Part shown: piece by piece, positions 1-64,000 of the stretch | Position numbering within the stretch: position 1 is the stretch's first letter | Layout: the number at the start of each line of letters is the position of its first letter | NCBI RefSeq assembly: GCF_014836675.1 | Contig: NZ_JACSQK010000002.1 | Coordinates: 248,001-312,000, forward strand | DNA: 64,000 bases | Source: Comamonas avium | Lineage (GTDB): Bacteria; Pseudomonadota; Gammaproteobacteria; Burkholderiales; Burkholderiaceae_C | Reading direction: 5' to 3' | Notes under the pieces: generated by a model | The model's input: the letters and a program-made list of their open reading frames with translations, nothing else | What the model was told of the DNA's origin: nothing | Database searches by the model: none | Translations under genes and position numbers: made by a program

Positions 1-104
1 CTCATGCCAACGTTGACGCCATGCGGAATCAGGGCGGCGGCGGCTTCGGCCGACATGATGCGATTGTGAAATTGTGGGTAGCGGACGCGGTCTGCCAGGC
101 TCAT
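1..104 (-). CDS. acetyl-CoA hydrolase/succinate CoA-transferase family protein (5' end only)
   Basis: Only the first 34 codons lie in the window; the gene runs off the left edge. The N-terminus starts MSLADRV, followed by an RIMSAEAAAALIPHG stretch and then GVNVGMS. This is how acetyl-CoA hydrolase/transferase-family enzymes begin (they move CoA between acetyl-CoA and succinate or a related acid in the cytoplasm). The ATG at 102-104 is preceded by a GGAG ribosome-binding site about nine bases upstream (AGTTGGAGAAACCTCG then ATG). The catalytic Glu region is outside the window, so the exact acyl acceptor cannot be told. Family call fairly sure; substrate open. Confidence 0.75.
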   Translation of the reverse strand, partial: MSLADRVRYPQFHNRIMSAEAAAALIPHGVNVGM

Positions 105-489
105 CGAGGTTTCTCCAACTTTGCAAATACAAGCCACCTGCTGGGGCGGCTTTTCTAGGATGCGAGAGATGCGCAGGGGGGTGTGTATCCACCCCAATGC
201 GGGCACGCAATAGTGCGCCTGTTGTGGTTCTGCATGCATCTCTGCAAGTCCCAATCTCCGAGGGCGATGGTATCAGTGTTAACCCTTTGCTACAGAATAG
301 CGTGGCAGTGATTGAGCGTCTCTAACCCTTTGGAATTAATGACAGTGCAGAGAAGTGCTTGCTCACACCAATTGATTAAGGGTAAACACCTAGATTGCGA
401 CAAAGAGGCACAGCGTGTCTTCAGCACATAAAAAAACCGGCCCGTTCAAGGGCCGGTTGCACACCAGATGCTGCTGTACAGCGCGGTGA
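105..489. other. intergenic region between CoA-transferase and uraA
   Basis: About 385 bases without a supported gene. It holds the ribosome-binding site and presumably the promoter of the leftward CoA-transferase gene, and the uraA terminator near 430-460. The short open frames here have no recognisable product or good ribosome-binding site. Confidence 0.5.
430..460 (-). terminator. rho-independent terminator of uraA
   Basis: An inverted repeat AACCGGCCC / GGGCCGGTT (435-458) with a six-base loop is followed on the minus strand by a run of T (seen as A at 430-436). It sits 30 bases past the uraA stop codon. Confidence 0.85.
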
Positions 490-1782
490 TCAGTGGGTCT
501 TGGCGCGGCTGAGCAGGGCGTACATGATGATGGCTCCAAACGTGGCGCAGCCAATGCCGCCCAGAGCGAAATCGCCAAACTTCAGGGTGAACTCGCCGGT
601 GCCCAGAATCAGGGTAATAGCGGCCACGATCAGGTTCTTGGTGTCGGAGAAGTCCACCTTGTTGTCCACCCAGATCTTGGCACCCGCAATGGCGATCAGG
701 CCAAAGACGACGATGGACACACCACCCATCACAGGCAGCGGAATGGCCTGAATCAGCGCGCCAAACTTGGGCGAAAAGCCCAGCAGCACCGCCAGCATTG
801 CGGCCACCATAAACACGGCGGTGGAGTAGATGCGGGTAGCAGCCATCACGCCGATGTTTTCTGCATAAGTGGTCACACCGGTGCCGCCAGCCGAGCCAGA
901 GACCATGGTGGCCACACCGTCACCGATGAATGCGCGGCCCATGTACTTGTCCATGTCCTTGCCGGTCATGGCCGTGACGGCCTTGATGTGGCCCAGGTTT
1001 TCTGCCACCAAGATGATGACCACAGGCACGATCAGCAGCATGGCGTTGGCTTCAAACACCGGGCTGTGGAAGGTGGGCAGGCCCACCCAGGCGGCGTTGG
1101 CAATGCCGCTGACATCGATGGGTTTGCCCAGACCCATGCCGTTGGTCAGCACAGCGTAGATGATGCTGGCCACAATCAGGCCAATCAAGATCAGCAGGCG
1201 CTGCAGCATGCCCTTGGTGAACACGGCCACCAGTGCTACGGATACAAAGGTCACAGCCTGCATCCACGCATCGAAGTTGCTGGCCGCCATGTTCTTGACG
1301 GGAATAGCTGCCAGGTTCAGGCCAATCACGGCCACCACGGCGCCAGTGACAACAGGTGGCATGAAGCGCTCAATCCAGCCTGTGCCAATGATGTGCACCA
1401 GCACCCCGATCAGCGTGTAGACCAGGCCGCACATGATGATGCCGCCCAGCGCCACACCAATGTTGCCGTTGGCACCCTGGCCGGCAAAGCCGGTAGCGGC
1501 AATGACCACACCGATGAAGGCGAACGAGGAGCCCAGATAGCTGGGCACTTTGCCGCCTGTGATCAGAAAGAAGATCAAGGTGCCGATACCGCTCATCAGC
1601 ACGGCCACGTTGGGGTCAAAGCCCATGAGGATGGGTGCCAGCACGGTCGAGCCAAACATGGCGATCACGTGCTGAATACCCATCAGGCTGGTCTGGCCCC
1701 AGGGCAGACGTTCGTCTGGCCCGATAACACCGCCGTTTTGCAGCACGGCGGAGGACTTTTCAGTCCAGGAAAACATTCCCAT
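490..1782 (-). CDS. uraA: uracil-xanthine permease family transporter (UraA-like)
   Basis: Inner-membrane nucleobase symporter of the NCS2/SLC23 family, most like the uracil:proton symporter UraA. The 430 residues match the family length (about 430). The N-terminal segment LPWGQTSLMGIQHVIAMFGS and the later GSAGGTGVTTYAENIGVMAA stretch (residues about 290-310) are family hallmarks; the latter carries the conserved substrate-binding Glu/Asn region. Multiple hydrophobic segments are visible throughout (about 12-14 membrane spans expected). It is a single gene with its own terminator; no pyrimidine biosynthesis genes adjoin it. Uracil is the likeliest substrate, but xanthine or uric acid cannot be excluded from sequence alone. 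Confidence 0.88.
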   Translation of the reverse strand: MGMFSWTEKSSAVLQNGGVIGPDERLPWGQTSLMGIQHVIAMFGSTVLAPILMGFDPNVAVLMSGIGTLIFFLITGGKVPSYLGSSFAFIGVVIAATGFAGQGANGNIGVALGGIIMCGLVYTLIGVLVHIIGTGWIERFMPPVVTGAVVAVIGLNLAAIPVKNMAASNFDAWMQAVTFVSVALVAVFTKGMLQRLLILIGLIVASIIYAVLTNGMGLGKPIDVSGIANAAWVGLPTFHSPVFEANAMLLIVPVVIILVAENLGHIKAVTAMTGKDMDKYMGRAFIGDGVATMVSGSAGGTGVTTYAENIGVMAATRIYSTAVFMVAAMLAVLLGFSPKFGALIQAIPLPVMGGVSIVVFGLIAIAGAKIWVDNKVDFSDTKNLIVAAITLILGTGEFTLKFGDFALGGIGCATFGAIIMYALLSRAKTH

Positions 1783-2027
1783 TTTTATTGCTCCGTAAAA
1801 ATTGCTGGCGCGATGTTAGAGGCTTTCCTCCGTGCGCGACATGACCATGCAGCGCACACGTGCCTGCCTGTCAGCTAAGGGATAGCAGACAACGTGCCAG
1901 CGTGATTTTTACGAAACTCTATTTTTAGGAGCTACTGACGCCTATGTGTGCTTGACTTCAATGTGAAATGCATTTGAAAACAAGCGTGCATGGGCGTAAG
2001 GCACTCATATCTTTGACGGTGGTTTTT

Positions 2028-3326
2028 TCAGCGGCTGTTGCGCGGAAAAAACGGCGGGCGCGGCAACTGGCGGCTGATCAGTGCCCAGGGGCTGCGCCCG
2101 GTGAGCTGCGCCACGATGGCAGCCTTGACGGGCGGCATGCGGCGTGAGACCTGAATGAGCGCCTGGCGCACCAGGCGGGGCACAGGGCGGGCATCGGTAA
2201 ACAGTTTGACCACCGTATTGGTGCCCTGAAAGATGGGCCATGCGTGGCGGTGGTGGCCTTGGGCATAAGGTGCCAGCACGCTGGCCTTGCCCCAGTCTTG
2301 CCCGGCAGCGTGTGCTGCGACGATGACTGCCGTCAGTCGCTCTACGCCAGACAGTCCCAGATTAAAGCCGTGCGCTGTGACCGGGTGCATGCCTACGGCA
2401 GCGTCACCCAGCAGGGCAAAGCGTTCGCCGCTGAAATGGTGTGCGTAAGTGGCCACCAAGGGGTAAATGTGGCGCTCGCCTACCAGCTGCATGTTGCCCA
2501 GGCGGTGCTGAAAGTGCTGCTGCACGTGGGCCGCAAAGTCCTCGGGCGACAGCTGCATGAGCTGCTGCGCATCGGCAGAGTCGGTGGTGACCACGGCAGA
2601 GCACAGCAGTTCGCCGGTCTCAGGGTCGGGCTGCACCGGCAAGATGGCCAGGGTGCGGTCGTAGCCAAAGCACTCATGGGCCTTGTCTTCGTGCGGCTGG
2701 GTGTGGCTCAGACGGCAGACGATGACGCTGCGGCCAAAGTCCGTCATCTGCGCGCCCACGCCCAGCATGCGGCGCACGGCAGAGTAGCGGCTGTCTGCGG
2801 CCACAACCAGCGGAGCAATCAATGGTGCGGCATCGACGCGTGCACCCTTGTCCTCTGTGGTGTAGTGCACTTCGGCGTGGGTGCTGCAGGTGTTGACCTT
2901 GGTGACGCGTGCGCCAGTAATCAGCTTGATCCCGGCGGTGCTGCTGGCCACGTCCCAGGCCGTGCGGCGCAGGGCGTGGTTGGGCACGATGCGGCCCAGA
3001 TAATCGGTGCCGCTGCCTTCAGAGACGATGTCCAGCGTCGTGCGCTGGCCCACGGGGCCGTCGTGCACGATGGCTTCGCGGATGGAGCCAATCTCGTGGT
3101 CGTGCAGGCGCGCCCAGGTGCCCAGGCGCTGCAAGGTCTGCACGCTGGGGTGGGTCAGGGCGATTTCGCGCCCATCGGGGGCGGGGTTGGCCAGTTGAGC
3201 TTCGTCTTGCAGTTCCAGAACCGTGGCTTGCAAGCCCGCATGGGCCAGGGAGATGGCGAGCGAAAGGCCGGCAGGACCTGCGCCCACGATGAGGACATCG
3301 GTGTTCATGGACATGTGTGCAATCAC
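2028..3326 (-). CDS. ubiM: FAD-dependent ubiquinone-biosynthesis hydroxylase, UbiM-like
   Basis: Flavoprotein aromatic hydroxylase of the UbiH/UbiF/COQ6 family. The FAD dinucleotide motif GAGPAGLSLAISLAHAG is near residue 15; the second FAD motif GDAAVGMHPVTAHGFNLG lies near residue 330. The MHPVTAHGF form, in place of the HPLAGQGLN of UbiH/UbiF, is what I recall for UbiM, a 5-demethoxyubiquinol hydroxylase variant; this subtype call is from memory. Length 432 residues, slightly longer than usual because the C-terminus is extended and basic. Possible starts are the first Met, Met5 (3312-3314) or Met7 (3306-3308, MNTDVLIVGAG); Met7 fits the family best. It is divergent from acetoacetyl-CoA synthetase. 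Confidence 0.72.
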   Translation of the reverse strand: MIAHMSMNTDVLIVGAGPAGLSLAISLAHAGLQATVLELQDEAQLANPAPDGREIALTHPSVQTLQRLGTWARLHDHEIGSIREAIVHDGPVGQRTTLDIVSEGSGTDYLGRIVPNHALRRTAWDVASSTAGIKLITGARVTKVNTCSTHAEVHYTTEDKGARVDAAPLIAPLVVAADSRYSAVRRMLGVGAQMTDFGRSVIVCRLSHTQPHEDKAHECFGYDRTLAILPVQPDPETGELLCSAVVTTDSADAQQLMQLSPEDFAAHVQQHFQHRLGNMQLVGERHIYPLVATYAHHFSGERFALLGDAAVGMHPVTAHGFNLGLSGVERLTAVIVAAHAAGQDWGKASVLAPYAQGHHRHAWPIFQGTNTVVKLFTDARPVPRLVRQALIQVSRRMPPVKAAIVAQLTGRSPWALISRQLPRPPFFPRNSR

Positions 3327-3544
3327 TGTGGAAGTGGGCCTATTGTGGCCCGGTCGGAGGGCTGTCTTTGTCAGTGCTGACGGCGCATTGTGCGTCGATT
3401 TGACTGGCTGGTGGCTTGCACTGCATCAATGGCATGGCATGGGTGCGACTTCTTGAGAAACCGGATCAGCGGTAGAAAGCTTGCCGTTTGTCAATCCGTG
3501 GCGCTGGCATGGTGCGCTACCAGACACCCCGCTAGGCTGTAGGC

Positions 3545-5626
3545 ATGCCTACATCTACACCGACTGAAATCCGCCGCATTCCCATGATTCGCCGCTACCA
3601 GACGTGGCTGGAGCAGCAGCGTGGCCTGCGTTTTGACAGCTATGACGCGCTGTGGCAATGGTCGGTGACCGATCTGGATGCTTTCTGGCAAAGCGTGTGG
3701 GATTACTTTGAGATGCAGTCACCCACGCCGCACAGTGCCGCCTTGGGCCGCAATGTGATGCCGGGGGCGCAGTGGTTTCCGGGGGCGCAGGTGAACTACG
3801 CGCAGCAGGTGCTGCGCCATGTGGATGCCGCGCATGCGGCAGGCATGCCTGCTGTGGTGATTGAAAATGAGCTGGCACAGGTCAGCGAGCTGTCGTGGCC
3901 CGAGCTGCGCCGTCAGGTGGCTTCGCTGGCCTTGCACCTGCAGGCGCAAGGTGTGCAGCCCGGTGATCGTGTGGCTGCGTATTTGCCCAACATTGCGCAA
4001 ACGATTGTGGCTTTCCTGGCCGTGGCCAGCGTGGGCGGTGTGTGGAGCGTGTGCTCGCCCGACATGGGCACCGCTGCGGTGCTCGATCGTTTCAAGCAGA
4101 TTGCACCCAAGGTGCTGATTGCGGTAGATGGCGTGTACTACGCAGGCAAAGCCATGGACCGCGGCCAGATTGCCAGTGAGCTGCGGGCACAGCTGCCCAC
4201 CGTAGAGCACATGCTGGTGTTGCACACGCCCTTTGCGACGCAGCCTGTGGCCGATTGCGCCAGCTGGAGAGATGCCGTGGCCCGCGACGATGCCGCGGTG
4301 GCTGCGTTCACCCCGCAATGGCTGCCGTTTGATCACCCCCTGTGGATTGTGTATTCCAGCGGTACGACGGGCCTGCCCAAACCCATCGTGCACGGCCACG
4401 GCGGCATTGTGCTGGTGGCGCTGGCCATGAAAGCCCTGCACAACGATGTGGGCTGCAGCTACGACCCGGCCAGCTGGGGCGAGCGCTTTCACTGGTACAG
4501 CTCGACCGGCTGGGTGATGTGGAACTCTCAGGTAGCAGGCTTGCTGGGCGGCACCACCTGCGTGATTTTTGACGGCAGCCCCGGGGGCAGCAAAGACCAG
4601 CCGGACTGGGGTGTGCTGTGGCGCTTTGCCGCGCGCCATCGGGTGACCAGCTTTGGTGCGGGCGCTGCCTTTTATGCCAACTGCATGAAAGCCGGGCTGG
4701 ATCTGGCTGCCTGTGGTGACCTCAGCCGCATCACGGGCCTGGGGAGCACGGGCTCGCCTTTATCGCCCGATGTTCAGGCGTGGGGGACGGAGCAGTTTGC
4801 GCGCATGGGCACGCCTGATATTTGGTGGAACAACCTGTCTGGAGGTACCGACTTCTGTGGTGCCTTCATTGGCGGCAACCGCGAACTGCCCCTGCACGTG
4901 GGAGAAATGCAATGCCGCATGCTGGGCGCGGCAGTGCAGGCATGGAACGAGGCGGGAGAACCCGTGAGCGAGGCTGTGGGCGAGCTGGTATGTACCCAGC
5001 CTATTCCGTCAATGCCTTTGTATTTTTGGGGTGACCAGGGCAACCAGCGTTATCTGAGCAGCTACTTTGACATGTACCCGGCAGGCCATGGCCGCCAGCC
5101 CGGCGGTGGAGATGGCGCGCCAGAGATGGGCGGCGTATGGCGCCACGGTGACTGGCTCAAGGTCAGCCGCGATGGCGGCTGCACCATCTATGGCCGCAGT
5201 GATGCCACCATCAACCGCCATGGCCTGCGTATGGGCACCAGCGAAATCTACAGTGCGGTAGAAGCTTTGCCCGAGGTGCTGGACAGCATGGTGGTGGACC
5301 TGGAATACCTGGGGCGCGAGAGCTTTATGCCCATGTTTGTGGTGCTGCGAGAGGGTTTGCTGCTGGATGATGCCTTGCGCGCCAGACTGGCGGCCGCCAT
5401 CCGGCAGGCCTTGTCACCGCGGTTCGTGCCCGATGAAATCGTTCAGGTGGCAGAGATTCCACGCACGCTGACTGGTAAAAAGCAGGAGCTGCCGATCAAG
5501 AAGCTGCTGCTGGGCCAGCCGCTGGCCAAAGTGGTGAACCAGGACACCATGGCCAACCCCGGCAGCCTGGGGTGGTTTGTGGACTATGCACAGCAGAAAA
5601 AACAGGCCCATGCAGCCCCTGTCTGA
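3545..5626 (+). CDS. aacS: acetoacetyl-CoA synthetase
   Basis: Acetoacetate:CoA ligase, a cytosolic ANL-superfamily enzyme that activates acetoacetate with ATP, used in ketone-body and polyhydroxybutyrate carbon recovery. The AMP-binding P-loop YSSGTTGLPKP is near residue 270, the adenylate-forming YGRSDATINRHGLRMG motif near residue 560, and the catalytic lysine lies in RTLTGKKQE near residue 640. The N-terminal FPGAQVNYAQ segment and C-terminal LAKVVNQDTMANPGSLGW are typical of AacS rather than acetyl-CoA synthetase. Length 693 residues, a little above the family's ~650 because of an insert rich in Gly around residue 520 (GRQPGGGDG). A monocistronic gene. Confidence 0.93.
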   Translation: MPTSTPTEIRRIPMIRRYQTWLEQQRGLRFDSYDALWQWSVTDLDAFWQSVWDYFEMQSPTPHSAALGRNVMPGAQWFPGAQVNYAQQVLRHVDAAHAAGMPAVVIENELAQVSELSWPELRRQVASLALHLQAQGVQPGDRVAAYLPNIAQTIVAFLAVASVGGVWSVCSPDMGTAAVLDRFKQIAPKVLIAVDGVYYAGKAMDRGQIASELRAQLPTVEHMLVLHTPFATQPVADCASWRDAVARDDAAVAAFTPQWLPFDHPLWIVYSSGTTGLPKPIVHGHGGIVLVALAMKALHNDVGCSYDPASWGERFHWYSSTGWVMWNSQVAGLLGGTTCVIFDGSPGGSKDQPDWGVLWRFAARHRVTSFGAGAAFYANCMKAGLDLAACGDLSRITGLGSTGSPLSPDVQAWGTEQFARMGTPDIWWNNLSGGTDFCGAFIGGNRELPLHVGEMQCRMLGAAVQAWNEAGEPVSEAVGELVCTQPIPSMPLYFWGDQGNQRYLSSYFDMYPAGHGRQPGGGDGAPEMGGVWRHGDWLKVSRDGGCTIYGRSDATINRHGLRMGTSEIYSAVEALPEVLDSMVVDLEYLGRESFMPMFVVLREGLLLDDALRARLAAAIRQALSPRFVPDEIVQVAEIPRTLTGKKQELPIKKLLLGQPLAKVVNQDTMANPGSLGWFVDYAQQKKQAHAAPV

Positions 5627-5671
5627 AAAAGGTGGGTATGCACCTTGTGGTATGGCACCGATGGTGCCGTA

Positions 5672-5699
5672 TTGGCTGTATAAGCTTGCGGGGTACACT
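5672..5699 (+). promoter_or_regulatory. candidate sigma-70 promoter of minCDE
   Basis: TTGGCT (5672-5677) and TACACT (5694-5699) are separated by 16 bases, about 47 bases ahead of the minC ATG. A small hairpin GGCACC-GAT-GGTGCC lies just upstream (5654-5668 region). Pattern match only. Confidence 0.45.
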
Positions 5700-5746
5700 T
5701 CGTACGTTTTGAGTTCGCGCCCCTTCTTCTAACCGCACTCCTCACC

Positions 5747-6499
5747 ATGGCCGTTGACTCGCAGGGCGTAGCCCGATCCAGCTTTGATCTTAAAAGTGCA
5801 CAGCTTGCCGTGATGGCCGTGGCATTGCGGGACACCCAAGTCTCGGTGCTGGCAACGGATCTGGCGCAGCGCTTGGCAGACGATCCCGATTTCTTCGACA
5901 ACGACCCTGTGTTGATCGACTTGCAGCATGTGCGTGACAGCACAGATGCCATTGATTTCCCCAAACTGATCAAGCTGCTCAAGCGCCACCGCACGGTGCC
6001 GGTGGCGGTGTGCAATGGTTCGGTCGAGCAAATGGCGGCAGCCCATGCCGCAGGCCTCATGCCCGCTCCAGACGCGCACCCGGTGCGCACCAAGGAAGTG
6101 GTGCGTGAGGTGGAGGTGATCCGTGAGGTAGAAGTGCTGCGCGAAGTGCCAGCCCCCGCGCCCAATGCCATGATTGTGGACAAGCCCCTGCGCTCGGGCC
6201 AGCAGGTCTATGCACGAGGCTGCGATCTGGTCGTGATGGCGGTGGTGAGCTATGGTGCCGAAGTGATTGCTGACGGCAATGTGCACATCTATGCCCCTTT
6301 GCGTGGGCGTGCAGTGGCGGGGGCTCGAGGCAATACAGAGGCCCGTATTTTCAGCACCTGCATGGAGCCGCAACTGCTGTCGATTGCAGGCAATTACCGG
6401 GCGCTGGAAGACGACTTGCCCAAAAACATTGCGGGCAAGCCTGCACAAGCCCGTCTAGAGGGTGAAAAATTGGTGATTGAGCCCATGCGTTTAGCATGA
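5747..6499 (+). CDS. minC: septum-site determining protein MinC
   Basis: Inhibitor of FtsZ ring assembly, recruited to the membrane by MinD so that division happens at mid-cell. Residues 1-105 form the FtsZ-inhibiting N-domain; the C-terminal beta-helix domain (about residues 145-250) contains VYARGCDLVVMAVVSYGAEV and GNVHIYAPLRGRAVAGA, the MinD-binding and dimer region seen in all MinC proteins. The linker (residues 116-135) is a short repeat, three copies of REV(EV) separated by I/L. Length 250 is normal. First gene of minCDE, 66 bases ahead of minD; the ATG has no strong ribosome-binding site. Confidence 0.95.
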   Translation: MAVDSQGVARSSFDLKSAQLAVMAVALRDTQVSVLATDLAQRLADDPDFFDNDPVLIDLQHVRDSTDAIDFPKLIKLLKRHRTVPVAVCNGSVEQMAAAHAAGLMPAPDAHPVRTKEVVREVEVIREVEVLREVPAPAPNAMIVDKPLRSGQQVYARGCDLVVMAVVSYGAEVIADGNVHIYAPLRGRAVAGARGNTEARIFSTCMEPQLLSIAGNYRALEDDLPKNIAGKPAQARLEGEKLVIEPMRLA

Positions 6500-6565
6500 G
6501 GCCTCAGCCGCAGTCCCCTCTGAACCGTATTTTTACAAGATGCTTCTTTAAGGAATCCCGCAAAC

Positions 6566-7378
6566 ATGGCCAAAATTGTCGTAGTGACCTCTGGTAAAGG
6601 TGGCGTTGGCAAAACCACCACAAGCGCAAGTTTTGCTTCTGGCCTTGCTTTGCGCGGCCACAAGACCGCCGTGATTGACTTTGACGTCGGTCTGCGCAAT
6701 CTGGATCTGATCATGGGCTGCGAGCGGCGCGTGGTGTATGACCTGATCAACGTGATTCAGGGTGAGGCCAACCTCAACCAGGCGCTGATCAAAGACAAGC
6801 AGTGCGACAACCTGTTTGTACTGGCTGCTTCGCAAACCCGCGACAAAGATGCACTCACCCAAGAAGGGGTGAAGAAGGTGCTGGATGATTTGTCGGCCAT
6901 GGGCTTTGAGTTCATCGTGTGCGACTCTCCAGCAGGCATTGAAAGCGGCGCGCTGCTGGCCATGCATTTTGCCGATGAGGCGCTGGTGACCACCAACCCC
7001 GAAGTGTCTTCCGTACGTGACTCGGACCGCATTTTGGGCATGCTCGGCTCCAAGACCGACAAGGCGATGAATGGGCACAGCGTGAAAGAGCATTTGCTGA
7101 TCACACGCTACAACCCCAACCGTGTGGAAGACGGCCAGATGCTGTCGATCCAGGACATCGAAGACATTCTGCGTATCCCGCTGATTGGCGTGATCCCGGA
7201 GTCAGAAACGGTGCTGCAGGCCTCTAACCAGGGCGTGCCAGCCATTCACATGGATGAATCCGATGTGTCTGAAGCCTATAAGGACGTGATTTCTCGCTTT
7301 CTGGGAGAGGACAAGCCCATGCGCTTTACCGAGGCCCACAAGCCCGGGTTTTTTAAACGCATCTTTGGCGGGAGGTAA
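6566..7378 (+). CDS. minD: septum-site determining ATPase MinD
   Basis: Membrane-associated ParA-family ATPase that drives Min oscillation, binding MinC and being stimulated by MinE. The deviant Walker A motif KGGVGKTT occupies residues 11-18, with the signature lysine Lys11, followed by switch region DFDVGLRNLDL. The C-terminus FFKRIFGGR is the amphipathic membrane-targeting helix. Length 270 is exactly typical. An AAGGA ribosome-binding site precedes the ATG by 11 bases. Confidence 0.97.
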   Translation: MAKIVVVTSGKGGVGKTTTSASFASGLALRGHKTAVIDFDVGLRNLDLIMGCERRVVYDLINVIQGEANLNQALIKDKQCDNLFVLAASQTRDKDALTQEGVKKVLDDLSAMGFEFIVCDSPAGIESGALLAMHFADEALVTTNPEVSSVRDSDRILGMLGSKTDKAMNGHSVKEHLLITRYNPNRVEDGQMLSIQDIEDILRIPLIGVIPESETVLQASNQGVPAIHMDESDVSEAYKDVISRFLGEDKPMRFTEAHKPGFFKRIFGGR

Positions 7379-7384
7379 GTAGCT

Positions 7385-7648
7385 ATGTCCATTATTTCCA
7401 TGCTCTTGGGTGAGAAGAAAAAAACCGCGTCGGTGGCCAAGGAACGTCTGCAAATCATCTTGGCGCGCGAACGCGTCGGCGGCTCAGGTTTTCAGCCCGA
7501 CTACCTGCCGGCCTTGCAGCGCGAGCTGATGGCGGTGATCTCCAAATACGTGTCCATCAACCCCGAAGACATCAAAGTACAGCTGGAACGCCAGGAAAAC
7601 CTGGAAGTGCTGGAAGTGAAAATCGAGCTGCCAGACGTGCCGCGTTAA
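7385..7648 (+). CDS. minE: cell division topological specificity factor MinE
   Basis: Small topological factor that stimulates MinD ATPase and restricts MinC-MinD to the poles. The N-terminal membrane/MinD-binding part has [19 protein letters not shown] (residues about 13-31), the canonical MinD-contact helix; the C-terminal dimer domain ends [12 protein letters not shown]-like. Length 87 is normal. It starts six bases after the minD stop, with a GGAGG ribosome-binding site inside the last codons of minD, so it is translationally linked to minD. Confidence 0.96.
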
Positions 7649-7672
7649 GCGCCAGCCGCTCACTGCAGCCAC

Positions 7673-7716
7673 AAAAAAACCGCAGCACCCTGGTTTGGGT
7701 CTGCGGTTTTTTTTAT
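7673..7716. terminator. bidirectional terminator between minE and the flavin reductase gene
   Basis: Stem CCGCAG(ca)CCC / GGG(t)CTGCGG (7680-7706) with an A-run before and a T-run after, so it can stop minCDE from the left and the convergent flavin reductase gene (stop at 7735) from the right. Confidence 0.88.
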
Positions 7717-7734
7717 GCAGACAGTGCAGTGCGA

Positions 7735-8274
7735 TCAGCGCATTTTGCCGCTGTGGTACAGCAGCGGGCTGGCGTTGGCCGCATGGCGGCAGTCCTGCAC
7801 TTCTCCCACCATGATGAGGTGATCGCCTTCCGGGTACTGGCTGCGTGCACGGCATTCAAAGGTGGCCAGCGCGTCTTCTAGCAAGGGCACGCCATGCGCA
7901 TTGGGCTGCCATGCCACGCCTGCAAACCGGTCAATGCCCCGCTGGGCGAACTGCAAAGCCAGATCCTTGTGGTGGCTGGCCAGCACATGGATGGCGTAAT
8001 GGCTGCACTGTGCAAACGCCTGGTAGCTGCCAGCGCTGCGGGCCACGCTCCACAGCACCAGTGCGGGGTCCAGAGAGACCGAGTTGAACGAGCTGACCGT
8101 CATGCCCACCGGATGGCCCTGTGCGTCCACAGTGGTGACCACCGTCACGCCAGTGGTGAACTGACCCAGGGCATTGCGAAAGTCTCGTTCGGTGAAGGTG
8201 GGCGGAAGAGCAGGGACCGCAAGAGGGGATGTATTCACAACAGCGCAAATCGAAGAAGAGAATAAATTATGCAA
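7735..8274 (-). CDS. flavin reductase family protein
   Basis: A flavin-reductase-like (FMN-binding split barrel) protein, of the group supplying reduced flavin to two-component monooxygenases such as HpaBC. The characteristic RNALGQFTTGVTVVTT at residues about 33-48 and GMTVSSFNSVSLDPALVLWSV next to it form the flavin-binding core; FAGVAWQPNAHGVPLLEDALA follows near residue 120. Length 179 is usual. No monooxygenase partner gene is adjacent, so the client is unknown. The first ~25 residues before TFTERDFR may be overextended; a later start is possible. Confidence 0.85.
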   Translation of the reverse strand: MHNLFSSSICAVVNTSPLAVPALPPTFTERDFRNALGQFTTGVTVVTTVDAQGHPVGMTVSSFNSVSLDPALVLWSVARSAGSYQAFAQCSHYAIHVLASHHKDLALQFAQRGIDRFAGVAWQPNAHGVPLLEDALATFECRARSQYPEGDHLIMVGEVQDCRHAANASPLLYHSGKMR

Positions 8275-8409
8275 AGTGCGGCAGAGCGATGTGTGGGTGG
8301 GGCTAATACAGGCGCATGCTAGCTGGTCTGCTCACGTGCCAGCACGCTGTGCGTGCCCGCAATCCGCTGGGTTAGTCGCATTGGATACAGCTGGTAGCAA
8401 TGGCTGTGT

Positions 8410-8500
8410 TTTTTGATAGCTACCAGCGCTTTGTTTTTAATGATTTCAAAGTCATTTATATCTGAAATCATTTGCAGGTAAGCGATGATAGCTATTTAAA
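8410..8500. repeat. dispersed palindromic repeat, nested copy
   Basis: Left arm TTTTTGATAGCTACCAGCGCTTTG (begins 8410) and right arm AAGCGATGATAGCTATTT (8480-8497) are imperfect inverted copies. Between them sits a second inverted repeat, AATGATTTCA (8439-8448) / TGAAATCATT (8463-8472). It belongs to the TTTTGATAGCT...AGCGCTT family seen at several other intergenic sites in this window. Confidence 0.6.
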
Positions 8501-8535
8501 TAAAAGCAGAGCATTGGCCTGAGGTGTTATCACCT

Positions 8536-8549
8536 TTGATGCGAGTCAA
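8536..8549. promoter_or_regulatory. candidate FNR/ANR box upstream of azurin
   Basis: TTGAT-GCGA-GTCAA matches the FNR-family consensus TTGAT-N4-ATCAA in nine of ten positions. It lies 138 bases before the azurin start and abuts an inverted repeat AGGTG-TTAT-CACCT. Oxygen- or NO-responsive control of azurin is an inference. Confidence 0.5.
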
Positions 8550-8687
8550 AAAATAACAGCTAAAAGGCGTGATTTGTTGCATGTAGGTTTGGTAATCGGT
8601 CTTTTTGAAGGCACATCTTGCAAAATTTGGAATCGATGCAGTTTTTTGCTGCTGCCTCACCTTGAACGACTCCAAAGGATGTTGACC

Positions 8688-9143
8688 GTGAAGAAGACTT
8701 TGATGACTGTGGCCGTGCTGGCTGCTGGTGCAATCGCAACCCCTGCCATGGCCGCAGACTGCGCCATCACCATCGAGGGTAATGACCAGATGCTGTTTAA
8801 CATCAAAAGCGTAGAGGTGCCCAAGGCCTGCACCAAATACACCATGACCCTCAAGCACACCGGCAAGATGCCCAAGTCGTCCATGGGCCATAACATTGTG
8901 CTGACCACCACTGCTGACGCCAATGCTGCCGCCGCCGATGGCATGAAGGCGGGGGCAGCAGCGGAATACGTCAAACCGGGGGATACCCGTGTGATCGCTT
9001 TTTCCAAGGTGATTGGCGGGGGCGAGAGCACCACGTTTGACTTTGATGTCTCCAAGCTCAAGGCGGGTACGGAGTACACCTACCTTTGCTCCTTCCCCGG
9101 TCACTCGTTCATCATGCGCGGTGTACTCAAGCTGGGCAGCTAA
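8688..9143 (+). CDS. azu: azurin, type-1 blue copper protein
   Basis: Periplasmic electron carrier; in denitrifiers azurin or pseudoazurin passes electrons to nitrite reductase. A 22-residue signal peptide (VKKTLMTVAVLAAGAIATPAMA) precedes mature ADCAITIEG. The copper ligands are present: His in MGHNIV (equivalent to His46), and Cys, His and Met in YLCSFPGHSFIM (Cys112, His117, Met121). The structural disulphide cysteines are also there (DCAIT and PKACTK). I chose GTG at 8688 because AAAGGA (8674-8679) lies eight bases upstream; longer in-frame starts would spoil the signal peptide. The predicted FNR box upstream and the nirK operon 22 kb away suggest a role in nitrite reduction. Confidence 0.93.
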   Translation: MKKTLMTVAVLAAGAIATPAMAADCAITIEGNDQMLFNIKSVEVPKACTKYTMTLKHTGKMPKSSMGHNIVLTTTADANAAAADGMKAGAAAEYVKPGDTRVIAFSKVIGGGESTTFDFDVSKLKAGTEYTYLCSFPGHSFIMRGVLKLGS

Positions 9144-9250
9144 GTTGCCGTAGCTGGGATGCCAAGCCTTGTGCCATGTTGATGCACAAGGCTTTTTGAT
9201 GTGCCCGGCATGCTCCACAATGGCTGCCAAACCGGATATCCACTTGCCCC

Positions 9251-9889
9251 ATGCTCCACTATCACACCCTGCCTGTTACCGCATTCCAGCAAAACTGTTC
9301 TTTGGTGTGGTGCGACCAGTCCAAAGATGCAGCGGTCATTGACCCAGGCGGAGAGCTGGAAACCATAGAGTGGGAGATTGAGCGGCTGGGCCTGAACCTC
9401 AAGGCCATCTGGCTGACGCATGGGCACATTGACCATGCAGGGGGCGTGGCAGAGCTGGCGGCCCGCCAGCCGCTGGACATCATCGGGCCGCATGAGGGCG
9501 ATCGTTTCTGGATCGACGGCCTGCCCCAGCAGGGTGAGATGTTTGGTTTTCCACCTGCGCAATCGTTTGAGCCGACGCGCTGGCTGCACGATGGTGACAC
9601 CGTGCGCGTGGGTCAGGAAACTTTGCATGTGCGGCATACCCCCGGCCATACGCCCGGGCATGTGGTGTTCCACGCGCCGCAAATTGATCGCTGCTTTGTG
9701 GGCGACGTGCTGTTTGCAGGCAGCATCGGGCGCACCGATTTCCCCCAAGGCAACCACCAGCAGTTGATCGACTCCATCGTTCAGCGTCTGTGGCCCATGG
9801 GAGACCAGACGGTGTTCGTGCCCGGCCACGGCCCGGAAAGCAGCTTTGGCCGTGAGCGCAAGACCAATCCTTACGTGGGCAACACCTGA
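9251..9889 (+). CDS. MBL-fold metallo-hydrolase, YcbL/glyoxalase II-like
   Basis: Cytosolic metallo-beta-lactamase-fold hydrolase of the type II glyoxalase-like YcbL group. The di-zinc motif THGHIDHAGG gives ligands His57, His59, Asp61 and His62; the further metal residues are in HTPGHTPGHVVFH (near residue 130), FVGDVLFAGSIGRTD (near 155) and the final VPGHGPE. Length 212 matches YcbL and is shorter than true GloB, which carries an extra C-terminal substrate-binding domain. The natural thioester substrate is not certain. Monocistronic, 107 bases after azurin. Confidence 0.88.
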   Translation: MLHYHTLPVTAFQQNCSLVWCDQSKDAAVIDPGGELETIEWEIERLGLNLKAIWLTHGHIDHAGGVAELAARQPLDIIGPHEGDRFWIDGLPQQGEMFGFPPAQSFEPTRWLHDGDTVRVGQETLHVRHTPGHTPGHVVFHAPQIDRCFVGDVLFAGSIGRTDFPQGNHQQLIDSIVQRLWPMGDQTVFVPGHGPESSFGRERKTNPYVGNT

Positions 9890-10221
9890 GAAGTTTTTTT
9901 CAGCATGCAGGGCGTCAGCAAGGCTTCTTAGGCTGAGTGGGTCGGTGCATTCAAATTGCTGAAAAGCTCTTTTCAGTGCTGTGAACAATGCCACCCTTGC
10001 CGTGTGCTGGCTGGCTGACTGAGCAGCGCAGACGAAGGTGCGGTGACGGTGACCGGATGTGGACTGCCAGAAAAGGCAAGTCTGTACAAAGGTGCACGAA
10101 CACTGGTTTTTGGCAGCTCGCGGGTTTGATTTGCCTGGCCGCACAGTACGGCTCGACTGCGGCTTTACATCTGTGATGTGTCCCACTGCAAAGCTTCAAG
10201 GTCCGGGGGCTGCACGCCCCC
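9890..10221. other. intergenic region, no gene seen
   Basis: About 330 bases between two convergent genes. A GGGGGCTGCACGCCCCC hairpin (10204-10221) lies just past the stop of the M48 protease gene but lacks a clear T-run. I see no coding sequence with a plausible start and product. Confidence 0.5.
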
Positions 10222-11133
10222 TTAGCGCTGCGTGCGCGCTGCCTGGTACAGCGCTTGTACGCGGGGGACGTTGCGCTGCAATTCGCGAATGCGTTCCGGG
10301 CCGCTGGGGTGGGTGGAGAGGAAGGCCAGACCATTGGCACTACTGCCCGTAGCGTTGCCCATTTTCTGCCACAGCGTGACCGAAGCATTGGGGTTGTAGC
10401 CAGCGCGTGCCGCAATCTCCAGACCGACCAGATCGGCGTCACTTTCGTCGTTGCGGCTAAAGCGCAGGCTCAGCAACTGGCCGCCCAGACGGGCGGCGTA
10501 GTTGCCCATGTCGCCCAGCCCCAGCAACTGCGCACCCAGTGAGATGCCAATGCTGGTGGCCGAATTTTTAGCCAGTTGCTCGCGCGAGTGTTCGCGCAGT
10601 GCATGGGCCATTTCGTGGCCCATGATCATGGCAATTTCGTCATCCGTCAGTTTGAGCTTGTCGATGATGCCGGTGAAAAAAGCGATCTTGCCGCCGGGCA
10701 TGCAAAAAGCGTTCACGTCATCGCTGCGAATCAGCGCGACTGCCCAGCGCCATTGCTGCGCGCGCTCGTTCCATGCATAGGTGTGTGGAATCAGGGCGTT
10801 GGCAATGCGCTGCAAACGCTGGCTTTGTGCGTTGCTGGCGGCGACCAGAACACCTTTGGCCTTGGCTTGCTCGATCAGCTCGGCATATTGCTGCTCTGCT
10901 GCGGCCTCCAGTTCCTGCGCAGGAATCAAATGGCGCAAGCGCGATGCTTCGCCCACTTGCACCTGTGTCCAGGCCGGCGCGGCCGCCGACGCAGCGGCCA
11001 CGCCGCCGAGCATTAAAAATGCCCGGCGTGCTTGCCACAAGCTGTGCGCTGCGCCGGTGTGGCGCGAGCCACAGTGGCACAAGGGCGCGTTGTCAGAATC
11101 GGCTGTGGAGGGCTGGGGCAGGAAAGGGCGCAT
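10222..11133 (-). CDS. M48 family zinc metallopeptidase
   Basis: A periplasmic or membrane-linked M48 protease of the BepA/LoiP type, which trim misassembled outer-membrane proteins. The zinc motif HEMAH is at residues 173-177, with the downstream Glu ligand in RNDESDADLVGLEIA (near residue 230). An N-terminal segment with adjacent arginines (ARRAFLMLGGVAAASAAAPAW, residues 35-55) resembles a Tat-type signal. I chose the ATG at 11131-11133 (MRPFLPQ) because ACGGAG lies ahead of it. Length 303. The substrate is unknown. Confidence 0.85.
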   Translation of the reverse strand: MRPFLPQPSTADSDNAPLCHCGSRHTGAAHSLWQARRAFLMLGGVAAASAAAPAWTQVQVGEASRLRHLIPAQELEAAAEQQYAELIEQAKAKGVLVAASNAQSQRLQRIANALIPHTYAWNERAQQWRWAVALIRSDDVNAFCMPGGKIAFFTGIIDKLKLTDDEIAMIMGHEMAHALREHSREQLAKNSATSIGISLGAQLLGLGDMGNYAARLGGQLLSLRFSRNDESDADLVGLEIAARAGYNPNASVTLWQKMGNATGSSANGLAFLSTHPSGPERIRELQRNVPRVQALYQAARTQR

Positions 11134-11180
11134 AAATGACTCCGTCTTCAATGCGCCACAGTGTAGAAGCTGGCGTGTAC

Positions 11181-12089
11181 CTAAGTTTGTCGGCTTTGAC
11201 GCATTTCGCTGTGCACCACCAGCCATAGCCCCAGCAACACCAGCGCCAGCCCTGCCAATGCCAGCCAGCTGGGAGATTCGCCCACCACCCAAATAGACAG
11301 CGCAAAGGCGGTGATGGGCTCAAACTTACTCAGCGCCACACTGGTGGCTGCGGAAACGCTGCGCAGCCCAATAGAGAACAGCAGGTATGCCACGCCAGTA
11401 GCGACTACCCCCAGATACACCACCACCGCCCAGCCTTGGGCGTTGAAATGGGGGGGGCCACCCAGAGCGGCTGCAATGGGTAATGCAATGAGTGCTGCGC
11501 TGAAGAACACCCATGCGTTCACCCGCGTGACGCCGGATTGCAAAATCAGCGGCTGGCTGACGATGGCATAAGCCCCATAGGCAAACCCGGCCAGCAGGCA
11601 CAGAGCCAGCCCGATAAACGAAGTGTGCATGGCCCCCGCTTTGCCCAGCGTCATGACAAAGCCACCGACTACGCCAATAGCTGTGCCCAGCCACCACAAA
11701 CCATGGGGCCAGCGCCGCAAGATAAGGGCTTGCAGCAAGCCTGCCCAGACGGGGCTGGAGCCAATGGCCACGGCAGTACCCAGACCGATGCCTGTGTATT
11801 GCAGCCCTGCAAAAAAAGCCATGTTGTAGGTCACCATGCACAGGGCGCACAGCAGTACGCGTGCCCAGTTCAGTGGTGCAGACTTTGCTGCGGTACGGGT
11901 GTGCAATAAACGGTTGAGCAGCAGAAAGAACGTGCCAGCCATGACCAGGCGCAGCGCGCCCACCCAGAAAGGCGGCATGCCTGCGGGTGCAAAACTGTGG
12001 GCAGTGCCCGTGGTGCCCCAGAGCACTGCAGCCAAAAGCACAAGCACGACACCGTGCATGGAAGAAAAAGATTGCGGCATGCTGAGCAT
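11181..12089 (-). CDS. EamA/DMT-family transporter
   Basis: Inner-membrane drug/metabolite transporter with two tandem EamA repeats, about ten membrane helices in all. The first repeat begins VVLVLLAAVLWGTTGTAHSF and contains ALRLVMAGTFFLLLNR; the second begins SFIGLALCLLAGFAYGAYAIV and ends with GLALVLLGLWLVV. Either MLSMPQ (12087-12089) or a slightly later Met is the likely start; none has a strong ribosome-binding site. Length about 302, the family norm. Export of a metabolite such as an amino acid or nucleoside is possible, but nothing fixes the substrate. Confidence 0.82.
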   Translation of the reverse strand: MLSMPQSFSSMHGVVLVLLAAVLWGTTGTAHSFAPAGMPPFWVGALRLVMAGTFFLLLNRLLHTRTAAKSAPLNWARVLLCALCMVTYNMAFFAGLQYTGIGLGTAVAIGSSPVWAGLLQALILRRWPHGLWWLGTAIGVVGGFVMTLGKAGAMHTSFIGLALCLLAGFAYGAYAIVSQPLILQSGVTRVNAWVFFSAALIALPIAAALGGPPHFNAQGWAVVVYLGVVATGVAYLLFSIGLRSVSAATSVALSKFEPITAFALSIWVVGESPSWLALAGLALVLLGLWLVVHSEMRQSRQT

Positions 12090-12257
12090 GTTGCCAGCCA
12101 GCTGGCCAGCAAATGTCGAGAAACGCGCATTCTGCGCGCAAGGCATCAAAGCTTGCGCGCCCCGCCCGTACTGCAGCCGTTGCTGTGCCGTGTCGTGCGG
12201 CTTTGCGCTTTGTCTCTTCACGGTCAGCCTTTGATGGGCTGGAGCGTGTGACAGGCT

Positions 12258-12944
12258 CTAAGGCTTGCGCAACTGGCGTGCTCCCGTGCTGCGATCGCGT
12301 CGCAGCGCATAGGCCAAAGCGCTGGCGCTGGCATAGCCGCAGGCAGTGGCGCACGATTGCAGGTTGCGCCCACGCGCCAGCTGGCGCTGCGCCTCATCCA
12401 GCCGTAAGCTGCGCAGCCATTGCTGGGGTGTGGCGCCGGTCAGCTCGTGCCAGCGCGCATGAAAACGCTGGGCACTGAGGTGTGTCAGTGCTGCCAGGCG
12501 CGCCGTGGGCCATGGTGCATGCAGCTCAGTGCGTACCTGGCGTTCAATAGCCTGCACGTCCACGCTGCGGCGCGAGAGCAGCAGGGGCGATTGCAGCAGC
12601 AATTGCAGACGTGCTTCAGGGTGCAGCTGGTGGGGCATGCAGCGCGCCGCAGCAGGCACCTGAAAGCGTCGTACCTTGTCGAGCGCAGGGTAGGTGCTGG
12701 CTGCAACATCCAGCACCAGCATTTGGGCCCCAGGGGGGGCCAGATAGCCGTGCCGACAGCCAGCGGGAATCAGCAGGCCGCAGGCGGTATCGACAAAAGA
12801 GGCGCGGCCCTCGACTTCCAGCTCCATGCGCCCCGTCAGTGCATAGAGCAACTGGGTGTGCCCCTGGTGCACATGTGCAGCATGCTCGCCGCAATAGTGG
12901 CGAATGCTGCAATCAACGGTAACAGGCTGGTGGGCGTTGGACAT
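12258..12944 (-). CDS. AraC-family transcriptional regulator
   Basis: A 228-residue regulator with an N-terminal cupin-like sensor domain (about residues 1-90: HVHQGHTQLLYALTGRMELEVEG) and a C-terminal AraC double helix-turn-helix (about 140-228). The HTH carries LSAQRFHARWHELTGATPQQWL and LDEAQRQLARGRNLQSCATACGYASASALAYALRR, with a recognisable AraC pattern though the second motif ends RDRSTGARQ instead of FRRxFGxSP. The ATG at 12942-12944 was chosen because the cupin starts there. It is divergent from the AmpG-like permease with about 60 bases between starts, so it may regulate it. Confidence 0.83.
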   Translation of the reverse strand: MSNAHQPVTVDCSIRHYCGEHAAHVHQGHTQLLYALTGRMELEVEGRASFVDTACGLLIPAGCRHGYLAPPGAQMLVLDVAASTYPALDKVRRFQVPAAARCMPHQLHPEARLQLLLQSPLLLSRRSVDVQAIERQVRTELHAPWPTARLAALTHLSAQRFHARWHELTGATPQQWLRSLRLDEAQRQLARGRNLQSCATACGYASASALAYALRRDRSTGARQLRKP

Positions 12945-13003
12945 GGTGAGCCAATATGGTAGCTGGGCTGGTGATAATGGGACAACGCTTTTTGCACAGC
13001 ACC

Positions 13004-14347
13004 ATGTCTGACGCCTCATCTCCCGAATCCCCCGAGCCTTCCAAACCCCGCCGTTCCTGGGCCGCCACGGTAAAGGTGTATGCCGAGCCAGCCAGTCTGC
13101 GCATGCTGGCGTTGGGGTTCTCAGCCGGATTGCCCCTGCTGCTGGTGCTGGGAACGCTTTCATTTTGGTTGCGCGAGGCGGGGATCAACCGCACCACGAT
13201 TGGTTACCTGAGCTGGGTGGCACTGGCTTACGCCTTCAAATGGTTGTGGTCGCCCTTGGTGGATCGCATGCCTTTGCCCTTGCTCACCCGGGTGCTGGGG
13301 CGTAGGCGCAGCTGGTTGCTGCTGTCGCAGGCCATGATCATGGCGGGTCTGGTGGGCATGGCGTTCAGCGACCCGCTGCGTGCGCTGGACCCCATCGTGT
13401 GGTGTGCCCTGGCGGTGGCCTTTGGTTCTGCGACGCAGGACATTGCGCTGGATGCTTTTCGCATTGAGTCGGCAGATGCTGAGCGGCAGGCCGCGCTGGC
13501 GGCCACCTACCAGACAGGCTACCGTCTGGCCATGATCTGGGCGGGTGCCGGCGCGCTGTGGCTGGCGGCCAGAGCGCAGGGCGATGTCACAGGCTATGTG
13601 CACAGCGCATGGCAGCTTGCATATCTGGTGATGGCAGCGAGCATGCTGGTGGGGGTGGTGACCGTGCTGTGTTCCAGAGAGCCCAACCCCAAGCCGCTGG
13701 TGCCGTCCAAAAATATCGGTGAATGGCTGAAAGTGGCATTGGTGGCCCCGTTTGCCGACTTTGTGCAGCGCTACCGCTGGCAGGCCGCGCTGGTGTTGGC
13801 GCTGATTGCGGTCTATCGCATCAGCGATGTGGTGATGGGCATCATGGCCAACCCTTTCTATGTAGACATGGGCTTCAGCAAGGACGAGGTGGCGGCGGTG
13901 ACCAAGGTCTTTGGCGTCATCATGACGCTGCTGGGGGCCTTCATTGGCGGCGTGATGGCCATGCGCTGGGGCGTAATGCGCGTGCTGATGCTCGGTGCCA
14001 TTTTGTCGGCGGCCAGTAACTTGCTGTTTGCCTGGCTGGCCACGCGGGGACATGATTTAACAGGGCTGACGCTGGTGGTCAGTGCCGACAATCTGGCGGG
14101 GGGGATTGCTTCGGCAGCCTTCATCGCCTACCTGTCAAGTCTGACGAACGTGCAGTACTCGGCCACGCAGTACGCGTTGTTCAGCTCCATGATGCTGCTG
14201 GCACCCAAATGGCTGGCGGGCTTTTCAGGGCGGTTTGTGGATGCCTACGGTTATGAGTCATTTTTTATCGCAACAGCTTGTCTGGGGCTTCCCGTGTTGA
14301 TTTTGGTGGCGTTGGCATCGAAGGTAAAAATAGGCTCAGACCGTTGA
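13004..14347 (+). CDS. ampG: AmpG-family permease (muropeptide transporter-like MFS)
   Basis: Major-facilitator protein resembling AmpG, which imports anhydro-muropeptides for cell-wall recycling and beta-lactamase signalling. Twelve hydrophobic segments are visible. Hallmarks are LGFSAGLPLLLVLGTLSFWL, the WLWSPLVDRMPLP loop, and FGSATQDIALDAFRIE (near residue 155), all AmpG-like. The start at MSDASSPES (13004) gives 447 residues; an ATG at 12977 is an alternative. No other peptidoglycan-recycling genes adjoin it. Confidence 0.82.
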   Translation: MSDASSPESPEPSKPRRSWAATVKVYAEPASLRMLALGFSAGLPLLLVLGTLSFWLREAGINRTTIGYLSWVALAYAFKWLWSPLVDRMPLPLLTRVLGRRRSWLLLSQAMIMAGLVGMAFSDPLRALDPIVWCALAVAFGSATQDIALDAFRIESADAERQAALAATYQTGYRLAMIWAGAGALWLAARAQGDVTGYVHSAWQLAYLVMAASMLVGVVTVLCSREPNPKPLVPSKNIGEWLKVALVAPFADFVQRYRWQAALVLALIAVYRISDVVMGIMANPFYVDMGFSKDEVAAVTKVFGVIMTLLGAFIGGVMAMRWGVMRVLMLGAILSAASNLLFAWLATRGHDLTGLTLVVSADNLAGGIASAAFIAYLSSLTNVQYSATQYALFSSMMLLAPKWLAGFSGRFVDAYGYESFFIATACLGLPVLILVALASKVKIGSDR

Positions 14348-14367
14348 CAGACCAGCGTGGGCAGCTT

Positions 14368-14402
14368 CTCGATAGCTGCTGCGCGCCCGGTTGCGCGCGA
14401 TT
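14368..14402. repeat. hairpin after ampG, possible repeat-family member
   Basis: CGATAGCTGCTGCGCGC followed by GCGCGC after a CCGGTT loop. The GATAGCTGCT start resembles the dispersed TTTTGATAGCT repeat, while the GCGCGC stem is unlike the others. It may serve as a transcript end for ampG, though it lacks a T-run. Confidence 0.35.
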
Positions 14403-14450
14403 TACCTTGGCTTTACGCAGCAGATAAACAGCGCGCCTACACTGCAGGCT

Positions 14451-15182
14451 ATGAGCACACATACCCTGTTGATGATTGAAGACGATGTGCGCCTGGCCGA
14501 TATGGTCAGCGACTATCTGGGGCAAAACAGTTTGTCGGTCGTGCATTGCGCCGATGCCACCAGTGGGCTGGCCAGACTGCAGGGTGGTGCGGGCGCATTG
14601 CCTGATTTGCTGATCCTTGACTTGATGCTGCCGGACATGGATGGCCTGGAAGTGTGCCGCCGTGTGCGTGCAATGCCGGGGCCAGTGGCCAAAGTTCCGG
14701 TGCTCATGCTCACCGCCAAGGGCGACCCCATGGACCGCGTGATTGGTCTGGAGCTGGGGGCCGATGATTACTTGCCCAAACCTTTTGAACCCCGTGAATT
14801 GCTGGCCCGCATTCGCGCCATCTTGCGTCGGCGCGGCGATGATTTCACACCGGCTTCGGTTCAGGCTGCAGCCAATGTGATGCGCTTTGGCTCTCTGGAG
14901 ATTGACCGTGATGCCCGCACCGTCAGTGTGGCTGGCGAAAGCGCAGAGCTGACCAGCTACCAGTTTGATTTGCTGGTTGCGCTGGCCGAGCGAGCCGGTC
15001 GTGTGCTGACGCGTGACCAGATCATGGAGGCCGTGCGAGGCCGTGAACTGGAGGCATTTGACCGATCGATTGACGTACACATGGGCCGCATTCGTGCCGC
15101 CATTGAAGTGGACCCCAAAGCCCCCAAGCGCATTTTGACGGTGCGTGGCGTGGGCTATGTGTTTGCCAAGCAGCAGGATTGA
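14451..15182 (+). CDS. OmpR-family response regulator
   Basis: DNA-binding response regulator of 243 residues. The receiver domain (about 1-125) has acidic residues Asp11/Asp12, phospho-acceptor Asp57 in PDLLILDLMLPDMDG, and the Lys in LTAKGDP near residue 110. The C-terminal winged helix (about 150-243) ends AIEVDPKAPKRILTVRGVGY, the classic OmpR/PhoB ending. Start is the ATG at 14451; the longer open frame upstream is non-family. Stop and start overlap closely with the histidine kinase gene, so they are one operon. It resembles RstA, but the stimulus is unknown. Confidence 0.93.
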   Translation: MSTHTLLMIEDDVRLADMVSDYLGQNSLSVVHCADATSGLARLQGGAGALPDLLILDLMLPDMDGLEVCRRVRAMPGPVAKVPVLMLTAKGDPMDRVIGLELGADDYLPKPFEPRELLARIRAILRRRGDDFTPASVQAAANVMRFGSLEIDRDARTVSVAGESAELTSYQFDLLVALAERAGRVLTRDQIMEAVRGRELEAFDRSIDVHMGRIRAAIEVDPKAPKRILTVRGVGYVFAKQQD

Positions 15183-15187
15183 GGCGC

Positions 15188-16417
15188 ATGTTCAAGGCAT
15201 TTTCCCAGCGCTTGTACCTGCGCATCTGGCTGGCCGTGGTGGGCGGGGTCGCCGTGCTGACCCTGCTGGTGGGCTGGGCGTGGCAGATGGCGGCCGAGCA
15301 AAACGCGCAAAACCAGACCGCCCCTTCGCAGCGCGAGCTGGTCATGACCGATGCACAAGGCAATGTCATTGTGCAAGGGCGTGCCTCCCGTGTGTACAGC
15401 CCCAACGATGGACTGGTATTTGAAATTGACACGGCCAAGGGCGAAAGCTGGAAGTTGTCCATGGGCGCTCGTACGCCGCACAACAACCGCCCTCCACCAG
15501 GCGGGCATGCGGCGTTCTGGCTGCGCCCGCCATTTGGTTTCTTGTGGCTGCTGGGCATGATTGGCGTGGTCGTCATCGTGGGGGTGTTTCCCATCATTCG
15601 CCGTTTGCTCAAGCGCCTTGAAAACCTGCAGCGCGGTGTGCAACGCTTTGGCGAAGGCGATCTGTCAGTGCGCGTTGCCACCGAAGGACAAGATGAGGTG
15701 GCAGATCTGGCGCGCCAGTTCAATGCTGCCGCCAGCCGTGTTCAGGAACTGGTGCAGTCGCACAAGGCCTTGCTGGCGAACGCATCGCACGAGTTGCGCT
15801 CACCGCTGGCGCGTATTCGCATGGGATTGGAGCTGATGGGGGGAGATGCCTCCGTCTCTGCGGCCAAGGCAGAGATTCAGCGCAACATCAATGAGCTGGA
15901 CCAGTTGGTGGATGAAATTTTGCTGGCCAGCCGGCTGGATTCGCCAGATGTAGATATCGGCAGCACCGAGTCCATAGACCTGATTGGGCTGGCTGCTGAA
16001 GAGTGCGCTCGTGTGGAGGCCGAGCTGATTTTGCAGGGGGTGGACGCGCTGGAGGTGCAGGCGATTGCCAAATTGCTGCGCCGCGCCGTACGCAACCTGC
16101 TTGAAAACGCACGCCGCTACAGCCAAGGAGAGGTCACTTTGACTCTCAGCCAAGAGGGCGACACTGCGGTGGTGCGTGTTGAAGACCACGGCCCTGGTGT
16201 GCCACTTGGGCAGCGTGAGCGTATTTTTGAGAAGTTCTACCGCCTGCCCGGCGCCAGTGAACGCTCCGGCGGCGTGGGGCTGGGGCTGGCCCTGGTGCGC
16301 AGCATTGCCTTGCACCATGGTGGCAGTGTGCGCTGCAAAGACCGCTGCGATGGCCTGCAAGGGGCGTGTTTTGAGCTGCGATTGCCTCAGGCCATGCCCG
16401 CATCAGGGCAGGTTTGA
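15188..16417 (+). CDS. sensor histidine kinase
   Basis: Membrane histidine kinase of 409 residues partnered with the preceding regulator. One membrane helix lies at about 12-32 and a second at about 115-137, bracketing a short periplasmic domain (33-114). A HAMP domain follows (about 138-190), then the dimerisation box with phospho-acceptor His201 in LLANASHELRSPLARI, and an ATPase domain with LLRRAVRNLLENARRYS (N-box), VEDHGPGVP (G1) and GGVGLGLALVRSI (G2). The ATG at 15188 has TGAGG upstream; a TTG nine bases earlier is possible. The regulator stops at 15182, so the two are co-transcribed. Confidence 0.92.
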   Translation: MFKAFSQRLYLRIWLAVVGGVAVLTLLVGWAWQMAAEQNAQNQTAPSQRELVMTDAQGNVIVQGRASRVYSPNDGLVFEIDTAKGESWKLSMGARTPHNNRPPPGGHAAFWLRPPFGFLWLLGMIGVVVIVGVFPIIRRLLKRLENLQRGVQRFGEGDLSVRVATEGQDEVADLARQFNAAASRVQELVQSHKALLANASHELRSPLARIRMGLELMGGDASVSAAKAEIQRNINELDQLVDEILLASRLDSPDVDIGSTESIDLIGLAAEECARVEAELILQGVDALEVQAIAKLLRRAVRNLLENARRYSQGEVTLTLSQEGDTAVVRVEDHGPGVPLGQRERIFEKFYRLPGASERSGGVGLGLALVRSIALHHGGSVRCKDRCDGLQGACFELRLPQAMPASGQV

Positions 16418-16445
16418 GTGCCGGAGTGTGCAGGCAGATCAGCCA

Positions 16446-16479
16446 ACAAAAAAGCCGGAGGTAACTCCGGCTTTTTTGT
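16446..16479. terminator. bidirectional terminator between kinase and universal stress protein
   Basis: Perfect stem AAAAAAGCCGGAG / CTCCGGCTTTTTT around a GTAA loop, lying between two convergent genes (kinase stop 16417, stress-protein stop 16495). Confidence 0.92.
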
Positions 16480-16494
16480 TGCATGCGCAGTCGA

Positions 16495-16920
16495 TTAGCG
16501 CACCAGCATGACGGGCACTGAGCAGTTCGCCAGTACCTTCGTGGATACCGAACCCATCACCAGCTTGCCCAGCGAGCCGTGGCCGTGGGTGCCCATGATG
16601 ATCAGGTCAAACTTTTCGTCTTCTGCAACCTTTGCAATCACTTCACCGGCGGGGCCGATTTCGGCGCGGCGTGCGGGCGTGATACCGCTTTGGCCCAGGA
16701 ATTTGGTGACGGGGTCCAGCACCTTGGTGGCTTCTTCAGCGTAGTACTCATCGACCATGTCTTTGCTCAGTGCGGCACGTGCACGGGGAGGCAGGGCGGA
16801 TTGGACGGTCAGGACGGTGTAGTCGTGACGGCCTGCAGCAACCAGCTCATCGTGGGCGGCCAGATAGGCCAGCATTTTTTTGGTGAAGGGGCTACCGTCA
16901 ACAGCAAGCAGGATTTTCAT
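16495..16920 (-). CDS. universal stress protein (UspA family)
   Basis: Cytosolic UspA-domain protein of 141 residues, a single-domain size. The N-terminal MKILLAVDGSPFTKKML holds the first nucleotide-binding strand and Asp, and the C-terminal MGTHGHGSLGKLVMGSVSTKVL carries the G-2x-G-9x-GS ATP-binding motif, so it should bind ATP. The ATG at 16918-16920 has GGAAAG upstream. Role in general stress survival is the family's; no specific trigger is visible. Confidence 0.92.
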   Translation of the reverse strand: MKILLAVDGSPFTKKMLAYLAAHDELVAAGRHDYTVLTVQSALPPRARAALSKDMVDEYYAEEATKVLDPVTKFLGQSGITPARRAEIGPAGEVIAKVAEDEKFDLIIMGTHGHGSLGKLVMGSVSTKVLANCSVPVMLVR

Positions 16921-17023
16921 GAGACATCTTTCCAAATTGATGAGGACAAGGGTAAACAATGGGGCGCGTGTTGTCTTGACTTAAGTCATGTTTTTGGAGC
17001 GCTGCAACCTGAAAACACTGAAA

Positions 17024-17878
17024 TCATAAGGTGATGCAGGCGCTGGCAAGGAAATGCCCCTGCTCACCTTTGCGGGCATAGCCCAGTGGGTTGGCGACGA
17101 CGCGGCAGCGCCATTCGCTGCCGTCGGCGTGCAAGCCCTGCACCTGGTAATCGCTGGGAGCATGCAGGTGGCCGTGCAGCCACAGGTCGGCATGGGCAAG
17201 CAGGTCATCCAGCGCATTGCAAAAACCTGCCGTGCCGGGTACCAGGCCATAGCGTGGGTCGTGGCTTTGCAGGCTGGGGGCAAAGTGGGTGATGGCCACG
17301 GTTTTGCCTGCAAAGGGTTGCTGCAAAGCGTGGCGCAGCCAGTCCTGGCACACCAAGGCTTGCTCACGCATGGGCTCGGCCAGAAAGGGCTGGCCGTGGC
17401 GTGTACCGCCAGTTTTGCGTAAATAGAAGTTGGCGGCCCGGAAGGATTTTTCACGCTGCTTGAGCAGGCGCCCTACGTCACCAGCCTGCACCTGGGGATC
17501 CAGCAGGGCGATGGCGTCATAGTCGGTCCACAAGGTGGTGCCTACAAAGCGCACCTGGTTCAAGACCAGACTTTCTCGCTCAAGCCAGATGATGCCCAGG
17601 GCATCGCAGACACGGCGCAGCCGCGCATGGGCCACATCCCAGTCCTGCATGTCGTACTCGTGGTTGCCTGGAACAAAAATCACGGGGCATGGCCATGACG
17701 CAAATTGCGGCAGCGGCGAGAAACGCTCCAGGCCGAAGTACTCATCCTGCAGCAAACCGCCCTCTTGGTAGGAGCCTATGTCGCCCGCCAGCACCAGGAC
17801 CTCGGCATCCGGGGCCGCAGTGGGCTGAAAGTGGGGGTGAGCTTCAAGGTGGAGGTCGGAGAGCAGTTGTAATTTCAT
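17024..17878 (-). CDS. calcineurin-like metallophosphoesterase
   Basis: A 284-residue phosphoesterase of the calcineurin superfamily. The metal-binding motifs appear in order: DLH in LLSDLHLEAHPHF (near residue 8), GDIGS (about 36), GNHEY (about 77), and the later THFAP (about 193) and GHLHAP. The ATG at 17876-17878 gives the normal N-terminus MKLQLLSDLHLE. Substrate unknown; this group includes Icc-like cyclic-nucleotide phosphodiesterases and many general hydrolases. A stand-alone gene between a stress protein and a divergent membrane protein. Confidence 0.85.
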   Translation of the reverse strand: MKLQLLSDLHLEAHPHFQPTAAPDAEVLVLAGDIGSYQEGGLLQDEYFGLERFSPLPQFASWPCPVIFVPGNHEYDMQDWDVAHARLRRVCDALGIIWLERESLVLNQVRFVGTTLWTDYDAIALLDPQVQAGDVGRLLKQREKSFRAANFYLRKTGGTRHGQPFLAEPMREQALVCQDWLRHALQQPFAGKTVAITHFAPSLQSHDPRYGLVPGTAGFCNALDDLLAHADLWLHGHLHAPSDYQVQGLHADGSEWRCRVVANPLGYARKGEQGHFLASACITL

Positions 17879-17996
17879 AGCGCCAGAGGAAATGCACAAA
17901 ACGAATTCTCGTGCATGCACGCGTTTGGTGCAGCCTTTCTAGAATCGCGTTCTTTATCGAGATGTTGCTTACTTTTTGCAAGCAAGCTGGTCAAAC

Positions 17997-18701
17997 ATGA
18001 GAACCCTTGTAAATATACGATCCAGTAGCTGGCTGCTGCTGGCGGGCCTGTGCGTGAGCGTTGTGCTGTCAGTGGGATTACCACTGTCGTGGGGCCAGGA
18101 ATATGGGCTCTTGGAGAACGTGCAGGCTGCCACGCTGCTGCTGGGCATGCTGGTGGCCTTGATGGCTGCGCGCCAGCAGCGGGGCATGGCCGCGAGCAAG
18201 ATTTGGTGGGTGGCAGCGCTGTGCTGGCTGAGCGTGCTGGGTCATGAGCTGGCATGGGACGCGCTATCTGTCACCTCTGCCTCTGCCGGTGCAGGCGAGG
18301 CGATCGGCAGCTGGGGACTGCTGTGGTGGAAGCCCGCAATGATGGGTCTCTGTCTGGCCATGCTGCTGGCGTGCGTGTACTGGGTGGTGCGCCACCGGTT
18401 GATCAGCCGCGTTGTTTTGCGCTGGCTGCGCGAGCGGGCGATCCCCTGGGGTTGCCTGCTGGTGGCTGCGCTGGCCATGCTCCTGTCGGTGCTGGCGCAG
18501 GGCCATGGTAGCGCCTGGATGCATAAATTGCCCGATGCCACCTTGGCGGTCATGGGGGAAGTGGCCCAGTGCTGGACCTATGCTGCATTGTGGTGGGCAC
18601 AGTGGGTGCTGCTGCACCACATGCAGGAGTGGCGCTCGTCCAGCTACCTGCAGACCATGCACTTTTCACTGACTAAAGGCCTTGAGCGTCGCACGATTTA
18701 A
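17997..18701 (+). CDS. uncharacterised multi-spanning membrane protein
   Basis: I do not recognise this 234-residue protein. It has about six hydrophobic segments: residues about 12-32 (WLLLAGLCVSVVLSVGLPLS), 42-60, 70-85, 105-125, 142-162 and 180-205. The soluble tail (HHMQEWRSSSYLQTMHFSLTKG) is short. There are many Trp and Leu residues, and a conserved-looking HELAWDA follows helix 3. The ATG at 17997 is preferred over a TTG at 17976. Its last 36 bases overlap the convergent LysR gene. Function not inferred. Confidence 0.6.
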   Translation: MRTLVNIRSSSWLLLAGLCVSVVLSVGLPLSWGQEYGLLENVQAATLLLGMLVALMAARQQRGMAASKIWWVAALCWLSVLGHELAWDALSVTSASAGAGEAIGSWGLLWWKPAMMGLCLAMLLACVYWVVRHRLISRVVLRWLRERAIPWGCLLVAALAMLLSVLAQGHGSAWMHKLPDATLAVMGEVAQCWTYAALWWAQWVLLHHMQEWRSSSYLQTMHFSLTKGLERRTI

Positions 18702-19622
18702 GGCTTGCAGCAGCCATTCATAGGCTGGCCGGTTGGGCCCCCGCTTGTGCCACAGGGCGTCGACGTGCACGGCCTGCACCTCCAGTGGCAGGGGGTGCAC
18801 CTGCAACTGGTGCTGGATGCCGGTGATGGGCACAAAGTGCCGGGGCAGTACGGTCACCAGATCGGACTGGGTGACTACGCGTGCCGCAGTGGCGTACTGG
18901 TTGACGGTCAGCACAATGTGCCGCTCACGGCCCAGCGCAGCCAAGGCTTCATCAATGAAACCATAGGCCCGGCCTGAAAAGCTCACCAGCAGGTGCCGTG
19001 CTGCGCAGTAGTGCTCCAGCGTCAGTGGCATCAAGGCCAGCGGATGGCTTTTGCGCATGACTGCCACGTACTCCCCGTCATACAGCCTGCGGTGCTCATG
19101 CGGCACCAGTGCTCCGGACTGGGCACGGGCCGTCAGGTCGGCCAGCACGGCGGGAAAGTGCCCCACGGCCATGTCAGCGCTTTCTGCATCCAGCAAGCCA
19201 CGGGGGTCGCGCGTGGTCAGCGGCACGATGCGGATCGATATGTGCGGAGCCTCACGCTCCAAAATTGGCACCAGATTGGGCACCAGCGTACCGGCGGTGG
19301 CATCGGCCATGGCCAGTACCAAAGTGATGCTGGCGGTAGCGGGGTCAAAGTGTGCTGGTGCCAGGCTTTGCTGCAGGTTGCCCAAAGCATCGCGCACGAT
19401 GGGCCACAGCGTCAGCGCTCGCGGCGTGGGTTGTACGCCATGGCCCTGGCGAACCAGCAGTTCGTCGCCCAGCGCATCGCGCAAGCGGCGCATGGCATTG
19501 CTTACTGCTGGTTGAGTGAGTGCTAACTTGTCGGCGGCACGCGTCAAACTGCCTTCAGCCATGACGGCGTCAAAAACGCGAAGCAAATTCAAATCCAGCG
19601 CACGAAAGTCTTGAGGGCTCAT
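18666..19622 (-). CDS. LysR-family transcriptional regulator
   Basis: LysR regulator of about 318 residues. The N-terminal winged helix has LDLNLLRVFDAVMAEGSLTRAADKLALTQPAVSNAMRRL-type sequence (residues about 10-45), then an effector-binding domain ending YEWLLQALNRA. The PQDFRALDLNLLRVFDAV start and the RQGHGVQPTPRAL segment place it near the NodD/PnbR-type branch. The start at MSPQDF (19620-19622) is the family-like choice; a Met seven codons earlier exists. It is divergent from a small ORF, with a TAGGG-ATAA-CCCTA palindrome between. Effector and targets unknown. Confidence 0.88.
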   Translation of the reverse strand: MSPQDFRALDLNLLRVFDAVMAEGSLTRAADKLALTQPAVSNAMRRLRDALGDELLVRQGHGVQPTPRALTLWPIVRDALGNLQQSLAPAHFDPATASITLVLAMADATAGTLVPNLVPILEREAPHISIRIVPLTTRDPRGLLDAESADMAVGHFPAVLADLTARAQSGALVPHEHRRLYDGEYVAVMRKSHPLALMPLTLEHYCAARHLLVSFSGRAYGFIDEALAALGRERHIVLTVNQYATAARVVTQSDLVTVLPRHFVPITGIQHQLQVHPLPLEVQAVHVDALWHKRGPNRPAYEWLLQALNRATLKAFSQ

Positions 19623-19686
19623 GCTGCGGCATTTAATCATCACTGCCGTGAATGATTGGAATTCAAAATATAAATTTGAAAGGTTT

Positions 19687-19700
19687 TAGGGATAACCCTA
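19687..19700. promoter_or_regulatory. candidate operator between LysR gene and small ORF
   Basis: A perfect palindrome TAGGG-ATAA-CCCTA in the divergent intergenic region (LysR start 19622, small ORF start 19771). Position and symmetry suggest a regulator site; binding by the neighbouring LysR protein is an inference. Confidence 0.35.
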
Positions 19701-19770
19701 GTATTGAGGCCTCGCATCACTAAGACTGCCACAAGCAACACTGCGGTGATGCACAGCCAAGGCCCCTATC

Positions 19771-19983
19771 ATGACCACCTCGACCGCCCCCTATCCTGTC
19801 CGCACCACTCCCCGTGCATTGTTCCCATGGCTGGCCTCTATTGCCGCCAAGCAATGGAAGGCGTGGCAGGCTGCGCGCCGTGCGGTGCGTGCCGATGAGC
19901 TGACATGGAACATGGCGCTGCAAGATGCACGTGTGATGGCCGACCTGTCGCGTGCCATGTCTGCAACGGCTGCCAAACATTAA
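19771..19983 (+). CDS. small uncharacterised protein (70 residues)
   Basis: A 70-residue open frame with its own promoter space and a strong terminator 30 bases downstream. It is rich in Ala, Arg and Trp; residues 20-50 (LASIAAKQWKAWQAARRA) look like a basic amphipathic helix, and the ending DARVMADLSRAMSATAAKH resembles arginine-rich small proteins such as the DUF1127 type, but this is a weak likeness. Divergent from the LysR gene. No function inferred. Confidence 0.5.
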   Translation: MTTSTAPYPVRTTPRALFPWLASIAAKQWKAWQAARRAVRADELTWNMALQDARVMADLSRAMSATAAKH

Positions 19984-20011
19984 AACAGTGACGGACACCG
20001 CAGTGTCCGCA

Positions 20012-20047
20012 CGCAAAAAGCCGCTGTCTGTGCAGCGGCTTTTTTGT
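20012..20047 (+). terminator. terminator after the small ORF
   Basis: Stem AAAAAGCCGCT / AGCGGCTTTTTT around GTCTGTGC, ending in a T-run, 30 bases past the stop at 19983. A smaller hairpin GGACAC-CGCA-GTGTCC precedes it. Confidence 0.85.
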
Positions 20048-20067
20048 TGATCCAAAGTGCAATATGT

Positions 20068-20099
20068 AAAAAAAGGAGCTTGCAGCGCAAGCTCCTTTT
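20068..20099 (-). terminator. terminator of pckG
   Basis: Stem AAAAGGAGCTT / AAGCTCCTTTT around GCAGCGC; on the minus strand it ends in a run of eight T, about 60 bases past the pckG stop. Confidence 0.85.
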
Positions 20100-20138
20100 G
20101 CATTTGCGTATGTTTTGTATCTGAAGTGCTTTAAATAC

Positions 20139-20160
20139 AAGCGTTGGCAGCTATTGTTTT
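20139..20160. repeat. dispersed repeat, half copy
   Basis: AAGCGTTGGCAGCTATTGTTTT resembles the right arm of the TTTTGATAGCT...AAGCGCT palindromic family. It overlaps the pckG stop codon. Confidence 0.4.
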
Positions 20161-22027
20161 AAGCAGCCAATCGTGCTTCCAGCTGTGCCTTGGTGTCCAG
20201 CAGGGCCTGAGGCATGCCGCTGGCCAATTGCTCAAAGTGCGCTGCGTGCAGCTGCATCTCTTGCGCCCAGGCGTCTTTGTCGATGCCGGTGACGGTGGCA
20301 AACTGCTCGGCGCTGAAGTTCATGCCTGTCCAGTTGATTTCACCGTATTGCGGAGCCACGCCAAAGGCGGTTTCCTGGCCTTGCATCTGGCCTTCGATGC
20401 GGTCAATCATCCACTTCAGAACGCGCATGTTTTCACCGTAGCCGGGCCAGACAAACTTGCCGTCGGCATCTTTGCGGAACCAGTTGGTGGTGAAAATCTT
20501 GGGCAGTGTGGCGCCCGTGGCTTGCATTTTCTGGCCCAGATCCAGCCAGTGCTGGAAGTAGTGGCTCATGTTGTATCCGGCAAATGGCAGCATCGCAAAT
20601 GGATCGCGGCGCACCACGCCTTGTGCGCCAAAGGCGGCGGCAGTGGTTTCTGAACCCATGGTGGCAGCCATGTACACGCCTTCGGTCCAGTCACGCGCTT
20701 CAGTCACCAAAGGCACGGTGGTAGAGCGGCGGCCACCGAAGATGAATGCATCAATCTTCACGCCTGCTGGGTCGTCCCAGGCTTCGTCCAGCGCCGGGTT
20801 GTTGATGGCGGCTACGGTAAAGCGGGCGTTGGGGTGGGCAGCCTTGGCGCCCGTTTCCTTGGCGATGGCGGGTGTCCAGTCTCGGCCTTGCCAGTCGATC
20901 AGGTGCTCGGGCACAAAGCCTGTGTCCTTTTCCATGCCTTCCCACCACACGTCGCCGTCGTCGGTCAGCGCAACGTTGGTGAAGATCACGTTCTCGTTGA
21001 GGCTCTTCATGCAGTTGGGGTTGGTCAGCATGTTGGTGCCGGGGGCCACGCCAAAGTAACCGGCCTCGGGGTTGATGGCGCGCAGGCTGCCGTCGGCCTG
21101 AGGCTTGATCCAGGCGATATCGTCACCAATGGTGGTGACCTTCCAGCCGTCAAAGCCAGCCGGAGGCACCAGCATGGAGAAGTTGGTCTTGCCGCAGGCC
21201 GAGGGGAAGGCGGCTGCCACGTGGTACTTCTTGCCCTGAGGGTTGCTTACGCCCAAGATCAGCATGTGCTCTGCCAGCCAGCCCTGATCGCGGCCCATGG
21301 TGGAGGCAATGCGCAGCGCAAAACACTTTTTGCCCAGCAGCGCGTTGCCGCCGTAGCCCGAGCCATACGACCAGATTTCGCGCGTTTCTGGGTAATGCAC
21401 GATGTACTTGGTCGTGGGGTTGCACGGCCAGCTGGTGGTGTCTTTCTCGCCGTCCTTGAGTGGCGCGCCCACGGTGTGCACGCAGGGCACAAACTCGCCA
21501 TCGGTGCCAATCACGTCGTACACGGCCTTGCCCATGCGGGTCATGATCTTCATGTTGACGGCCACATAGGCGCTGTCAGACAGCTCAATACCAATGTGTG
21601 CAATGGGTGAGCCCAGGGGACCCATGGAAAACGGCACCACATACATGGTGCGCCCGGCCATGCAGCCGTCAAACAGGGGGTTCAAGAGCGCGCGCATTTC
21701 TGCGGGCGCTTTCCAGTTGTTGGTGGGGCCGGCGTTTTCTTCTTTTTCGCAGCAGATGAAAGTGCGGTCTTCTACGCGGGCCACGTCCGATGGGTCAGAG
21801 CAGGCCAGAAAGCTGTTGGCGCGCTTGGCGGGGTTGAGCTTTTTGAAGGTACCTGCATCCACCAGTTGCTGGCACAGCGCGTCGTACTCGGCTTGCGAGC
21901 CATCGCACCAATGCACCTTGGCGGGCTTGCACAAGGCCACCATTTCACTGACCCAGGCAATCAGCTGGGGGTTTTTTACATAGTCTGGGGCCTGCACTTG
22001 CAGAGCCTTGGGCGCGGCTGCGTTCAT
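20159..22027 (-). CDS. pckG: phosphoenolpyruvate carboxykinase (GTP)
   Basis: Cytosolic gluconeogenic enzyme converting oxaloacetate and GTP to PEP, GDP and CO2. The kinase-1 P-loop [10 protein letters not shown] lies at residues 275-284, the hyper-reactive Cys being Cys278. Other hallmarks are [15 protein letters not shown] (about 221-235), [14 protein letters not shown] near residue 420, and FGENMRVL-like sequence near 525. Length 622 matches the GTP-dependent family, not the ~540-residue ATP-dependent PckA. The ATG at 22025-22027 has CCGGAGA upstream. Divergent from the flavoprotein gene. Confidence 0.96.
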
Positions 22028-22316
22028 CGATGTCTCCGGGATAGTTAAAAGCGGTGATGACAGGCTCCACGCGGAGACTCTCAGCACCGTTTTTTGCTTT
22101 TCTCTCTGGTTTGATATGCCACATTTTTCGGCAGCAGGCGGTCATTCTAGGCAGGCGTCATAAAAAAGCCATCCGTGCTGCATGGAAAACTATGCATTTA
22201 GTGCATTACTTTATGCAAATCAAAATCTGCGCAATTCGCCAGGATTTGGGATGTGGGTAGGCACAGTGGCGGCAGGTGTGATCGCCCGCACAATGCAGGC
22301 AGTGAAAGGTTTAGCG

Positions 22317-23699
22317 ATGTCTCAACAACAATTCTTGGAAGCTTTGCTGCAAACGCTGGGTGCAGATACGGTGCTGGTAGGTGATGCGGTGCAAGCGCGC
22401 TACCACACGGACTGGAGCGGCACGCCGCCTGTGGCCCCGCTGGCCTTGGTGCGCCCGCGCAGCACAGAAGATGTCAGCGCTGCCCTGCGGCTGTGCCATG
22501 CGCACCGCATCCCTGTGGTGCCTCAGGGCGGCTTGACGGGGCTGGCCGGTGGTGCTGTGCCCGTGCAGGCAAGTGTGGCCATCTCCATGGAGCGCATGAG
22601 CGCTATCGAAGACATCAGCGCCCGCTCTGCCGTGATGACGGTGCAGGCCGGAGCCACATTGCAGGCCGTGCAAGAGGCGGCAGTGCAAGCGGGTCTGGTG
22701 TTTGGTGTGGATCTGGGCGCGCGCGGCAGCTGCCAGATTGGCGGCAACGTGGCCACCAATGCAGGTGGCAATGGTGTGCTGCAGCACGGCATGATGCGCG
22801 AGCAAGTGCTGGGGCTGGAGGTGGTGCTGGCCGACGGCAGCGTGCTGCCCATGCTGCGCCCCATGATCAAGAACAACACGGGCTACGACCTCAAACAGTT
22901 TTTCATTGGCTCTGAAGGTACGCTGGGCGTCATCACCCGCGTGCTGCTGCGTCTGCGCCCCCAGCCGCAAGCCAAGGCCACAGCCTTGGTGGCCATGCCC
23001 AGTTTTGATGCCGCACTGGCCGTGCTGCAGCACATGCAGCAGCGCTTTGGCAACAGCGTGGCTGCGTTTGAATTGATGTGGGACAGTTTTGTGCAGGCCT
23101 CTGTGCAATGGCAGCAACTGCAAGCCCCATTTGCTGAAAACCACCCTTTTCTGGCGCTGATCGATGTCGACGGCAAAGACGAGGCCAGCCTGCGAGATGC
23201 CGTAGAAGAAGCCTTGGGCGCTGCCATGGAAGGCGGGGATGTGCTGGATGCCGTGATTGCCCAGTCGCACACCCAGGCCAAAGCGCTGTGGAAACTGCGC
23301 GAGGCCCCGGCAGAACTCAATAACAACATGCACCCGCCCATCAACTTTGATGTGAGCCTGCCACAGGCAGACATTGGCCGCTTTGCGCAGGCCATACAGG
23401 CCGCGTTCGATGCGCGCTGGCCCGGTCACTTCACACTGTTTTTTGGCCACGTGGGCGACGGCAATCTGCATGTCTCCACCGATGGCGCTACCGTGAATGG
23501 CGAGTGCGAGGCCGTGGAAGAGATGCTCTACCAGGTGGTGGGCGAATTTCATGGCTCGGTGTCTGCAGAGCACGGTATTGGACTGCACAAAAAGCCGTAT
23601 CTGGCCTTGAGCCGAACCCCGCAAGAGCTGGCCGCCATGCGCGCCATCAAGGCTGCGTGGGACCCGCTGGGCATCCTCAACCCCGGCAAAGTGCTGTAA
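22317..23699 (+). CDS. FAD-linked oxidase, D-2-hydroxyacid dehydrogenase-like
   Basis: A 460-residue flavoprotein of the GlcD/D-lactate/D-2-hydroxyglutarate dehydrogenase group (VAO fold). The FAD-binding domain spans about 35-215 with VVPQGGLTGLAGGAVP and GQIGGNVATNAGG-like motifs (near 145: CQIGGNVATNAGGNGVL), and the C-terminal FAD-oxidase domain has NFDVSLP, FFGHVGDGNLHVS and SAEHGIGLHKKPYL before the ILNPGKVL ending. It probably oxidises a D-2-hydroxyacid to a keto acid. The ATG at 22317 (MSQQQF) has AAAGG upstream. D-2-hydroxyglutarate is a plausible substrate but D-lactate or glycolate cannot be excluded. Confidence 0.87.
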   Translation: MSQQQFLEALLQTLGADTVLVGDAVQARYHTDWSGTPPVAPLALVRPRSTEDVSAALRLCHAHRIPVVPQGGLTGLAGGAVPVQASVAISMERMSAIEDISARSAVMTVQAGATLQAVQEAAVQAGLVFGVDLGARGSCQIGGNVATNAGGNGVLQHGMMREQVLGLEVVLADGSVLPMLRPMIKNNTGYDLKQFFIGSEGTLGVITRVLLRLRPQPQAKATALVAMPSFDAALAVLQHMQQRFGNSVAAFELMWDSFVQASVQWQQLQAPFAENHPFLALIDVDGKDEASLRDAVEEALGAAMEGGDVLDAVIAQSHTQAKALWKLREAPAELNNNMHPPINFDVSLPQADIGRFAQAIQAAFDARWPGHFTLFFGHVGDGNLHVSTDGATVNGECEAVEEMLYQVVGEFHGSVSAEHGIGLHKKPYLALSRTPQELAAMRAIKAAWDPLGILNPGKVL

Positions 23700-23750
23700 A
23701 GCAAGCCGCGTCAAGGCGTGCCATGGCGCGCCTCTTGCTTTGGAACTGGT

Positions 23751-23770
23751 ATTTTTGATAGCTATCTGCG
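23751..23770. repeat. dispersed repeat, half copy
   Basis: ATTTTTGATAGCTATCTGCG, the left-arm core of the palindromic family, just ahead of the formylglutamate deformylase start. Confidence 0.4.
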
Positions 23771-23771
23771 T

Positions 23772-24578
23772 ATGACCCAAGCTCCTTCGCCCTTTGTTTT
23801 TCACCAAGGCACAGCGCCTTTACTGATCTCCATGCCGCATGCGGGCACGCATGTGCCGCCGCCGATCGCTGACAGCCTGACCGCAGAAGCCCGGCAGGTG
23901 CCCGATACCGACTGGCACATGCCGCTGCTGTACGACTTTGCCAAAGCCATGGGAGCTTCCATTCTTGTGGCCACGCATTCGCGCTATGTGGTCGATCTGA
24001 ACCGCCCGCCCAATGGTGAAAGCCTGTACCCCGGCCAAAGCGTGACGGGGCTGTGTCCGGTCGATACCTTTGCCGATACACCGCTGTACGCCGATGCGCG
24101 GCAAAGCGTAGAGGCTGCTGAAGTGGTACGCCGCCGCGATGCCTACTGGCAGCCCTACCACGGCCAACTGCGTGCCGAGCTGGACCGTCTGCAGGCCACG
24201 CATGGCCGTGCTGTGCTGTGGGATGCGCATTCCATCCGTTCCGTGCTGCCGCGCTTTTTTGAGGGCAAGCTGCCCGACCTGAATCTGGGCACGGTGGATG
24301 GCACCAGCTGCGATGCCGCACTGGCGCAGCAACTGCTGCAGATTGCGCAAACGGCCCCGGGGCATACGGCGGTGCTCAATGGCCGCTTCAAGGGTGGCTA
24401 CATCACGCGCCACTACGGCCAGCCTGCGCGCAACATCCACGCCGTGCAGCTGGAGATGACGCAGTGCAGCTACATGCAAGAGGCGCTGCCGTTTGACTAC
24501 CTGCCCGAGCGCGCTGAACGCATTCAACCCACGCTGCAGCGCATGCTGCAAGCTGCACTGGACTTTGCCAGGGCATGA
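23772..24578 (+). CDS. hutG: N-formylglutamate deformylase
   Basis: Zinc amidohydrolase of the FGase family, which releases formate and glutamate from N-formylglutamate, the last step of one histidine-degradation route. The family opening LISMPHAGTHVPPP is at about 18-32; DTDWHMPLLYDFA (about 50), ATHSRYVVDLNRPP (about 68) and WDAHSIRS (about 152) are the conserved metal and substrate segments. Length 268 is typical. No hutH/hutU/hutI genes adjoin it. Its stop overlaps the alkB start (ATGA), so the two are translationally coupled. Confidence 0.88.
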   Translation: MTQAPSPFVFHQGTAPLLISMPHAGTHVPPPIADSLTAEARQVPDTDWHMPLLYDFAKAMGASILVATHSRYVVDLNRPPNGESLYPGQSVTGLCPVDTFADTPLYADARQSVEAAEVVRRRDAYWQPYHGQLRAELDRLQATHGRAVLWDAHSIRSVLPRFFEGKLPDLNLGTVDGTSCDAALAQQLLQIAQTAPGHTAVLNGRFKGGYITRHYGQPARNIHAVQLEMTQCSYMQEALPFDYLPERAERIQPTLQRMLQAALDFARA

Positions 24579-25258
24579 GCCTGCCGCTGTTTGACACCCC
24601 TGCCTTGCCACCGCACACCCTGGACGATGGCGCTGTGCTGCTGCGTGGCTGGGCCGCTGCGCAAGAGGATGCATGGGTGGCCGCCGTGCGCAGTGTGGCT
24701 GCACAGGCTGCGTTTCGCACCATGGTGCGCCCCGGCGGCGCGGCCTTGTCGGTGGCCATGACCAATTGCGGCGACTGGGGCTGGGTGTCAGACGCACAGC
24801 GTTACAGCTACAGCAGCACCGATCCACGCACGGGCCTGCCCTGGCCAGCCATGCCTGCCTTCATGTTCGAGCAGGCGGTGGCAGCTGCACAAGCGGCAGG
24901 CTATGGCGGCTACGCACCGGATGCCTGTCTGATGAACCGCTACCAGCCCGGAGCCAGACTGACGCTGCACCGCGACGAAGATGAGATGGACTGGCATGCC
25001 CCCATCGTCTCTGTCTCGCTGGGGTTGCCGTGCACCTTTCTATGGGGCGGGCTGACACGCCAGTCGCCCGTGCGCCGCGTGCCTTTGATGCACGGGGACG
25101 TACTGGTCTGGGGTGGCGCCACGCGCATGGCCTACCACGGCGTCAATCCGCTCAAGGATGGCAGGCATCACCTGCTGGGGGCAGAGCGCTGGAATCTGAC
25201 CTTTCGCATGGCCAAGCGCTACTACGACAGTGGCGCTGCCCCCGCTGCTGCGCACTGA
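24575..25258 (+). CDS. alkB: alkylated DNA repair dioxygenase AlkB
   Basis: Fe(II)/2-oxoglutarate dioxygenase that removes methyl groups from 1-methyladenine and 3-methylcytosine in DNA. The iron ligands are His132 and Asp134 in TLHRDEDE and His188 in AYHGVN; Arg211 in NLTFRMA binds 2-oxoglutarate. Substrate-lid sequence YSYSSTDPRTGLPWPAMP and LMNRYQPGARL are standard AlkB. Length 227 is normal. It starts inside the stop of the formylglutamate deformylase gene. No ada gene or Ada box was seen, so it may not be under the classical adaptive response. Confidence 0.94.
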   Translation: MSLPLFDTPALPPHTLDDGAVLLRGWAAAQEDAWVAAVRSVAAQAAFRTMVRPGGAALSVAMTNCGDWGWVSDAQRYSYSSTDPRTGLPWPAMPAFMFEQAVAAAQAAGYGGYAPDACLMNRYQPGARLTLHRDEDEMDWHAPIVSVSLGLPCTFLWGGLTRQSPVRRVPLMHGDVLVWGGATRMAYHGVNPLKDGRHHLLGAERWNLTFRMAKRYYDSGAAPAAAH

Positions 25259-25324
25259 GGCCTTCGCGCATGAAATGCGCCCAAGCCCGGCAGGGCAGAG
25301 ATGGCAAACCTACAATCGGGGGCT

Positions 25325-26389
25325 ATGAGCCTGCCCCACTACACCCGCGCCCAAGAGCTGCCTGCCCTGCTGCAGCAACGTATTGCCATTCTGGATGGTG
25401 CCATGGGCACCATGATTCAACGCTTCAAGCTGGGTGAAGCCCAGTACCGGGGCGAAGGCTACCAAGGCGCAGATGGCGCAGGCAACCGTTTTGCCGACTT
25501 TGCCCACGACGTGAAGGGCAACAACGAGCTGCTGTCCATCACCCGCCCGGACGTGATTCGGGACATCCACGAAAAGTACCTGGCCGCCGGTGCCGACCTG
25601 ATCGAGACCAACACCTTTGGCGCGACCACCGTGGCGCAAGAGGACTACCACATGGCCGATCTGGCGCGAGAGATGAACCTCAAGAGCGCCCAGCTGGCCC
25701 GTGCCGCCTGCGACAAGTACAGCGTGAATGGCCGCAAGTGCTATGTGGCCGGTGCACTGGGCCCTACGCCCAAGACCGCATCGATCAGCCCTGACGTGAA
25801 CGACCCCGGTGCTCGCAATGTGAGTTTTGAGACACTGCGTCAGGCGTACTTTGAGCAGACCGTGGATCTGATCAACGGCGGCGCGGACGTGATTTTGGTG
25901 GAAACCATTTTCGACACGCTCAACGCCAAGGCGGCGCTGTTTGCGGTGCAAGAGGCGTTTGAGGCCACGGGCGAAGTGCTGCCCATCATGATCAGCGGCA
26001 CCGTGACCGATGCGTCGGGCCGCATCTTGTCGGGCCAGACCGTAACGGCCTTCTGGCACAGCGTGCGCCACAGCAACCCCCTGTCGGTGGGCCTGAACTG
26101 CGCGTTGGGTGCCACGCTGATGCGCCCCTACATTCAGGAGCTGGCCAAGGCCGCGCCAGACACCTTCATCAGTTGCTACCCCAACGCAGGTTTGCCCAAT
26201 CCCATGAGCGACACCGGCTTTGATGAAACGCCCGATGTCACCAGCCGTCTGGTGCATGAGTTTGCGGCCGAAGGCCTGGTCAACATTGTGGGCGGCTGCT
26301 GCGGCACTACGCCCGATCACATTGGCGCGATTGCCAAGGCGGTGTCTGGCGACAAGGGCCGCAAGCTGTTCTATCCCGCTGAAGCCTGA
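25325..26389 (+). CDS. metH: methionine synthase, homocysteine-binding part (split MetH N-terminal module)
   Basis: A 354-residue homocysteine S-methyltransferase domain, equal to the N-terminal module of cobalamin-dependent MetH. It begins [18 protein letters not shown]; the zinc ligands are Cys in GLNCALGA (about 258) and the adjacent pair in [11 protein letters not shown] (about 327). The pterin, cobalamin and reactivation modules are absent here; they are encoded at 47675-50419. The ATG at 25325 is preferred; an in-frame ATG at 25301 is possible. The protein should work only with the other part. Separation of about 21 kb is unusual, as the two are commonly neighbours in relatives. Confidence 0.93.
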
Positions 26390-26425
26390 TGGCCAGACGA
26401 GCTGGCATTGAACGCTTTCTGAGTC

Positions 26426-26445
26426 AGCGTTGACAGCTATTTTTT
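26426..26445. repeat. dispersed repeat, half copy
   Basis: AGCGTTGACAGCTATTTTTT is like the right arm of the palindromic family. Confidence 0.35.
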
Positions 26446-26446
26446 C

Positions 26447-26480
26447 AAGCGCCTTGGGCATCGGTACAAGGCGCTTTTTG
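26447..26480 (+). terminator. terminator after the first metH gene
   Basis: Stem AAGCGCCTTG / CAAGGCGCTT around GGCATCGGTA, then a T-run, 58 bases past the stop. A half copy of the TTTTGATAGCT repeat (26426-26445) precedes it. Confidence 0.85.
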
Positions 26481-26522
26481 CATGGCGGTTTGCGCGGCTG
26501 CTGAACCTCTGCGCCTGAATGC

Positions 26523-26551
26523 ACCAAAAAAAGCCCTGCAAAGCAGGGCTG
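26523..26551 (-). terminator. terminator of the nirK-norB-hemerythrin operon
   Basis: AGCCCTGC / GCAGGGCT stem with TTTTTTT on the minus strand, about 87 bases past the hemerythrin stop. Confidence 0.87.
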
Positions 26552-26637
26552 TAAAGTGCCACTCAGGAAAACACAGGGACTAGGCCTGCGCGTGGTGCAC
26601 GCTCAGGTCATGGTGTTGGGGCAGGGGGCTGGGCGCA

Positions 26638-27060
26638 TCACGCCAACTCCGCCTGCGCTTCAATGCGCGGGTAAAACTCCAGGTTTTCGCGCTGCATGCG
26701 TTCGTGCAGGCGGCGCAGTACGTTGTTGGCATCGGCCCGAAAACCTTCTGCATCCTCGCGCAGGTGCTGTGCCGTATTCCAGCGGCGCACAAACGCGTCA
26801 TAGGCCTGGGCCAGCGGTGCCATCTCGGCCTGGTACATGCGACCCAGCCGGGCCAGGTCTGCATCGTCGCCGCGCTGCAGCGACGGATACAGCGCCTGAT
26901 CTTCCACGGCCAGATGCAGCTTGATCACGGCGCTCATGCCGACAATGCCTTCGGCAATGGCTTGCGCGTTGTCAGCTACACCGGCATGTGTGAGCGTACG
27001 CAGGGCGGCTACGCGGCGCAGGATGTCGGTGTGCTGGTGCTTGAGTTTGTCGATCTGCAT
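26638..27060 (-). CDS. hemerythrin HHE domain protein
   Basis: A 140-residue four-helix hemerythrin-domain protein, expected to bind a di-iron centre and O2 or NO in the cytoplasm. The metal pattern is visible as H in DKLKHQHTDILRR, HLAVEDQALYP (H, E and D) near residue 55, and LHERMQRENLEFYP near 120. The ATG at 27058-27060 has AAGGAAG upstream. It is the last gene of the nirK-ric-norB operon, 58 bases after the norB stop; its operon place suggests NO sensing, storage or scavenging. Its exact role is not known to me. Confidence 0.85.
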   Translation of the reverse strand: MQIDKLKHQHTDILRRVAALRTLTHAGVADNAQAIAEGIVGMSAVIKLHLAVEDQALYPSLQRGDDADLARLGRMYQAEMAPLAQAYDAFVRRWNTAQHLREDAEGFRADANNVLRRLHERMQRENLEFYPRIEAQAELA

Positions 27061-27118
27061 AAAGCTTCCTTGTGTGGCGTGCACCCGCCGACCAAGCGGA
27101 GTGCACGCTGCATGGTGG

Positions 27119-29407
27119 TTATTTGGCTGGAATGACGTTGCTGGAGGCCGGGGTGGTGCGTGCCGGGGCCGAGTGGCCCAGCACACCCTTGACCACCTGC
27201 CATGCCATAGCCAGTGCGCCCACAATGAAGACCACATCACCAAAGGTGCGCACCCAGCGCAGCGTTTCCAGCAGCGGCTGCTGCATGAAAGCTTCGCTGC
27301 GTGCCCACCACAGGCCTTCGCTCACGCTGGCGTGGAACTGCAGGACCCCAATCGGCAGCAAGCTGGTGGCAATCATCAGTACCAGACCACCGTTGAGGCA
27401 CCAGAAAGCGGTTTTCATCAGGCCTTCGCTGAAGGCCATCTGGGGGCGCACATAGCGCAGCACCATCAGGCTAAAGCCCAGCGCCAGGAAACCATACACA
27501 CCGAACAGGGCCGCATGGGCGTGCAGTGGCGTGGTGTTCAGGCCCTGCACGTAGTACAGGGAGATGGGCGGGTTGATCATGAAACCAAAGACGCCTGCGC
27601 CCAGCATGTTCCAGAAGGCCACAGCCACAAAGCACATCAGCGGCCACTTGAGTTGCTGCATCCACGGCGCACGGTCTTTGAGGCGCCAGTTCTCCCAGGC
27701 TTCATGGCCCAGCACGATCAGCGGCACCACTTCCAGCGCACTGAAGGCTGCACCCACGGCCATCACCGGGGTGGTGGTGCCTGCAAAGTACAGGTGGTGG
27801 AAGGTGCCGGGAATGCCCCCCAGCAGGAACAGCGAGGCCGAGGCCAGACTGGCTGTGGTGGCCATGCGGCGCGAGACCAGCCCCATGCTGGAGAACACAA
27901 AGGCCAGGCCAGTGGTGGCAAAGACTTCAAAGAAGCCCTCTACCCACAGGTGCACCACCCACCAGCGCCAGTACTCCATCACGGTCAGGCTGGTGCGCTC
28001 GCCGTAAAACAGCCCCGCACCGTAGAACAGGCCAATGGCACCGCACGAACAGGTCAGCAGGGCCAGCAGGTTTTTGTCTTCGCCATTGCGCGCCAGCAAT
28101 GCGGGCAGCACACCGCGCAGCATCAGCACCAGCCACAGCAGCATGCCCACCCATTTGAGGATCTGCCAGAAACGGCCCAGATCCACGTATTCATAGCCCT
28201 GGTGACCCAGCCAGAAGTTCCACTCTGCGGGCATGACCTGGGCAATCGCCAGGTAGTTGCCGACGAAAGAGCCGACGCAGACAAACACCAGCGCCCAGAA
28301 CAGCACGTCCACGCCCAGTTTCTGGAATTTCGGGTCTTTGCCGCCGTTGATGACGGGGGCCAGAAACAGGCCCAGCGCCAGAAAGCCCGTGGCAATCCAG
28401 AACAGTGCACTTTGAATGTGCCAGGTGCGGGTGAGTGAGTAGGGGAACCATTGCGATACGTCTACGCCATAGAATTCCTGCCCTTCCACGGTGTAGTGCG
28501 CGGTAAAGCCGCCCAGCATCACCTGAAAGACAAACAGCCCGACGACCAGCAGCAAATACTTGGCCAAGGCGCGTTGTGAGGGAGTCAGGGCAAAGCGCGT
28601 CAGCGGGTCTTGCACAGGTGCGGGGACTTCCTCGGTGTCCTGGTGGCGCAGGAATGACCAGCCCCACACCAGAAAGCCCACGCCTGCCAGCAAGATCACC
28701 ACGCTGGCAATCGACCAGACCACGTTCTCGCTGCTGGGCACGTTGCTGATCAGCGGTTCGTGCGGCCAGTTGTTGGTGTAGGTGACTTTGCTGTTGGGGC
28801 GCTCGGTGGCGGCGGCCCATGCTGTCCAGAAGAAGAACTTGGTCATCTGCGCGCGGCGCTCAGCGCTGGGCAGGGTGTTTTCCTTCATGGCAAAGCTCTC
28901 GCGGCTGCCGCGCAGGGCGGGCTCGTCCGAGAACAGTTGCTCGTAGTAGGTGGCAGTTTGTGCCATGGCCCGGGCACGGCGTTCGCTCACGGTCAGTGTG
29001 TCGTTGTCATCGACGCGGTTGTGGCGGTATTCGGCCTGCAGCTGTGCACGCAAAGCGGCTTGCTCGCCCACCCCCAGATCGGCATAGGCCTGTTTGTGGC
29101 GCTCTTGCGCGCCCAGCTCCAGCCACGCGGTCAGTTCGCGGTGCAGCCAGTCGGCAGTCCAGTCAGGGGCCTGGTAGGCACCGTGGCCCCAGATGGAGCC
29201 CAGCTGCATGCCGCCCACCGATTGCCAGGCGGTCTGGCCGTCAAGAATGTCTTCTTCGGTGAACAGCTTTTCGCCCTTTTCGGTGACCACATGGTCAGGG
29301 ATGGGCGGGGCTGCGCGGTAAATGTCGACACCCAGATAGCCCAGCAGCGCGAACATCACGATGCACATGCCAATGAGCGTGAACCAGTGTTTTTTATACG
29401 GACCCAT
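27119..29407 (-). CDS. norB: quinol-dependent nitric oxide reductase (qNOR)
   Basis: Inner-membrane haem-copper-oxidase relative that reduces 2 NO to N2O using quinol. Length 762 and an N-terminal extension (residues about 40-240, periplasmic, cytochrome-c-like fold without haem) fused to a 12-plus-helix NorB core mark the quinol type. The conserved haem b / b3 / non-haem iron histidines sit in TWHIQSALFW, VVHLWVEGFFEVFATT, GTFHHLYFAG and PLHAHAALFGVYG; Glu residues of the HLWVEGFFEVF segment are the known iron-site ligands. The ATG at 29405-29407 has GGGAGA upstream. Starts 22 bases after ric, so the genes are co-transcribed. Confidence 0.95.
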   Translation of the reverse strand: MGPYKKHWFTLIGMCIVMFALLGYLGVDIYRAAPPIPDHVVTEKGEKLFTEEDILDGQTAWQSVGGMQLGSIWGHGAYQAPDWTADWLHRELTAWLELGAQERHKQAYADLGVGEQAALRAQLQAEYRHNRVDDNDTLTVSERRARAMAQTATYYEQLFSDEPALRGSRESFAMKENTLPSAERRAQMTKFFFWTAWAAATERPNSKVTYTNNWPHEPLISNVPSSENVVWSIASVVILLAGVGFLVWGWSFLRHQDTEEVPAPVQDPLTRFALTPSQRALAKYLLLVVGLFVFQVMLGGFTAHYTVEGQEFYGVDVSQWFPYSLTRTWHIQSALFWIATGFLALGLFLAPVINGGKDPKFQKLGVDVLFWALVFVCVGSFVGNYLAIAQVMPAEWNFWLGHQGYEYVDLGRFWQILKWVGMLLWLVLMLRGVLPALLARNGEDKNLLALLTCSCGAIGLFYGAGLFYGERTSLTVMEYWRWWVVHLWVEGFFEVFATTGLAFVFSSMGLVSRRMATTASLASASLFLLGGIPGTFHHLYFAGTTTPVMAVGAAFSALEVVPLIVLGHEAWENWRLKDRAPWMQQLKWPLMCFVAVAFWNMLGAGVFGFMINPPISLYYVQGLNTTPLHAHAALFGVYGFLALGFSLMVLRYVRPQMAFSEGLMKTAFWCLNGGLVLMIATSLLPIGVLQFHASVSEGLWWARSEAFMQQPLLETLRWVRTFGDVVFIVGALAMAWQVVKGVLGHSAPARTTPASSNVIPAK

Positions 29408-29429
29408 GGTGTGGTCTCCCTCTGTGCAG

Positions 29430-30107
29430 TTACAGCACCTGCGCGGGCGCAAAGCGCTCGAACAGGATGTTGTTCTCGGTATGAATGTGGGCAATCAGGT
29501 CATCGCGAAAGCTGCGCAACCCGGTGTAGAGCGCGCGCCATGTGGTGCAGGCGTCGCGTGGGGTGGTGATGTTGTCGGTCAGCTCGGCCAGACGGCGCAG
29601 CTCGGTGCCGTGGTCATCGTGCTCAGAGCGCATGGCCGAAATGGGCATGCTGGCCATGCCTCCCTGCCCCCGCGTAATCATGGGAAACAGCACCATCTCT
29701 TCCTTGCGCATGTGGCTGTCCAGCTCTTGCGCCATGGCCTCCAGATGGTCGGCCAGGCCGTGGGGGCAGTCTTGGCGGTCGCCGTGGACATGTTCCACGC
29801 GGCGTGCCAGTCGAATCAGCTCGGGTAGTTGCTCGCGGTGTACAGCGTGATAGCGCACCAGCAGGTGCTCCACCAGTTGCGTGTCGCTGGCATCGCTCCA
29901 GTCTTGCTCAGGCTCTGCGGCGGCGCGCTGCTCCAGATTTTTCAGTGCATCCACCAGGGGGCGGGGATCAATGCCCAGGGTTTCGGTGGCCGTGCGCAGA
30001 CTGCGGTTGCCGGCGCAGCAAAAGTCCAGCTGGTGGGCATCGAACAGACCGGTGGCCCCGGGAATACGGCGGGCGAGCTGCCCCAATGATTGCTCCATGT
30101 AAGGCAT
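29430..30107 (-). CDS. ric: iron-sulfur cluster repair di-iron protein (RIC/ScdA; NorA-type)
   Basis: A 225-residue RIC-family protein. The N-terminal ScdA_N part has RIPGATGLFDAHQLDFCCAGN (residues about 13-33; Cys pair in DFCCAG), and the hemerythrin-like core has LLVRYHAVHREQLPEL, HMRKEEMVLFPMI and SEHDDHG, LIAHIHTENNILFERF for the di-iron ligands. It repairs NO- or oxidant-damaged Fe-S clusters; in Ralstonia eutropha the equivalent NorA is encoded just ahead of qNOR. The ATG at 30105-30107 has AGGAGA upstream. It is the second gene of the nirK operon, 114 bases after nirK, with a hairpin between. Confidence 0.9.
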   Translation of the reverse strand: MPYMEQSLGQLARRIPGATGLFDAHQLDFCCAGNRSLRTATETLGIDPRPLVDALKNLEQRAAAEPEQDWSDASDTQLVEHLLVRYHAVHREQLPELIRLARRVEHVHGDRQDCPHGLADHLEAMAQELDSHMRKEEMVLFPMITRGQGGMASMPISAMRSEHDDHGTELRRLAELTDNITTPRDACTTWRALYTGLRSFRDDLIAHIHTENNILFERFAPAQVL

Positions 30108-30170
30108 GGTGAATCTCCTAGAAAGTCGTGAAAAAAGCGGCCACAAGGGCGTGCTGTGTGCGGGGAGCTG

Positions 30171-30199
30171 GCCTTGCCAGAGTAGGTGTCTGGCAAGGC
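30171..30199 (-). promoter_or_regulatory. intercistronic hairpin between nirK and ric
   Basis: Perfect inverted repeat GCCTTGCCAGA / TCTGGCAAGGC (11 base pairs) around GTAGGTG, without a T-run. It lies 22 bases past the nirK stop. It may protect the nirK mRNA end or lower read-through into ric-norB; that is an inference. Confidence 0.55.
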
Positions 30200-30221
30200 G
30201 TGTGGTGGTGCGCTGGGTGCG

Positions 30222-31661
30222 TTACAGGGCGCTGGGCTTGTAGACGCCAGGGATGCCTTCGCCCGTGACTTCCAGCACGCCGACGGCGCCTTTGCCGGTG
30301 CGCGAGAGTGCATGGTCTACCAGCAGATAGCTGCCGGGGTAGTCCATCTTCAGCTCCACAATGGTGGCGCCGCCGGGGGCAACCACGGTGGTTTGCACGC
30401 TGTGCTTGATGGTGTTGAGTGCGGCTTCGCTGTAGACCTTGTCAAACACTTCGCCAATGATGTGGAACGAGGCAATCTTGTTGGGCCCGCCCACACCGAA
30501 ATAGATGCGCACGGTCTCACCCACCTTGGCCTGCATCTTGTGCGTCTTGCTCAAGGCTCCGACCGCACCGTTGAACACGTAGTAGGTGGGCAGCTCATCG
30601 GACATTCTTTGCAGGTCCACGTCCTGGTGCACCTTGGCACCAATGGGGCGCTGTGTGTACATGTCGCCTTGCATCACATAGAACTCGCGGTCTACCTTGG
30701 GCAGGCCTTGTTCGGGCTCGACCAGAATCATTCCGTACATGCCTGCAGCAATGTGCTGTGGCACCAGCGGTGTAGCGCAGTGGTACACAAACAGGCCTGC
30801 GTGCATGGCCTTGAAGGTGATGGTTTTTTCTTGGCCGGGTGCAACCTGGGTGTGCTCGCCCCCTCCGTGCCCGCCTGTTACGGCATGCAGGTCGATGGAG
30901 TGGATGGCCTTGCTGTCCTTGGCATTGGCCAGTGTCAGCTCAATGGTGTCGCCCACCCGCGCACGCAGCATGGGGCCGGGGACCTGGCGGTTGAAGGTCC
31001 AGTAAGTAAAACTGGTGTCGTCATCCAGCTTGCCGGACAGCTCCACCGTCTCCAGGCGCACCTTCTGTACTTGCGGGGCATGCGCCGCAATGGGAGGTGG
31101 CAACTGGGTGGGGCTGGCCGAGATATCAACCGCCGTGGGGTCTGCGCCCTTTTGCGGCACGGTGATGGGTGTGTACAGCGCTAAAGCCGCATCGCTGGAG
31201 GTGCTGCTGGCAGATTTGGCTGGCTGTGATTTGCCCGTGACCTGAATGGTGCCAAACATGCCGACCTGGCGGTGCCCGGGGATGGAGCAGTAGTACTGAA
31301 ACTCACCCGCCTGCGAGGCCGTGAAACGTACGCGCTGTGTGCCCTTGCCGCTGAACTTGGGCGATGCCACGCCCAGCTCGTCAATGCGCAAATCATGCTC
31401 GGCACCTTCTCCGCTGGCCAGCTCGATTTCGACGGTGTCACCCACTGCCACGGTCAGCGTGGGGTTGGCAACGCCTTTGTCATCCACGTAGACCATCTTG
31501 CCGTCCACCACATTGGTGTGCAGCACAAAGCGCTTGACGCTTTGCTGGGCGCTGGCGGAGGTGCCCGCCTTTTGGGGGGCTGCTTGCAGGGTGGGGGCAA
31601 TACCAGACAGGGTCAGCGCGCAGATGGCTAGAGAGAGGGTGCGCAATGTGGGCTGTTTCAT
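30222..31661 (-). CDS. nirK: copper nitrite reductase with N-terminal cupredoxin domain
   Basis: Periplasmic NirK reducing nitrite to NO. Signal peptide residues 1-27. Residues about 45-142 form an extra cupredoxin domain with an intact type-1 copper set: His89, Cys125, His130, Met135 (EHDL; YYCSIPGHRQVGM). The NirK core (about 180-479) has type-1 ligands His254, Cys295, His303, Met308; type-2 ligands His259, His294, His450; and catalytic Asp257 and His400 (ASFHIIGEVFDKVY). The short CATPLVPQHIAAGM loop and VEPEQGLPKVDREFYVMQGD are class II (AniA-like). An N-terminal cupredoxin extension is known from Hyphomicrobium NirK. First gene of the operon ending with hemerythrin, preceded by sigma-54 and NorR-type sites. 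Confidence 0.95.
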   Translation of the reverse strand: MKQPTLRTLSLAICALTLSGIAPTLQAAPQKAGTSASAQQSVKRFVLHTNVVDGKMVYVDDKGVANPTLTVAVGDTVEIELASGEGAEHDLRIDELGVASPKFSGKGTQRVRFTASQAGEFQYYCSIPGHRQVGMFGTIQVTGKSQPAKSASSTSSDAALALYTPITVPQKGADPTAVDISASPTQLPPPIAAHAPQVQKVRLETVELSGKLDDDTSFTYWTFNRQVPGPMLRARVGDTIELTLANAKDSKAIHSIDLHAVTGGHGGGEHTQVAPGQEKTITFKAMHAGLFVYHCATPLVPQHIAAGMYGMILVEPEQGLPKVDREFYVMQGDMYTQRPIGAKVHQDVDLQRMSDELPTYYVFNGAVGALSKTHKMQAKVGETVRIYFGVGGPNKIASFHIIGEVFDKVYSEAALNTIKHSVQTTVVAPGGATIVELKMDYPGSYLLVDHALSRTGKGAVGVLEVTGEGIPGVYKPSAL

Positions 31662-31711
31662 GGTTGTGGGCTCCAGTGAGTGAGGGCGGGTTTGCCGTCA
31701 CTTCTCACTAC

Positions 31712-31726
31712 GCACAGAACAGGCCA
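31712..31726 (-). promoter_or_regulatory. candidate sigma-54 promoter of nirK-ric-norB
   Basis: Minus-strand TGGCCT-N5-GTGC has the invariant GG and GC spaced by ten bases, as in the -24/-12 class. Predicted transcription start about 31700, some 40 bases ahead of the nirK ATG; the three NorR-type sites then lie about 66-123 bases upstream, the usual activator distance. Pattern match, not tested. Confidence 0.55.
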
Positions 31727-31751
31727 GAAAAAATCAAAATAAAAACAAGTG

Positions 31752-31765
31752 TTTACCCAGATCAA
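31752..31765. promoter_or_regulatory. FNR-like box in the nirK/norR region
   Basis: TTTAC-CCAG-ATCAA matches the right half of the TTGAT-N4-ATCAA consensus fully and the left half partly. Possible FNR/DNR-type input; weak. Confidence 0.3.
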
Positions 31766-31778
31766 GGTCATAACTACC
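31766..31778. promoter_or_regulatory. NorR-type binding site 1
   Basis: GGT-CATAACT-ACC fits the GGT-N7-ACC consensus described for R. eutropha NorR. First of three in the nirK-norR divergent region. Confidence 0.65.
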
Positions 31779-31790
31779 CGATCCAGTTAG

Positions 31791-31803
31791 GGTGAAAACA
31801 ACC
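31791..31803. promoter_or_regulatory. NorR-type binding site 2
   Basis: GGT-GAAAACA-ACC, second GGT-N7-ACC site; centre 25 bases from site 1. Confidence 0.65.
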
Positions 31804-31810
31804 TTAGAAA

Positions 31811-31823
31811 GGTGATTTTCACC
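31811..31823. promoter_or_regulatory. NorR-type binding site 3
   Basis: GGT-GATTTTC-ACC, third GGT-N7-ACC site; centre 20 bases from site 2. It ends one base before the norR ATG and includes part of its ribosome-binding site, which suggests autorepression. Confidence 0.65.
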
Positions 31824-33365
31824 ATGAACCCCTTGCACGCGTTATTGCTGACCGACCTTGCCATGGAGCTGCCCATGGCCGTACGTCTGCAGCGTTTGGT
31901 AGAGCTGTTGCGCATGCAGTTTGGCTGCGGTGCTGTGGCACTTTTGAGTCTGGACAGTGAGACCAGCAGCCTGCGGCCTGTGGCGGTGGACGGCTTGTCC
32001 AGCGATGCCGTCGGGCGGCGTTTTCCGATTGCAGAGCACCCCCGTCTGGCCACCTTGCTCCAGCGGGCTGGCGAGGTGGTGCGCTTTCCGCATGACAGCA
32101 AGCTGCCTGACCCCTACGACGGTCTGGTGATCGAGCAACCGGGCCAGCCACTGGATGTGCATGACTGCATGGGCGTAGCGCTGGAGGTGGAGGGCCAGTG
32201 CTGGGGCGTACTGACGCTGGACGCGCTGACGGTGGGCACCTTTGAGGGCAAGGCCATCCGAGAGCTGGAGCAGCTGGTGCTGGTGATTGAAGCAGCCGTG
32301 CGCGTGACGCGCCTGGAGACCGCGCTGCGCGGTGTGCGCCAATCGGCAGGGGCGGTAGAGGAAGGCATAGCCTCGCGCCCCGAGGGTGAAATCATCGGGC
32401 AAAGCAAGCCCTTGCTGCACTTGCTGCAAGAGCTGCAAGTGGTGGCCGACACCGAATTGCCCGTGCTGCTGCTGGGCGAAACCGGTGTGGGCAAGGAGCT
32501 GTTTGCACGGCGGCTGCACCAGATGTCGCGCCGCAGCGGCAAACCGCTGGTGCACGTCAACTGCGCGGCGTTGCCTGAGGCCCTGGCTGAAAGCGAATTG
32601 TTTGGCCATGTGCGTGGTGCTTTTTCAGGAGCCATTGCCGAGCGCGCAGGTCGCTTTGAGGCCGCAGAAGGCGGCACGCTGTTTCTGGATGAGGTGGGCG
32701 AGCTGCCCCTGTCCATTCAGGCCAAGCTGCTGCGGGCCTTGCAAAACGGAGAGATTCAGCGGCTGGGCGCAGACCGCCCGCGCAAGGTGAATGTGCGCAT
32801 CATTGCGGCCACCAACCGCAACCTGAAAGAGCGCGTGCAGGAAGGCAGTTTCCGTGCAGATCTGTACCACCGTCTTTCGGTCTACCCCGTGCCGATTCCG
32901 CCACTGCGTGAGCGTGGCAACGATGTGCTGCTGCTGGCCGGATTCTTTCTGGAACTCAACCGTGCGCGTCTGGGCTTGCGCAGCTTGCGCCTGTCGGTGG
33001 CGGCAGAAGATGCGCTGCACCGCTATGCATGGCCGGGCAATGTGCGCGAGTTGGAGCACGTGGTCAGCCGTGCAGCACTCAAAGCACTGAGCCATGGTGC
33101 ACAGCGCAGTGACATTGTGACGCTGGAGGCAGACTGGCTGGGGCTGGATGTTCAGCCATTACCAATGGCCGCCACGGTGTTGCACGCGCCCATGCTGGCC
33201 CCCGCCCCTTCCATGCGCGCCGTGGTGGACAGCGCGCAGCGCGAGGCCATTCGCTGGGCGCTGGATGCCCACCGGGGGCAGTGGGCACAGGCGGCCCGTT
33301 CTCTGGATGTAGACCCCAGCAATCTGCACAAGCTGGCCAAACGGCTGGGGCTCAAGACTGCCTAG
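31824..33365 (+). CDS. norR: nitric oxide-responsive sigma-54 activator NorR
   Basis: Transcription activator of 513 residues. An N-terminal GAF domain (about 15-160) senses NO through iron in known NorR proteins; the AAA+ domain (about 190-420) carries Walker A GETGVGKE (218-225), the sigma-54 contact loop GAFSGA (265-270), Walker B TLFLDEVGE (about 285-293) and YAWPGNVRELEHV; the Fis-type HTH (about 465-513) ends SLDVDPSNLHKLAKRLGL. The loop has Ser where GAFTGA is standard. The ATG at 31824 follows AGAAAGG; a GTG four codons earlier is possible. Divergent from nirK. NO should relieve GAF repression and activate the sigma-54 promoter. Confidence 0.93.
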   Translation: MNPLHALLLTDLAMELPMAVRLQRLVELLRMQFGCGAVALLSLDSETSSLRPVAVDGLSSDAVGRRFPIAEHPRLATLLQRAGEVVRFPHDSKLPDPYDGLVIEQPGQPLDVHDCMGVALEVEGQCWGVLTLDALTVGTFEGKAIRELEQLVLVIEAAVRVTRLETALRGVRQSAGAVEEGIASRPEGEIIGQSKPLLHLLQELQVVADTELPVLLLGETGVGKELFARRLHQMSRRSGKPLVHVNCAALPEALAESELFGHVRGAFSGAIAERAGRFEAAEGGTLFLDEVGELPLSIQAKLLRALQNGEIQRLGADRPRKVNVRIIAATNRNLKERVQEGSFRADLYHRLSVYPVPIPPLRERGNDVLLLAGFFLELNRARLGLRSLRLSVAAEDALHRYAWPGNVRELEHVVSRAALKALSHGAQRSDIVTLEADWLGLDVQPLPMAATVLHAPMLAPAPSMRAVVDSAQREAIRWALDAHRGQWAQAARSLDVDPSNLHKLAKRLGLKTA

Positions 33366-33395
33366 TCTCTGGCGAAGCTGCCACGCACTATTTAT

Positions 33396-33485
33396 AAAAG
33401 GAGCTGCATTCGCATGACTGGCTTATGTTTCAGATATAAAAGATGCTTAAACATATAGCCCGTAAGCGATAGCAGCTATTTTTTT
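33396..33485. repeat. dispersed palindromic repeat
   Basis: Left part AAAAGGAGCTGCATTCGC (33396-33413) and right part AAGCGATAGCAGCTATTTTTTT (33464-33485) are imperfect inverted copies with an AT-rich centre. Sits between the 3' ends of the convergent norR and hydratase genes and may also end transcription. Confidence 0.5.
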
Positions 33486-33515
33486 AATATTTCTTGGTTC
33501 TGTCTTGCCGCAAGT

Positions 33516-34466
33516 TCAGAACTGCCAGCGCAACGTACCCAGCCCGTCAAAGCTGACGGTGACCAGATCACCGGCCTGTACTTCGGGGCAGCCCGTCCAG
33601 GTGCCGGTGGTCACCACCGTGCCTGCGGTGACCGTGCCGTAGTGCTGGGTGACGTGCTGCAGCCATGCCGCCAGCAGCCATGTGGGGTCTTGCAGGCTGT
33701 GGGTGCCTGTAAAGCTTTGCACGGCGCCATCGTTGACTTGCAGCGTGCACGTTTGCAGGCTCCAGTCGTGCTGGCGCAGTGGGGCAAAGTCTTGCCAGTC
33801 GCTGATGGCTAAACCACCATGGCACTGGCCGTCTGCCAGCAGCGTCAGCGCGGGTGCAAGGGTGCCTTCGCGCCAGCGGCTGTCCACAAACTCAATGGCC
33901 ACGGCGCAGGCATCGACCAGTGCGCGCGCGGTCTCGGGAGTCAGCGCTGCGGCCTGCTCGGCAGTGACATCCTGGCCCAAGCGCAGCGCAATCTCGCCTT
34001 CAATGCCGCGCAGGCTAAACACGGTGGCAGGTGGTGTAGCGGCGGTGGCGCTGGCTTGCACGCCGGGCTCTGGTAGCGGAGCGTGAATCAACGCCGCCGC
34101 ACGGCTGGGTCCGCCTGATTTCCAGTAACGCGGCACGCTGCCAGCCGGCCACCACTTGCGCGCAATGGCCAAGGCGTTTTGTACGGCCCGTGCGTCTGCT
34201 GCATCGCGCAGCATGTAGGCCACATCTGCACCGTGCGCCACACGCTCGCCCAGCTTGCGGGACCACCACAGTGCATCGGCGATGGAGTAGGCGTCCTCAG
34301 GCAAGTCCGGGGCCACCTTGGGCCAGTCGGGCAGGATGTCCTCAGGGTCATCTTTGGCCAGCAGGCTCAAACCCAGTGGCGGCTGGTTGGCAAAAGGCGA
34401 AGGGGCCGTGGAGCAAGCGCCCTGGGCGCAATCTTTTTCGGAATGGGTCGACATGGGGGCAATCAT
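33516..34466 (-). CDS. 2-keto-4-pentenoate hydratase/fumarylacetoacetase-like protein
   Basis: A 316-residue protein of the hydratase/fumarylacetoacetate-hydrolase superfamily. Recognisable core segments are FSLRGIEGEIALRLGQDV (about 150-167), ACAVAIEFVDSRWREG (about 190-205), and the final GTWTGCPEVQAGDLVTVSFDGLGTL, where metal-coordinating acidic residues lie in the GIEGEIA and EFVDSR segments. Such enzymes hydrate or cleave keto-acids from aromatic degradation; no ring-cleavage genes are near, so the substrate is open. The start is uncertain: MIAPMS or MSTHSE four codons later; neither has a clear ribosome-binding site. Confidence 0.75.
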   Translation of the reverse strand: MIAPMSTHSEKDCAQGACSTAPSPFANQPPLGLSLLAKDDPEDILPDWPKVAPDLPEDAYSIADALWWSRKLGERVAHGADVAYMLRDAADARAVQNALAIARKWWPAGSVPRYWKSGGPSRAAALIHAPLPEPGVQASATAATPPATVFSLRGIEGEIALRLGQDVTAEQAAALTPETARALVDACAVAIEFVDSRWREGTLAPALTLLADGQCHGGLAISDWQDFAPLRQHDWSLQTCTLQVNDGAVQSFTGTHSLQDPTWLLAAWLQHVTQHYGTVTAGTVVTTGTWTGCPEVQAGDLVTVSFDGLGTLRWQF

Positions 34467-34792
34467 GGCAAATTCATGCCGTTGAGCAGCGTGAAGGGGC
34501 GTGTGACCGCACAGGGCAGGCGGATTCCCTTGAGCAAGTCATGGGCTTGTGCAGCCATGGCGCTGTGGTCAAGCATGGGGCGTGATTTTTTCTTTTTGCA
34601 GATGTGTGAATAATGGCTGAGAAATCACGATAAATAGCGATGAAATACGTGAACTTGCATGGTTATGCGTGAAATTTATAACTATGCAAACAAGCGGCCT
34701 TGGACAGTTGAACGCTGGCTGCGTACGCTGGAACCAGCTGATCAAGGCACGCTAGTCGAGCCATTTGATCGCACTACTTTTTTGAGGTTCTT
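34467..34792. other. divergent promoter region between hydratase and gdhA
   Basis: About 325 bases. It becomes AT-rich from about 34600 to 34690, with a candidate promoter at 34655-34682 and a GCAT-GGTT-ATGC palindrome inside it. No coding sequence supported. Confidence 0.5.
34655..34682 (+). promoter_or_regulatory. candidate sigma-70 promoter of gdhA
   Basis: TTGCAT (34655-34660) and TATAAC (34677-34682) with 16 bases between, some 110 bases ahead of gdhA. The spacer contains the GCAT-N4-ATGC palindrome. Confidence 0.45.
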
Positions 34793-36100
34793 ATGCCTGC
34801 ACATGAACATTCCGCGCATTCGATGACACACGCATTGCCTTCTTACCTGAATCCGGACGACGTCGGCCCCTGGGGCACCTACCTGCAACAGGTCGATCGT
34901 GTCACCCCCTATCTGGGCTCGCTGGCCCGCTGGGTCGAAACTCTCAAGCGCCCCAAGCGCATTCTGATCGTGGACGTGCCCATTGAGATGGACGACGGCT
35001 CCATTGCGCACTTTGAAGGCTACCGCGTACAGCACAACCTGAGCCGTGGACCTGGCAAGGGCGGCGTGCGTTTTCACCAGGACGTGACGCTGTCTGAGGT
35101 GATGGCGCTGTCGGCGTGGATGTCGATCAAGAACGCCGCCGTCAATGTGCCTTACGGCGGTGCCAAGGGTGGTATCCGCGTGGACCCCCGCAAGCTGTCC
35201 AAGGGCGAACTGGAACGCCTGACCCGTCGCTACACCAGCGAAATTGGTTTGCTGATCGGCCCAAGCAAGGACATTCCTGCCCCGGACGTGAACACCAATG
35301 CGCAAACCATGGCGTGGATGATGGACACCTACTCCATGAACACGGGTTCGACCGCCACGGGTGTGGTTACAGGCAAGCCCGTGGACTTGGGCGGATCGTT
35401 AGGCCGTGTTGAAGCCACAGGCCGTGGCGTATTCACCGTGGGCGTTGAAGCCGCCAAGCTGATTGGCTTGCCGATTGAAGGCGCACGCATCGCCGTGCAG
35501 GGCTTTGGCAATGTGGGTGGCACTGCAGGCAAACTGTTTGCCGATGCGGGCGCCAAAGTGGTGGCTGTGCAAGACCATACCGGCAGCATCAGCAACGTCA
35601 ACGGTCTGGACGTGGCGGCGCTGCTGGCGCACGTTCGCGACCAGGGTGGCGTGGGCGGCTTTGCCGGTGCGCAAGCCATTGAAGCAGAAGACTTCTGGTC
35701 GGTCGATTGCGACATCCTGATTCCAGCTGCACTGGAAGGCCAGATCAACAAGGACAACGCCCAGCGCATCAAGGCCAAGATGGTGATTGAAGGCGCCAAC
35801 GGCCCGACAACCCCAGAGGCCGATGACATCCTGCACGACAAGGGTGTGCTGGTGCTGCCCGATGTGATTGCCAATGCTGGTGGCGTGACGGTGAGCTACT
35901 TTGAGTGGGTGCAGGATTTCTCCAGCTTCTTTTGGAGCGAAGAAGAAATCAATGCCCGTCTGGTGCGCATCATGCAAGAGGCGTTTGGCGCAGTCTGGCA
36001 AGTGGCGCAGGAAAACAAGGTGAGCCTGCGCACGGCCACCTTCATTGTTGCCTGCAAACGCATTTTGCACGCACGTGAAATGCGTGGTCTGTACCCATAA
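34793..36100 (+). CDS. gdhA: Glu/Leu/Phe/Val dehydrogenase, probably glutamate dehydrogenase
   Basis: Cytosolic NAD(P)-dependent glutamate dehydrogenase, 435 residues, the hexameric short type. The substrate-binding and catalytic stretch [13 protein letters not shown] (about 84-96), the catalytic Lys in [13 protein letters not shown] (near 122) and [20 protein letters not shown] are diagnostic, followed by the Rossmann motif [14 protein letters not shown] (near 235). Ends EMRGLYP. It has its own promoter region and terminator. Cofactor choice cannot be told reliably from this reading. Confidence 0.95.
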
Positions 36101-36122
36101 GCAAGGGGCAGCAACCCACACG

Positions 36123-36149
36123 CAAAGCGGCCCTGAGGGCCGCTTTTTT
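36123..36149 (+). terminator. terminator of gdhA
   Basis: AAGCGGCCC-TGA-GGGCCGCTT stem and T-run starting 23 bases after the stop. It abuts the stop codon of the convergent ccl gene. Confidence 0.92.
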
Positions 36150-37009
36150 CATGGGCGTTGCTGGGCCCAGACATGGCGTTGCAAGGTGCGCTGTGCCAAA
36201 TGCAGCACCGGGGCATCCACCATTTTTCCATTCACCACGCACACTCCGCCTTGGGCAAGTTCCATGGCCTGAACCACGGCGCTGGCATGGGCCACGGCGG
36301 CTTCTGTGGGCGAGAACACCTGGTGGGCCACGGCAATTTGCGCCGGGTGGATGCACAGCTTGGCACCAAAGCCCATGCGCAGTGCGCGCTGGCAGTCTGC
36401 GTCCATGTGCGTGCTGTCTTTGGTATCAACAGTGACGCCGTCAATAGCAGGTGCCAGATTGGCACGGCGCGATGCCATGACGATGGCCATGCGTGTGGGC
36501 AGCAGCTCGCCTTCATCGTCTGCGCACTGCATGCCTGCATCGACTTGAAAGTCCAGATGACCAAATGCCAGGCGAGCAACTTGCGGGGCGGCGGACAGAC
36601 TGGCCAGTGCATCCATGCCTGCCACCGTTTCTACCAAGGGGATCAAGGCGCAGGCGGGGCCTGCTGTCTGGGCGATGGCGTGAAGGACAGAGACGGTCTC
36701 TGCCTTCGGAACAACCACACCAGCAATGCCCGCCGCCACCAGTTGCTTGAGCACCTGAATGTCGCCCTCATGCCAAGCGGTCTGCGCGGCATTGATGCGC
36801 ACCAGCACACGCGCACGCAGCGTGGCAGACAGTGTTTGCACAGTGCCCAAAAGTGCCTGGCGTGCCGCTGCCTTGTCGCTGGGCGCGACCGCATCTTCCC
36901 AGTCAGCAATCACCATGTCAGCAGCGCTTTTCAGGGCTTTGTGCAGGCGATCGGTCTGATGGGCCGGAACAAACAAAAACGAACGCGCGTTGTGCAGCAG
37001 ATCACTCAT
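36149..37009 (-). CDS. ccl: CoA-ester lyase, probable (S)-citramalyl-CoA lyase
   Basis: A 286-residue HpcH/CitE-family aldolase. Hallmarks are RSFLFVPAHQTDRLHKALKS (residues about 9-28), VIADWEDAVAPSDK (about 33-46; acidic metal residues), RINAAQTAWHEGD, VPKAETVSVL (about 110), and LIPLVETVAGMDAL, AFGHLDFQVDAG for magnesium and substrate. By position at the end of an ich-ict operon it should split citramalyl-CoA into acetyl-CoA and pyruvate, the last step of itaconate degradation; this is an inference from gene context. The ATG at 37007-37009 has only a weak ribosome-binding site. Confidence 0.85.
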   Translation of the reverse strand: MSDLLHNARSFLFVPAHQTDRLHKALKSAADMVIADWEDAVAPSDKAAARQALLGTVQTLSATLRARVLVRINAAQTAWHEGDIQVLKQLVAAGIAGVVVPKAETVSVLHAIAQTAGPACALIPLVETVAGMDALASLSAAPQVARLAFGHLDFQVDAGMQCADDEGELLPTRMAIVMASRRANLAPAIDGVTVDTKDSTHMDADCQRALRMGFGAKLCIHPAQIAVAHQVFSPTEAAVAHASAVVQAMELAQGGVCVVNGKMVDAPVLHLAQRTLQRHVWAQQRP

Positions 37010-37045
37010 GGGAAAACCTAGCAGGCGGGTGTACAAACTACGAGA

Positions 37046-37423
37046 TCAAACGTACTCGGCAATCTCGATCAGATTCAGGTCGGGGTCACGCACATAGATG
37101 GAGCGAATGGGGCCTCGTGCGCCGGTGCGCATCACGGGGCCGCATTCAATGTCGATGTGGTGGTTAGCCAGGTGCTGGCGGATGATTTCAAGCGGCTGTG
37201 ACGCAATCAGGCACACATCCAGCGCACCGGGTGTCGGGTGCTGCGCCTTGGGTTCAAACTCTTTGCCGGCAATGTGCAAATTGATTTTTTGAGCGCCGAA
37301 TACAAAGGCTTTGCGCTGCTCGCCAAAAGTCTCCAGCTGCATGCCCAGCACCTCGACATAAAACCGGATGCAAGCGGTTTCCTGTGCCGTGGTCAGCACC
37401 AGGTGGTCCATACGATCAATCAT
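37046..37423 (-). CDS. VOC-family protein (glyoxalase-like)
   Basis: A 125-residue single-domain vicinal-oxygen-chelate protein. It begins MIDRMDHLVLTTAQETACIRFYVEVLGMQ, the usual beta-alpha-beta entrance with a metal His in DHLVL, and ends SIYVRDPDLNLIEIAEY with the second metal Glu. A VOC gene is also present in the P. aeruginosa itaconate operon, but its role there is not settled. The ATG at 37421-37423 has GGAG upstream. It is 36 bases before ccl. Confidence 0.83.
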   Translation of the reverse strand: MIDRMDHLVLTTAQETACIRFYVEVLGMQLETFGEQRKAFVFGAQKINLHIAGKEFEPKAQHPTPGALDVCLIASQPLEIIRQHLANHHIDIECGPVMRTGARGPIRSIYVRDPDLNLIEIAEYV

Positions 37424-37471
37424 GAAAAAGCTCCACCAGCGGCGCTGTGCTGCGCCGCTGGTCATGGGGGA

Positions 37472-38470
37472 TTACTCTGCCGTTACGCCGGTTTCCTTGA
37501 TCACCTTGGCCCAGCGTGCCACTTCGGCGGTCAGGTGCTTGCGCAGGCCTTCGGGCGTGGCTTTTTCGGGCGAAACAAGGTCAGAGCTCAGGTCGGCGAT
37601 GCGTGCCTTCACGTTGTCGTCCTTGATGGCCACATTGAGCGCCTTGTTGATCTTGTCGATCACTTCTTTAGGCGTGCCCTTGGGTGCGTACATGCCGTGC
37701 CAGACCTTGACGTCAAACCCTTTGAGGCCCTGCTCATTCAGGGTAGGAATATCGGGCAGCGAAGACAGGCGCTCAGGGGTGGTGACACCAAAAACCTTGA
37801 CACGTTTGCCATCCTTGATGACTGGTACGGTCTGCGTGGTCTGGTCGCACAGCAGATCGACCTGTCCGCCCATCAAGTCATTCATGGCCGGGCCCGCACC
37901 CTTGTAGGGGATGGTGGTCAGGTTCACACCCAGCTGGTGCATCAGCAGCATGCCGCACAGTTGCGAGACCGCGCCGATGCCTGCGTTGGCCAGCGAAACC
38001 TTCTCCTGGTTTTTCTTGACGTAGTCCTGCAGCTCCTGGAAGTTGTTGGCCGGAAAGTCCTTGCGCGACAGCAGCGTCATGGGGACATCCAGCACCTGAC
38101 CGATGTACTCGAAATCCTTGAGCGGGTCATAAGGCAGTTTCTTGTACAGCGCAGGTGCCGTGGCCATACCCATGTGGTGAATCAAGATGGTGTATCCATC
38201 ATTTTTGGCCTTGGCAACGCGCGTGGGTGCAATCGTGCCGCCTGCGCCCACGGTGTTTTCTACCAGCACTGACTGACCCAGCACCTGTCCCATGGGCACA
38301 GCCAGCAGACGTGCAACCACATCGGTGGGGCCACCTGCAGAGTAGGGGACGACCAGCGTGATGGCCTTGTCTGGCCAGTTGCTGGCCATGGCGTTGCCCA
38401 TGCCCAAAGTGACCAGCGCGCAGGCGCTGAGCAGGGTGCGTCGTGAAACCTGATAAGTCTTCGTTGTCAT
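37472..38470 (-). CDS. Bug-family (TctC) periplasmic substrate-binding protein
   Basis: A 332-residue periplasmic binding protein of the Bug/TctC family. A twin-arginine-like signal SRRTLLSACALVTLGMGNAMA (residues 9-29) is followed by WPDKAITLVVPYSAGGPTDVVARLLA, the classic Bug opening, and NTVGAGGTIAPTRVAKA, YKGAGPAMNDLMGGQVDLL. Asp residues near the pocket typically bind a carboxylate ligand. It has no TctA/TctB membrane partner here. Its place between PrpD and VOC suggests capture of itaconate or another C5 dicarboxylate. The ATG at 38468-38470 has AGGAGA upstream. Confidence 0.9.
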   Translation of the reverse strand: MTTKTYQVSRRTLLSACALVTLGMGNAMASNWPDKAITLVVPYSAGGPTDVVARLLAVPMGQVLGQSVLVENTVGAGGTIAPTRVAKAKNDGYTILIHHMGMATAPALYKKLPYDPLKDFEYIGQVLDVPMTLLSRKDFPANNFQELQDYVKKNQEKVSLANAGIGAVSQLCGMLLMHQLGVNLTTIPYKGAGPAMNDLMGGQVDLLCDQTTQTVPVIKDGKRVKVFGVTTPERLSSLPDIPTLNEQGLKGFDVKVWHGMYAPKGTPKEVIDKINKALNVAIKDDNVKARIADLSSDLVSPEKATPEGLRKHLTAEVARWAKVIKETGVTAE

Positions 38471-38589
38471 CTCGTTGTCTCCTGGTGTGTTTTGAGTAAA
38501 ACGGAGTGCTGCGTGCACTCTCTGTGCGGTGTTTCCGCTTGCAATATTGCGTCCGGTGCAGACCCCCGTCTTCACCGGACACAAATGGT

Positions 38590-39954
38590 TCAGGCCATCA
38601 AACGACCCACACGCTTCCACTGCGCCACTTGCCATAGTTGTTCCACGGCTTGTGGTGCATTGGTTGCGTAGTTCGGGTTGCCATACACCGCCAATCGCAG
38701 TGCTTTGGCGGTGATTTCATCGCGCGACAAGGTGTTGCCTGGATCTCCCTTGGGTTCATCCACACGCCCTTGCAAGTGACGGCCATCGGTGGTTTGTACA
38801 GTGACTTTGCCAATCCAGCATTGGGGGTAAGCCGCATCAACCTCGGCATCGAGCACCATGTGTACTTTTTCGCGCAACGCCACGGTGGCAGGCGACTGGA
38901 AATGGGCATCAAACTGCGTCAGCCCCGCAAAGCCAAACTGTGCAGCCAGGGCCAGCACCGTACCCATGGAAAACTTGCTCTGGTGCACGCTGGAGGGGCT
39001 GACCACGGGGCCCAGCACGTCAATGGCGCCCTGGTGCACATGGCAGGTGACCTGTGCAATGTCTTCGGGGCGCAGCTTGTTGTGCTGCATGACTTGCAAA
39101 AGTGCATCGGCAGCCGGGTGCGTGTGGCGGCAGGATGCATGCCATTTGAAACTGGTCTCCGCCGTGGCCCAGCGGGTGCCCAAACCATCGGTGAGCTTGC
39201 CGGGGTTGGCATCGGTACTCATGCCAGCGGCCAGCCCCTGTGGGCCGGTAAAGATGTCCTGTGCGCCGGTGAACCCATCTTTGGCCAGATACGCCGCCAT
39301 CAGGCCCGCAGCGGCGGCGTGTGCGGTGTGCAGCTGTTTGCTGTCGGCTGCTGTGCGCAAAAACTCCCACAAGCCTGCGGCCTGGGTGCCCGCCGATCCC
39401 AGTGCATGCTGCATTTGCACCGGGCTCAGGCCCAGCAGATGGCCCACGGCAGCGGCTGCGGCCAAGGTGCCTGCGGTGCCTGTGGTGTGAAAAATCCGGT
39501 AGTGGCTGCGGCCCAGAAATTCGCCCACGCGGATGCCCACTTCATAGCCTGCTACACAGGCCGCCATCAGTTGCGCACCAGTTGCCCCCATGCTTTGCGC
39601 CACGGCAACCGCGGGTGCAAACACCACGGCTGCCGGGTGGAAGACCGAGCCGTTGTGCACATCATCTTGCTCTGCGACATGCGCTGCTGCCGCGTTGGCC
39701 AGTGCAGCCATCATGGGCGAAGTGGTGGTGTCTTGACCGATCACCTCACAGGGCCCCTGGGCTGGTCCTTGCGATAGTGCAAAGCGCGTCAGGCTTTGTA
39801 CAGGTCGTGCATTTTGGCCGGCCAGCACAGAGCCGAACCAGTCGACCCACAGGTCCTCAGCCTTGCGCTGTACGGCGGGAGGAATATCGTCCCACTGCAG
39901 CGTGGCCGCAAACTGAGCCAGGGGGTGAATGGTGATGTGACTTTCTTGCTTCAT
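38590..39954 (-). CDS. MmgE/PrpD-family protein
   Basis: A 454-residue protein of the 2-methylcitrate dehydratase/cis-aconitate decarboxylase superfamily. Recognisable are WVDWFGSVLAGQ (about 34-45), AHVAEQDDVHNGSVFHPAAVV (about 90-110), GYEVGIRVGE (about 134-143) and WHASCRHTHPAADAL (near 275). Length is normal. The P. aeruginosa itaconate operon also has a PrpD-like gene; its job may be isomer or salvage chemistry and is not settled. CAGGAA precedes the ATG. It is about 60 bases after ict. Confidence 0.88.
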   Translation of the reverse strand: MKQESHITIHPLAQFAATLQWDDIPPAVQRKAEDLWVDWFGSVLAGQNARPVQSLTRFALSQGPAQGPCEVIGQDTTTSPMMAALANAAAAHVAEQDDVHNGSVFHPAAVVFAPAVAVAQSMGATGAQLMAACVAGYEVGIRVGEFLGRSHYRIFHTTGTAGTLAAAAAVGHLLGLSPVQMQHALGSAGTQAAGLWEFLRTAADSKQLHTAHAAAAGLMAAYLAKDGFTGAQDIFTGPQGLAAGMSTDANPGKLTDGLGTRWATAETSFKWHASCRHTHPAADALLQVMQHNKLRPEDIAQVTCHVHQGAIDVLGPVVSPSSVHQSKFSMGTVLALAAQFGFAGLTQFDAHFQSPATVALREKVHMVLDAEVDAAYPQCWIGKVTVQTTDGRHLQGRVDEPKGDPGNTLSRDEITAKALRLAVYGNPNYATNAPQAVEQLWQVAQWKRVGRLMA

Positions 39955-40012
39955 GCTGGTTCCTGTTGCAGCGTGCGCAAGCGCAGACTGCTTTTTTTGG
40001 GGTGTTGCGGCG

Positions 40013-41194
40013 TCACGCGCATGGGCTGTTTTGCAAGGCAGCGGCCTGCTCTGCGCTCCAGCCCAGCTCGGCCAAAATGGTGGCGTTGTGCTGGCCCACG
40101 GCGGGGACAGGCTCCATGCGGTAGTCGAAAGCGCTGTTCACGCCGGGGGGCAGCAGGGCGGGCACATCACCTTCGGGTGTCGCCACGGTGCGCCAGCGCT
40201 CACGTGCCTGCAATTGCGGGTGCCGCCACAGATCGGCCATGTCGTTGACGCGGGCGTTGGCAATGCCTGCTGCTTCCAGCCGGGCCACTACTTGCTCGGC
40301 AGTCAAGGCAGCGAAGGTTTCCACGATCACGGCTTGCAACGCAGCGCGGTTGGCATTGCGCTGGGCGTTGCTGTCAAAGCGCGTGTCGATAGCAATATCG
40401 GGTTGCAGCAGCACGGTGGCGCAAAAGGCTTTCCATTCACGCTCGTTTTGCAGCCCCAGCATCACGGTTTTGCCGTCACCGGCCTGGAAGGGGCCATACG
40501 GGTAGATGCTGGCGTGCGATGCGCCTGTACGCGGTGGCGGGGGCGCACCGTCATAGGCGTAGTACATGGGGTAGCCCATCCACTCGCCCATCGCCTCCAG
40601 CATGGACACATCAATGTGGCTGCCTTCGCCTGTTTTTCCACGCAACATCAATGCCGCCAAAATATTGGTATAGGCATACATGCCGGCTGCAATATCGGCC
40701 ACCGAAATACCTGATTTGCTGGGTGTATCAGGCGTGCCGGTCACCGACAAAAAGCCTGCCTCGCTCTGGATCAGCAAGTCATACGCTTTTTTGTCGCGAT
40801 AGGGGCCATCGGCACCATAGCCACTGATGTCGCACACGATCAAGCGGGGGTTGTGCGCCTTTAATTCGTCGTACGACAGCCCCATGCGCGCAGCTGCGCC
40901 AGGGGCCAGGTTCTGCACCAGCACGTCTGCGGTTTTCAGTAGCTCCAGCAGCGCAGATTTGGCCAGTGGCTGTTTCACATCCAGAGCCAGACTTTGCTTG
41001 CTGCGGTTGATCCAGGTGAAGTGCGACGACTGGCCCTTCACGCGCTGGTCATAGCCGCGTGCAAAGTCGCCGCTGCCGGGGCGTTCCACCTTGATAACGC
41101 GCGCACCCAGATCAGCCAGTTGGCGTGTGCAAAACGGAGCGGCTACCGCGTGTTCCAAAGAAATGACAGTGATGCCGTCAAGAGGTCGAATCAT
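40013..41194 (-). CDS. ict: CaiB/BaiF CoA-transferase, probable itaconate CoA-transferase
   Basis: A 393-residue class III CoA-transferase. It begins PLDGITVISLEHAVAAPFCTRQLADLGARVIKVERPGSGDFAR, and the catalytic Asp falls in KKAYDLLIQSEAGFLSVTG (near residue 170). The ending AELGWSAEQAAALQ is family-typical. In this gene set it should move CoA from succinyl-CoA to itaconate, giving itaconyl-CoA. The assignment rests on context; CaiB enzymes cover many acids. The ATG is followed immediately by IRPLDGI with little leader. Confidence 0.85.
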   Translation of the reverse strand: MIRPLDGITVISLEHAVAAPFCTRQLADLGARVIKVERPGSGDFARGYDQRVKGQSSHFTWINRSKQSLALDVKQPLAKSALLELLKTADVLVQNLAPGAAARMGLSYDELKAHNPRLIVCDISGYGADGPYRDKKAYDLLIQSEAGFLSVTGTPDTPSKSGISVADIAAGMYAYTNILAALMLRGKTGEGSHIDVSMLEAMGEWMGYPMYYAYDGAPPPPRTGASHASIYPYGPFQAGDGKTVMLGLQNEREWKAFCATVLLQPDIAIDTRFDSNAQRNANRAALQAVIVETFAALTAEQVVARLEAAGIANARVNDMADLWRHPQLQARERWRTVATPEGDVPALLPPGVNSAFDYRMEPVPAVGQHNATILAELGWSAEQAAALQNSPCA

Positions 41195-41256
41195 GTGAAA
41201 TCCAATATCCGAAGTGGGCCTGCAATGCGGTGCAACCGCACAGGGGGTTGTCCATG

Positions 41257-42429
41257 TCAGAAAGAACGGGGCAGACCCAGCAGGTGCTCGGCCACGTACG
41301 AAAAAATCAGATTGGTGGAGATAGGCGCAACCTGGTACAGGCGTGTTTCGCGGAATTTGCGCTCCACGTCGTACTCGCAGGCAAAGCCAAAGCCGCCGTG
41401 AAACTGCAGACAGGCGTTGGCCGCCTCCCAGCTGGCCTTGGCTGCCAGGTACTTGGCCATGTTCGCCTGGGCTCCCATGGGCTCGTGCTGGTCAAACAGC
41501 TCGCACGCTTTCCAGCGCATCAGGTTGGCCGCTTCCAGCTCGATAAAAGTCTCGGCAATCGGGAACTGAACCCCCTGGTTCTGGCCGATGGGGCGGCCAA
41601 ATACCTGCCGGTCCTTGACGTAGTGGGTCACGCGGTCCATGAACCAGTAGCCATCACCAATGCACTCGGCAGCAATCAGCGTGCGCTCGGCGTTCAGGCC
41701 ATCGAGGATGTACTTGAAGCCCTTGCCTTCTTCCCCGATCAGGTTCTCGGCGGGGATTTCCAGATTTTCAAAGAACAGTTCGTTGGTCTCGTGGTTGACC
41801 ATGTTGGGGATCGGGCGCACGGTCATGCCCTTTTTCTCGGCTTCGCGCAGATCCACCATGAAGATCGACATGCCCTCAGACTTCTTGGTCACTTCTGCCA
41901 GCGGCGTGGTGCGCGCCAGCAAGATCATGAAATCGCTGTGCTGGATACGGCTGATCCACACTTTCTGGCCGTTGATGACGTATTTGTCACCCTTTTTCAC
42001 CGCACTGGTCTTGATCTTGGTGGTGTCGGTGCCGGTGGTGGGCTCGGTCACGCCCATCGACTGCAGGCGCCATTGGCCGGTTGCAATTTTGGGCAGGTAC
42101 CTGTCTTTTTGCTCCTGCGATCCATGGCGCAGCAATGTGCCCATGTTGTACATCTGGCCGTGGCATGCCCCGGAGTTGCCGCCGCAGCGGTTGATCTCTT
42201 CCATGATGACCGAGGCCTCGGTCAGACCCAGACCCGAGCCGCCGTATTCCTGCGGAATCAGCGCCGCCAGCCAGCCCGCCTCGGTCAGCGCGGTGACGAA
42301 CTTTTCAGGGTAGGCTCGTTCTTCGTCCACCTTGCGGAAATACTCGTCGGGAAAGGCCTTGCACAGGTCGCGGATCGCATCGCGAATTTCGTGGTGGTTG
42401 TTGCTCAGAGTCTTTTCAATCATTGCCAT
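41257..42429 (-). CDS. acyl-CoA dehydrogenase
   Basis: A 390-residue FAD acyl-CoA dehydrogenase. The N-domain has IPQEYGGSGLGLTEASVIMEEI (about 62-83), mid-domain MGVTEPTTGTDTTKIKTSAV (flavin and substrate) and YVINGQKVWIS, and the C-domain CLQFHGGFGFACEYDVERKFRETRLYQVAPIS. The usual YEGT near the C-terminus is YQVAPIST here, so the catalytic base may sit elsewhere, as in isovaleryl-type enzymes. In the operon it might handle a saturated C5-CoA entering the pathway; unknown. Starts at MAMIEK (42427-42429) after AAAGG, 77 bases after ich. Confidence 0.9.
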   Translation of the reverse strand: MAMIEKTLSNNHHEIRDAIRDLCKAFPDEYFRKVDEERAYPEKFVTALTEAGWLAALIPQEYGGSGLGLTEASVIMEEINRCGGNSGACHGQMYNMGTLLRHGSQEQKDRYLPKIATGQWRLQSMGVTEPTTGTDTTKIKTSAVKKGDKYVINGQKVWISRIQHSDFMILLARTTPLAEVTKKSEGMSIFMVDLREAEKKGMTVRPIPNMVNHETNELFFENLEIPAENLIGEEGKGFKYILDGLNAERTLIAAECIGDGYWFMDRVTHYVKDRQVFGRPIGQNQGVQFPIAETFIELEAANLMRWKACELFDQHEPMGAQANMAKYLAAKASWEAANACLQFHGGFGFACEYDVERKFRETRLYQVAPISTNLIFSYVAEHLLGLPRSF

Positions 42430-42506
42430 TTTTCGAACCTTTGGTGCCTTTGGCGCTTTGTCTGTGAGCACAGAAAGCGTCTGTTTTTGTGTCTTTTGAA
42501 GGTGCT

Positions 42507-43403
42507 TCAAGCCAGCGTGGCCGTGGCTTGCATGGTGAGCCAGCCTTCGTGGTCCTGCGCCCAAAGCTCCACGCTCTTGCCATCTGCCGAAGGCTTGCCG
42601 TGCACGCTGAAGCTGTGCAGGTCAAACGTTGGTCGCACGGCCTTGAAAGCAAAACTTTGCAGTTGAGCGCTGGGGTCGCTGCGGCGCAGCAGATCAACCA
42701 GCAGCGTGGCAATCAAGGGGCCATGCACGATCAAGCCGGGGTAGCCTTCGACTTCGGTCACGTATTTGCGGTCATAGTGAATACGGTGACCATTGAAGGT
42801 GAGTGCGGAGTAGCGAAACAGCAGCACGTCATCGGGCGTGATCACGCGAGACCATTGCTGCTGGCCAGCCAGAGGCGGCGTTTGCGGGGCAGGGGCTGGC
42901 TCTCCGGGCAAAGCCATTGGGCGGTAGACGATGTCGTGTTCTTCCACCAGCGACAGGCCATCGGCATTGCCAAAGCGGTGTTCAACCTGCACGAACAGCA
43001 ACTCCCCCGAGCGACCTGTTTTGTGCTGCACAGACTGGATGGTGGAAACGCGCTCAGCGTCTTGGCCCACTTGGAGCGGGTTGCCCGGCTCCCAGCGCAT
43101 ACGCCCCCCAGCCCACATGCGACGGGGCAGGGGTACCGGCGGCAGAAAACCGCCGCGTTGGGGGTGGCCATCAGCCCCCAGCTCGCTTTGGCGGGCATGG
43201 GGCAGAAAGTACAGCCAGTGCCACAGCGGTGGCACGGTGCTGCCGGGCACCACGGGCGCATCATCACGGTCAAGCGTGGCCGACAAAGCGCGTAAAGGCG
43301 CAGGGGTGATAAGGTCGCTTGATATGTCGCTGCGGCCTTGCCACGTTTGCAGGTGTGCCAGCTGGGTGGCATCAATCAGAGGAGATGGGGTCGTCTTGCT
43401 CAT
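42507..43403 (-). CDS. ich: MaoC-like hydratase, probable itaconyl-CoA hydratase
   Basis: A 298-residue two-part hot-dog protein of the FAS1-like/MaoC mesaconyl-C4-CoA hydratase group. The N-terminal half has WHWLYFLPHARQSELGADGHP (about 60-80) and RRMWAGGRMRW; the C-terminal half carries the hydratase motif FRYSALTFNGHRIHYDRKYV (near 200), with Asn and His as likely catalytic residues. In context it hydrates itaconyl-CoA to citramalyl-CoA. First gene of the operon, divergent from LysR, about 160 bases apart. The ATG at 43401-43403 is preferred; TTG two codons earlier is possible. Confidence 0.86.
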   Translation of the reverse strand: MSKTTPSPLIDATQLAHLQTWQGRSDISSDLITPAPLRALSATLDRDDAPVVPGSTVPPLWHWLYFLPHARQSELGADGHPQRGGFLPPVPLPRRMWAGGRMRWEPGNPLQVGQDAERVSTIQSVQHKTGRSGELLFVQVEHRFGNADGLSLVEEHDIVYRPMALPGEPAPAPQTPPLAGQQQWSRVITPDDVLLFRYSALTFNGHRIHYDRKYVTEVEGYPGLIVHGPLIATLLVDLLRRSDPSAQLQSFAFKAVRPTFDLHSFSVHGKPSADGKSVELWAQDHEGWLTMQATATLA

Positions 43404-43508
43404 GGCCAATGTGGTGCTTGGTGAGGGTGGCGCCAGCCATTGCTGACACGCTGTTGCAATGCATCTTGGACGTGGCCAATGCTTTCTACAATCACAGTTT
43501 TTGCAAGT

Positions 43509-43533
43509 AAGCCTTCAGTTTTTCAAAAGGCTT
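43509..43533. promoter_or_regulatory. candidate LysR operator between ich and its regulator
   Basis: A perfect inverted repeat AAGCCTT-N11-AAGGCTT, including the T-N11-A core of LysR-type sites, in the 159-base divergent region. It lies about 30 bases ahead of the LysR ATG and 106 bases from the ich start. Confidence 0.65.
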
Positions 43534-43562
43534 GGCGTTATCCGTACTAACCCGGACACCCT

Positions 43563-44465
43563 ATGAAACTCGAATTAAAAGACTGTGTGCTGTTTGTGCA
43601 AGTGGCCAAAACAGGCAGTTTGACTAAGGCGGCCGAGCAGTGTTTCTTGTCACTGGCAGCGACCAGTGCGCGCATCAAAGCCATGGAGGAAGAAGCGGGC
43701 ATGCCTTTGCTGATTCGAGAGGCTCGGGGTGTGCGACTGACGCCGCCGGGGGAGGCTTTTCTCTTCCACGCCCGTGCCATGCTGCAGCAGGCGCAGCAGC
43801 TTGAGGCTGACTTGCAGGAGTACGGGGCAGGCCTGCGCGGCCACGTGCGTGTGTTTGCCAACACAACGGCAGTGACTGATTTTTTGCCCGACATTCTGGC
43901 GGCCTACCTGATGGCGCATCCCCACATCAGTGTGGACTTGCAGGAGCGCCCGAATGCCGACATTGCTGCAGACATCCGCGAAGGCCGGGCGGATTTGGGC
44001 ATCATTGCGGGCGAGGTGGACATGCATGGCCTGACCAGCGTGCACTTCAGCACCGATCGGCTGGTGCTGGTGACGCCCGATGAGGCCCGCTGGCAGGGGG
44101 TCGAGGCGCGGGGCTTTGCGGATGTGCTACATGAGCACTTTGTGGGCATGCATCGCAGCAGTACCTTGCAAACTTTTCTGGGCACGATGGGCCAGCAGCT
44201 GGGTCACACCCTCAAGCTGCGCATTCAATTGGCCAGTTTTGATGCGATGTGCCGCATGGTGGCTGCTGGCGTGGGCATTGCTGTGGTGCCTGAAAGTGCC
44301 GCACTGCGTAGCAGTACCCGGCAGCATTTGCGACAGATTGCGTTAAGAGACAACTGGGCCGTGCGCCCGCGTTACATGCTGCTGCGCGAAGGCAGCAGTG
44401 TGGCCAGCCATGTGCAAGACCTGATGCACGCCGTGCAGCAATACCACGCCAGCAGTGATGCGTAA
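43563..44465 (+). CDS. LysR-family regulator of the itaconate cluster
   Basis: A 300-residue LysR regulator. The winged helix spans about 1-60 (LKDCVLFVQVAKTGSLTKAAEQCFLSLAATSARIKAME), and the effector domain follows, with RVFANTTAVTDFLPDILAAYL and GVGIAVVPESAAL. Divergent from ich, like the LysR gene next to the P. aeruginosa itaconate operon (RipR-type). The perfect AAGCCTT-N11-AAGGCTT palindrome between them is its probable site. Expected to activate the operon when itaconate or itaconyl-CoA is present; inference from context. Confidence 0.88.
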   Translation: MKLELKDCVLFVQVAKTGSLTKAAEQCFLSLAATSARIKAMEEEAGMPLLIREARGVRLTPPGEAFLFHARAMLQQAQQLEADLQEYGAGLRGHVRVFANTTAVTDFLPDILAAYLMAHPHISVDLQERPNADIAADIREGRADLGIIAGEVDMHGLTSVHFSTDRLVLVTPDEARWQGVEARGFADVLHEHFVGMHRSSTLQTFLGTMGQQLGHTLKLRIQLASFDAMCRMVAAGVGIAVVPESAALRSSTRQHLRQIALRDNWAVRPRYMLLREGSSVASHVQDLMHAVQQYHASSDA

Positions 44466-44471
44466 GAGGCC

Positions 44472-45824
44472 TTAGAGCGTGCGCCGCTGCGCCCGGTCGA
44501 TTGACCACAGGTAGTTCATCTCTGCACAAAAAGGCTGCGCGCAAATGGCCCGGCCTTGGTACTGACAGCCAGCGCGGTTGCAGAAGTTGGCCTGTTCATT
44601 GGCGTTGCGGGGCTGTTTTTTGTTGTGGCCTTCGGCCTCGGCCTGCGCCATCAGCAGCCACGGATCAGTGCTGCGCCCTTGAATCATGGCTTGCAGATCC
44701 TGCGGCAGCATGTGAGCGGGCATGTAAACCGAGGCCATCTGCGCGCTCTGTGCGGCCTGCGCCAGCGGTTGAAATTCCAGCTGCAAAATGGCACTGGTAC
44801 GCATGGCTTGCGCCGCAACAGCCGCCGCAGAGCCGGGCAAGAGCTGCGGCTGCATCACCAGCCCCATGCTGCCGCTGCTCAACTGCTGCACACTGCCCGC
44901 AAAAGGCAGTGCCAGCAGGCCACCCAAGCTGAAACCACCGGGTGTGCCGGACAGCAGGCCGGGGATGGTGGACAAGCCTGCTGCTGCCGGGCTGGCACCA
45001 GCGGGCAGGGCGGTGCCCAGTGCTGCTTGTGCCTGTGCCCAGGCCACTGGTACGCGCAAGGTCAGGGTAAAGCTGCGTTCGCCATCGGCCGCTTGCACAG
45101 AGCCTTGCTGCACCAGCCAGTTCTGCAGCTGGGGCAGGCGAATGTCCGTTTTGTCCGTGGCAGCTGCCTGCGCGGCTTGGGCTGTTGTGGCAGCCAGGGC
45201 AGGGGACAAGTTACCCGCAGTGGCGGCTTGCCCGGCCAGTTGCAGCACAGCGTTGGTCAGTGCCGTAGGCCATGCCTGCAGGCTGACCAATTGCTGCGGC
45301 AGTGGCTGGCTGGCAGTGGCTTGCTGGAGCAAGGCCGTCACAAAAGCCTGTAGCTGTGGGCTGACACCAGCAGCTGGCCAGTTGGCCGGCAAGGTGGCAC
45401 TGCCTGACTGGATGTGGTTAACCAAGTTGGCCACAAGCTGGTTGAAAGCGTCCATTTTGACGGCCTGCTGCGCCTGGGGCGACAGGTTCACACTGCTGGA
45501 CAGTGCCGCCTGCGTGGCCGCCACAATCTGTGCCACCTGCGCCGCGCTGGCTATGCCGCTGGCAGGCGCTACTGGGGCGGTGGGCGCAGCGGGTGCTGCT
45601 GTATTGGCTGCTGGTGCTGAACTGGGCGCTGGTGTGCTGGCCTGCCCGCTGCTGGCAGTACTGGTGTTGCTGGGCGGCGCAGACGCATTCCCCTGTGTGG
45701 CTGCCTGGGCGCTGGCCGCAAAGTTGGGCCCGCCTGCACTGGCGTTGCCAGTCGCGCCTTCTGTGTGGCTGGGCGCTGCTGGCGGGATGGGCAGGGCAGA
45801 CGTTGGAGGGATGGCGGAAGTCAC
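44472..45824 (-). CDS. uncharacterised Ala/Pro/Gln-rich protein (FliK-like composition)
   Basis: I do not recognise this roughly 450-residue protein with confidence. Residues about 1-100 are low-complexity Ala/Pro/Ser/Thr, the middle (about 100-300) is Ala/Gln/Leu-rich with predicted helices, a conserved-looking DGERSFTLTLRVPVAWAQAQAAL follows near 250, and the C-terminus is compact with cysteines in NFCNRAGCQYQGRAICAQPFC and SIDRAQRR. The composition resembles FliK hook-length proteins, but no flagellar genes are near. No signal peptide. Start taken as GTG at 45822-45824 (VTSAIPP); it lacks a good ribosome-binding site. Confidence 0.5.
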   Translation of the reverse strand: MTSAIPPTSALPIPPAAPSHTEGATGNASAGGPNFAASAQAATQGNASAPPSNTSTASSGQASTPAPSSAPAANTAAPAAPTAPVAPASGIASAAQVAQIVAATQAALSSSVNLSPQAQQAVKMDAFNQLVANLVNHIQSGSATLPANWPAAGVSPQLQAFVTALLQQATASQPLPQQLVSLQAWPTALTNAVLQLAGQAATAGNLSPALAATTAQAAQAAATDKTDIRLPQLQNWLVQQGSVQAADGERSFTLTLRVPVAWAQAQAALGTALPAGASPAAAGLSTIPGLLSGTPGGFSLGGLLALPFAGSVQQLSSGSMGLVMQPQLLPGSAAAVAAQAMRTSAILQLEFQPLAQAAQSAQMASVYMPAHMLPQDLQAMIQGRSTDPWLLMAQAEAEGHNKKQPRNANEQANFCNRAGCQYQGRAICAQPFCAEMNYLWSIDRAQRRTL

Positions 45825-45876
45825 GCGCTGACTGTAGTGCAAAACAGTGCGCAGGCCCAAGTGTGGGGGCAGTGCT

Positions 45877-45925
45877 TTTGATAGCTTCTAGCGCTTGCTG
45901 TACCGGCGCTAGAAGCCATTTCGGT
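45877..45925. repeat. dispersed palindromic repeat, full copy
   Basis: TTTTGATAGCTTCTAGCGCTTGCTG begins the copy; arms GCTTCTAGCGC (45884-45894) and GCGCTAGAAGC (45906-45916) pair perfectly over 11 bases. It lies upstream of the unrecognised protein gene and past the 3' end of the LysR gene. Confidence 0.65.
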
Positions 45926-45936
45926 TTGCAACTGCC

Positions 45937-46842
45937 TCAAGTCTTGGCAGGTGGCAATTGCAGCTGCTGCACAAACAACGCAGCCGCCAGCCCCAGAGGG
46001 CGCTCTTTGGACCATACCCAGTCGACAAACAGTCGTGTGCCGTTGCTCAGGTTGGACAGCGGAATCTGCACCAGCTCGCCGCTGTGAATGTGGGGCTCTA
46101 CAAAACTGTGCGGCAGCCAGCCCCAGCACAGGCCTGCGGCAATCAGGGAGCGTGCTGCGCCGTGGCTGTCGGCACGCCACAGGTGGTGCGAGAACACAAA
46201 GCGTGTATCGGTCAGGGAGGGGTCGCGGCTGGCCACCAGAATTTGCCTGCTGGCGGCCAGTTGCGCCATGTCGATGTGTGCACCGCCTTGTGCCTGCAAC
46301 TGTGTCCACAGCGGGTGGCGGGTAGACATCACTGCTACCAAGGTTTCGGCGCCTTGTTCCTGAAAGTCTTCGCGTGCATCGAAAGAGGGGCGCTCAAATA
46401 CCAGCGCGAGCTGCGCACGGCCTGCATGCAGCAATTCCAGCGCGTCGGCCTGCGGGGCGACCAGCACCTCGACCACCAGCGCCGGGAACTGCTCCACCAC
46501 AGGCTGCAAATGCTCGGCCCACGCGGTGGCCAGCAACTCGGGGGCAATTGCCAGCGTCAATCGTTTTTCCAGCCCGGCATGCAAGGCCAGGGCTTGCTGG
46601 TTGAGCTGCTGCAGTTGCTGGGCCAGCAGGCGGGCCTGCGGCTCCAGGGCCCGCGCAGCGGCAGTGGGTTGTGGCTCGCGCCCGGTGCGGTCAAACAGTT
46701 GCAGGCCCAGTTCGGCTTCCAGATGGCCCATGGCCATGCTTATCGCTGAAGGCACACGGCCCAGCTTGCGCGCAGCGGCAGAGAACGAGCCCGTATCGAG
46801 TACGGCCAGAAACAGCGGGACTTGCTCGGGTGGAAAGGACAT
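45937..46842 (-). CDS. LysR-family regulator next to PACE transporter
   Basis: A 301-residue LysR regulator with FPPEQVPLFLAVLDTGSFSAAARKLGRVPSAISMAMGHLEAELG as HTH region (about 1-50) and a substrate-binding-like C-domain. Divergent from a PACE-family efflux gene with a 75-base gap. LysR genes divergent from PACE genes are a common pairing, so it probably regulates the transporter. Start at MSFPPEQ (46840-46842). Confidence 0.9.
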   Translation of the reverse strand: MSFPPEQVPLFLAVLDTGSFSAAARKLGRVPSAISMAMGHLEAELGLQLFDRTGREPQPTAAARALEPQARLLAQQLQQLNQQALALHAGLEKRLTLAIAPELLATAWAEHLQPVVEQFPALVVEVLVAPQADALELLHAGRAQLALVFERPSFDAREDFQEQGAETLVAVMSTRHPLWTQLQAQGGAHIDMAQLAASRQILVASRDPSLTDTRFVFSHHLWRADSHGAARSLIAAGLCWGWLPHSFVEPHIHSGELVQIPLSNLSNGTRLFVDWVWSKERPLGLAAALFVQQLQLPPAKT

Positions 46843-46917
46843 GGCGCGCAACTTATCAGAAAAACTGAAAGAACCTAACTTTTATCATCCATTTTCTATA
46901 CATAAACTGTCGGGCTT

Positions 46918-47382
46918 ATGTCAGTTCATACACCCAAGGCTACAGGCCTGCAGGGCGCCAAGCGCCGCGTTGTTTTTGTTGGTCTTTACGAGCTCATTGC
47001 CATTCTTTGTGCCAGTCTGCTGTTCATGGCGATTGGTCAGGACGCCAGCGCTTCTGGCGGCATGGCGGTGGCTGCATCCACCATCGCCATTGCCTGGAAC
47101 ATCACGTTCAACTGGCTGTTTGAGAAATGGGAGCTGCGCCAAACCAAGAAGGGGCGTTCACTGCTGCGCCGCATTGCGCATGCCGTGGGTTTTGAAGGTG
47201 GTATTGCCGCCATGCTGATTCCGTTGATGGCCTGGTGGTTCAGCATTTCGTTGTGGGAAGCCACGGTCATGGAAGCCGGTCTGCTGGTTTTCTTCATGCT
47301 CTACACCTTTGTTTTCAACTGGAGTTTTGACCGTATCTTTGGTCTGCCCGCCTCGGCGCAGTTGTTGCCGCAGCACGCATAA
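46918..47382 (+). CDS. PACE-family multidrug/biocide efflux transporter
   Basis: A 154-residue inner-membrane protein with four transmembrane helices in two repeats, of the PACE (AceI-like) family. Repeat 1 has RRVVFVGLYELIAILCASLLF and AWNITFNWLFEKWE; repeat 2 has RIAHAVGFEGGIAAMLIPLMAWW and YTFVFNWSFDRIFG. The NxxFNW/DxxFG pair (FNWLFEKWE, FNWSFDRIFG) and the Glu in RVVFVGLYE/FEGG fit the family's functional acidic residues. The drug substrate is not known. Divergent LysR upstream. Confidence 0.88.
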   Translation: MSVHTPKATGLQGAKRRVVFVGLYELIAILCASLLFMAIGQDASASGGMAVAASTIAIAWNITFNWLFEKWELRQTKKGRSLLRRIAHAVGFEGGIAAMLIPLMAWWFSISLWEATVMEAGLLVFFMLYTFVFNWSFDRIFGLPASAQLLPQHA

Positions 47383-47386
47383 TTCA

Positions 47387-47436
47387 TTTTTGATAGCTAC
47401 TGGTGCTTATTAGGTAAGCGCTAAACGTCTATTTGG
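47387..47436. repeat. dispersed palindromic repeat
   Basis: TTTTTGATAGCTACTGGTGCTT and AAGCGCTAAACGTCTATTTGG, imperfectly paired, starting five bases after the PACE stop. Family member. Confidence 0.5.
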
Positions 47437-47530
47437 CCTGGACTTTCAAGCCAGCTCCGCTGCCGTGCACTGGCATAGCGCTTGCCGGGTGCACCAGCAC
47501 GGCTGTACGCCGTAAAATCAGTGGTTTCGC

Positions 47531-47632
47531 CCCAAGGAGCGCTGCAGCAGCGCGTGTGCCACTTTGGTACCGCTGTCAGGCTTGGGCCGACGGCTGCCGT
47601 ACGCGCAGCCGCTCGCATGCAACTGCGTTCAC
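47531..47632 (+). ncRNA. S-adenosylhomocysteine (SAH) riboswitch
   Basis: The segment reads CCCAAGGAGCGCTGC then TCAGGCTTGGG then GCAACTGCGTTCACC, the order of conserved pieces in the SAH riboswitch consensus. Pairing checks out: CCCAAG (47531-47536) with CTTGGG (47581-47586), GAGCGC (47537-47542) with GCGTTC (47625-47630, one G-U), and TGC with GCA (47619-47621). It ends about 40 bases before the methionine-synthase start, the place such elements occupy; SAH binding is known to raise expression of SAH-recycling genes. Confidence 0.85.
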
Positions 47633-47674
47633 CTGTCTTCCGTTTGGTTTTGATTGTTCACACAGGTGAGTGCG

Positions 47675-50419
47675 ATGACTGCTGCCGCTGCCCCCCATAC
47701 GATTCCCCCCATGCGCCTGTCGGGCCTGGAGCCCGTCTTCATTGGTGAGGACACCCTGTTTGTCAACGTGGGTGAACGCACCAACGTCACAGGCTCCAAA
47801 GCCTTTGCCCGTCTGATTCTGAACGAACAGTACGAAGAAGCGCTGGCCGTGGCCCGCCAGCAGGTGGAAAACGGCGCGCAGATTATTGACGTGAACATGG
47901 ACGAGGCCATGCTGGACAGCAAGGCCGCCATGGTGCGCTTCCTGAATCTGATTGCCTCGGAACCCGATATTGCGCGCGTGCCCATCATGGTGGACAGCTC
48001 TAAATGGGAGGTGATTGAGGCCGGTCTGCGCTGCATTCAGGGCAAGGGCATTGTCAATTCGATCTCGATGAAAGAGGGCGTTGACGAGTTCAAGAAACAC
48101 GCAAAATTAGTCAAGCGCTACGGCGCTGCTGCCGTGGTGATGGCGTTTGACGAAAAAGGGCAGGCCGACACTTACGAGCGCAAGATCGAAATCTGCGAGC
48201 GTGCCTACCGCATCCTTGTGGATGAAGTCGGTTTTGCGCCTGAAGACATCATTTTTGACCCCAACATCTTTGCCGTGGCCACGGGCATTGAAGAGCACAG
48301 CAACTACGGCGTCGATTTCATCGAAGCCGTGCGCTGGATCAAACAGAATCTGCCCGGAGCCAAGGTCTCGGGCGGCGTGTCCAACGTGTCATTTTCGTTT
48401 CGGGGCAACGACCCCGTGCGCGAAGCGATCCACACCGTGTTTCTGTACCACGCCATTCAGGCGGGCATGGACATGGGCATTGTCAACGCCGGCATGGTGG
48501 GCGTGTACGACGACCTGGAAGCGAACCTGCGTGAGCGCGTGGAAGACGTGGTGCTCAACCGCCGCCCAGATGCTGCCGAGCGCCTGCTCGAGATTGCCGA
48601 CAGCGCCAAGAGCGGTGCCAAGGACGAAAGCAAAAAGCTGGAGTGGCGCGGCACGCCCGAGCATCCCAAGACCTTTGGCGAGCGCCTGTCGCACGCGCTG
48701 GTACATGGCATTACCGACTTCATCACCCAGGACACCGAAGAGGCCTATCAGGCCTTGGTGGTGCAGGGCGGTGGCCGCCCGCTGCACGTGATTGAAGGCC
48801 CACTCATGGACGGGATGAACGTAGTGGGTGATCTGTTTGGTGCGGGCAAGATGTTCTTGCCCCAGGTAGTCAAATCCGCCCGCGTGATGAAGCAGGCGGT
48901 GGCGCACCTGGTGCCCTACATTGAAGAAGAAAAGCGCCAGCAGGAAGCAGCCGGTCTTGACGTGACCAGCAAGGGCAAGATCGTCATTGCTACCGTCAAG
49001 GGCGATGTGCACGACATTGGCAAGAACATTGTCACCGTGGTCTTGCAGTGCAATAACTTTGATGTCATCAACATGGGCGTCATGGTGCCTTGCCACGAAA
49101 TCTTGGCACGCGCCAAGGCGGAGGGCGCTGACATCATTGGCCTGTCAGGCCTGATCACGCCCAGCCTGGAAGAGATGCAGTACGTTGCCGGTGAAATGCA
49201 CAAGGATGACTACTTCCGCATCAAGAAGATTCCGTTGCTGATTGGTGGCGCGACATGCTCGCGGGTGCATACGGCTGTCAAGATTGCGCCCAACTACGAA
49301 GGCCCCGTGGTCTACGTGCCTGATGCCTCGCGCAGTGTGAGCGTGGCGCAAAGCCTGCTGGGCGAGGGCAAAGACAGCTACCTCAGCGAGCTCAATGCTG
49401 ACTACGACAAAGTACGCACCCAGCACGCCAATAAAAAGAAGACACCGCTGTGGCCGCTGGACAAAGTGCGTGCCAACGCAGCGGTGGTTAAACACACACC
49501 TGTCACCCCCCGTGTGCTGGGCCGCCGTGTGTTCAAGAACTTTGACCTGGCCGAGTTGGCTGAATACATCGACTGGGGCCCCTTCTTTCAGACTTGGGAT
49601 TTGGCGGGCCCCTACCCGGCAATACTTGACGACGAGATCGTGGGTGAGCAGGCGCGCAGCGTGCAAGCCGATGCCAAGCGCATGCTCAAGAAAATCATTG
49701 AAGGCCGCTGGCTGCAAGCCAATGGCGTGATGGGCATCTTCCCTGCCAACCGCGTGGGTGACGACATCGAGTTCTATACCGATGAATCACGCACCGAGGT
49801 GCTGATGACCTGGTACGGCATGCGCCAGCAAACCGAAAAACAGGCGGTAGACGGTGTGATGCGACCCAGCCGCTGTCTGTCTGATTTTGTGGCCAGCAAA
49901 GACAGCGGCATTGCGGACTACGCAGGCTTGTTTGCTGTGACCGCAGGTATTGGTGCAGACAAGAAAGACAAAGAATTTGAAGCCGCTCTGGACGACTACA
50001 GCGGCATCATGTTCAAGGCCCTGGCCGACCGCTTGGCCGAAGCCTTTGCCGAATGCCTGCATGCCCGTGTGCGTAAAGACCTGTGGGGTTACGCTGCGGA
50101 TGAAGCACTGAGCAATGAGGCACTGATCAAAGAACAATACAAGGGCATTCGCCCTGCGCCCGGTTACCCGGCATGCCCAGACCATACGGCCAAGATTGAT
50201 TTGTTCAAAGTGCTGCAAGCCGAAGAAATTGGCATGACGCTGACCGAGAGTCTGGCCATGAACCCGGCATCCAGTGTGAGCGGCTTTTACATTGGCAACC
50301 CTGAAGCGAGCTATTTCAATGTGGGTCAGATTGGTGAAGACCAACTGGCCGATATGGCCGAGCGCCGTGGCATGGACATCGAGGCGCTGCGCCGCTTCTT
50401 GGCACCCAATTTAGGGTGA
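47675..50419 (+). CDS. metH: methionine synthase, pterin/cobalamin/reactivation part (split MetH)
   Basis: A 914-residue cytosolic protein with three MetH modules. The pterin-binding domain (about 15-330) begins [15 protein letters not shown]; the cobalamin domain (about 360-580) has the B12 cap and the [10 protein letters not shown] histidine motif (about 446-455), with [13 protein letters not shown]; the S-adenosylmethionine reactivation domain (about 600-914) has [12 protein letters not shown] and [17 protein letters not shown]. The homocysteine module is missing and is at 25325-26389. The ATG at 47675 has AGGTGAG upstream. The SAH riboswitch leads it; a strong terminator follows. Confidence 0.96.
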
Positions 50420-50431
50420 TCGACTTGACAC

Positions 50432-50461
50432 CAAAAAAGGCCGCTGATGCGGCCTTTTTTG
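50432..50461 (+). terminator. terminator of the methionine-synthase gene
   Basis: AAAAAAGGCCGC-TGAT-GCGGCCTTTTTT, a perfect stem starting 15 bases after the stop. Confidence 0.93.
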
Positions 50462-50695
50462 TGGCCAGCTGACAGGGTGGTCGTTCATGTGCATGCAAGG
50501 ATGCTCAGTCTTGCTCATTGACCGCCGCAAGTGTTAGCTCTTTCACCGAGCGTGACACGCCAGGGTGACATTGCAGTGCATGGGTAATGCGCAGCACATG
50601 CCATGGAAAAGTATTTCCCGGCCACACCAGTACGCGGAGATCTGAGCACGAATGCATTGACTGCCAGTGCTGGATGCAATTAGCGCTGGTGGCGC

Positions 50696-51079
50696 TTAAA
50701 TGTCGGGCCGGATGTCGATGTTGCCGTATTCATCGTGGCGGCCTGTCGTGCTCAAAATGCGGCGTGCCTGCTCGTCTTCCACAATAAACAGCACGGGGTT
50801 CTTGGGGTCCTGGCGGGCGGTGAGCTGTACCTGATAAACACGCTGGTCGCTGAGGATGACGCCGGTGGCAGAAGGTTGGTGCGGTGGAAAAATCAGACAG
50901 GAATTGCCCGTCAGCTGACCTTGTGCACATTGCGAGGTGCCATACAGCTTGGCGGGTTTGCCTCGGTAAGTGATATCCAGCCCTGGCGGGAACATGAGGG
51001 TTTCGGGCAGTGACGCTTCCTCAAAACAGCCGGCCAAAACAAGGGTAGCGGCCATGGCCGTCAATGGTGCAAATCGCAT
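50696..51079 (-). CDS. small predicted lipoprotein, uncharacterised
   Basis: A 127-residue protein with a lipoprotein signal, lipobox LVLAGC at residues about 13-18, followed by FEEASLPETLMFPPGLDITYRG. The body has a Cys pair (CAQGQLTGNSC) and a YQVQLTARQD strand-like region. ATG at 51077-51079 with a purine-rich stretch upstream (GAGAAGAAG). I do not recognise the family. Confidence 0.65.
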   Translation of the reverse strand: MRFAPLTAMAATLVLAGCFEEASLPETLMFPPGLDITYRGKPAKLYGTSQCAQGQLTGNSCLIFPPHQPSATGVILSDQRVYQVQLTARQDPKNPVLFIVEDEQARRILSTTGRHDEYGNIDIRPDI

Positions 51080-51197
51080 GAACTTCTTCTCTCGGCAAGC
51101 GCGGTGGCCAGTAGGCCTGCGCTGGTTGTCAACCCGGTGGAGCGCGCCTTGGCACGCAGAGAATTCGAAGTGTAGCAATTGTTACCAATTGAAATCC

Positions 51198-51224
51198 GGT
51201 AGCAGCTGAGTATTTGCTGCTACC
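51198..51224. repeat. hairpin GGTAGCAGC...GCTGCTACC
   Basis: A perfect 9-base stem around TGAGTATTT past the 3' end of the NlpE-like gene, without a T-run. Possibly a weak transcript end for the minus-strand NlpE-like gene, or a member of the GATAGC repeat family. Confidence 0.4.
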
Positions 51225-51236
51225 TTGTCGCCGCCG

Positions 51237-51740
51237 CTAATTGGACGGCTGGCTGGTTTTGCGCAGGCGGTACATGCTGCTTTGGGGAAGGGCATTGCCG
51301 GTGCTGCGCTCTCGCAGCTCAATCCAGCCTTCGGAAACCCAGAATTTGTAAGCAGGTGCCTCTTGTGCAGAGGTGCTCAGGGTGATGAGGCTGCCATGGG
51401 GGGAGTCAAAGTAAAAGGCACCTTTGTAGGTTTGGTCGGGGGCTTTTTCAATGTCGCTGCCCAGCTTACGCTCGCGCACCACGGCGGTGTGGTCTTCACG
51501 CAATTGCACACTCATGGCAATTCCGGGGCAAGCGTTGCAAGGCAGGACGGCCTGGTAGGTGCCACTCCAGTCCAGCATGTTCTGGGGGGCATCACCTACG
51601 GGCTGCTGCATCAGCTGGTCAATGCGCGGCGGGGGGACATTTTCGGTTACGGGCTTGCTCGCGCATGCGGTCAGCCACAGCACTCCGAGTGACAGAAAAA
51701 CTAGACCAAGGGCGTGGCGTGTAGGAAGGCGTTGCTGCAT
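51237..51740 (-). CDS. NlpE-like copper/envelope-stress lipoprotein
   Basis: A 167-residue outer-membrane lipoprotein resembling NlpE, which senses surface contact and envelope stress. The lipobox LWLTAC falls at about 21-26; the NlpE core has WSGTYQAVLPCNACPGIAMSVQL (about 60-80; Cys-x-x-Cys), as in NlpE, followed by a beta-barrel-like domain ending SSMYRLRKTSQP. The ATG at 51738-51740 was chosen for the signal peptide. It is divergent from the alcohol dehydrogenase gene. Confidence 0.75.
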   Translation of the reverse strand: MQQRLPTRHALGLVFLSLGVLWLTACASKPVTENVPPPRIDQLMQQPVGDAPQNMLDWSGTYQAVLPCNACPGIAMSVQLREDHTAVVRERKLGSDIEKAPDQTYKGAFYFDSPHGSLITLSTSAQEAPAYKFWVSEGWIELRERSTGNALPQSSMYRLRKTSQPSN

Positions 51741-51872
51741 AAATATCGGATGGGCATTCGTGTTAAACCATTGATGCCCAATGCTAAAGAGAATGTGTAG
51801 CGTACCAATCACACAGAGCAGCGAATGCTTGTAGGTCACATCTCACAATTTTTGTTTGAAAGCTGTCCCACC

Positions 51873-52934
51873 ATGTCTCAAGCCACGCGCGGTTACGCCG
51901 CACACTCTCCCACCAGTGCCCTGGGTTTGTTCCACTTTGTGCGCCGCGATCCGCGTGCCAACGATGTGGTGATCGACATCCTCTACAGCGGCGTGTGCCA
52001 CTCTGATTTGCACACCGCGCGCAATGATTGGGGTGGCACGGTCTACCCCACCGTGCCGGGCCATGAAATTGTCGGGCGTGTGGTTGCTGTAGGCAGTGCA
52101 GTCACCCAGTTCAAAGTGGGCGATGCTGTGGGCGTCGGGTGCATGGTAGACAGCTGCCACAGTTGCGGGGCATGCGCCAAGGGGTGGGAGCAATACTGTG
52201 AAAACGGCATGACTGGCACCTACAACAGCACAGACCGTATCGACGGCAGCCCCACCCAAGGTGGGTATTCCGAGCGCATCGTGGTGCGTCAGGAGTTTGT
52301 GCTGAAGCTGCCTCAGAACATGGATTTAAAGGGAGCAGCGCCTTTGCTGTGTGCGGGTATCACGACCTGGTCACCACTGCGCCACTGGAATGTGGGCGCG
52401 GGCAGCAGCGTTGCGGTGGTGGGCCTGGGTGGCCTGGGACATATGGCCTTGAAACTGGCCAAGGCGCTCGGGGCGCATGTGACCTTGTTCAGCCGCTCTG
52501 CTGGAAAAGAAGAGGACGCCAAGCGTCTGGGCGCAGACCGTGTGGTGATCAGCACCGACAGGTCGCAAATGAAGGCAGTGAGCGGGCAATTTGATCTGAT
52601 CATTGACACGGTGCCGTATGCCCATGACTTGAACGCCTACACCGCCACGCTGGCCACCGGCGGTACGCTGGTGCTGGTAGGTTTTCTGGGTCAGCAAGAA
52701 CCGGCCATCAACACGGTCACTCTGGTGCTGGGGCGCAAAGCCATTGCTGGCTCTGTGATTGGCGGGATTGCCGAGACACAGGAGATGCTGAATTTTTGTG
52801 GCAAACATGGCATTACCGCCGATGTCGAGATGATTGCCATGCAGGACATCAACGAAGCCTATGAGCGCATGCTCAAGAGCGATGTGAAATATCGGTTTGT
52901 GATCGATATGGAAAGCTTGAAGGCGCAGGCCTGA
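51873..52934 (+). CDS. NAD(P)-dependent zinc alcohol dehydrogenase (YahK/CAD-like)
   Basis: A 353-residue medium-chain zinc alcohol dehydrogenase. The catalytic zinc ligands are Cys in SGVCHSDLH (about 42), His-Glu in PTVPGHEIVG (about 66-67) and Cys near GAGITTW-like segment (LLCAGITTW, about 160); the structural zinc cysteines are in VDSCHSCGACAKGWEQYC. The Rossmann motif VVGLGGLGHMALKLAKALG is near 190. This group reduces aldehydes such as cinnamaldehyde. Starts at MSQATRGYAAHS (51873). Confidence 0.92.
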   Translation: MSQATRGYAAHSPTSALGLFHFVRRDPRANDVVIDILYSGVCHSDLHTARNDWGGTVYPTVPGHEIVGRVVAVGSAVTQFKVGDAVGVGCMVDSCHSCGACAKGWEQYCENGMTGTYNSTDRIDGSPTQGGYSERIVVRQEFVLKLPQNMDLKGAAPLLCAGITTWSPLRHWNVGAGSSVAVVGLGGLGHMALKLAKALGAHVTLFSRSAGKEEDAKRLGADRVVISTDRSQMKAVSGQFDLIIDTVPYAHDLNAYTATLATGGTLVLVGFLGQQEPAINTVTLVLGRKAIAGSVIGGIAETQEMLNFCGKHGITADVEMIAMQDINEAYERMLKSDVKYRFVIDMESLKAQA

Positions 52935-53036
52935 AAAGAACTTTGCAAGCCAACGCCCACCTTCAAGCCACAAGGACTCTGAGGCAGGCGGAGGCTGTGC
53001 TGGTAGCGATCAAGAACTGAAAAGCGTTTTGCAGCT

Positions 53037-55073
53037 TCAATGTTTGGAGTCGCTGGCTTGCTGGGCAATCACTTCCAGCACGGCCAATGGCCAGTGCATG
53101 GCCCAGCCAGCTGCTGCGACGGCCAGCCATTCAGGCAAGCTCCAGTCACCAATGCTTTGTGGCATGGGCATATAGGCTTCCTCTGTGCCCTGTGCACACA
53201 CCACCCGGCCATTGCGCAGGAAAGCCACGCAGCCATTCACGCGGCGGTGTGACTGCAGCAGCGGGTGCTGCTCATCTGCATTGACCCAGATGATTTTGCC
53301 CGGACACGTCAGCGCCAAGCTTTCCAGCTGTGCACTGCCGGTGCTTAAGACGGCGATGCCTCCGGGGCGCACTGTACGCAGCTGTGTGGCCAAAATGCGT
53401 TGCTGCATGCTGGCTTCCAGAGTCGATTCCTCAGGACAGATGATGGCCATATCGCACTGGGCGTAGGCCCAGCCAGCTTGCATGGCGGTGAGCATGTCTT
53501 GTGCAACCACCGCCGCAGTGACGGCGCGGTGCATCAGCACACGCTCGCCCGCAGAGGGTGACTGGCTGGAAGGCTGCAGCAGGCGCTGGCCTTGCAGATA
53601 CATGGTGTCGCCGCTGGCCATGCCGACATGGTGGCCCTGAGCCTGCTGCCAGGCGGCCAGTGTCTGCCCGATGCGCAGGCCCGCCGCATTGCTGGCCAGG
53701 ATGCCGGTCAGGGGAATGCGGCCATCTTCTGGCTGCGGGAACAGGTGGCTGCAAATGGCTTCACCCACAGCCCGGGCTTTGCCGTGCACGGGGTACAGAT
53801 GCATGAGCAGGCTTGGGCCTGCATTCACTTCCACAATAGCGCCACCTTGCGCCAGCAGGGGCTGGCGAATGTCTTGCACCACCATGTCAATGCCTGCAAT
53901 GTCCAGCCCGATGGTGCGGGCCGCCATGATGGCGTGGTGCGCAATATCAGGGTGCACTTCGTCGGTGCAATCCACGGTGAGGTTGCCGGTGCGCAGCAAG
54001 ACCACTTCCTGGCCCGCAGCAGGAATGGATTGGTCATGCAGCTGCTGGCGTTGCAGTTCGACCTGAATTTTGGCGTTGCTGGACAGCTCAATGCGTTCCA
54101 GCGTCATATCGATCAGGCAGCGCGGGTGCTGATTGATCTGCACTTCGACCAGTTCGATGATGGTGGACAGGCCATCGCCCTCTACAGCCAGGGTTTGGCC
54201 GCGTGTGGCTGCAACCACCTGCTCGCCAACGACCAGCACACGGTGCTCATGGCCGCGGATGCAGCGTTCCACCAGCACCTGAGTGCCTTCGCGTTTGGCC
54301 AACTGCCAGGCGGTTTCGACGGAAGCCTGGTCCATCAGATCAAGGCTCACGCCGCGCGCACGGTTGCCGTCCAGCGGCTTGACCACCACGGGCACCCCCA
54401 GGCGTTGCGCCAGATGCCAGGCCTGTGCAGGCGAGCTGGCAATGTCACCTTGCGGGGTAGGAATGCCCGCATTGGACAGCAGGCGTTTGGTGAGGGCCTT
54501 GTCTGCAGCGATGTCTTGCGCGATGGCACCGGTCAAATCGCTCTCCGCAGTCCAGATGCGCTGTTGTGCGGCACCCATGCCCAGATGCACCAGATTGCCT
54601 TTGGGAAACATGCGATATGCGGGCAGGTTGCGCTGTATGGCGGCATTGGCAATGCAGGCCGTGCTGGGGCCCAGGCACTCCTCATCGACCACGTGGCGAA
54701 TACGGCCCAGGGCACCCGTCCATTGCTGGGCACGCTCAATCGATGTCAGTGCCAGCAATTCCAGTGCCTGTTGCAGTACGCAGCGGCCTAAGGGCGCTTC
54801 GCTGGCCTCCAGCACCACTGTGCCACGGCCGTTAATGAGCGGCAGGCACTGGCAGACGCGATCAGGCAAGGCGACGGCTTGAAGCAGGGCGTGCAGCATT
54901 TCTTCCAGCTGCGGCCACTGACTGTCGTCCATGTCGAGCAACTGGGCCTCCAGCACGGGGTGGGGGCTCCACAGGTTATTGCCTGTCCAGTGGCGGGTGC
55001 GCAAAACATACGCTTGCTGGCAGGTAAAGGCTTTTTCAGCGGGATGAAAATCAGACGGTGTGAGGACGCGCAT
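53037..55073 (-). CDS. cyanophycin synthetase-like protein with degenerate Mur-ligase half
   Basis: A 678-residue CphA-like protein, shorter than CphA (about 870). The N-domain (about 1-160) has GNNLWSPHPVLEA; the ATP-grasp domain (about 190-450) has DKALTKRLLSNAGIPTPQGD, VPVVVKPLDGNRARGVSLD and GIDMVVQDI...VEVNAGP, and looks intact. The C-terminal Mur-ligase half begins at about 452, but its P-loop (GTNGKTT in CphA) reads TGILASNAA (455-463), without the lysine, and the rest is divergent. It resembles CphA2, a one-site enzyme using beta-Asp-Arg; inference. AAGGAGG precedes the ATG (55071-55073). No partner CphA, CphB or CphE gene is near. Confidence 0.75.
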   Translation of the reverse strand: MRVLTPSDFHPAEKAFTCQQAYVLRTRHWTGNNLWSPHPVLEAQLLDMDDSQWPQLEEMLHALLQAVALPDRVCQCLPLINGRGTVVLEASEAPLGRCVLQQALELLALTSIERAQQWTGALGRIRHVVDEECLGPSTACIANAAIQRNLPAYRMFPKGNLVHLGMGAAQQRIWTAESDLTGAIAQDIAADKALTKRLLSNAGIPTPQGDIASSPAQAWHLAQRLGVPVVVKPLDGNRARGVSLDLMDQASVETAWQLAKREGTQVLVERCIRGHEHRVLVVGEQVVAATRGQTLAVEGDGLSTIIELVEVQINQHPRCLIDMTLERIELSSNAKIQVELQRQQLHDQSIPAAGQEVVLLRTGNLTVDCTDEVHPDIAHHAIMAARTIGLDIAGIDMVVQDIRQPLLAQGGAIVEVNAGPSLLMHLYPVHGKARAVGEAICSHLFPQPEDGRIPLTGILASNAAGLRIGQTLAAWQQAQGHHVGMASGDTMYLQGQRLLQPSSQSPSAGERVLMHRAVTAAVVAQDMLTAMQAGWAYAQCDMAIICPEESTLEASMQQRILATQLRTVRPGGIAVLSTGSAQLESLALTCPGKIIWVNADEQHPLLQSHRRVNGCVAFLRNGRVVCAQGTEEAYMPMPQSIGDWSLPEWLAVAAAGWAMHWPLAVLEVIAQQASDSKH

Positions 55074-55667
55074 ACGCGACCCTCCTTGGGTTCAGTGGTA
55101 ATTGGATACACCCGTTGCCAGCAGCGACAACGCGCAAGCAGCCACGACGCAATGTACCGCCGCAGCGATGCATCAGCAGATGTAGAAAAAGTGAGTGGTT
55201 CAGAGGGGTGAGCGAAAGAAATCGCTGACCTGCAGGCTTAGGTGCGCAGCCGAAGCAGCGGCCCATCCACGCAGTTCAGCATGTGAATGTTTGTCATGAA
55301 GGACTTTCCAAACCGAGCCCACGTGCGCGGACTGCTGGCTTGTTATGTTGGGCCTGTAAAAGAATCGGAGCGATGCTGCTTGGAAGTGCTGCCTCAGTGC
55401 AAGGAGCCATTCCAGAAGGTTTTCTGCCATCACTCCATGGGCAGAAAACGGACGCCAGCTTATCAGGCTGTAAACGAGTGTGGAAGCCGTGGCAGGTGGA
55501 AAGTAATCCAGAGCAGTAGGGATATTCCCGGGAAGTGGAGGTTTTGCCCGGCGGCAGAAGCGGTCTGCGCTTGCAAAGCCGCTGTCGCAGCGAGGGCTGG
55601 TGACGGGCACGTACACTCATTGAACAGCTTGGCACTGTGCCGCCAAGCGCATTGCAAAGCATCGTTC
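55074..55667. other. 594-base intergenic region, no gene recognised
   Basis: Lies between the CphA-like gene and the ArgE-like gene, which are divergent, so it holds both promoters. Open frames exist on both strands but are rich in Arg/Cys/Ser and lack known domains or good start signals. I see no clear RNA gene. Confidence 0.5.
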
Positions 55668-56828
55668 ATGTCTACACCCAATACCCGCAGCTGGCTGCAA
55701 ACTCTGGTGGCCTTTGACACTACCAGTCGCAACTCCAACTTGAATTTGATTGAACACGTGCGCGATGCGTTGATGGCGCAGGGCGTGCACGTGCAGTTGT
55801 TCAAATCACCGGATGGAGCCAAATCTAACCTGTTTGCCACGTTGCCAGCCCAAGACGGCAGCACCCAAGGCGGCATTGTCTTGTCCGGCCACACGGATGT
55901 GGTGCCCGTGGATGGGCAGCAGTGGGACACGAACCCGTTTGCCTTGACCGAGCGCGAGGGCAAGTTGTATGGCCGTGGCACCTGCGACATGAAAGGCTTT
56001 ATTGCTGCAGGACTCGCCCTGGTGCCAGAGTTCCTGGCCATGCCCCGCAGCAAGCCCTTGCACTTTGCGCTGTCGTATGACGAAGAGGTGGGCTGTGTCG
56101 GCGCCCCCATCATGCTGGCGCAGCTCAAGCTGCAAGGCCAGCACCTGGATGGCTGCATTGTGGGCGAGCCCACCAGCATGCAGCCCGTGGTGGCCCACAA
56201 AGGCATTAACGTGTGGCGTTGCAGGGTGCATGGCAAGGCGGCGCATTCCTCGCTGACACCGCGTGGCAGCAATGCCATTGAATATGCGGCCCGCCTGATT
56301 TGCCGCATCCGCGATCTGGCAGATGCATTCAAGGCAAATGGGCCGTATGACCGCTTTTTCGACGTGCCCTACACCACCATGACGACCAACCAGATCCGAG
56401 GCGGCATTGCAGTGAATACGCTGCCCGAGCTGTGCGAGTTTGCGTATGAGTTTCGCAACCTGCCGGGCATTGCGCCCGAGGGCATTCAGCAGCAGGTCGA
56501 GGCGTATGTGCAGCAAGAGTTGCTGCCTCGCATGCGCCAGGAATTTGCCGATGCACGGATTGAATTTGAATCGCTGGCCGGTGCGCCATCGTTTGATGCT
56601 GCGGAAGGCGAAGCCATCAGCGAACTGGTGCGTGCGCTGACGGGTGACCGTGCGCAGCGCAAAGTGGCGTATGCCACCGAGGCAGGTCTGTTTCAGCAAG
56701 CTGGGGTGCCTACGGTGGTTTGCGGGCCGGGGGCGATTTCCGAGGCCCACAAGGCCAATGAATATGTGGACATCGCGCAGCTGGAGCATTGCGAACACTT
56801 CTTGCGCAAGCTGGGGCAGTCTCTGTAA
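55668..56828 (+). CDS. argE: M20-family acetylornithine deacetylase (ArgE-like)
   Basis: A 386-residue di-zinc peptidase-family amidohydrolase that removes the acetyl group from N-acetylornithine in arginine synthesis, or a relative. Metal-site motifs are SGHTDVVPVDGQQW (about 65-78), GRGTCDMKGFIAAGL (about 103-117), DEEVGCVGA (catalytic Glu; about 137) and GEPTSMQPVVAHKG (about 165). The dimerisation domain follows KAAHSSLTP. The start at MSTPNTRS (55668) fits the family. Arginine is one of the two building blocks of cyanophycin, which may explain its divergent position beside the CphA-like gene; inference. Confidence 0.87.
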   Translation: MSTPNTRSWLQTLVAFDTTSRNSNLNLIEHVRDALMAQGVHVQLFKSPDGAKSNLFATLPAQDGSTQGGIVLSGHTDVVPVDGQQWDTNPFALTEREGKLYGRGTCDMKGFIAAGLALVPEFLAMPRSKPLHFALSYDEEVGCVGAPIMLAQLKLQGQHLDGCIVGEPTSMQPVVAHKGINVWRCRVHGKAAHSSLTPRGSNAIEYAARLICRIRDLADAFKANGPYDRFFDVPYTTMTTNQIRGGIAVNTLPELCEFAYEFRNLPGIAPEGIQQQVEAYVQQELLPRMRQEFADARIEFESLAGAPSFDAAEGEAISELVRALTGDRAQRKVAYATEAGLFQQAGVPTVVCGPGAISEAHKANEYVDIAQLEHCEHFLRKLGQSL

Positions 56829-56850
56829 AGGCTGCAAAGGTTTCAGCAAA

Positions 56851-56892
56851 AAGCTGCCAGCGCTTATCAGGTAGGCGCTGGCAGCTTTGTTT
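56851..56892 (+). terminator. palindromic repeat acting as terminator of argE
   Basis: AAAGCTGCCAGCGC / GCGCTGGCAGCTTT, a perfect 14-base stem around TTATCAGGTAG, starting 22 bases past the argE stop. It also matches the dispersed GATAGCT...AGCGCTT family, so it doubles as a repeat copy. Confidence 0.75.
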
Positions 56893-56913
56893 GAACATCC
56901 TGCGGCTGCGGAT

Positions 56914-57891
56914 TCAGGACGTGGGCGTGGGCGTGGGCGTGGCCTCGTCGTGTGTGGCATTCACCTCGGGCAGCGGGTGTTCTGGGCCATCGTAGGGCTG
57001 CAGCGTATCGATTTCCCCGCGCAAAATACGCGCTGCAAAACCATCGACCGCCGCTTTGGCGCTGGACGGCACACGCGGGCTGTAAACCAGTCGCACCAGC
57101 TCGGGGGACTCCAGACCAAAGGCCCGGTAACCGCCCAGCGGCAGGCTCGATTGTGCAAAGTCTTTGATGGCCGCATGAATGGCTGCGCCAGAGTCGCAGA
57201 TGGCCGATGCGATGAACACTTGCGGGTCGCGCTCTACCCAGTCCAGAACGTTGCCAATTTGCTGAATGCCATGCTGGCGGCAGGCTGCCGTTACGCCGGG
57301 GCGGCCGCCATCGATCATGGCGAACAAGGTGTCGATCTGGGTCTGCTGTGCCATGTCGCTGACACACTGGCGTGCCCAGTCGGGGCGGTGCTGGTGGCCG
57401 CAAAACTGCGTCGCGAAATGACCGGCAAAGCCAGCGGCATGCAGGCCGTTGGCAAAGGCGGCACGGCCGCGCAATCCCGGGGGCACTTTCTCCCCGGAGA
57501 AATGGCCGACAGCACCCGTTTGCGTGGTGTGGGCTGCCAGCACCCCGGCCAGAAAAGCGGACTGCTCCTGCAAGACTTCATAGCGGGCCACGTTGGCTGC
57601 CTGATGGCTGCCCTGGGTGACCACAAACGCTTGGCCGGGATACTGCGCAGCCAGCAGTGCCACAGGGCCATCGCCCTGGCCCCCATGGGCCACGATCAGA
57701 TCGTAGGTTTTGTCGCACAGGTGCAGCATGTCGTGGGCGCGCTCCTGCGCAGACAAGGGCGCAATCCAGTGCACATCGACATCGAAGCCTGCAGCGCGCG
57801 CCTGGCTGGCGCCACGCAGGCCTGATTCATTAAAGCTGCCTTGCCCCTTGGGGCCGAACAGCACCACAGCGGTGCGGAAAGAAGCAGTCAT
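56914..57891 (-). CDS. BMP-family substrate-binding protein without signal peptide
   Basis: A 325-residue protein of the BMP (basic membrane protein/Med) family that normally binds nucleosides in the periplasm. Core segments are FNESGLRGASQARAAGF (about 20-36), DLIVAHGGQGDGPVALLA (about 64-81) and QSAFLAGVLAAHTTQTGAVG (about 108-127). The N-terminus MTASFRTAVVLFGPKGQ has no signal peptide or lipobox, so it may be cytoplasmic like Bacillus Med, or the true start is elsewhere. The C-terminus is TPTPTPTS, coded by a hexanucleotide repeat. It follows a Bug gene by 72 bases, so they are probably co-transcribed. Confidence 0.78.
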   Translation of the reverse strand: MTASFRTAVVLFGPKGQGSFNESGLRGASQARAAGFDVDVHWIAPLSAQERAHDMLHLCDKTYDLIVAHGGQGDGPVALLAAQYPGQAFVVTQGSHQAANVARYEVLQEQSAFLAGVLAAHTTQTGAVGHFSGEKVPPGLRGRAAFANGLHAAGFAGHFATQFCGHQHRPDWARQCVSDMAQQTQIDTLFAMIDGGRPGVTAACRQHGIQQIGNVLDWVERDPQVFIASAICDSGAAIHAAIKDFAQSSLPLGGYRAFGLESPELVRLVYSPRVPSSAKAAVDGFAARILRGEIDTLQPYDGPEHPLPEVNATHDEATPTPTPTS

Positions 57892-57963
57892 GCCAGTCTC
57901 TCAAAGGCATGCCGCGCAGGACGCGAGCGCCATGCGTGGCATGCAAGGGTTGGTCAGAAAAGA

Positions 57964-58950
57964 TCAGATGACAGCGCCGGTGCGGCGTGCAATCGGCCCC
58001 CAGGTCTGAAACTGGGTTTGCACCATCTGGGTAAAGCGCTGCGCATCCAGGTTTTGCAAGGCAAAGCCTTGTTGCAGCAAAGCCTGGTGCACTTGCGGGT
58101 CGCTGCACGCTTGGCGCACAGCATCGGTGATGCGTGCGGAGATGGCGCCAGACAGCCCTGCGGGTGCAGAGATACCGACAAAATTATCTCCCGCCAGTTC
58201 CGGGTAGCCCAGCTCCGCAATAGACGGCACGTCAGGCGCAGAGGCAGTTCTTTGGGACGAGGTCACCGCCAGCACCTTGAGCCTGCCGCTTTGCGCCAGA
58301 GGAATGTTCTGGGGCAGCGCATCAATCGCCAGCAGGATTTGCCCGCTGATCAGGTCCGAGCGCATGGGGCCAGCCCCGCGGTACGGCACGTGCATCATGG
58401 GCAGACCCAGGGTTTGGGCAAATTGCTCGCCCACCAGGTGGCCCACAGATGCGGCACCACCACTGCCAAATGCTACGGGCTGCTTTTGCGCACGAATCCA
58501 TTGCACCAGTTCGGCGAAAGTATTGGCCGGCACCGAGGGGTGCACCACAAACACGGTAGGCACCGCACCGATATAGCCCAGGTGCTGAAAACTATTGACG
58601 GGGTGGTAGGGCGCAGGGGTGATCAGGTGCGGCGCAATCGAGAGCGCTGCAGAGTTGGACACCAGCAGGGTATAGCCATCGGCTGCGCTGTGTGCAACCA
58701 AACTGGCACCGATGGAAGAGCCCGCGCCGGGTTTGTTTTCAATGACGATGGGTTGTCCCAGCACTTGGCCCAGCTTGGGTGCCAGCAGGCGCGCCACAAT
58801 GTCGCTGGAGCCGCCCGGGGGAAATGTCACAACCAGCTTGATGGGCTTGGTGGGCCAGTTAGTTGTGGCCGCCCAGCTGGTGCCCGCTATGCAGGCCATG
58901 GTCGCGCCGATGGCCCCTAAAAATTGACGCCTTTTCCATGCAACCGACAT
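57964..58950 (-). CDS. Bug-family (TctC) periplasmic substrate-binding protein
   Basis: A 328-residue Bug protein. An N-terminal signal WKRRQFLGAIGATMACIAGTSWAA (residues 5-28, RR present) leads to WPTKPIKLVVTFPPGGSSDIVARLLAPKLG, then ENKPGAGSSIGASLVAHSAADGYTLLV and YRGAGPMRSDLISGQILLAID, all typical. The ATG at 58948-58950 has GGAGAG upstream. No TctA/TctB genes adjoin; the ligand is unknown. Upstream partner of the BMP gene. Confidence 0.9.
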   Translation of the reverse strand: MSVAWKRRQFLGAIGATMACIAGTSWAATTNWPTKPIKLVVTFPPGGSSDIVARLLAPKLGQVLGQPIVIENKPGAGSSIGASLVAHSAADGYTLLVSNSAALSIAPHLITPAPYHPVNSFQHLGYIGAVPTVFVVHPSVPANTFAELVQWIRAQKQPVAFGSGGAASVGHLVGEQFAQTLGLPMMHVPYRGAGPMRSDLISGQILLAIDALPQNIPLAQSGRLKVLAVTSSQRTASAPDVPSIAELGYPELAGDNFVGISAPAGLSGAISARITDAVRQACSDPQVHQALLQQGFALQNLDAQRFTQMVQTQFQTWGPIARRTGAVI

Positions 58951-59420
58951 TTCATCTCTCCACACGTTGAGGTCCGGCAGCTGGTGCAACATCTGTGCCA
59001 TCGTCGCGGGCCTCTCTACAAAGAGAGGGATTGGAGCTGTTGCGGCTGGTGAAGTAAAAGAAGTTTTCCGCAGTTAGTTACTTGTTTTTCGCATATGCAA
59101 GATTGCGCCCGACCTGCGCACATGCATGTGCCAAGCGGGGCATCCCATAAGTCTTTGATGCAGATGGAATAAGCCCTTGCCGCTACGCCGCGTTCAAGCG
59201 TACCGAGTGGCGGACCTTGGGCGCTCCAAACCCGCTCTGTGCGCCAAAGCAGCGCTATTTCCCAGGCTCGTGAGGGTGGCAGCCGCTTCTTTAAAACCAG
59301 AGCGGCCCTGAATGAGCAGCGTGGCACCACAGGTCGCAAATGCGCGAGAAGCGCAGGTGACTTCTCAGCGATCGGCATGGGCTGACAGCGTGCACGCCGC
59401 AGTTGGCGACACAATCGGGG
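58951..59420. other. intergenic region, no gene recognised
   Basis: About 470 bases between two divergent genes (Bug leftwards, YihY rightwards). It presumably carries both promoters. An open frame runs on the minus strand across it but is antisense to yihY and lacks a product. Confidence 0.5.
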
Positions 59421-60332
59421 ATGGCTACAAGCTCTTCTTCCTGGCTGCAGCGCAGCAAGTCCCTGCTTCAACCTGTTCAGCCGCTGATTGATGCGGTGCA
59501 GTTGTGGCTGCAGGCCGATGGCATGCGAATGAGCGCAGCCATGACGTTTTATGGCCTGCTCAGCCTGTCCCCTCTGGTGCTGCTGATCGTGGGCTTGCTG
59601 GGCTGGTGGATGGACCGCAGCGTGGTGGAAAACACGGTACTTGATCAAGTGCGTGATGTGATGGGTGAGCGCGGTGCCAGCGTGGTGCAAGCTGCCATGA
59701 CCAGTGCACAGGCCCCTGCACAGGGACGGCTGGCTTCGCTCATCGCCTTTGTACTGCTGTTGTCTGGGGCGACCGGGGTGTTTGTTGAGTTGCAAAACGC
59801 GCTCGACAAGCTGTGGCAACTGGGCAGTACAGAGCCTGCACCGCCACAGAAGGTCTGGTGGAAACTGGCCACCTTGCGCTTGCGCGGGCTGGCTTATGTG
59901 CTGGTGGTGGGTTTTTTGATGCTGGTGGCCATGCTGTTGTCTACGGCCATTCAGATGTTCACGCAGCTGGCAGGCACATGGCTGGATATGGAGCCACCGG
60001 GAGCCTTGATCAGTCTGGTCAATGAAGGCGTTTCATTTGTGGTGATCACGCTGCTGTTTGTCGGGCTGATGCGCATTGGTTCGGGGCGCAAACCCCGACT
60101 GCGGCATCTGGTGCTGGGTGCCATGGTGGGCGCAATCTTGTTCACCATCAGCAAGCAGGCGCTGGCGTGGTACCTGTCCACGGCGGCGGTGGTTTCTGCC
60201 TACGGCGCAGCAGGTTCGCTGGTGGTGGTGCTGATGTGGATTTATGTCACCTCAGCCATCTTGCTGCTGGCCGCCAGCTGTGCCAAGGCCTTGGACCTGC
60301 AGTCCCGGCGAAACGCGGCAGAGCAGTCTTAA
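59421..60332 (+). CDS. YihY/BrkB-family inner-membrane protein
   Basis: A 303-residue membrane protein of the YihY/virulence factor BrkB (ribonuclease BN-misnamed) family. The family opening SAAMTFYGLLSLSPLVLLIVGLLGW (residues about 34-58) is clear; further helices include LASLIAFVLLLSGATGVFVELQNALDKLW (about 107-135) and the ending SLVVVLMWIYVTSAILLLAASCAKAL. About six to seven membrane spans. Function of the family is not settled. Starts at MATSSSSW (59421), or TTG six codons earlier. Confidence 0.88.
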   Translation: MATSSSSWLQRSKSLLQPVQPLIDAVQLWLQADGMRMSAAMTFYGLLSLSPLVLLIVGLLGWWMDRSVVENTVLDQVRDVMGERGASVVQAAMTSAQAPAQGRLASLIAFVLLLSGATGVFVELQNALDKLWQLGSTEPAPPQKVWWKLATLRLRGLAYVLVVGFLMLVAMLLSTAIQMFTQLAGTWLDMEPPGALISLVNEGVSFVVITLLFVGLMRIGSGRKPRLRHLVLGAMVGAILFTISKQALAWYLSTAAVVSAYGAAGSLVVVLMWIYVTSAILLLAASCAKALDLQSRRNAAEQS

Positions 60333-60439
60333 TCAGGCTTAGCAGGACACAAAACTCATGCGGCCAGTGCCCGCGCTTGGTGGCTGGGCTGCAAGCGAAT
60401 GCGCGCGCTCCCGGTAGGGGCGGCGCGCTCGCGGCAAGA

Positions 60440-60772
60440 TCAATCTTTGCTCAGCGTGGCATCAATGTCGGCCAGCAGTTTCAAGGCCTGGGCATGGGTG
60501 CCGCTGGGCAGCCGGTTGGTCCACTCGTGTTCGGCTAGAGGGTGCACGCTGCAGTTGCCGGGCAGGCTTGCGTCAGCATCCAGCAAGGCATGCAGGCGCG
60601 GCACAAAGACCCATTGCAGCCATTCTTCAATGCGCAAGGTGTCGTACATGAAGGGCATGGTGGACGCCATGGCCTCTTGGGAGGGGGGCTGTGCGCTCCA
60701 CAACGAAGCCGCGCGCAGTTCGACTTCCAGTTGTTGCAGCTGTTGGCGCAAGGTGGTGGGTGTATCGCTCAT
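60440..60772 (-). CDS. yqcC: YqcC-family protein
   Basis: A 110-residue YqcC/DUF446-like cytosolic protein. Segments LQQLEVELRAASLWSAQPPSQEAMASTMPFMYDTLRIEEWLQWVFVPRLHALLDA are in the family order. Its function is unknown; E. coli YqcC sits next to truC. The start MSDTPTT (60770-60772) is family-like. Convergent with yihY, divergent from the transport operon. Confidence 0.82.
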   Translation of the reverse strand: MSDTPTTLRQQLQQLEVELRAASLWSAQPPSQEAMASTMPFMYDTLRIEEWLQWVFVPRLHALLDADASLPGNCSVHPLAEHEWTNRLPSGTHAQALKLLADIDATLSKD

Positions 60773-60901
60773 AGGCCATGATTTTGCGCTTTCCCTCAAG
60801 TCCTGACACGCCACCGTCATTACCCTCATAAGGTTTTCCCGCAGCGCGCGTCAACTGCGTTACTCACCGCTTATCAAATCTCTCGGGGTTTGCCCGACAA
60901 G

Positions 60902-60924
60902 TTCCGCACAGCGGAATTTTCCGC
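60902..60924. promoter_or_regulatory. TTCCGC-type palindrome upstream of the liv operon
   Basis: TTCCGC-ACA-GCGGAA palindrome (60902-60916) followed by a third half TTCCGC (60919-60924). Such TTCCGC palindromes are typical of IclR-family sites in betaproteobacterial catabolic operons; the regulator gene is not in this window. Confidence 0.5.
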
Positions 60925-61006
60925 TGGTTATTTGCAAATTGTCGCCCTACGCTGAACTTACAGCCGGTGGAAACACGGGTCTGCCAAAACAGACAAGGAG
61001 ACAGGG

Positions 61007-61072
61007 ATGCATGACAACACCAAGGTGCTCACCGCAGTAATGCAGTGCGGCCAATGCAGCGGGAGAGTGTGA
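61007..61072 (+). CDS. candidate 21-residue leader peptide upstream of livH
   Basis: An ATG at 61007 follows a strong AAGGAG site (60995-61000) and opens a 21-codon frame (MHDNTKVLTAVMQCGQCSGRV) whose TGA overlaps the livH ATG (TGATG at 61070-61074). No leucine/valine run typical of attenuators; two Val and two Cys codons are noted. It could couple translation into livH. Too short for similarity; coding status unproven. Confidence 0.4.
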   Translation: MHDNTKVLTAVMQCGQCSGRV

Positions 61073-61935
61073 TGGACGCTTTTTTGCAGCAAGTGCTCAA
61101 TGGCCTGACATTGGGCGGAATCTATGGGCTGGTGGCGCTGGGCCTGACGCTGGTGTACGGCATCTTGCATGTGCCTAACTTTGCGCACGGCGGTTTTTAC
61201 ATGATCGGTGCGTTTGTTGCTTTACACGCCATGGTCGCGTGGAGCTGGGGCTACTGGGCAGCCATGCTGATGGCCGCGGTGACGGTGGCCGTGCTCGGTA
61301 TCTTGAGCGAGCGGCTGGTATTTAACCCGCTGCGCAACGCTTCGCCCCTGCACCCCAAGATTGCTTCCATTGGTCTGCTGCTGTTTTTGGAAGCCGGCGC
61401 GCAAGTGCTGTGGGGTGCTGACTTTCAGCGCATGCCAACGCCTTACACCAGTATCGTCTCCATGGGGGAGCTGACCGTGCCTGCGCAGCGTCTGCTGATC
61501 ATTGGTGCAGCCTTTGCGCTGATGGTGGCATTGCATCTGTTTCTGACGCGGACGGTCATCGGTTCCACCATTGTTGCCATGGCGCAAAACCGCGAGGGTG
61601 CATCGCTGGTGGGGATTGATGCCAACCGTGTTGCCATGATGACGTTTGCCATCTCTGGCGTACTGGCGGCCTTGGCTGCAACGCTGTATGCCCCCATCAA
61701 CTTGGTGTATCCGGCGATGGGTCATCTGGTGATCACCAAGGCCTTCGTGATCATTATTTTGGGTGGCATGGGCAGCATTCCTGGCGCGGTGCTGGGTGGG
61801 CTGATCATTGGTTTTGCCGAGAGCTTCGGTGCCTACTACATCTCCACCGACTACAAGGACATCATTGCTTTTGTTCTGCTGGTGGTCATTTTGTCGATGC
61901 GCCCACAGGGCCTGTTTGCAAAGAAGGGGCGCTGA
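61072..61935 (+). CDS. livH: branched-chain amino acid ABC transporter permease LivH-like
   Basis: A 287-residue inner-membrane permease of the LivH type. It begins DAFLQQVLNGLTLGGIYGLVALGLTLVYGILHVPNFAHGGFYMIG (family hallmark), with ENREGASLVGIDANRV (Gln/Asn-rich cytoplasmic loop) near 185 and GGMGSIPGAVLGGLIIGFAESFG near 235. About eight helices. Starts at the ATG overlapping the leader stop. First gene of livHMGF; overlaps and near-zero gaps indicate one operon. Substrate may be an amino acid or another carboxylate (such transporters also import aromatic acids). Confidence 0.92.
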   Translation: MDAFLQQVLNGLTLGGIYGLVALGLTLVYGILHVPNFAHGGFYMIGAFVALHAMVAWSWGYWAAMLMAAVTVAVLGILSERLVFNPLRNASPLHPKIASIGLLLFLEAGAQVLWGADFQRMPTPYTSIVSMGELTVPAQRLLIIGAAFALMVALHLFLTRTVIGSTIVAMAQNREGASLVGIDANRVAMMTFAISGVLAALAATLYAPINLVYPAMGHLVITKAFVIIILGGMGSIPGAVLGGLIIGFAESFGAYYISTDYKDIIAFVLLVVILSMRPQGLFAKKGR

Positions 61936-61936
61936 G

Positions 61937-62911
61937 ATGAAAGGCTTTATCGATAGCAAATGGGCCTGGGGGCTGTTGCTGGCCGCCAGCTTGGCTTTCC
62001 CGTGGCTTGCGGGCAATGACTACCACCTCACCGTGATGAGCACGGCCTATATTTTTGCCATTGCCACACTGGGCTTGAATCTGATTACGGGCTACACCGG
62101 CCAGCTGAATCTGGCGCACGCTGGCTTCATGGCGGTCGGTGCCTACACCGTAGGCATCTTGACGGTGGACCACGGCTGGACCTTCTGGGCTTCGCTGCTG
62201 ATGTCGGGGGTCATCTGCGTAGTGCTGGGCTACTTCATTGGTCTGGTGTCACTGCGCTTGAAGGGGCACTACTTCTCCATCTTCACGCTGTGCGTGGGCT
62301 ACATCATGTTTCTCGTGATCGAAAAGTGGGACGGCCTGACCCACGGCACGGTGGGCATCATGGGCATTCCGGAGCCGGAGGCCATTGGTGGACTGACATT
62401 CGACACACCTTTGCGCCTGTATTACCTGGTGCTCTTCATATTGGTGGTGCTGGTGTGGGTGATGCGGCGCATCGTCAAATCGCTGCTGGGACGCACATTC
62501 ATTGCGATCCGCAACAGTGACGAGCTGGCCGAAGCGCTGGGCATCAACCTCATGCGCAACAAAATGCTGGCCTTCATGCTGAGCGTGTTCTACGCAGGCA
62601 TTTCCGGCGGTTTGTATGCGGGTTTTGTGCGCTTTATCGGGCCGGACATGGCCGGTGTGCACCACACCTTTGACATGATGATTTTTGCCATGGTGGGTGG
62701 CCTTGGAACCGTGCTGGGCCCGTTGCTGGGAGCCATTGGCATGCCGTGGCTGACGCAGTCGCTGCAGTTCCTGCAGGAGTACCGTTTTATTGTGTTTGGC
62801 CCCATTTTGGTGGCGCTGGTCATCTTTCTGCCCTACGGCATTGTGGGTAGTTTTCTGGCGTGGCGTGCGCGTCGCGATGCAAAGGAGGGCAAGCCCCATG
62901 CTCAAGATTGA
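61937..62911 (+). CDS. livM: branched-chain amino acid ABC transporter permease LivM-like
   Basis: A 324-residue permease of the LivM type. It shows ATLGLNLITGYTGQLNLAHAGFMAVGAYT (about 38-66), LRLKGHYFSIFTLCVGYIM (about 95-113) and the loop GRTFIAIRNSDELAEALGINLMRNKMLAFMLSVFYAGISGGLYA. About ten helices. ATG at 61937 is one base past the livH stop; the end overlaps livG. Confidence 0.92.
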   Translation: MKGFIDSKWAWGLLLAASLAFPWLAGNDYHLTVMSTAYIFAIATLGLNLITGYTGQLNLAHAGFMAVGAYTVGILTVDHGWTFWASLLMSGVICVVLGYFIGLVSLRLKGHYFSIFTLCVGYIMFLVIEKWDGLTHGTVGIMGIPEPEAIGGLTFDTPLRLYYLVLFILVVLVWVMRRIVKSLLGRTFIAIRNSDELAEALGINLMRNKMLAFMLSVFYAGISGGLYAGFVRFIGPDMAGVHHTFDMMIFAMVGGLGTVLGPLLGAIGMPWLTQSLQFLQEYRFIVFGPILVALVIFLPYGIVGSFLAWRARRDAKEGKPHAQD

Positions 62912-63662
62912 AAAACTCACCAAGAAGTTTGGCGGGCTGGCAGCGGTCAACGACGTCAGCACCGTGATTGAGGCTGGCAAGATCAACGCCATCATCGGGC
63001 CCAACGGTGCAGGCAAGACGACGTTCTTCAACCTGATCAGCTCCATGCACAAGCCCACCAGCGGCACCATCACCTTCAACGGGCAGGACGTGACGTCACT
63101 GCGCCCCGATCAGGTGGCCAAGCTGGGCGTGGCACGCACCTTTCAGACCACCTCGCTGTTTGATAAAGCGTCGGTGCTGGACAACCTTATTGTCGGTCAC
63201 CGTTTGCGCACGCAATCCGGTCTGTGGGACGTGCTGCGCGGCTCCAGCCGGCTGCGCGAAGAAGAGCGTGTCTGCCGCGAAAAAGCGCGTGGGGCACTGG
63301 ATTTTGTGGGCCTGTCCCACATTGCCCACCGCTTGGCGGGCGACATCACACAAGAAGAGCGCAAGCGCGTGGCCTTTGCGCTGGCGCTGGCCACCGACCC
63401 CAAGCTGCTGCTGCTGGATGAACCCGCCGGGGGCGTGAATCCAGAAGAAACCGAGGGCCTGGCGGAGCTGATCCGCAAGTTTGTTCAACACGGCATGACG
63501 GTGGCGCTGATTGAGCACAAGATGAACATGATCATGAGTCTGGCCGACAAAATTTTGGTGCTCAGTTACGGTGAAAAAATTGCCGAAGGCACACCCGCAC
63601 AAATCCGCCGCAACCCTGCGGTGATTGATGCGTATCTGGGGAGCGAGCATGCTGAAATTTGA
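62898..63662 (+). CDS. livG: LivG-type ABC ATP-binding protein
   Basis: A 254-residue ATPase subunit. Walker A GPNGAGKTT (about 35-43), Walker B LLLLDEPAGGVNPEE (about 170-184), and the His switch in LIEHKMN. The usual ABC signature LSGGQ or LxYGQ is replaced by ITQEERKR (about 155-162), seen in one subset of such proteins. Overlaps livM by 14 bases and livF by 14. Ends YLGSEHAEI. Confidence 0.93.
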   Translation: MLKIEKLTKKFGGLAAVNDVSTVIEAGKINAIIGPNGAGKTTFFNLISSMHKPTSGTITFNGQDVTSLRPDQVAKLGVARTFQTTSLFDKASVLDNLIVGHRLRTQSGLWDVLRGSSRLREEERVCREKARGALDFVGLSHIAHRLAGDITQEERKRVAFALALATDPKLLLLDEPAGGVNPEETEGLAELIRKFVQHGMTVALIEHKMNMIMSLADKILVLSYGEKIAEGTPAQIRRNPAVIDAYLGSEHAEI

Positions 63663-64000
63663 CAACGTCTCGCTGAAGTACGGCAGCTTTTTAGCGCTCG
63701 ACAAGGTGTGCCTGCATGCAGACAAAGGCGAGCTGGTGGTACTGCTGGGTGCCAACGGCGCAGGCAAGAGTTCGCTGTTTTTGACAGCCAGTGGCATCCA
63801 CAAAGCTGCGGGCGGCTCCATCACCTGGGGAGCACAGGAACTGGTGGGCAGCAAGCCCTCCACCATTGTTGAAGCGGGTGTGGTGCAGTGCCCCGAGGGG
63901 CGCAAGCTGTTTGCACACATGAGTGTGCAAAAGAACCTGGAGCTCGGAGCCTACGTGCACCGTGGAGATACAGGCCCCAGCAAGCGCATTCTGGAAGAGG
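63649..64000 (+). CDS. livF: LivF-type ABC ATP-binding protein (3' end outside window)
   Basis: First 117 codons of the second ATPase subunit. ATG at 63649 overlaps the last 14 bases of livG. MLKFDNVSLKYGSFLALDKV opens the domain, Walker A GANGAGKSSLF is near residue 36, and the Q-loop segment AGVVQCPEGRKLFAHMSVQ follows near 78, a LivF feature. Walker B and the signature lie outside the window. Confidence 0.92.
   Translation, partial: MLKFDNVSLKYGSFLALDKVCLHADKGELVVLLGANGAGKSSLFLTASGIHKAAGGSITWGAQELVGSKPSTIVEAGVVQCPEGRKLFAHMSVQKNLELGAYVHRGDTGPSKRILEE

Follow-up and report, generated by a model that had tools for sequence, protein, structure and literature searches.

Genes at the nirK-norR locus

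The window, i.e. the whole 64,000-nucleotide stretch of Comamonas avium DNA analysed here, contains four co-directional genes that read away from an array of inverted repeats in the order nirK, norA, norB and a hemerythrin-domain gene, with norR divergent from nirK on the other side of the array. The features are listed below; the start of norA was picked by eye and that of norB was picked from its PDB match.

26638..27060, minus strand: hemerythrin-domain protein (PF01814), the final gene considered in the co-directional run
27119..29407, minus strand: norB, quinol-type nitric oxide reductase (PF22085 and PF00115; PDB nitric oxide reductase subunit B, 1344 bits)
29430..30107, minus strand: norA, RIC/YtfE/DnrN, di-iron NO-binding or Fe-S repair protein (NF008221, 311.5 bits)
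30171..30199, minus strand: perfect 11-bp hairpin with no U-tract, between nirK and norA (folding z -2.45)
30222..31661, minus strand: nirK, copper nitrite reductase with N-terminal cupredoxin domain (TIGR02376, 336.7 bits, cut-off 296.3; PF00127, N-terminal)
31712..31726, minus strand: sigma-54 -24/-12 promoter TGGCCTGTTCTGTGC, GG-N10-GC (pattern match and position)
31743..31755, plus strand: IHF-like site AAACAAGTGTTTA, 8/9 consensus positions, between the NorR sites and the promoter
31752..31765, no strand assigned: degenerate FNR/DNR-like box TTTACCCAGATCAA, TTTAC-N4-ATCAA, two mismatches to TTGAT-N4-ATCAA, between the sites and the promoter
31766..31778, no strand assigned: NorR site 1 GGTCATAACTACC, nearest to the promoter, centre at about -72, GGT-N7-ACC match
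31791..31803, no strand assigned: NorR site 2 GGTGAAAACAACC, centre at about -97, GGT-N7-ACC match
31811..31823, no strand assigned: NorR site 3 GGTGATTTTCACC, centre at about -117, GGT-N7-ACC match
31824..33365, plus strand: norR, NO-responsive sigma-54 activator (NCBIfam NF003451, 699 bits, cut-off 476)

The first-pass annotation had described NorR as encoded directly beside the sites and nirK as the first gene facing them, whereas the R. eutropha targets are norAB. Both statements held, the former through the NCBIfam match listed above and the latter through the gene order. Since norA and norB follow behind nirK, the run looks like a norAB-type operon into which nirK has been inserted as the first gene. 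NirK is of the three-domain form, and its best PDB match is 6tfd_A, followed by 2dv6_A, both Hyphomicrobium enzymes. An NO dismutase was also considered for norB, a reading rejected because some 750 residues of the protein align with NO reductase chains of known structure at up to 1344 bits.

Alignment of the window NorR with E. coli K-12 NorR showed that all five iron ligands of the NO-sensing GAF domain are conserved (R75, D96, D99, C113 and D131; ligands as listed in excerpts of PMC4601167). The protein is 91% identical to its counterpart in Comamonas sp. NTP6 and 85% to that of C. aquatica, and it carries the motif GAFSGA, as in C. necator, instead of GAFTGA. By these identities the organism is a Comamonas close to C. 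aquatica. The genome also encodes rpoN, so that a NorR with GAF iron ligands and its sigma factor are both present. NapA was found in the same genome, and the search for NarG and NosZ gave no match above the cut-off; the predicted gene set is therefore a nitrate-to-N2O one, in which N2O would be the end product.

NorR sites and sigma-54 promoter upstream of nirK

Between nirK and norR lie three tandem inverted repeats with a GT-N7-AC core, upstream of a GG-N10-GC element at the usual distance. The three perfect GGT-N7-ACC sites (starting at 31766, 31791 and 31811) and the minus-strand sigma-54 element at 31726-31712 proposed previously were all found at the correct coordinates. If the C in the -12 element is numbered -12, the predicted transcription start falls at about 31700, which is 39 bases ahead of the nirK ATG and agrees with the earlier statement that the sites span -66 to -123. 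The promoter lies 40 bases from the proximal site, a distance usual for NorR loci, so that the sites are, as had been claimed, in the proper place for a sigma-54 activator. The norR start codon (31824) follows site 3 immediately, and the left half of that site overlaps with the likely ribosome-binding site of norR.

The elements differ in how much they tell individually. A single GGT-N7-ACC site is weak evidence and common by chance: 18 were seen in the window as compared to 12.0 expected, and at least 18 occurred in 6 of 100 shuffles. The spaced triple, on the other hand, was found at one place in the 3.93-Mb genome with 0 control matches (the pattern is palindromic, hence both strands were covered), and this whole-genome search returned no other triple array, at norA or anywhere else. 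Sigma-54-like 15-mers with at most one mismatch numbered 74 in the window vs. 69 expected (4 of them exact), and because the count is close to expectation, it is the position of the element, and not the 15-mer by itself, that counts as evidence. One point against control by NorR and sigma-54 is that the -12 element is GTGC, which is weaker than TTGC. A genome search for additional NorR targets that required a single site together with a promoter was dropped, as it gave 79 matches vs. 40 in the backward control; since that combination is unspecific, the genome-wide target search relied on the triple only.

NorR loci elsewhere and a second NorR circuit

Named NorR loci were used as a yardstick. 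All 80 loci kept are the best 80 of 166 and lean to close relatives. Of these best 80 loci, 69 carry three or more perfect sites in the 240 bases preceding norR (L103, among the 69, needs a distant site to reach three); 8 carry two, a single locus carries one and 2 carry none. In 16,000 mononucleotide shuffles of the same regions, three sites never occurred and two or more occurred in 26. A TGG[C/T]-N8-[G/T]GC element was found 25-65 bases from the promoter-proximal site in 56 of the best 80, the distance being 39-42 bases in 46 of the 56 scored loci; the strict element was absent in the other 24. The same sites, spacing and promoter were found across beta- and gammaproteobacteria. Because the triple is unique in the genome, recurs in 69 of the 80 named loci and matches that of C. 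necator, the array is of the NorR kind and is, as far as its sequence goes, a standard NorR enhancer. Moreover, the arrangement GGT-N7-ACC-ATG occurs near norR in 41 of the best 80 named loci, and an ATG falls within the site in 4, which suggests autorepression.

The genome of the window contains a second NorR, divergent from hmp (L111, G000:C11:291000-301500, positions 5928-6040), with three sites of the GTC-N5-GAC form, GTCATTTTGAC, GTCAAATTGAC and GTCAAAAAGAC, and a consensus sigma-54 promoter, TGGCATGTACTTTGC. At 25 hmp-type loci of the genus (hmp itself was confirmed at L111 only, the others being assigned by NorR similarity), 69 of 89 GT-N7-AC sites are GTC-N5-GAC and 1 is GGT-N7-ACC, as compared to 1 GTC-N5-GAC among the 33 sites of 11 nirK-linked arrays. 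The predicted DNA-reading helix also differs between the two NorR types (SNLHKL vs. SNLLRL).

Occurrence and history of the nirK-norR linkage

In the genus, NirK was found in 8 of 53 Comamonas genomes, and in 7 of the 8 nirK faces the array and norR (G000, the source genome, and G028, G032, G033, G460, G465 and G466; counts are from the genus NirK search, in which G028 is L032, and G465 and G460 are probably the same genomes as L031 and L033, respectively). In the eighth (G004, locus L112), it is norA that faces the array; nirK comes after norR on the same strand as norR, and the 400 bases upstream of nirK contain neither array nor FNR box. In the family, NirK occurs in 32 of 399 genomes with 33 matches, and among the 30 loci listed norR stands beside nirK in 5 (that of the window, G288, G193, G435 and G400), each of which carries the array. 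The remaining 25 listed loci contain no norR in the 1.5-kb flank, although some flanks end at a contig edge; this and the position of nirK in G004 are points against NorR control of nirK.

The order nirK-norA-norB is common to 11 genomes, four of them from other genera of the family. In their promoters 33 of 33 sites are perfect, a figure that restates the selection since the triple pattern was itself used to extract the loci; when 10 of the 11 were aligned without the triple filter, 30 of 30 sites were perfect, and sites 1 and 2 of the window were among those kept in the alignment. GG-N10-GC was seen by eye at the aligned place in all 11, ending in TGC in 7 and in CGC in 4. All 11 have their best match to the IHF consensus at one common offset, scoring at least 8/9 in nine of them, with single-sequence shuffle frequencies of 0.1-8.9%, and 6-7/9 in the other two. 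Since the promoters are related, the conserved offset of this candidate site is suggestive only.

The array itself was found in 51 of the 399 family genomes, and NorR adjoins it at 26 of the 30 array loci listed. The first gene facing NorR at those 26 is norB in 12, norA in 7, nirK in 3, a hemerythrin gene in 2 and unassigned in 2, as assigned with window proteins only. The same array thus stands before differing first genes: the switch is conserved while its first gene changes. The hemerythrin-first loci, L218 and L219, are in two genomes of the family.

A tree was built from 94 of 112 extracted NorR proteins (the 18 omitted were all Comamonas hmp-type rows; fragments and duplicates, 15 locus ids, had been skipped before the 112). 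Its nine nirK-linked rows grouped together except for one nested row, HdN1, and constraining the nine together gave a better likelihood that was not rejected (p-AU 0.715). These NorR sequences are compatible with a single insertion of nirK and one NorR origin, which they do not prove. Near relatives without nirK, such as Achromobacter L034-L037, have norA facing the array. In another Comamonas with array and norA (G408, L206), a 37-residue match to the NirK N terminus (59%, E 2e-9) lies between the two, together with a short stretch that, judged by eye, resembles the end of nirK. G408 probably once had nirK, most of which would have been deleted while the array and norA stayed.

Alternative readings of the nirK promoter

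We estimate a probability of about 80% that the nirK-norR gap contains a NorR/sigma-54 enhancer-promoter of the norAB type with nirK as its first gene. It appears unlikely that nirK is instead led by an activator of the FNR/DNR type at a sigma-70 promoter, with the array working for norR and, to a minor extent, for the operon. The genome does encode FNR (NF008365, 241 bits, cut-off 228) and a weakly DNR-like protein (P0005), and the box at 31752-31765 is kept as TTTAC-N4-ATCAA in 5 of the 11 nirK-linked promoters. However, this form is absent from the other 6, and the box, the closest in the gap to TTGAT-N4-ATCAA, has two mismatches, one of them at the G of TTGAT, when boxes with at most two mismatches number 23 in the window vs. 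13.7 expected. In addition, a simple consensus scan gave no sigma-70 promoter in 31600-31900. Among the five closest of the 25 listed loci where nirK lacks norR, TTGAC-N4-ATCAA boxes precede nirK in two (G132 and G330), whereas in the 400 bases read at the other three neither FNR box nor array was seen; in G132 (L216, L122) the NorR array faces norB, and nirK lies elsewhere behind the FNR-type box. At the hmp gene of P. stutzeri, according to excerpts of PMC1274295, a site for DNR stands together with NorR sites and a sigma-54 promoter. Co-control of the window nirK by FNR is possible. For NsrR, the motif ATGYAT-N5-ATRCAT was absent at up to three mismatches between 31661 and 31824.

At 46887-46903 of the window, ATCCATTTTCTATACAT is an NsrR-like palindrome that differs from the NsrR pattern at one position.

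Equally improbable, in our judgement, is that nirK is uncoupled from norAB, with the hairpin at 30171-30199 ending or processing the message before norA, which would then have another promoter. Besides this perfect 11-bp stem, hairpins of differing sequence occur in the same gap of relatives (G028, z -2.73; G288, z -2.51; G460, z -1.59; for long-gap relatives z is folding against the shuffle mean). On the other side, the stem is not followed by a U-tract (the terminator scan itself spanned 31600-31900), G465 has no excess folding in the gap (z 1.00), and five short-gap relatives lack a strong hairpin, z being computed for G032 and G466 only. Furthermore, the genome has no other triple array and norA none of its own, so that if NorR drives norAB by means of an array of this type, it would do so through nirK. 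The hairpin may nevertheless reduce read-through and may adjust norAB levels relative to nirK, and a partial decoupling at this point is possible.

Finally, the reading of the sites as chance occurrences or merely part of the norR ribosome-binding region is strongly disfavoured, since the triple is unique in the genome, recurs as at least three sites at 69 of the best 80 of 166 named loci and matches C. necator, even if single sites are common and site 3, in its left half, overlaps the likely ribosome-binding site of norR.

Proposed circuit and its significance

Transcription of nirK together with the NO-removal genes by NO-activated NorR and sigma-54 is most likely, and it would form an NO-gated positive feedback with built-in clearance. 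From the sites, the promoter element, the gene order, the identity and ligands of NorR, rpoN, the conservation and the shared arrangement, all of them read from the DNA, we infer a scheme in which NorR binding, NO induction, a single transcript, IHF bending, autorepression and feedback would act together. NorR would occupy the three sites and, without NO, its GAF domain would keep the AAA+ domain off. Binding of NO to the GAF iron would release the ATPase, and a DNA bend, probably via IHF, would carry NorR to the sigma-54 polymerase at 31726-31712. Transcription would begin at about 31700 and run into nirK-norA-norB-hemerythrin. NirK would convert nitrite to NO, which would feed back positively via NorR, NorB would convert NO to N2O, and NorA and the hemerythrin-domain protein would probably buffer NO. 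Site 3, abutting the norR start, would probably let NorR limit its own synthesis. Production and removal of NO would thus probably be switched on jointly by NO itself.

NorR is a detoxification regulator, and nirK is usually under FNR/DNR, NnrR or NsrR control. The promoter is of a known kind; what is unusual is its first gene, an NO-producing one, and NorR control of nirK is predicted from the locus. If NorR gates nirK, these bacteria would produce much NO only where NO is present already, the clearance genes lying in the same run; an NO positive-feedback circuit would be testable in one operon, and the arrangement would bear on when partial denitrifiers emit N2O. We propose tentatively, as a broader possibility that is more doubtful than the promoter assignment, that in a group of Comamonadaceae an NO detoxification switch captured nirK, with NorR as the main gate. 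The operon would then be NO-autocatalytic and possibly bistable, and outside NO would trigger nitrite respiration to N2O with matched removal.

Comparison with known systems

In the literature searched, including excerpts of PMC1274295, PMC4601167, PMC9045102, PMC11526790 and PMC8139620, we found no clear report of a NorR-controlled nirK. The norR-norAB locus on pHG1 of C. necator (R. eutropha) H16, for which NorR control of norAB is published (PMC1274295, in excerpts), resembles the window in its divergent norR, its GG-N10-GC promoter, norA followed by norB, and three GGT-N7-ACC sites, the third abutting the ATG (GGTCATATTTACC, GGTATATTTGACC and GGTATTTATCACC-ATG in the norA-norR gap); its NorR is 67% identical to that of the window. 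Unlike in the window, the first gene is norA, and no nirK is annotated within the 11.5-kb stretch examined.

The norR-norVW locus of E. coli K-12 also has three NorR sites, a sigma-54 promoter and a divergent norR, and IHF bending is drawn in PMC4601167 (figure legend). Its sites, however, are GTC-N5-GAC and its targets are the flavorubredoxin genes. The DNR/FNR- or NsrR-controlled nirK genes of other proteobacteria share with the window an NO- or nitrite-linked control (excerpts of PMC1274295), but differ from it in regulator families and sites. The same excerpts describe nir, nor and nos as jointly regulated by NorR and DNR in three Ralstonia species, which leaves room for nirK as a NorR target.

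A further comparison, within the same genome, is the NorR-hmp module, which likewise combines a NorR, three sites and a promoter, but whose NorR is 47-49% identical to that of the window, whose sites are GTC-N5-GAC and whose target is a flavohaemoglobin. Two NorRs with different operators in one genome are a natural test of how NorR circuits are kept apart.
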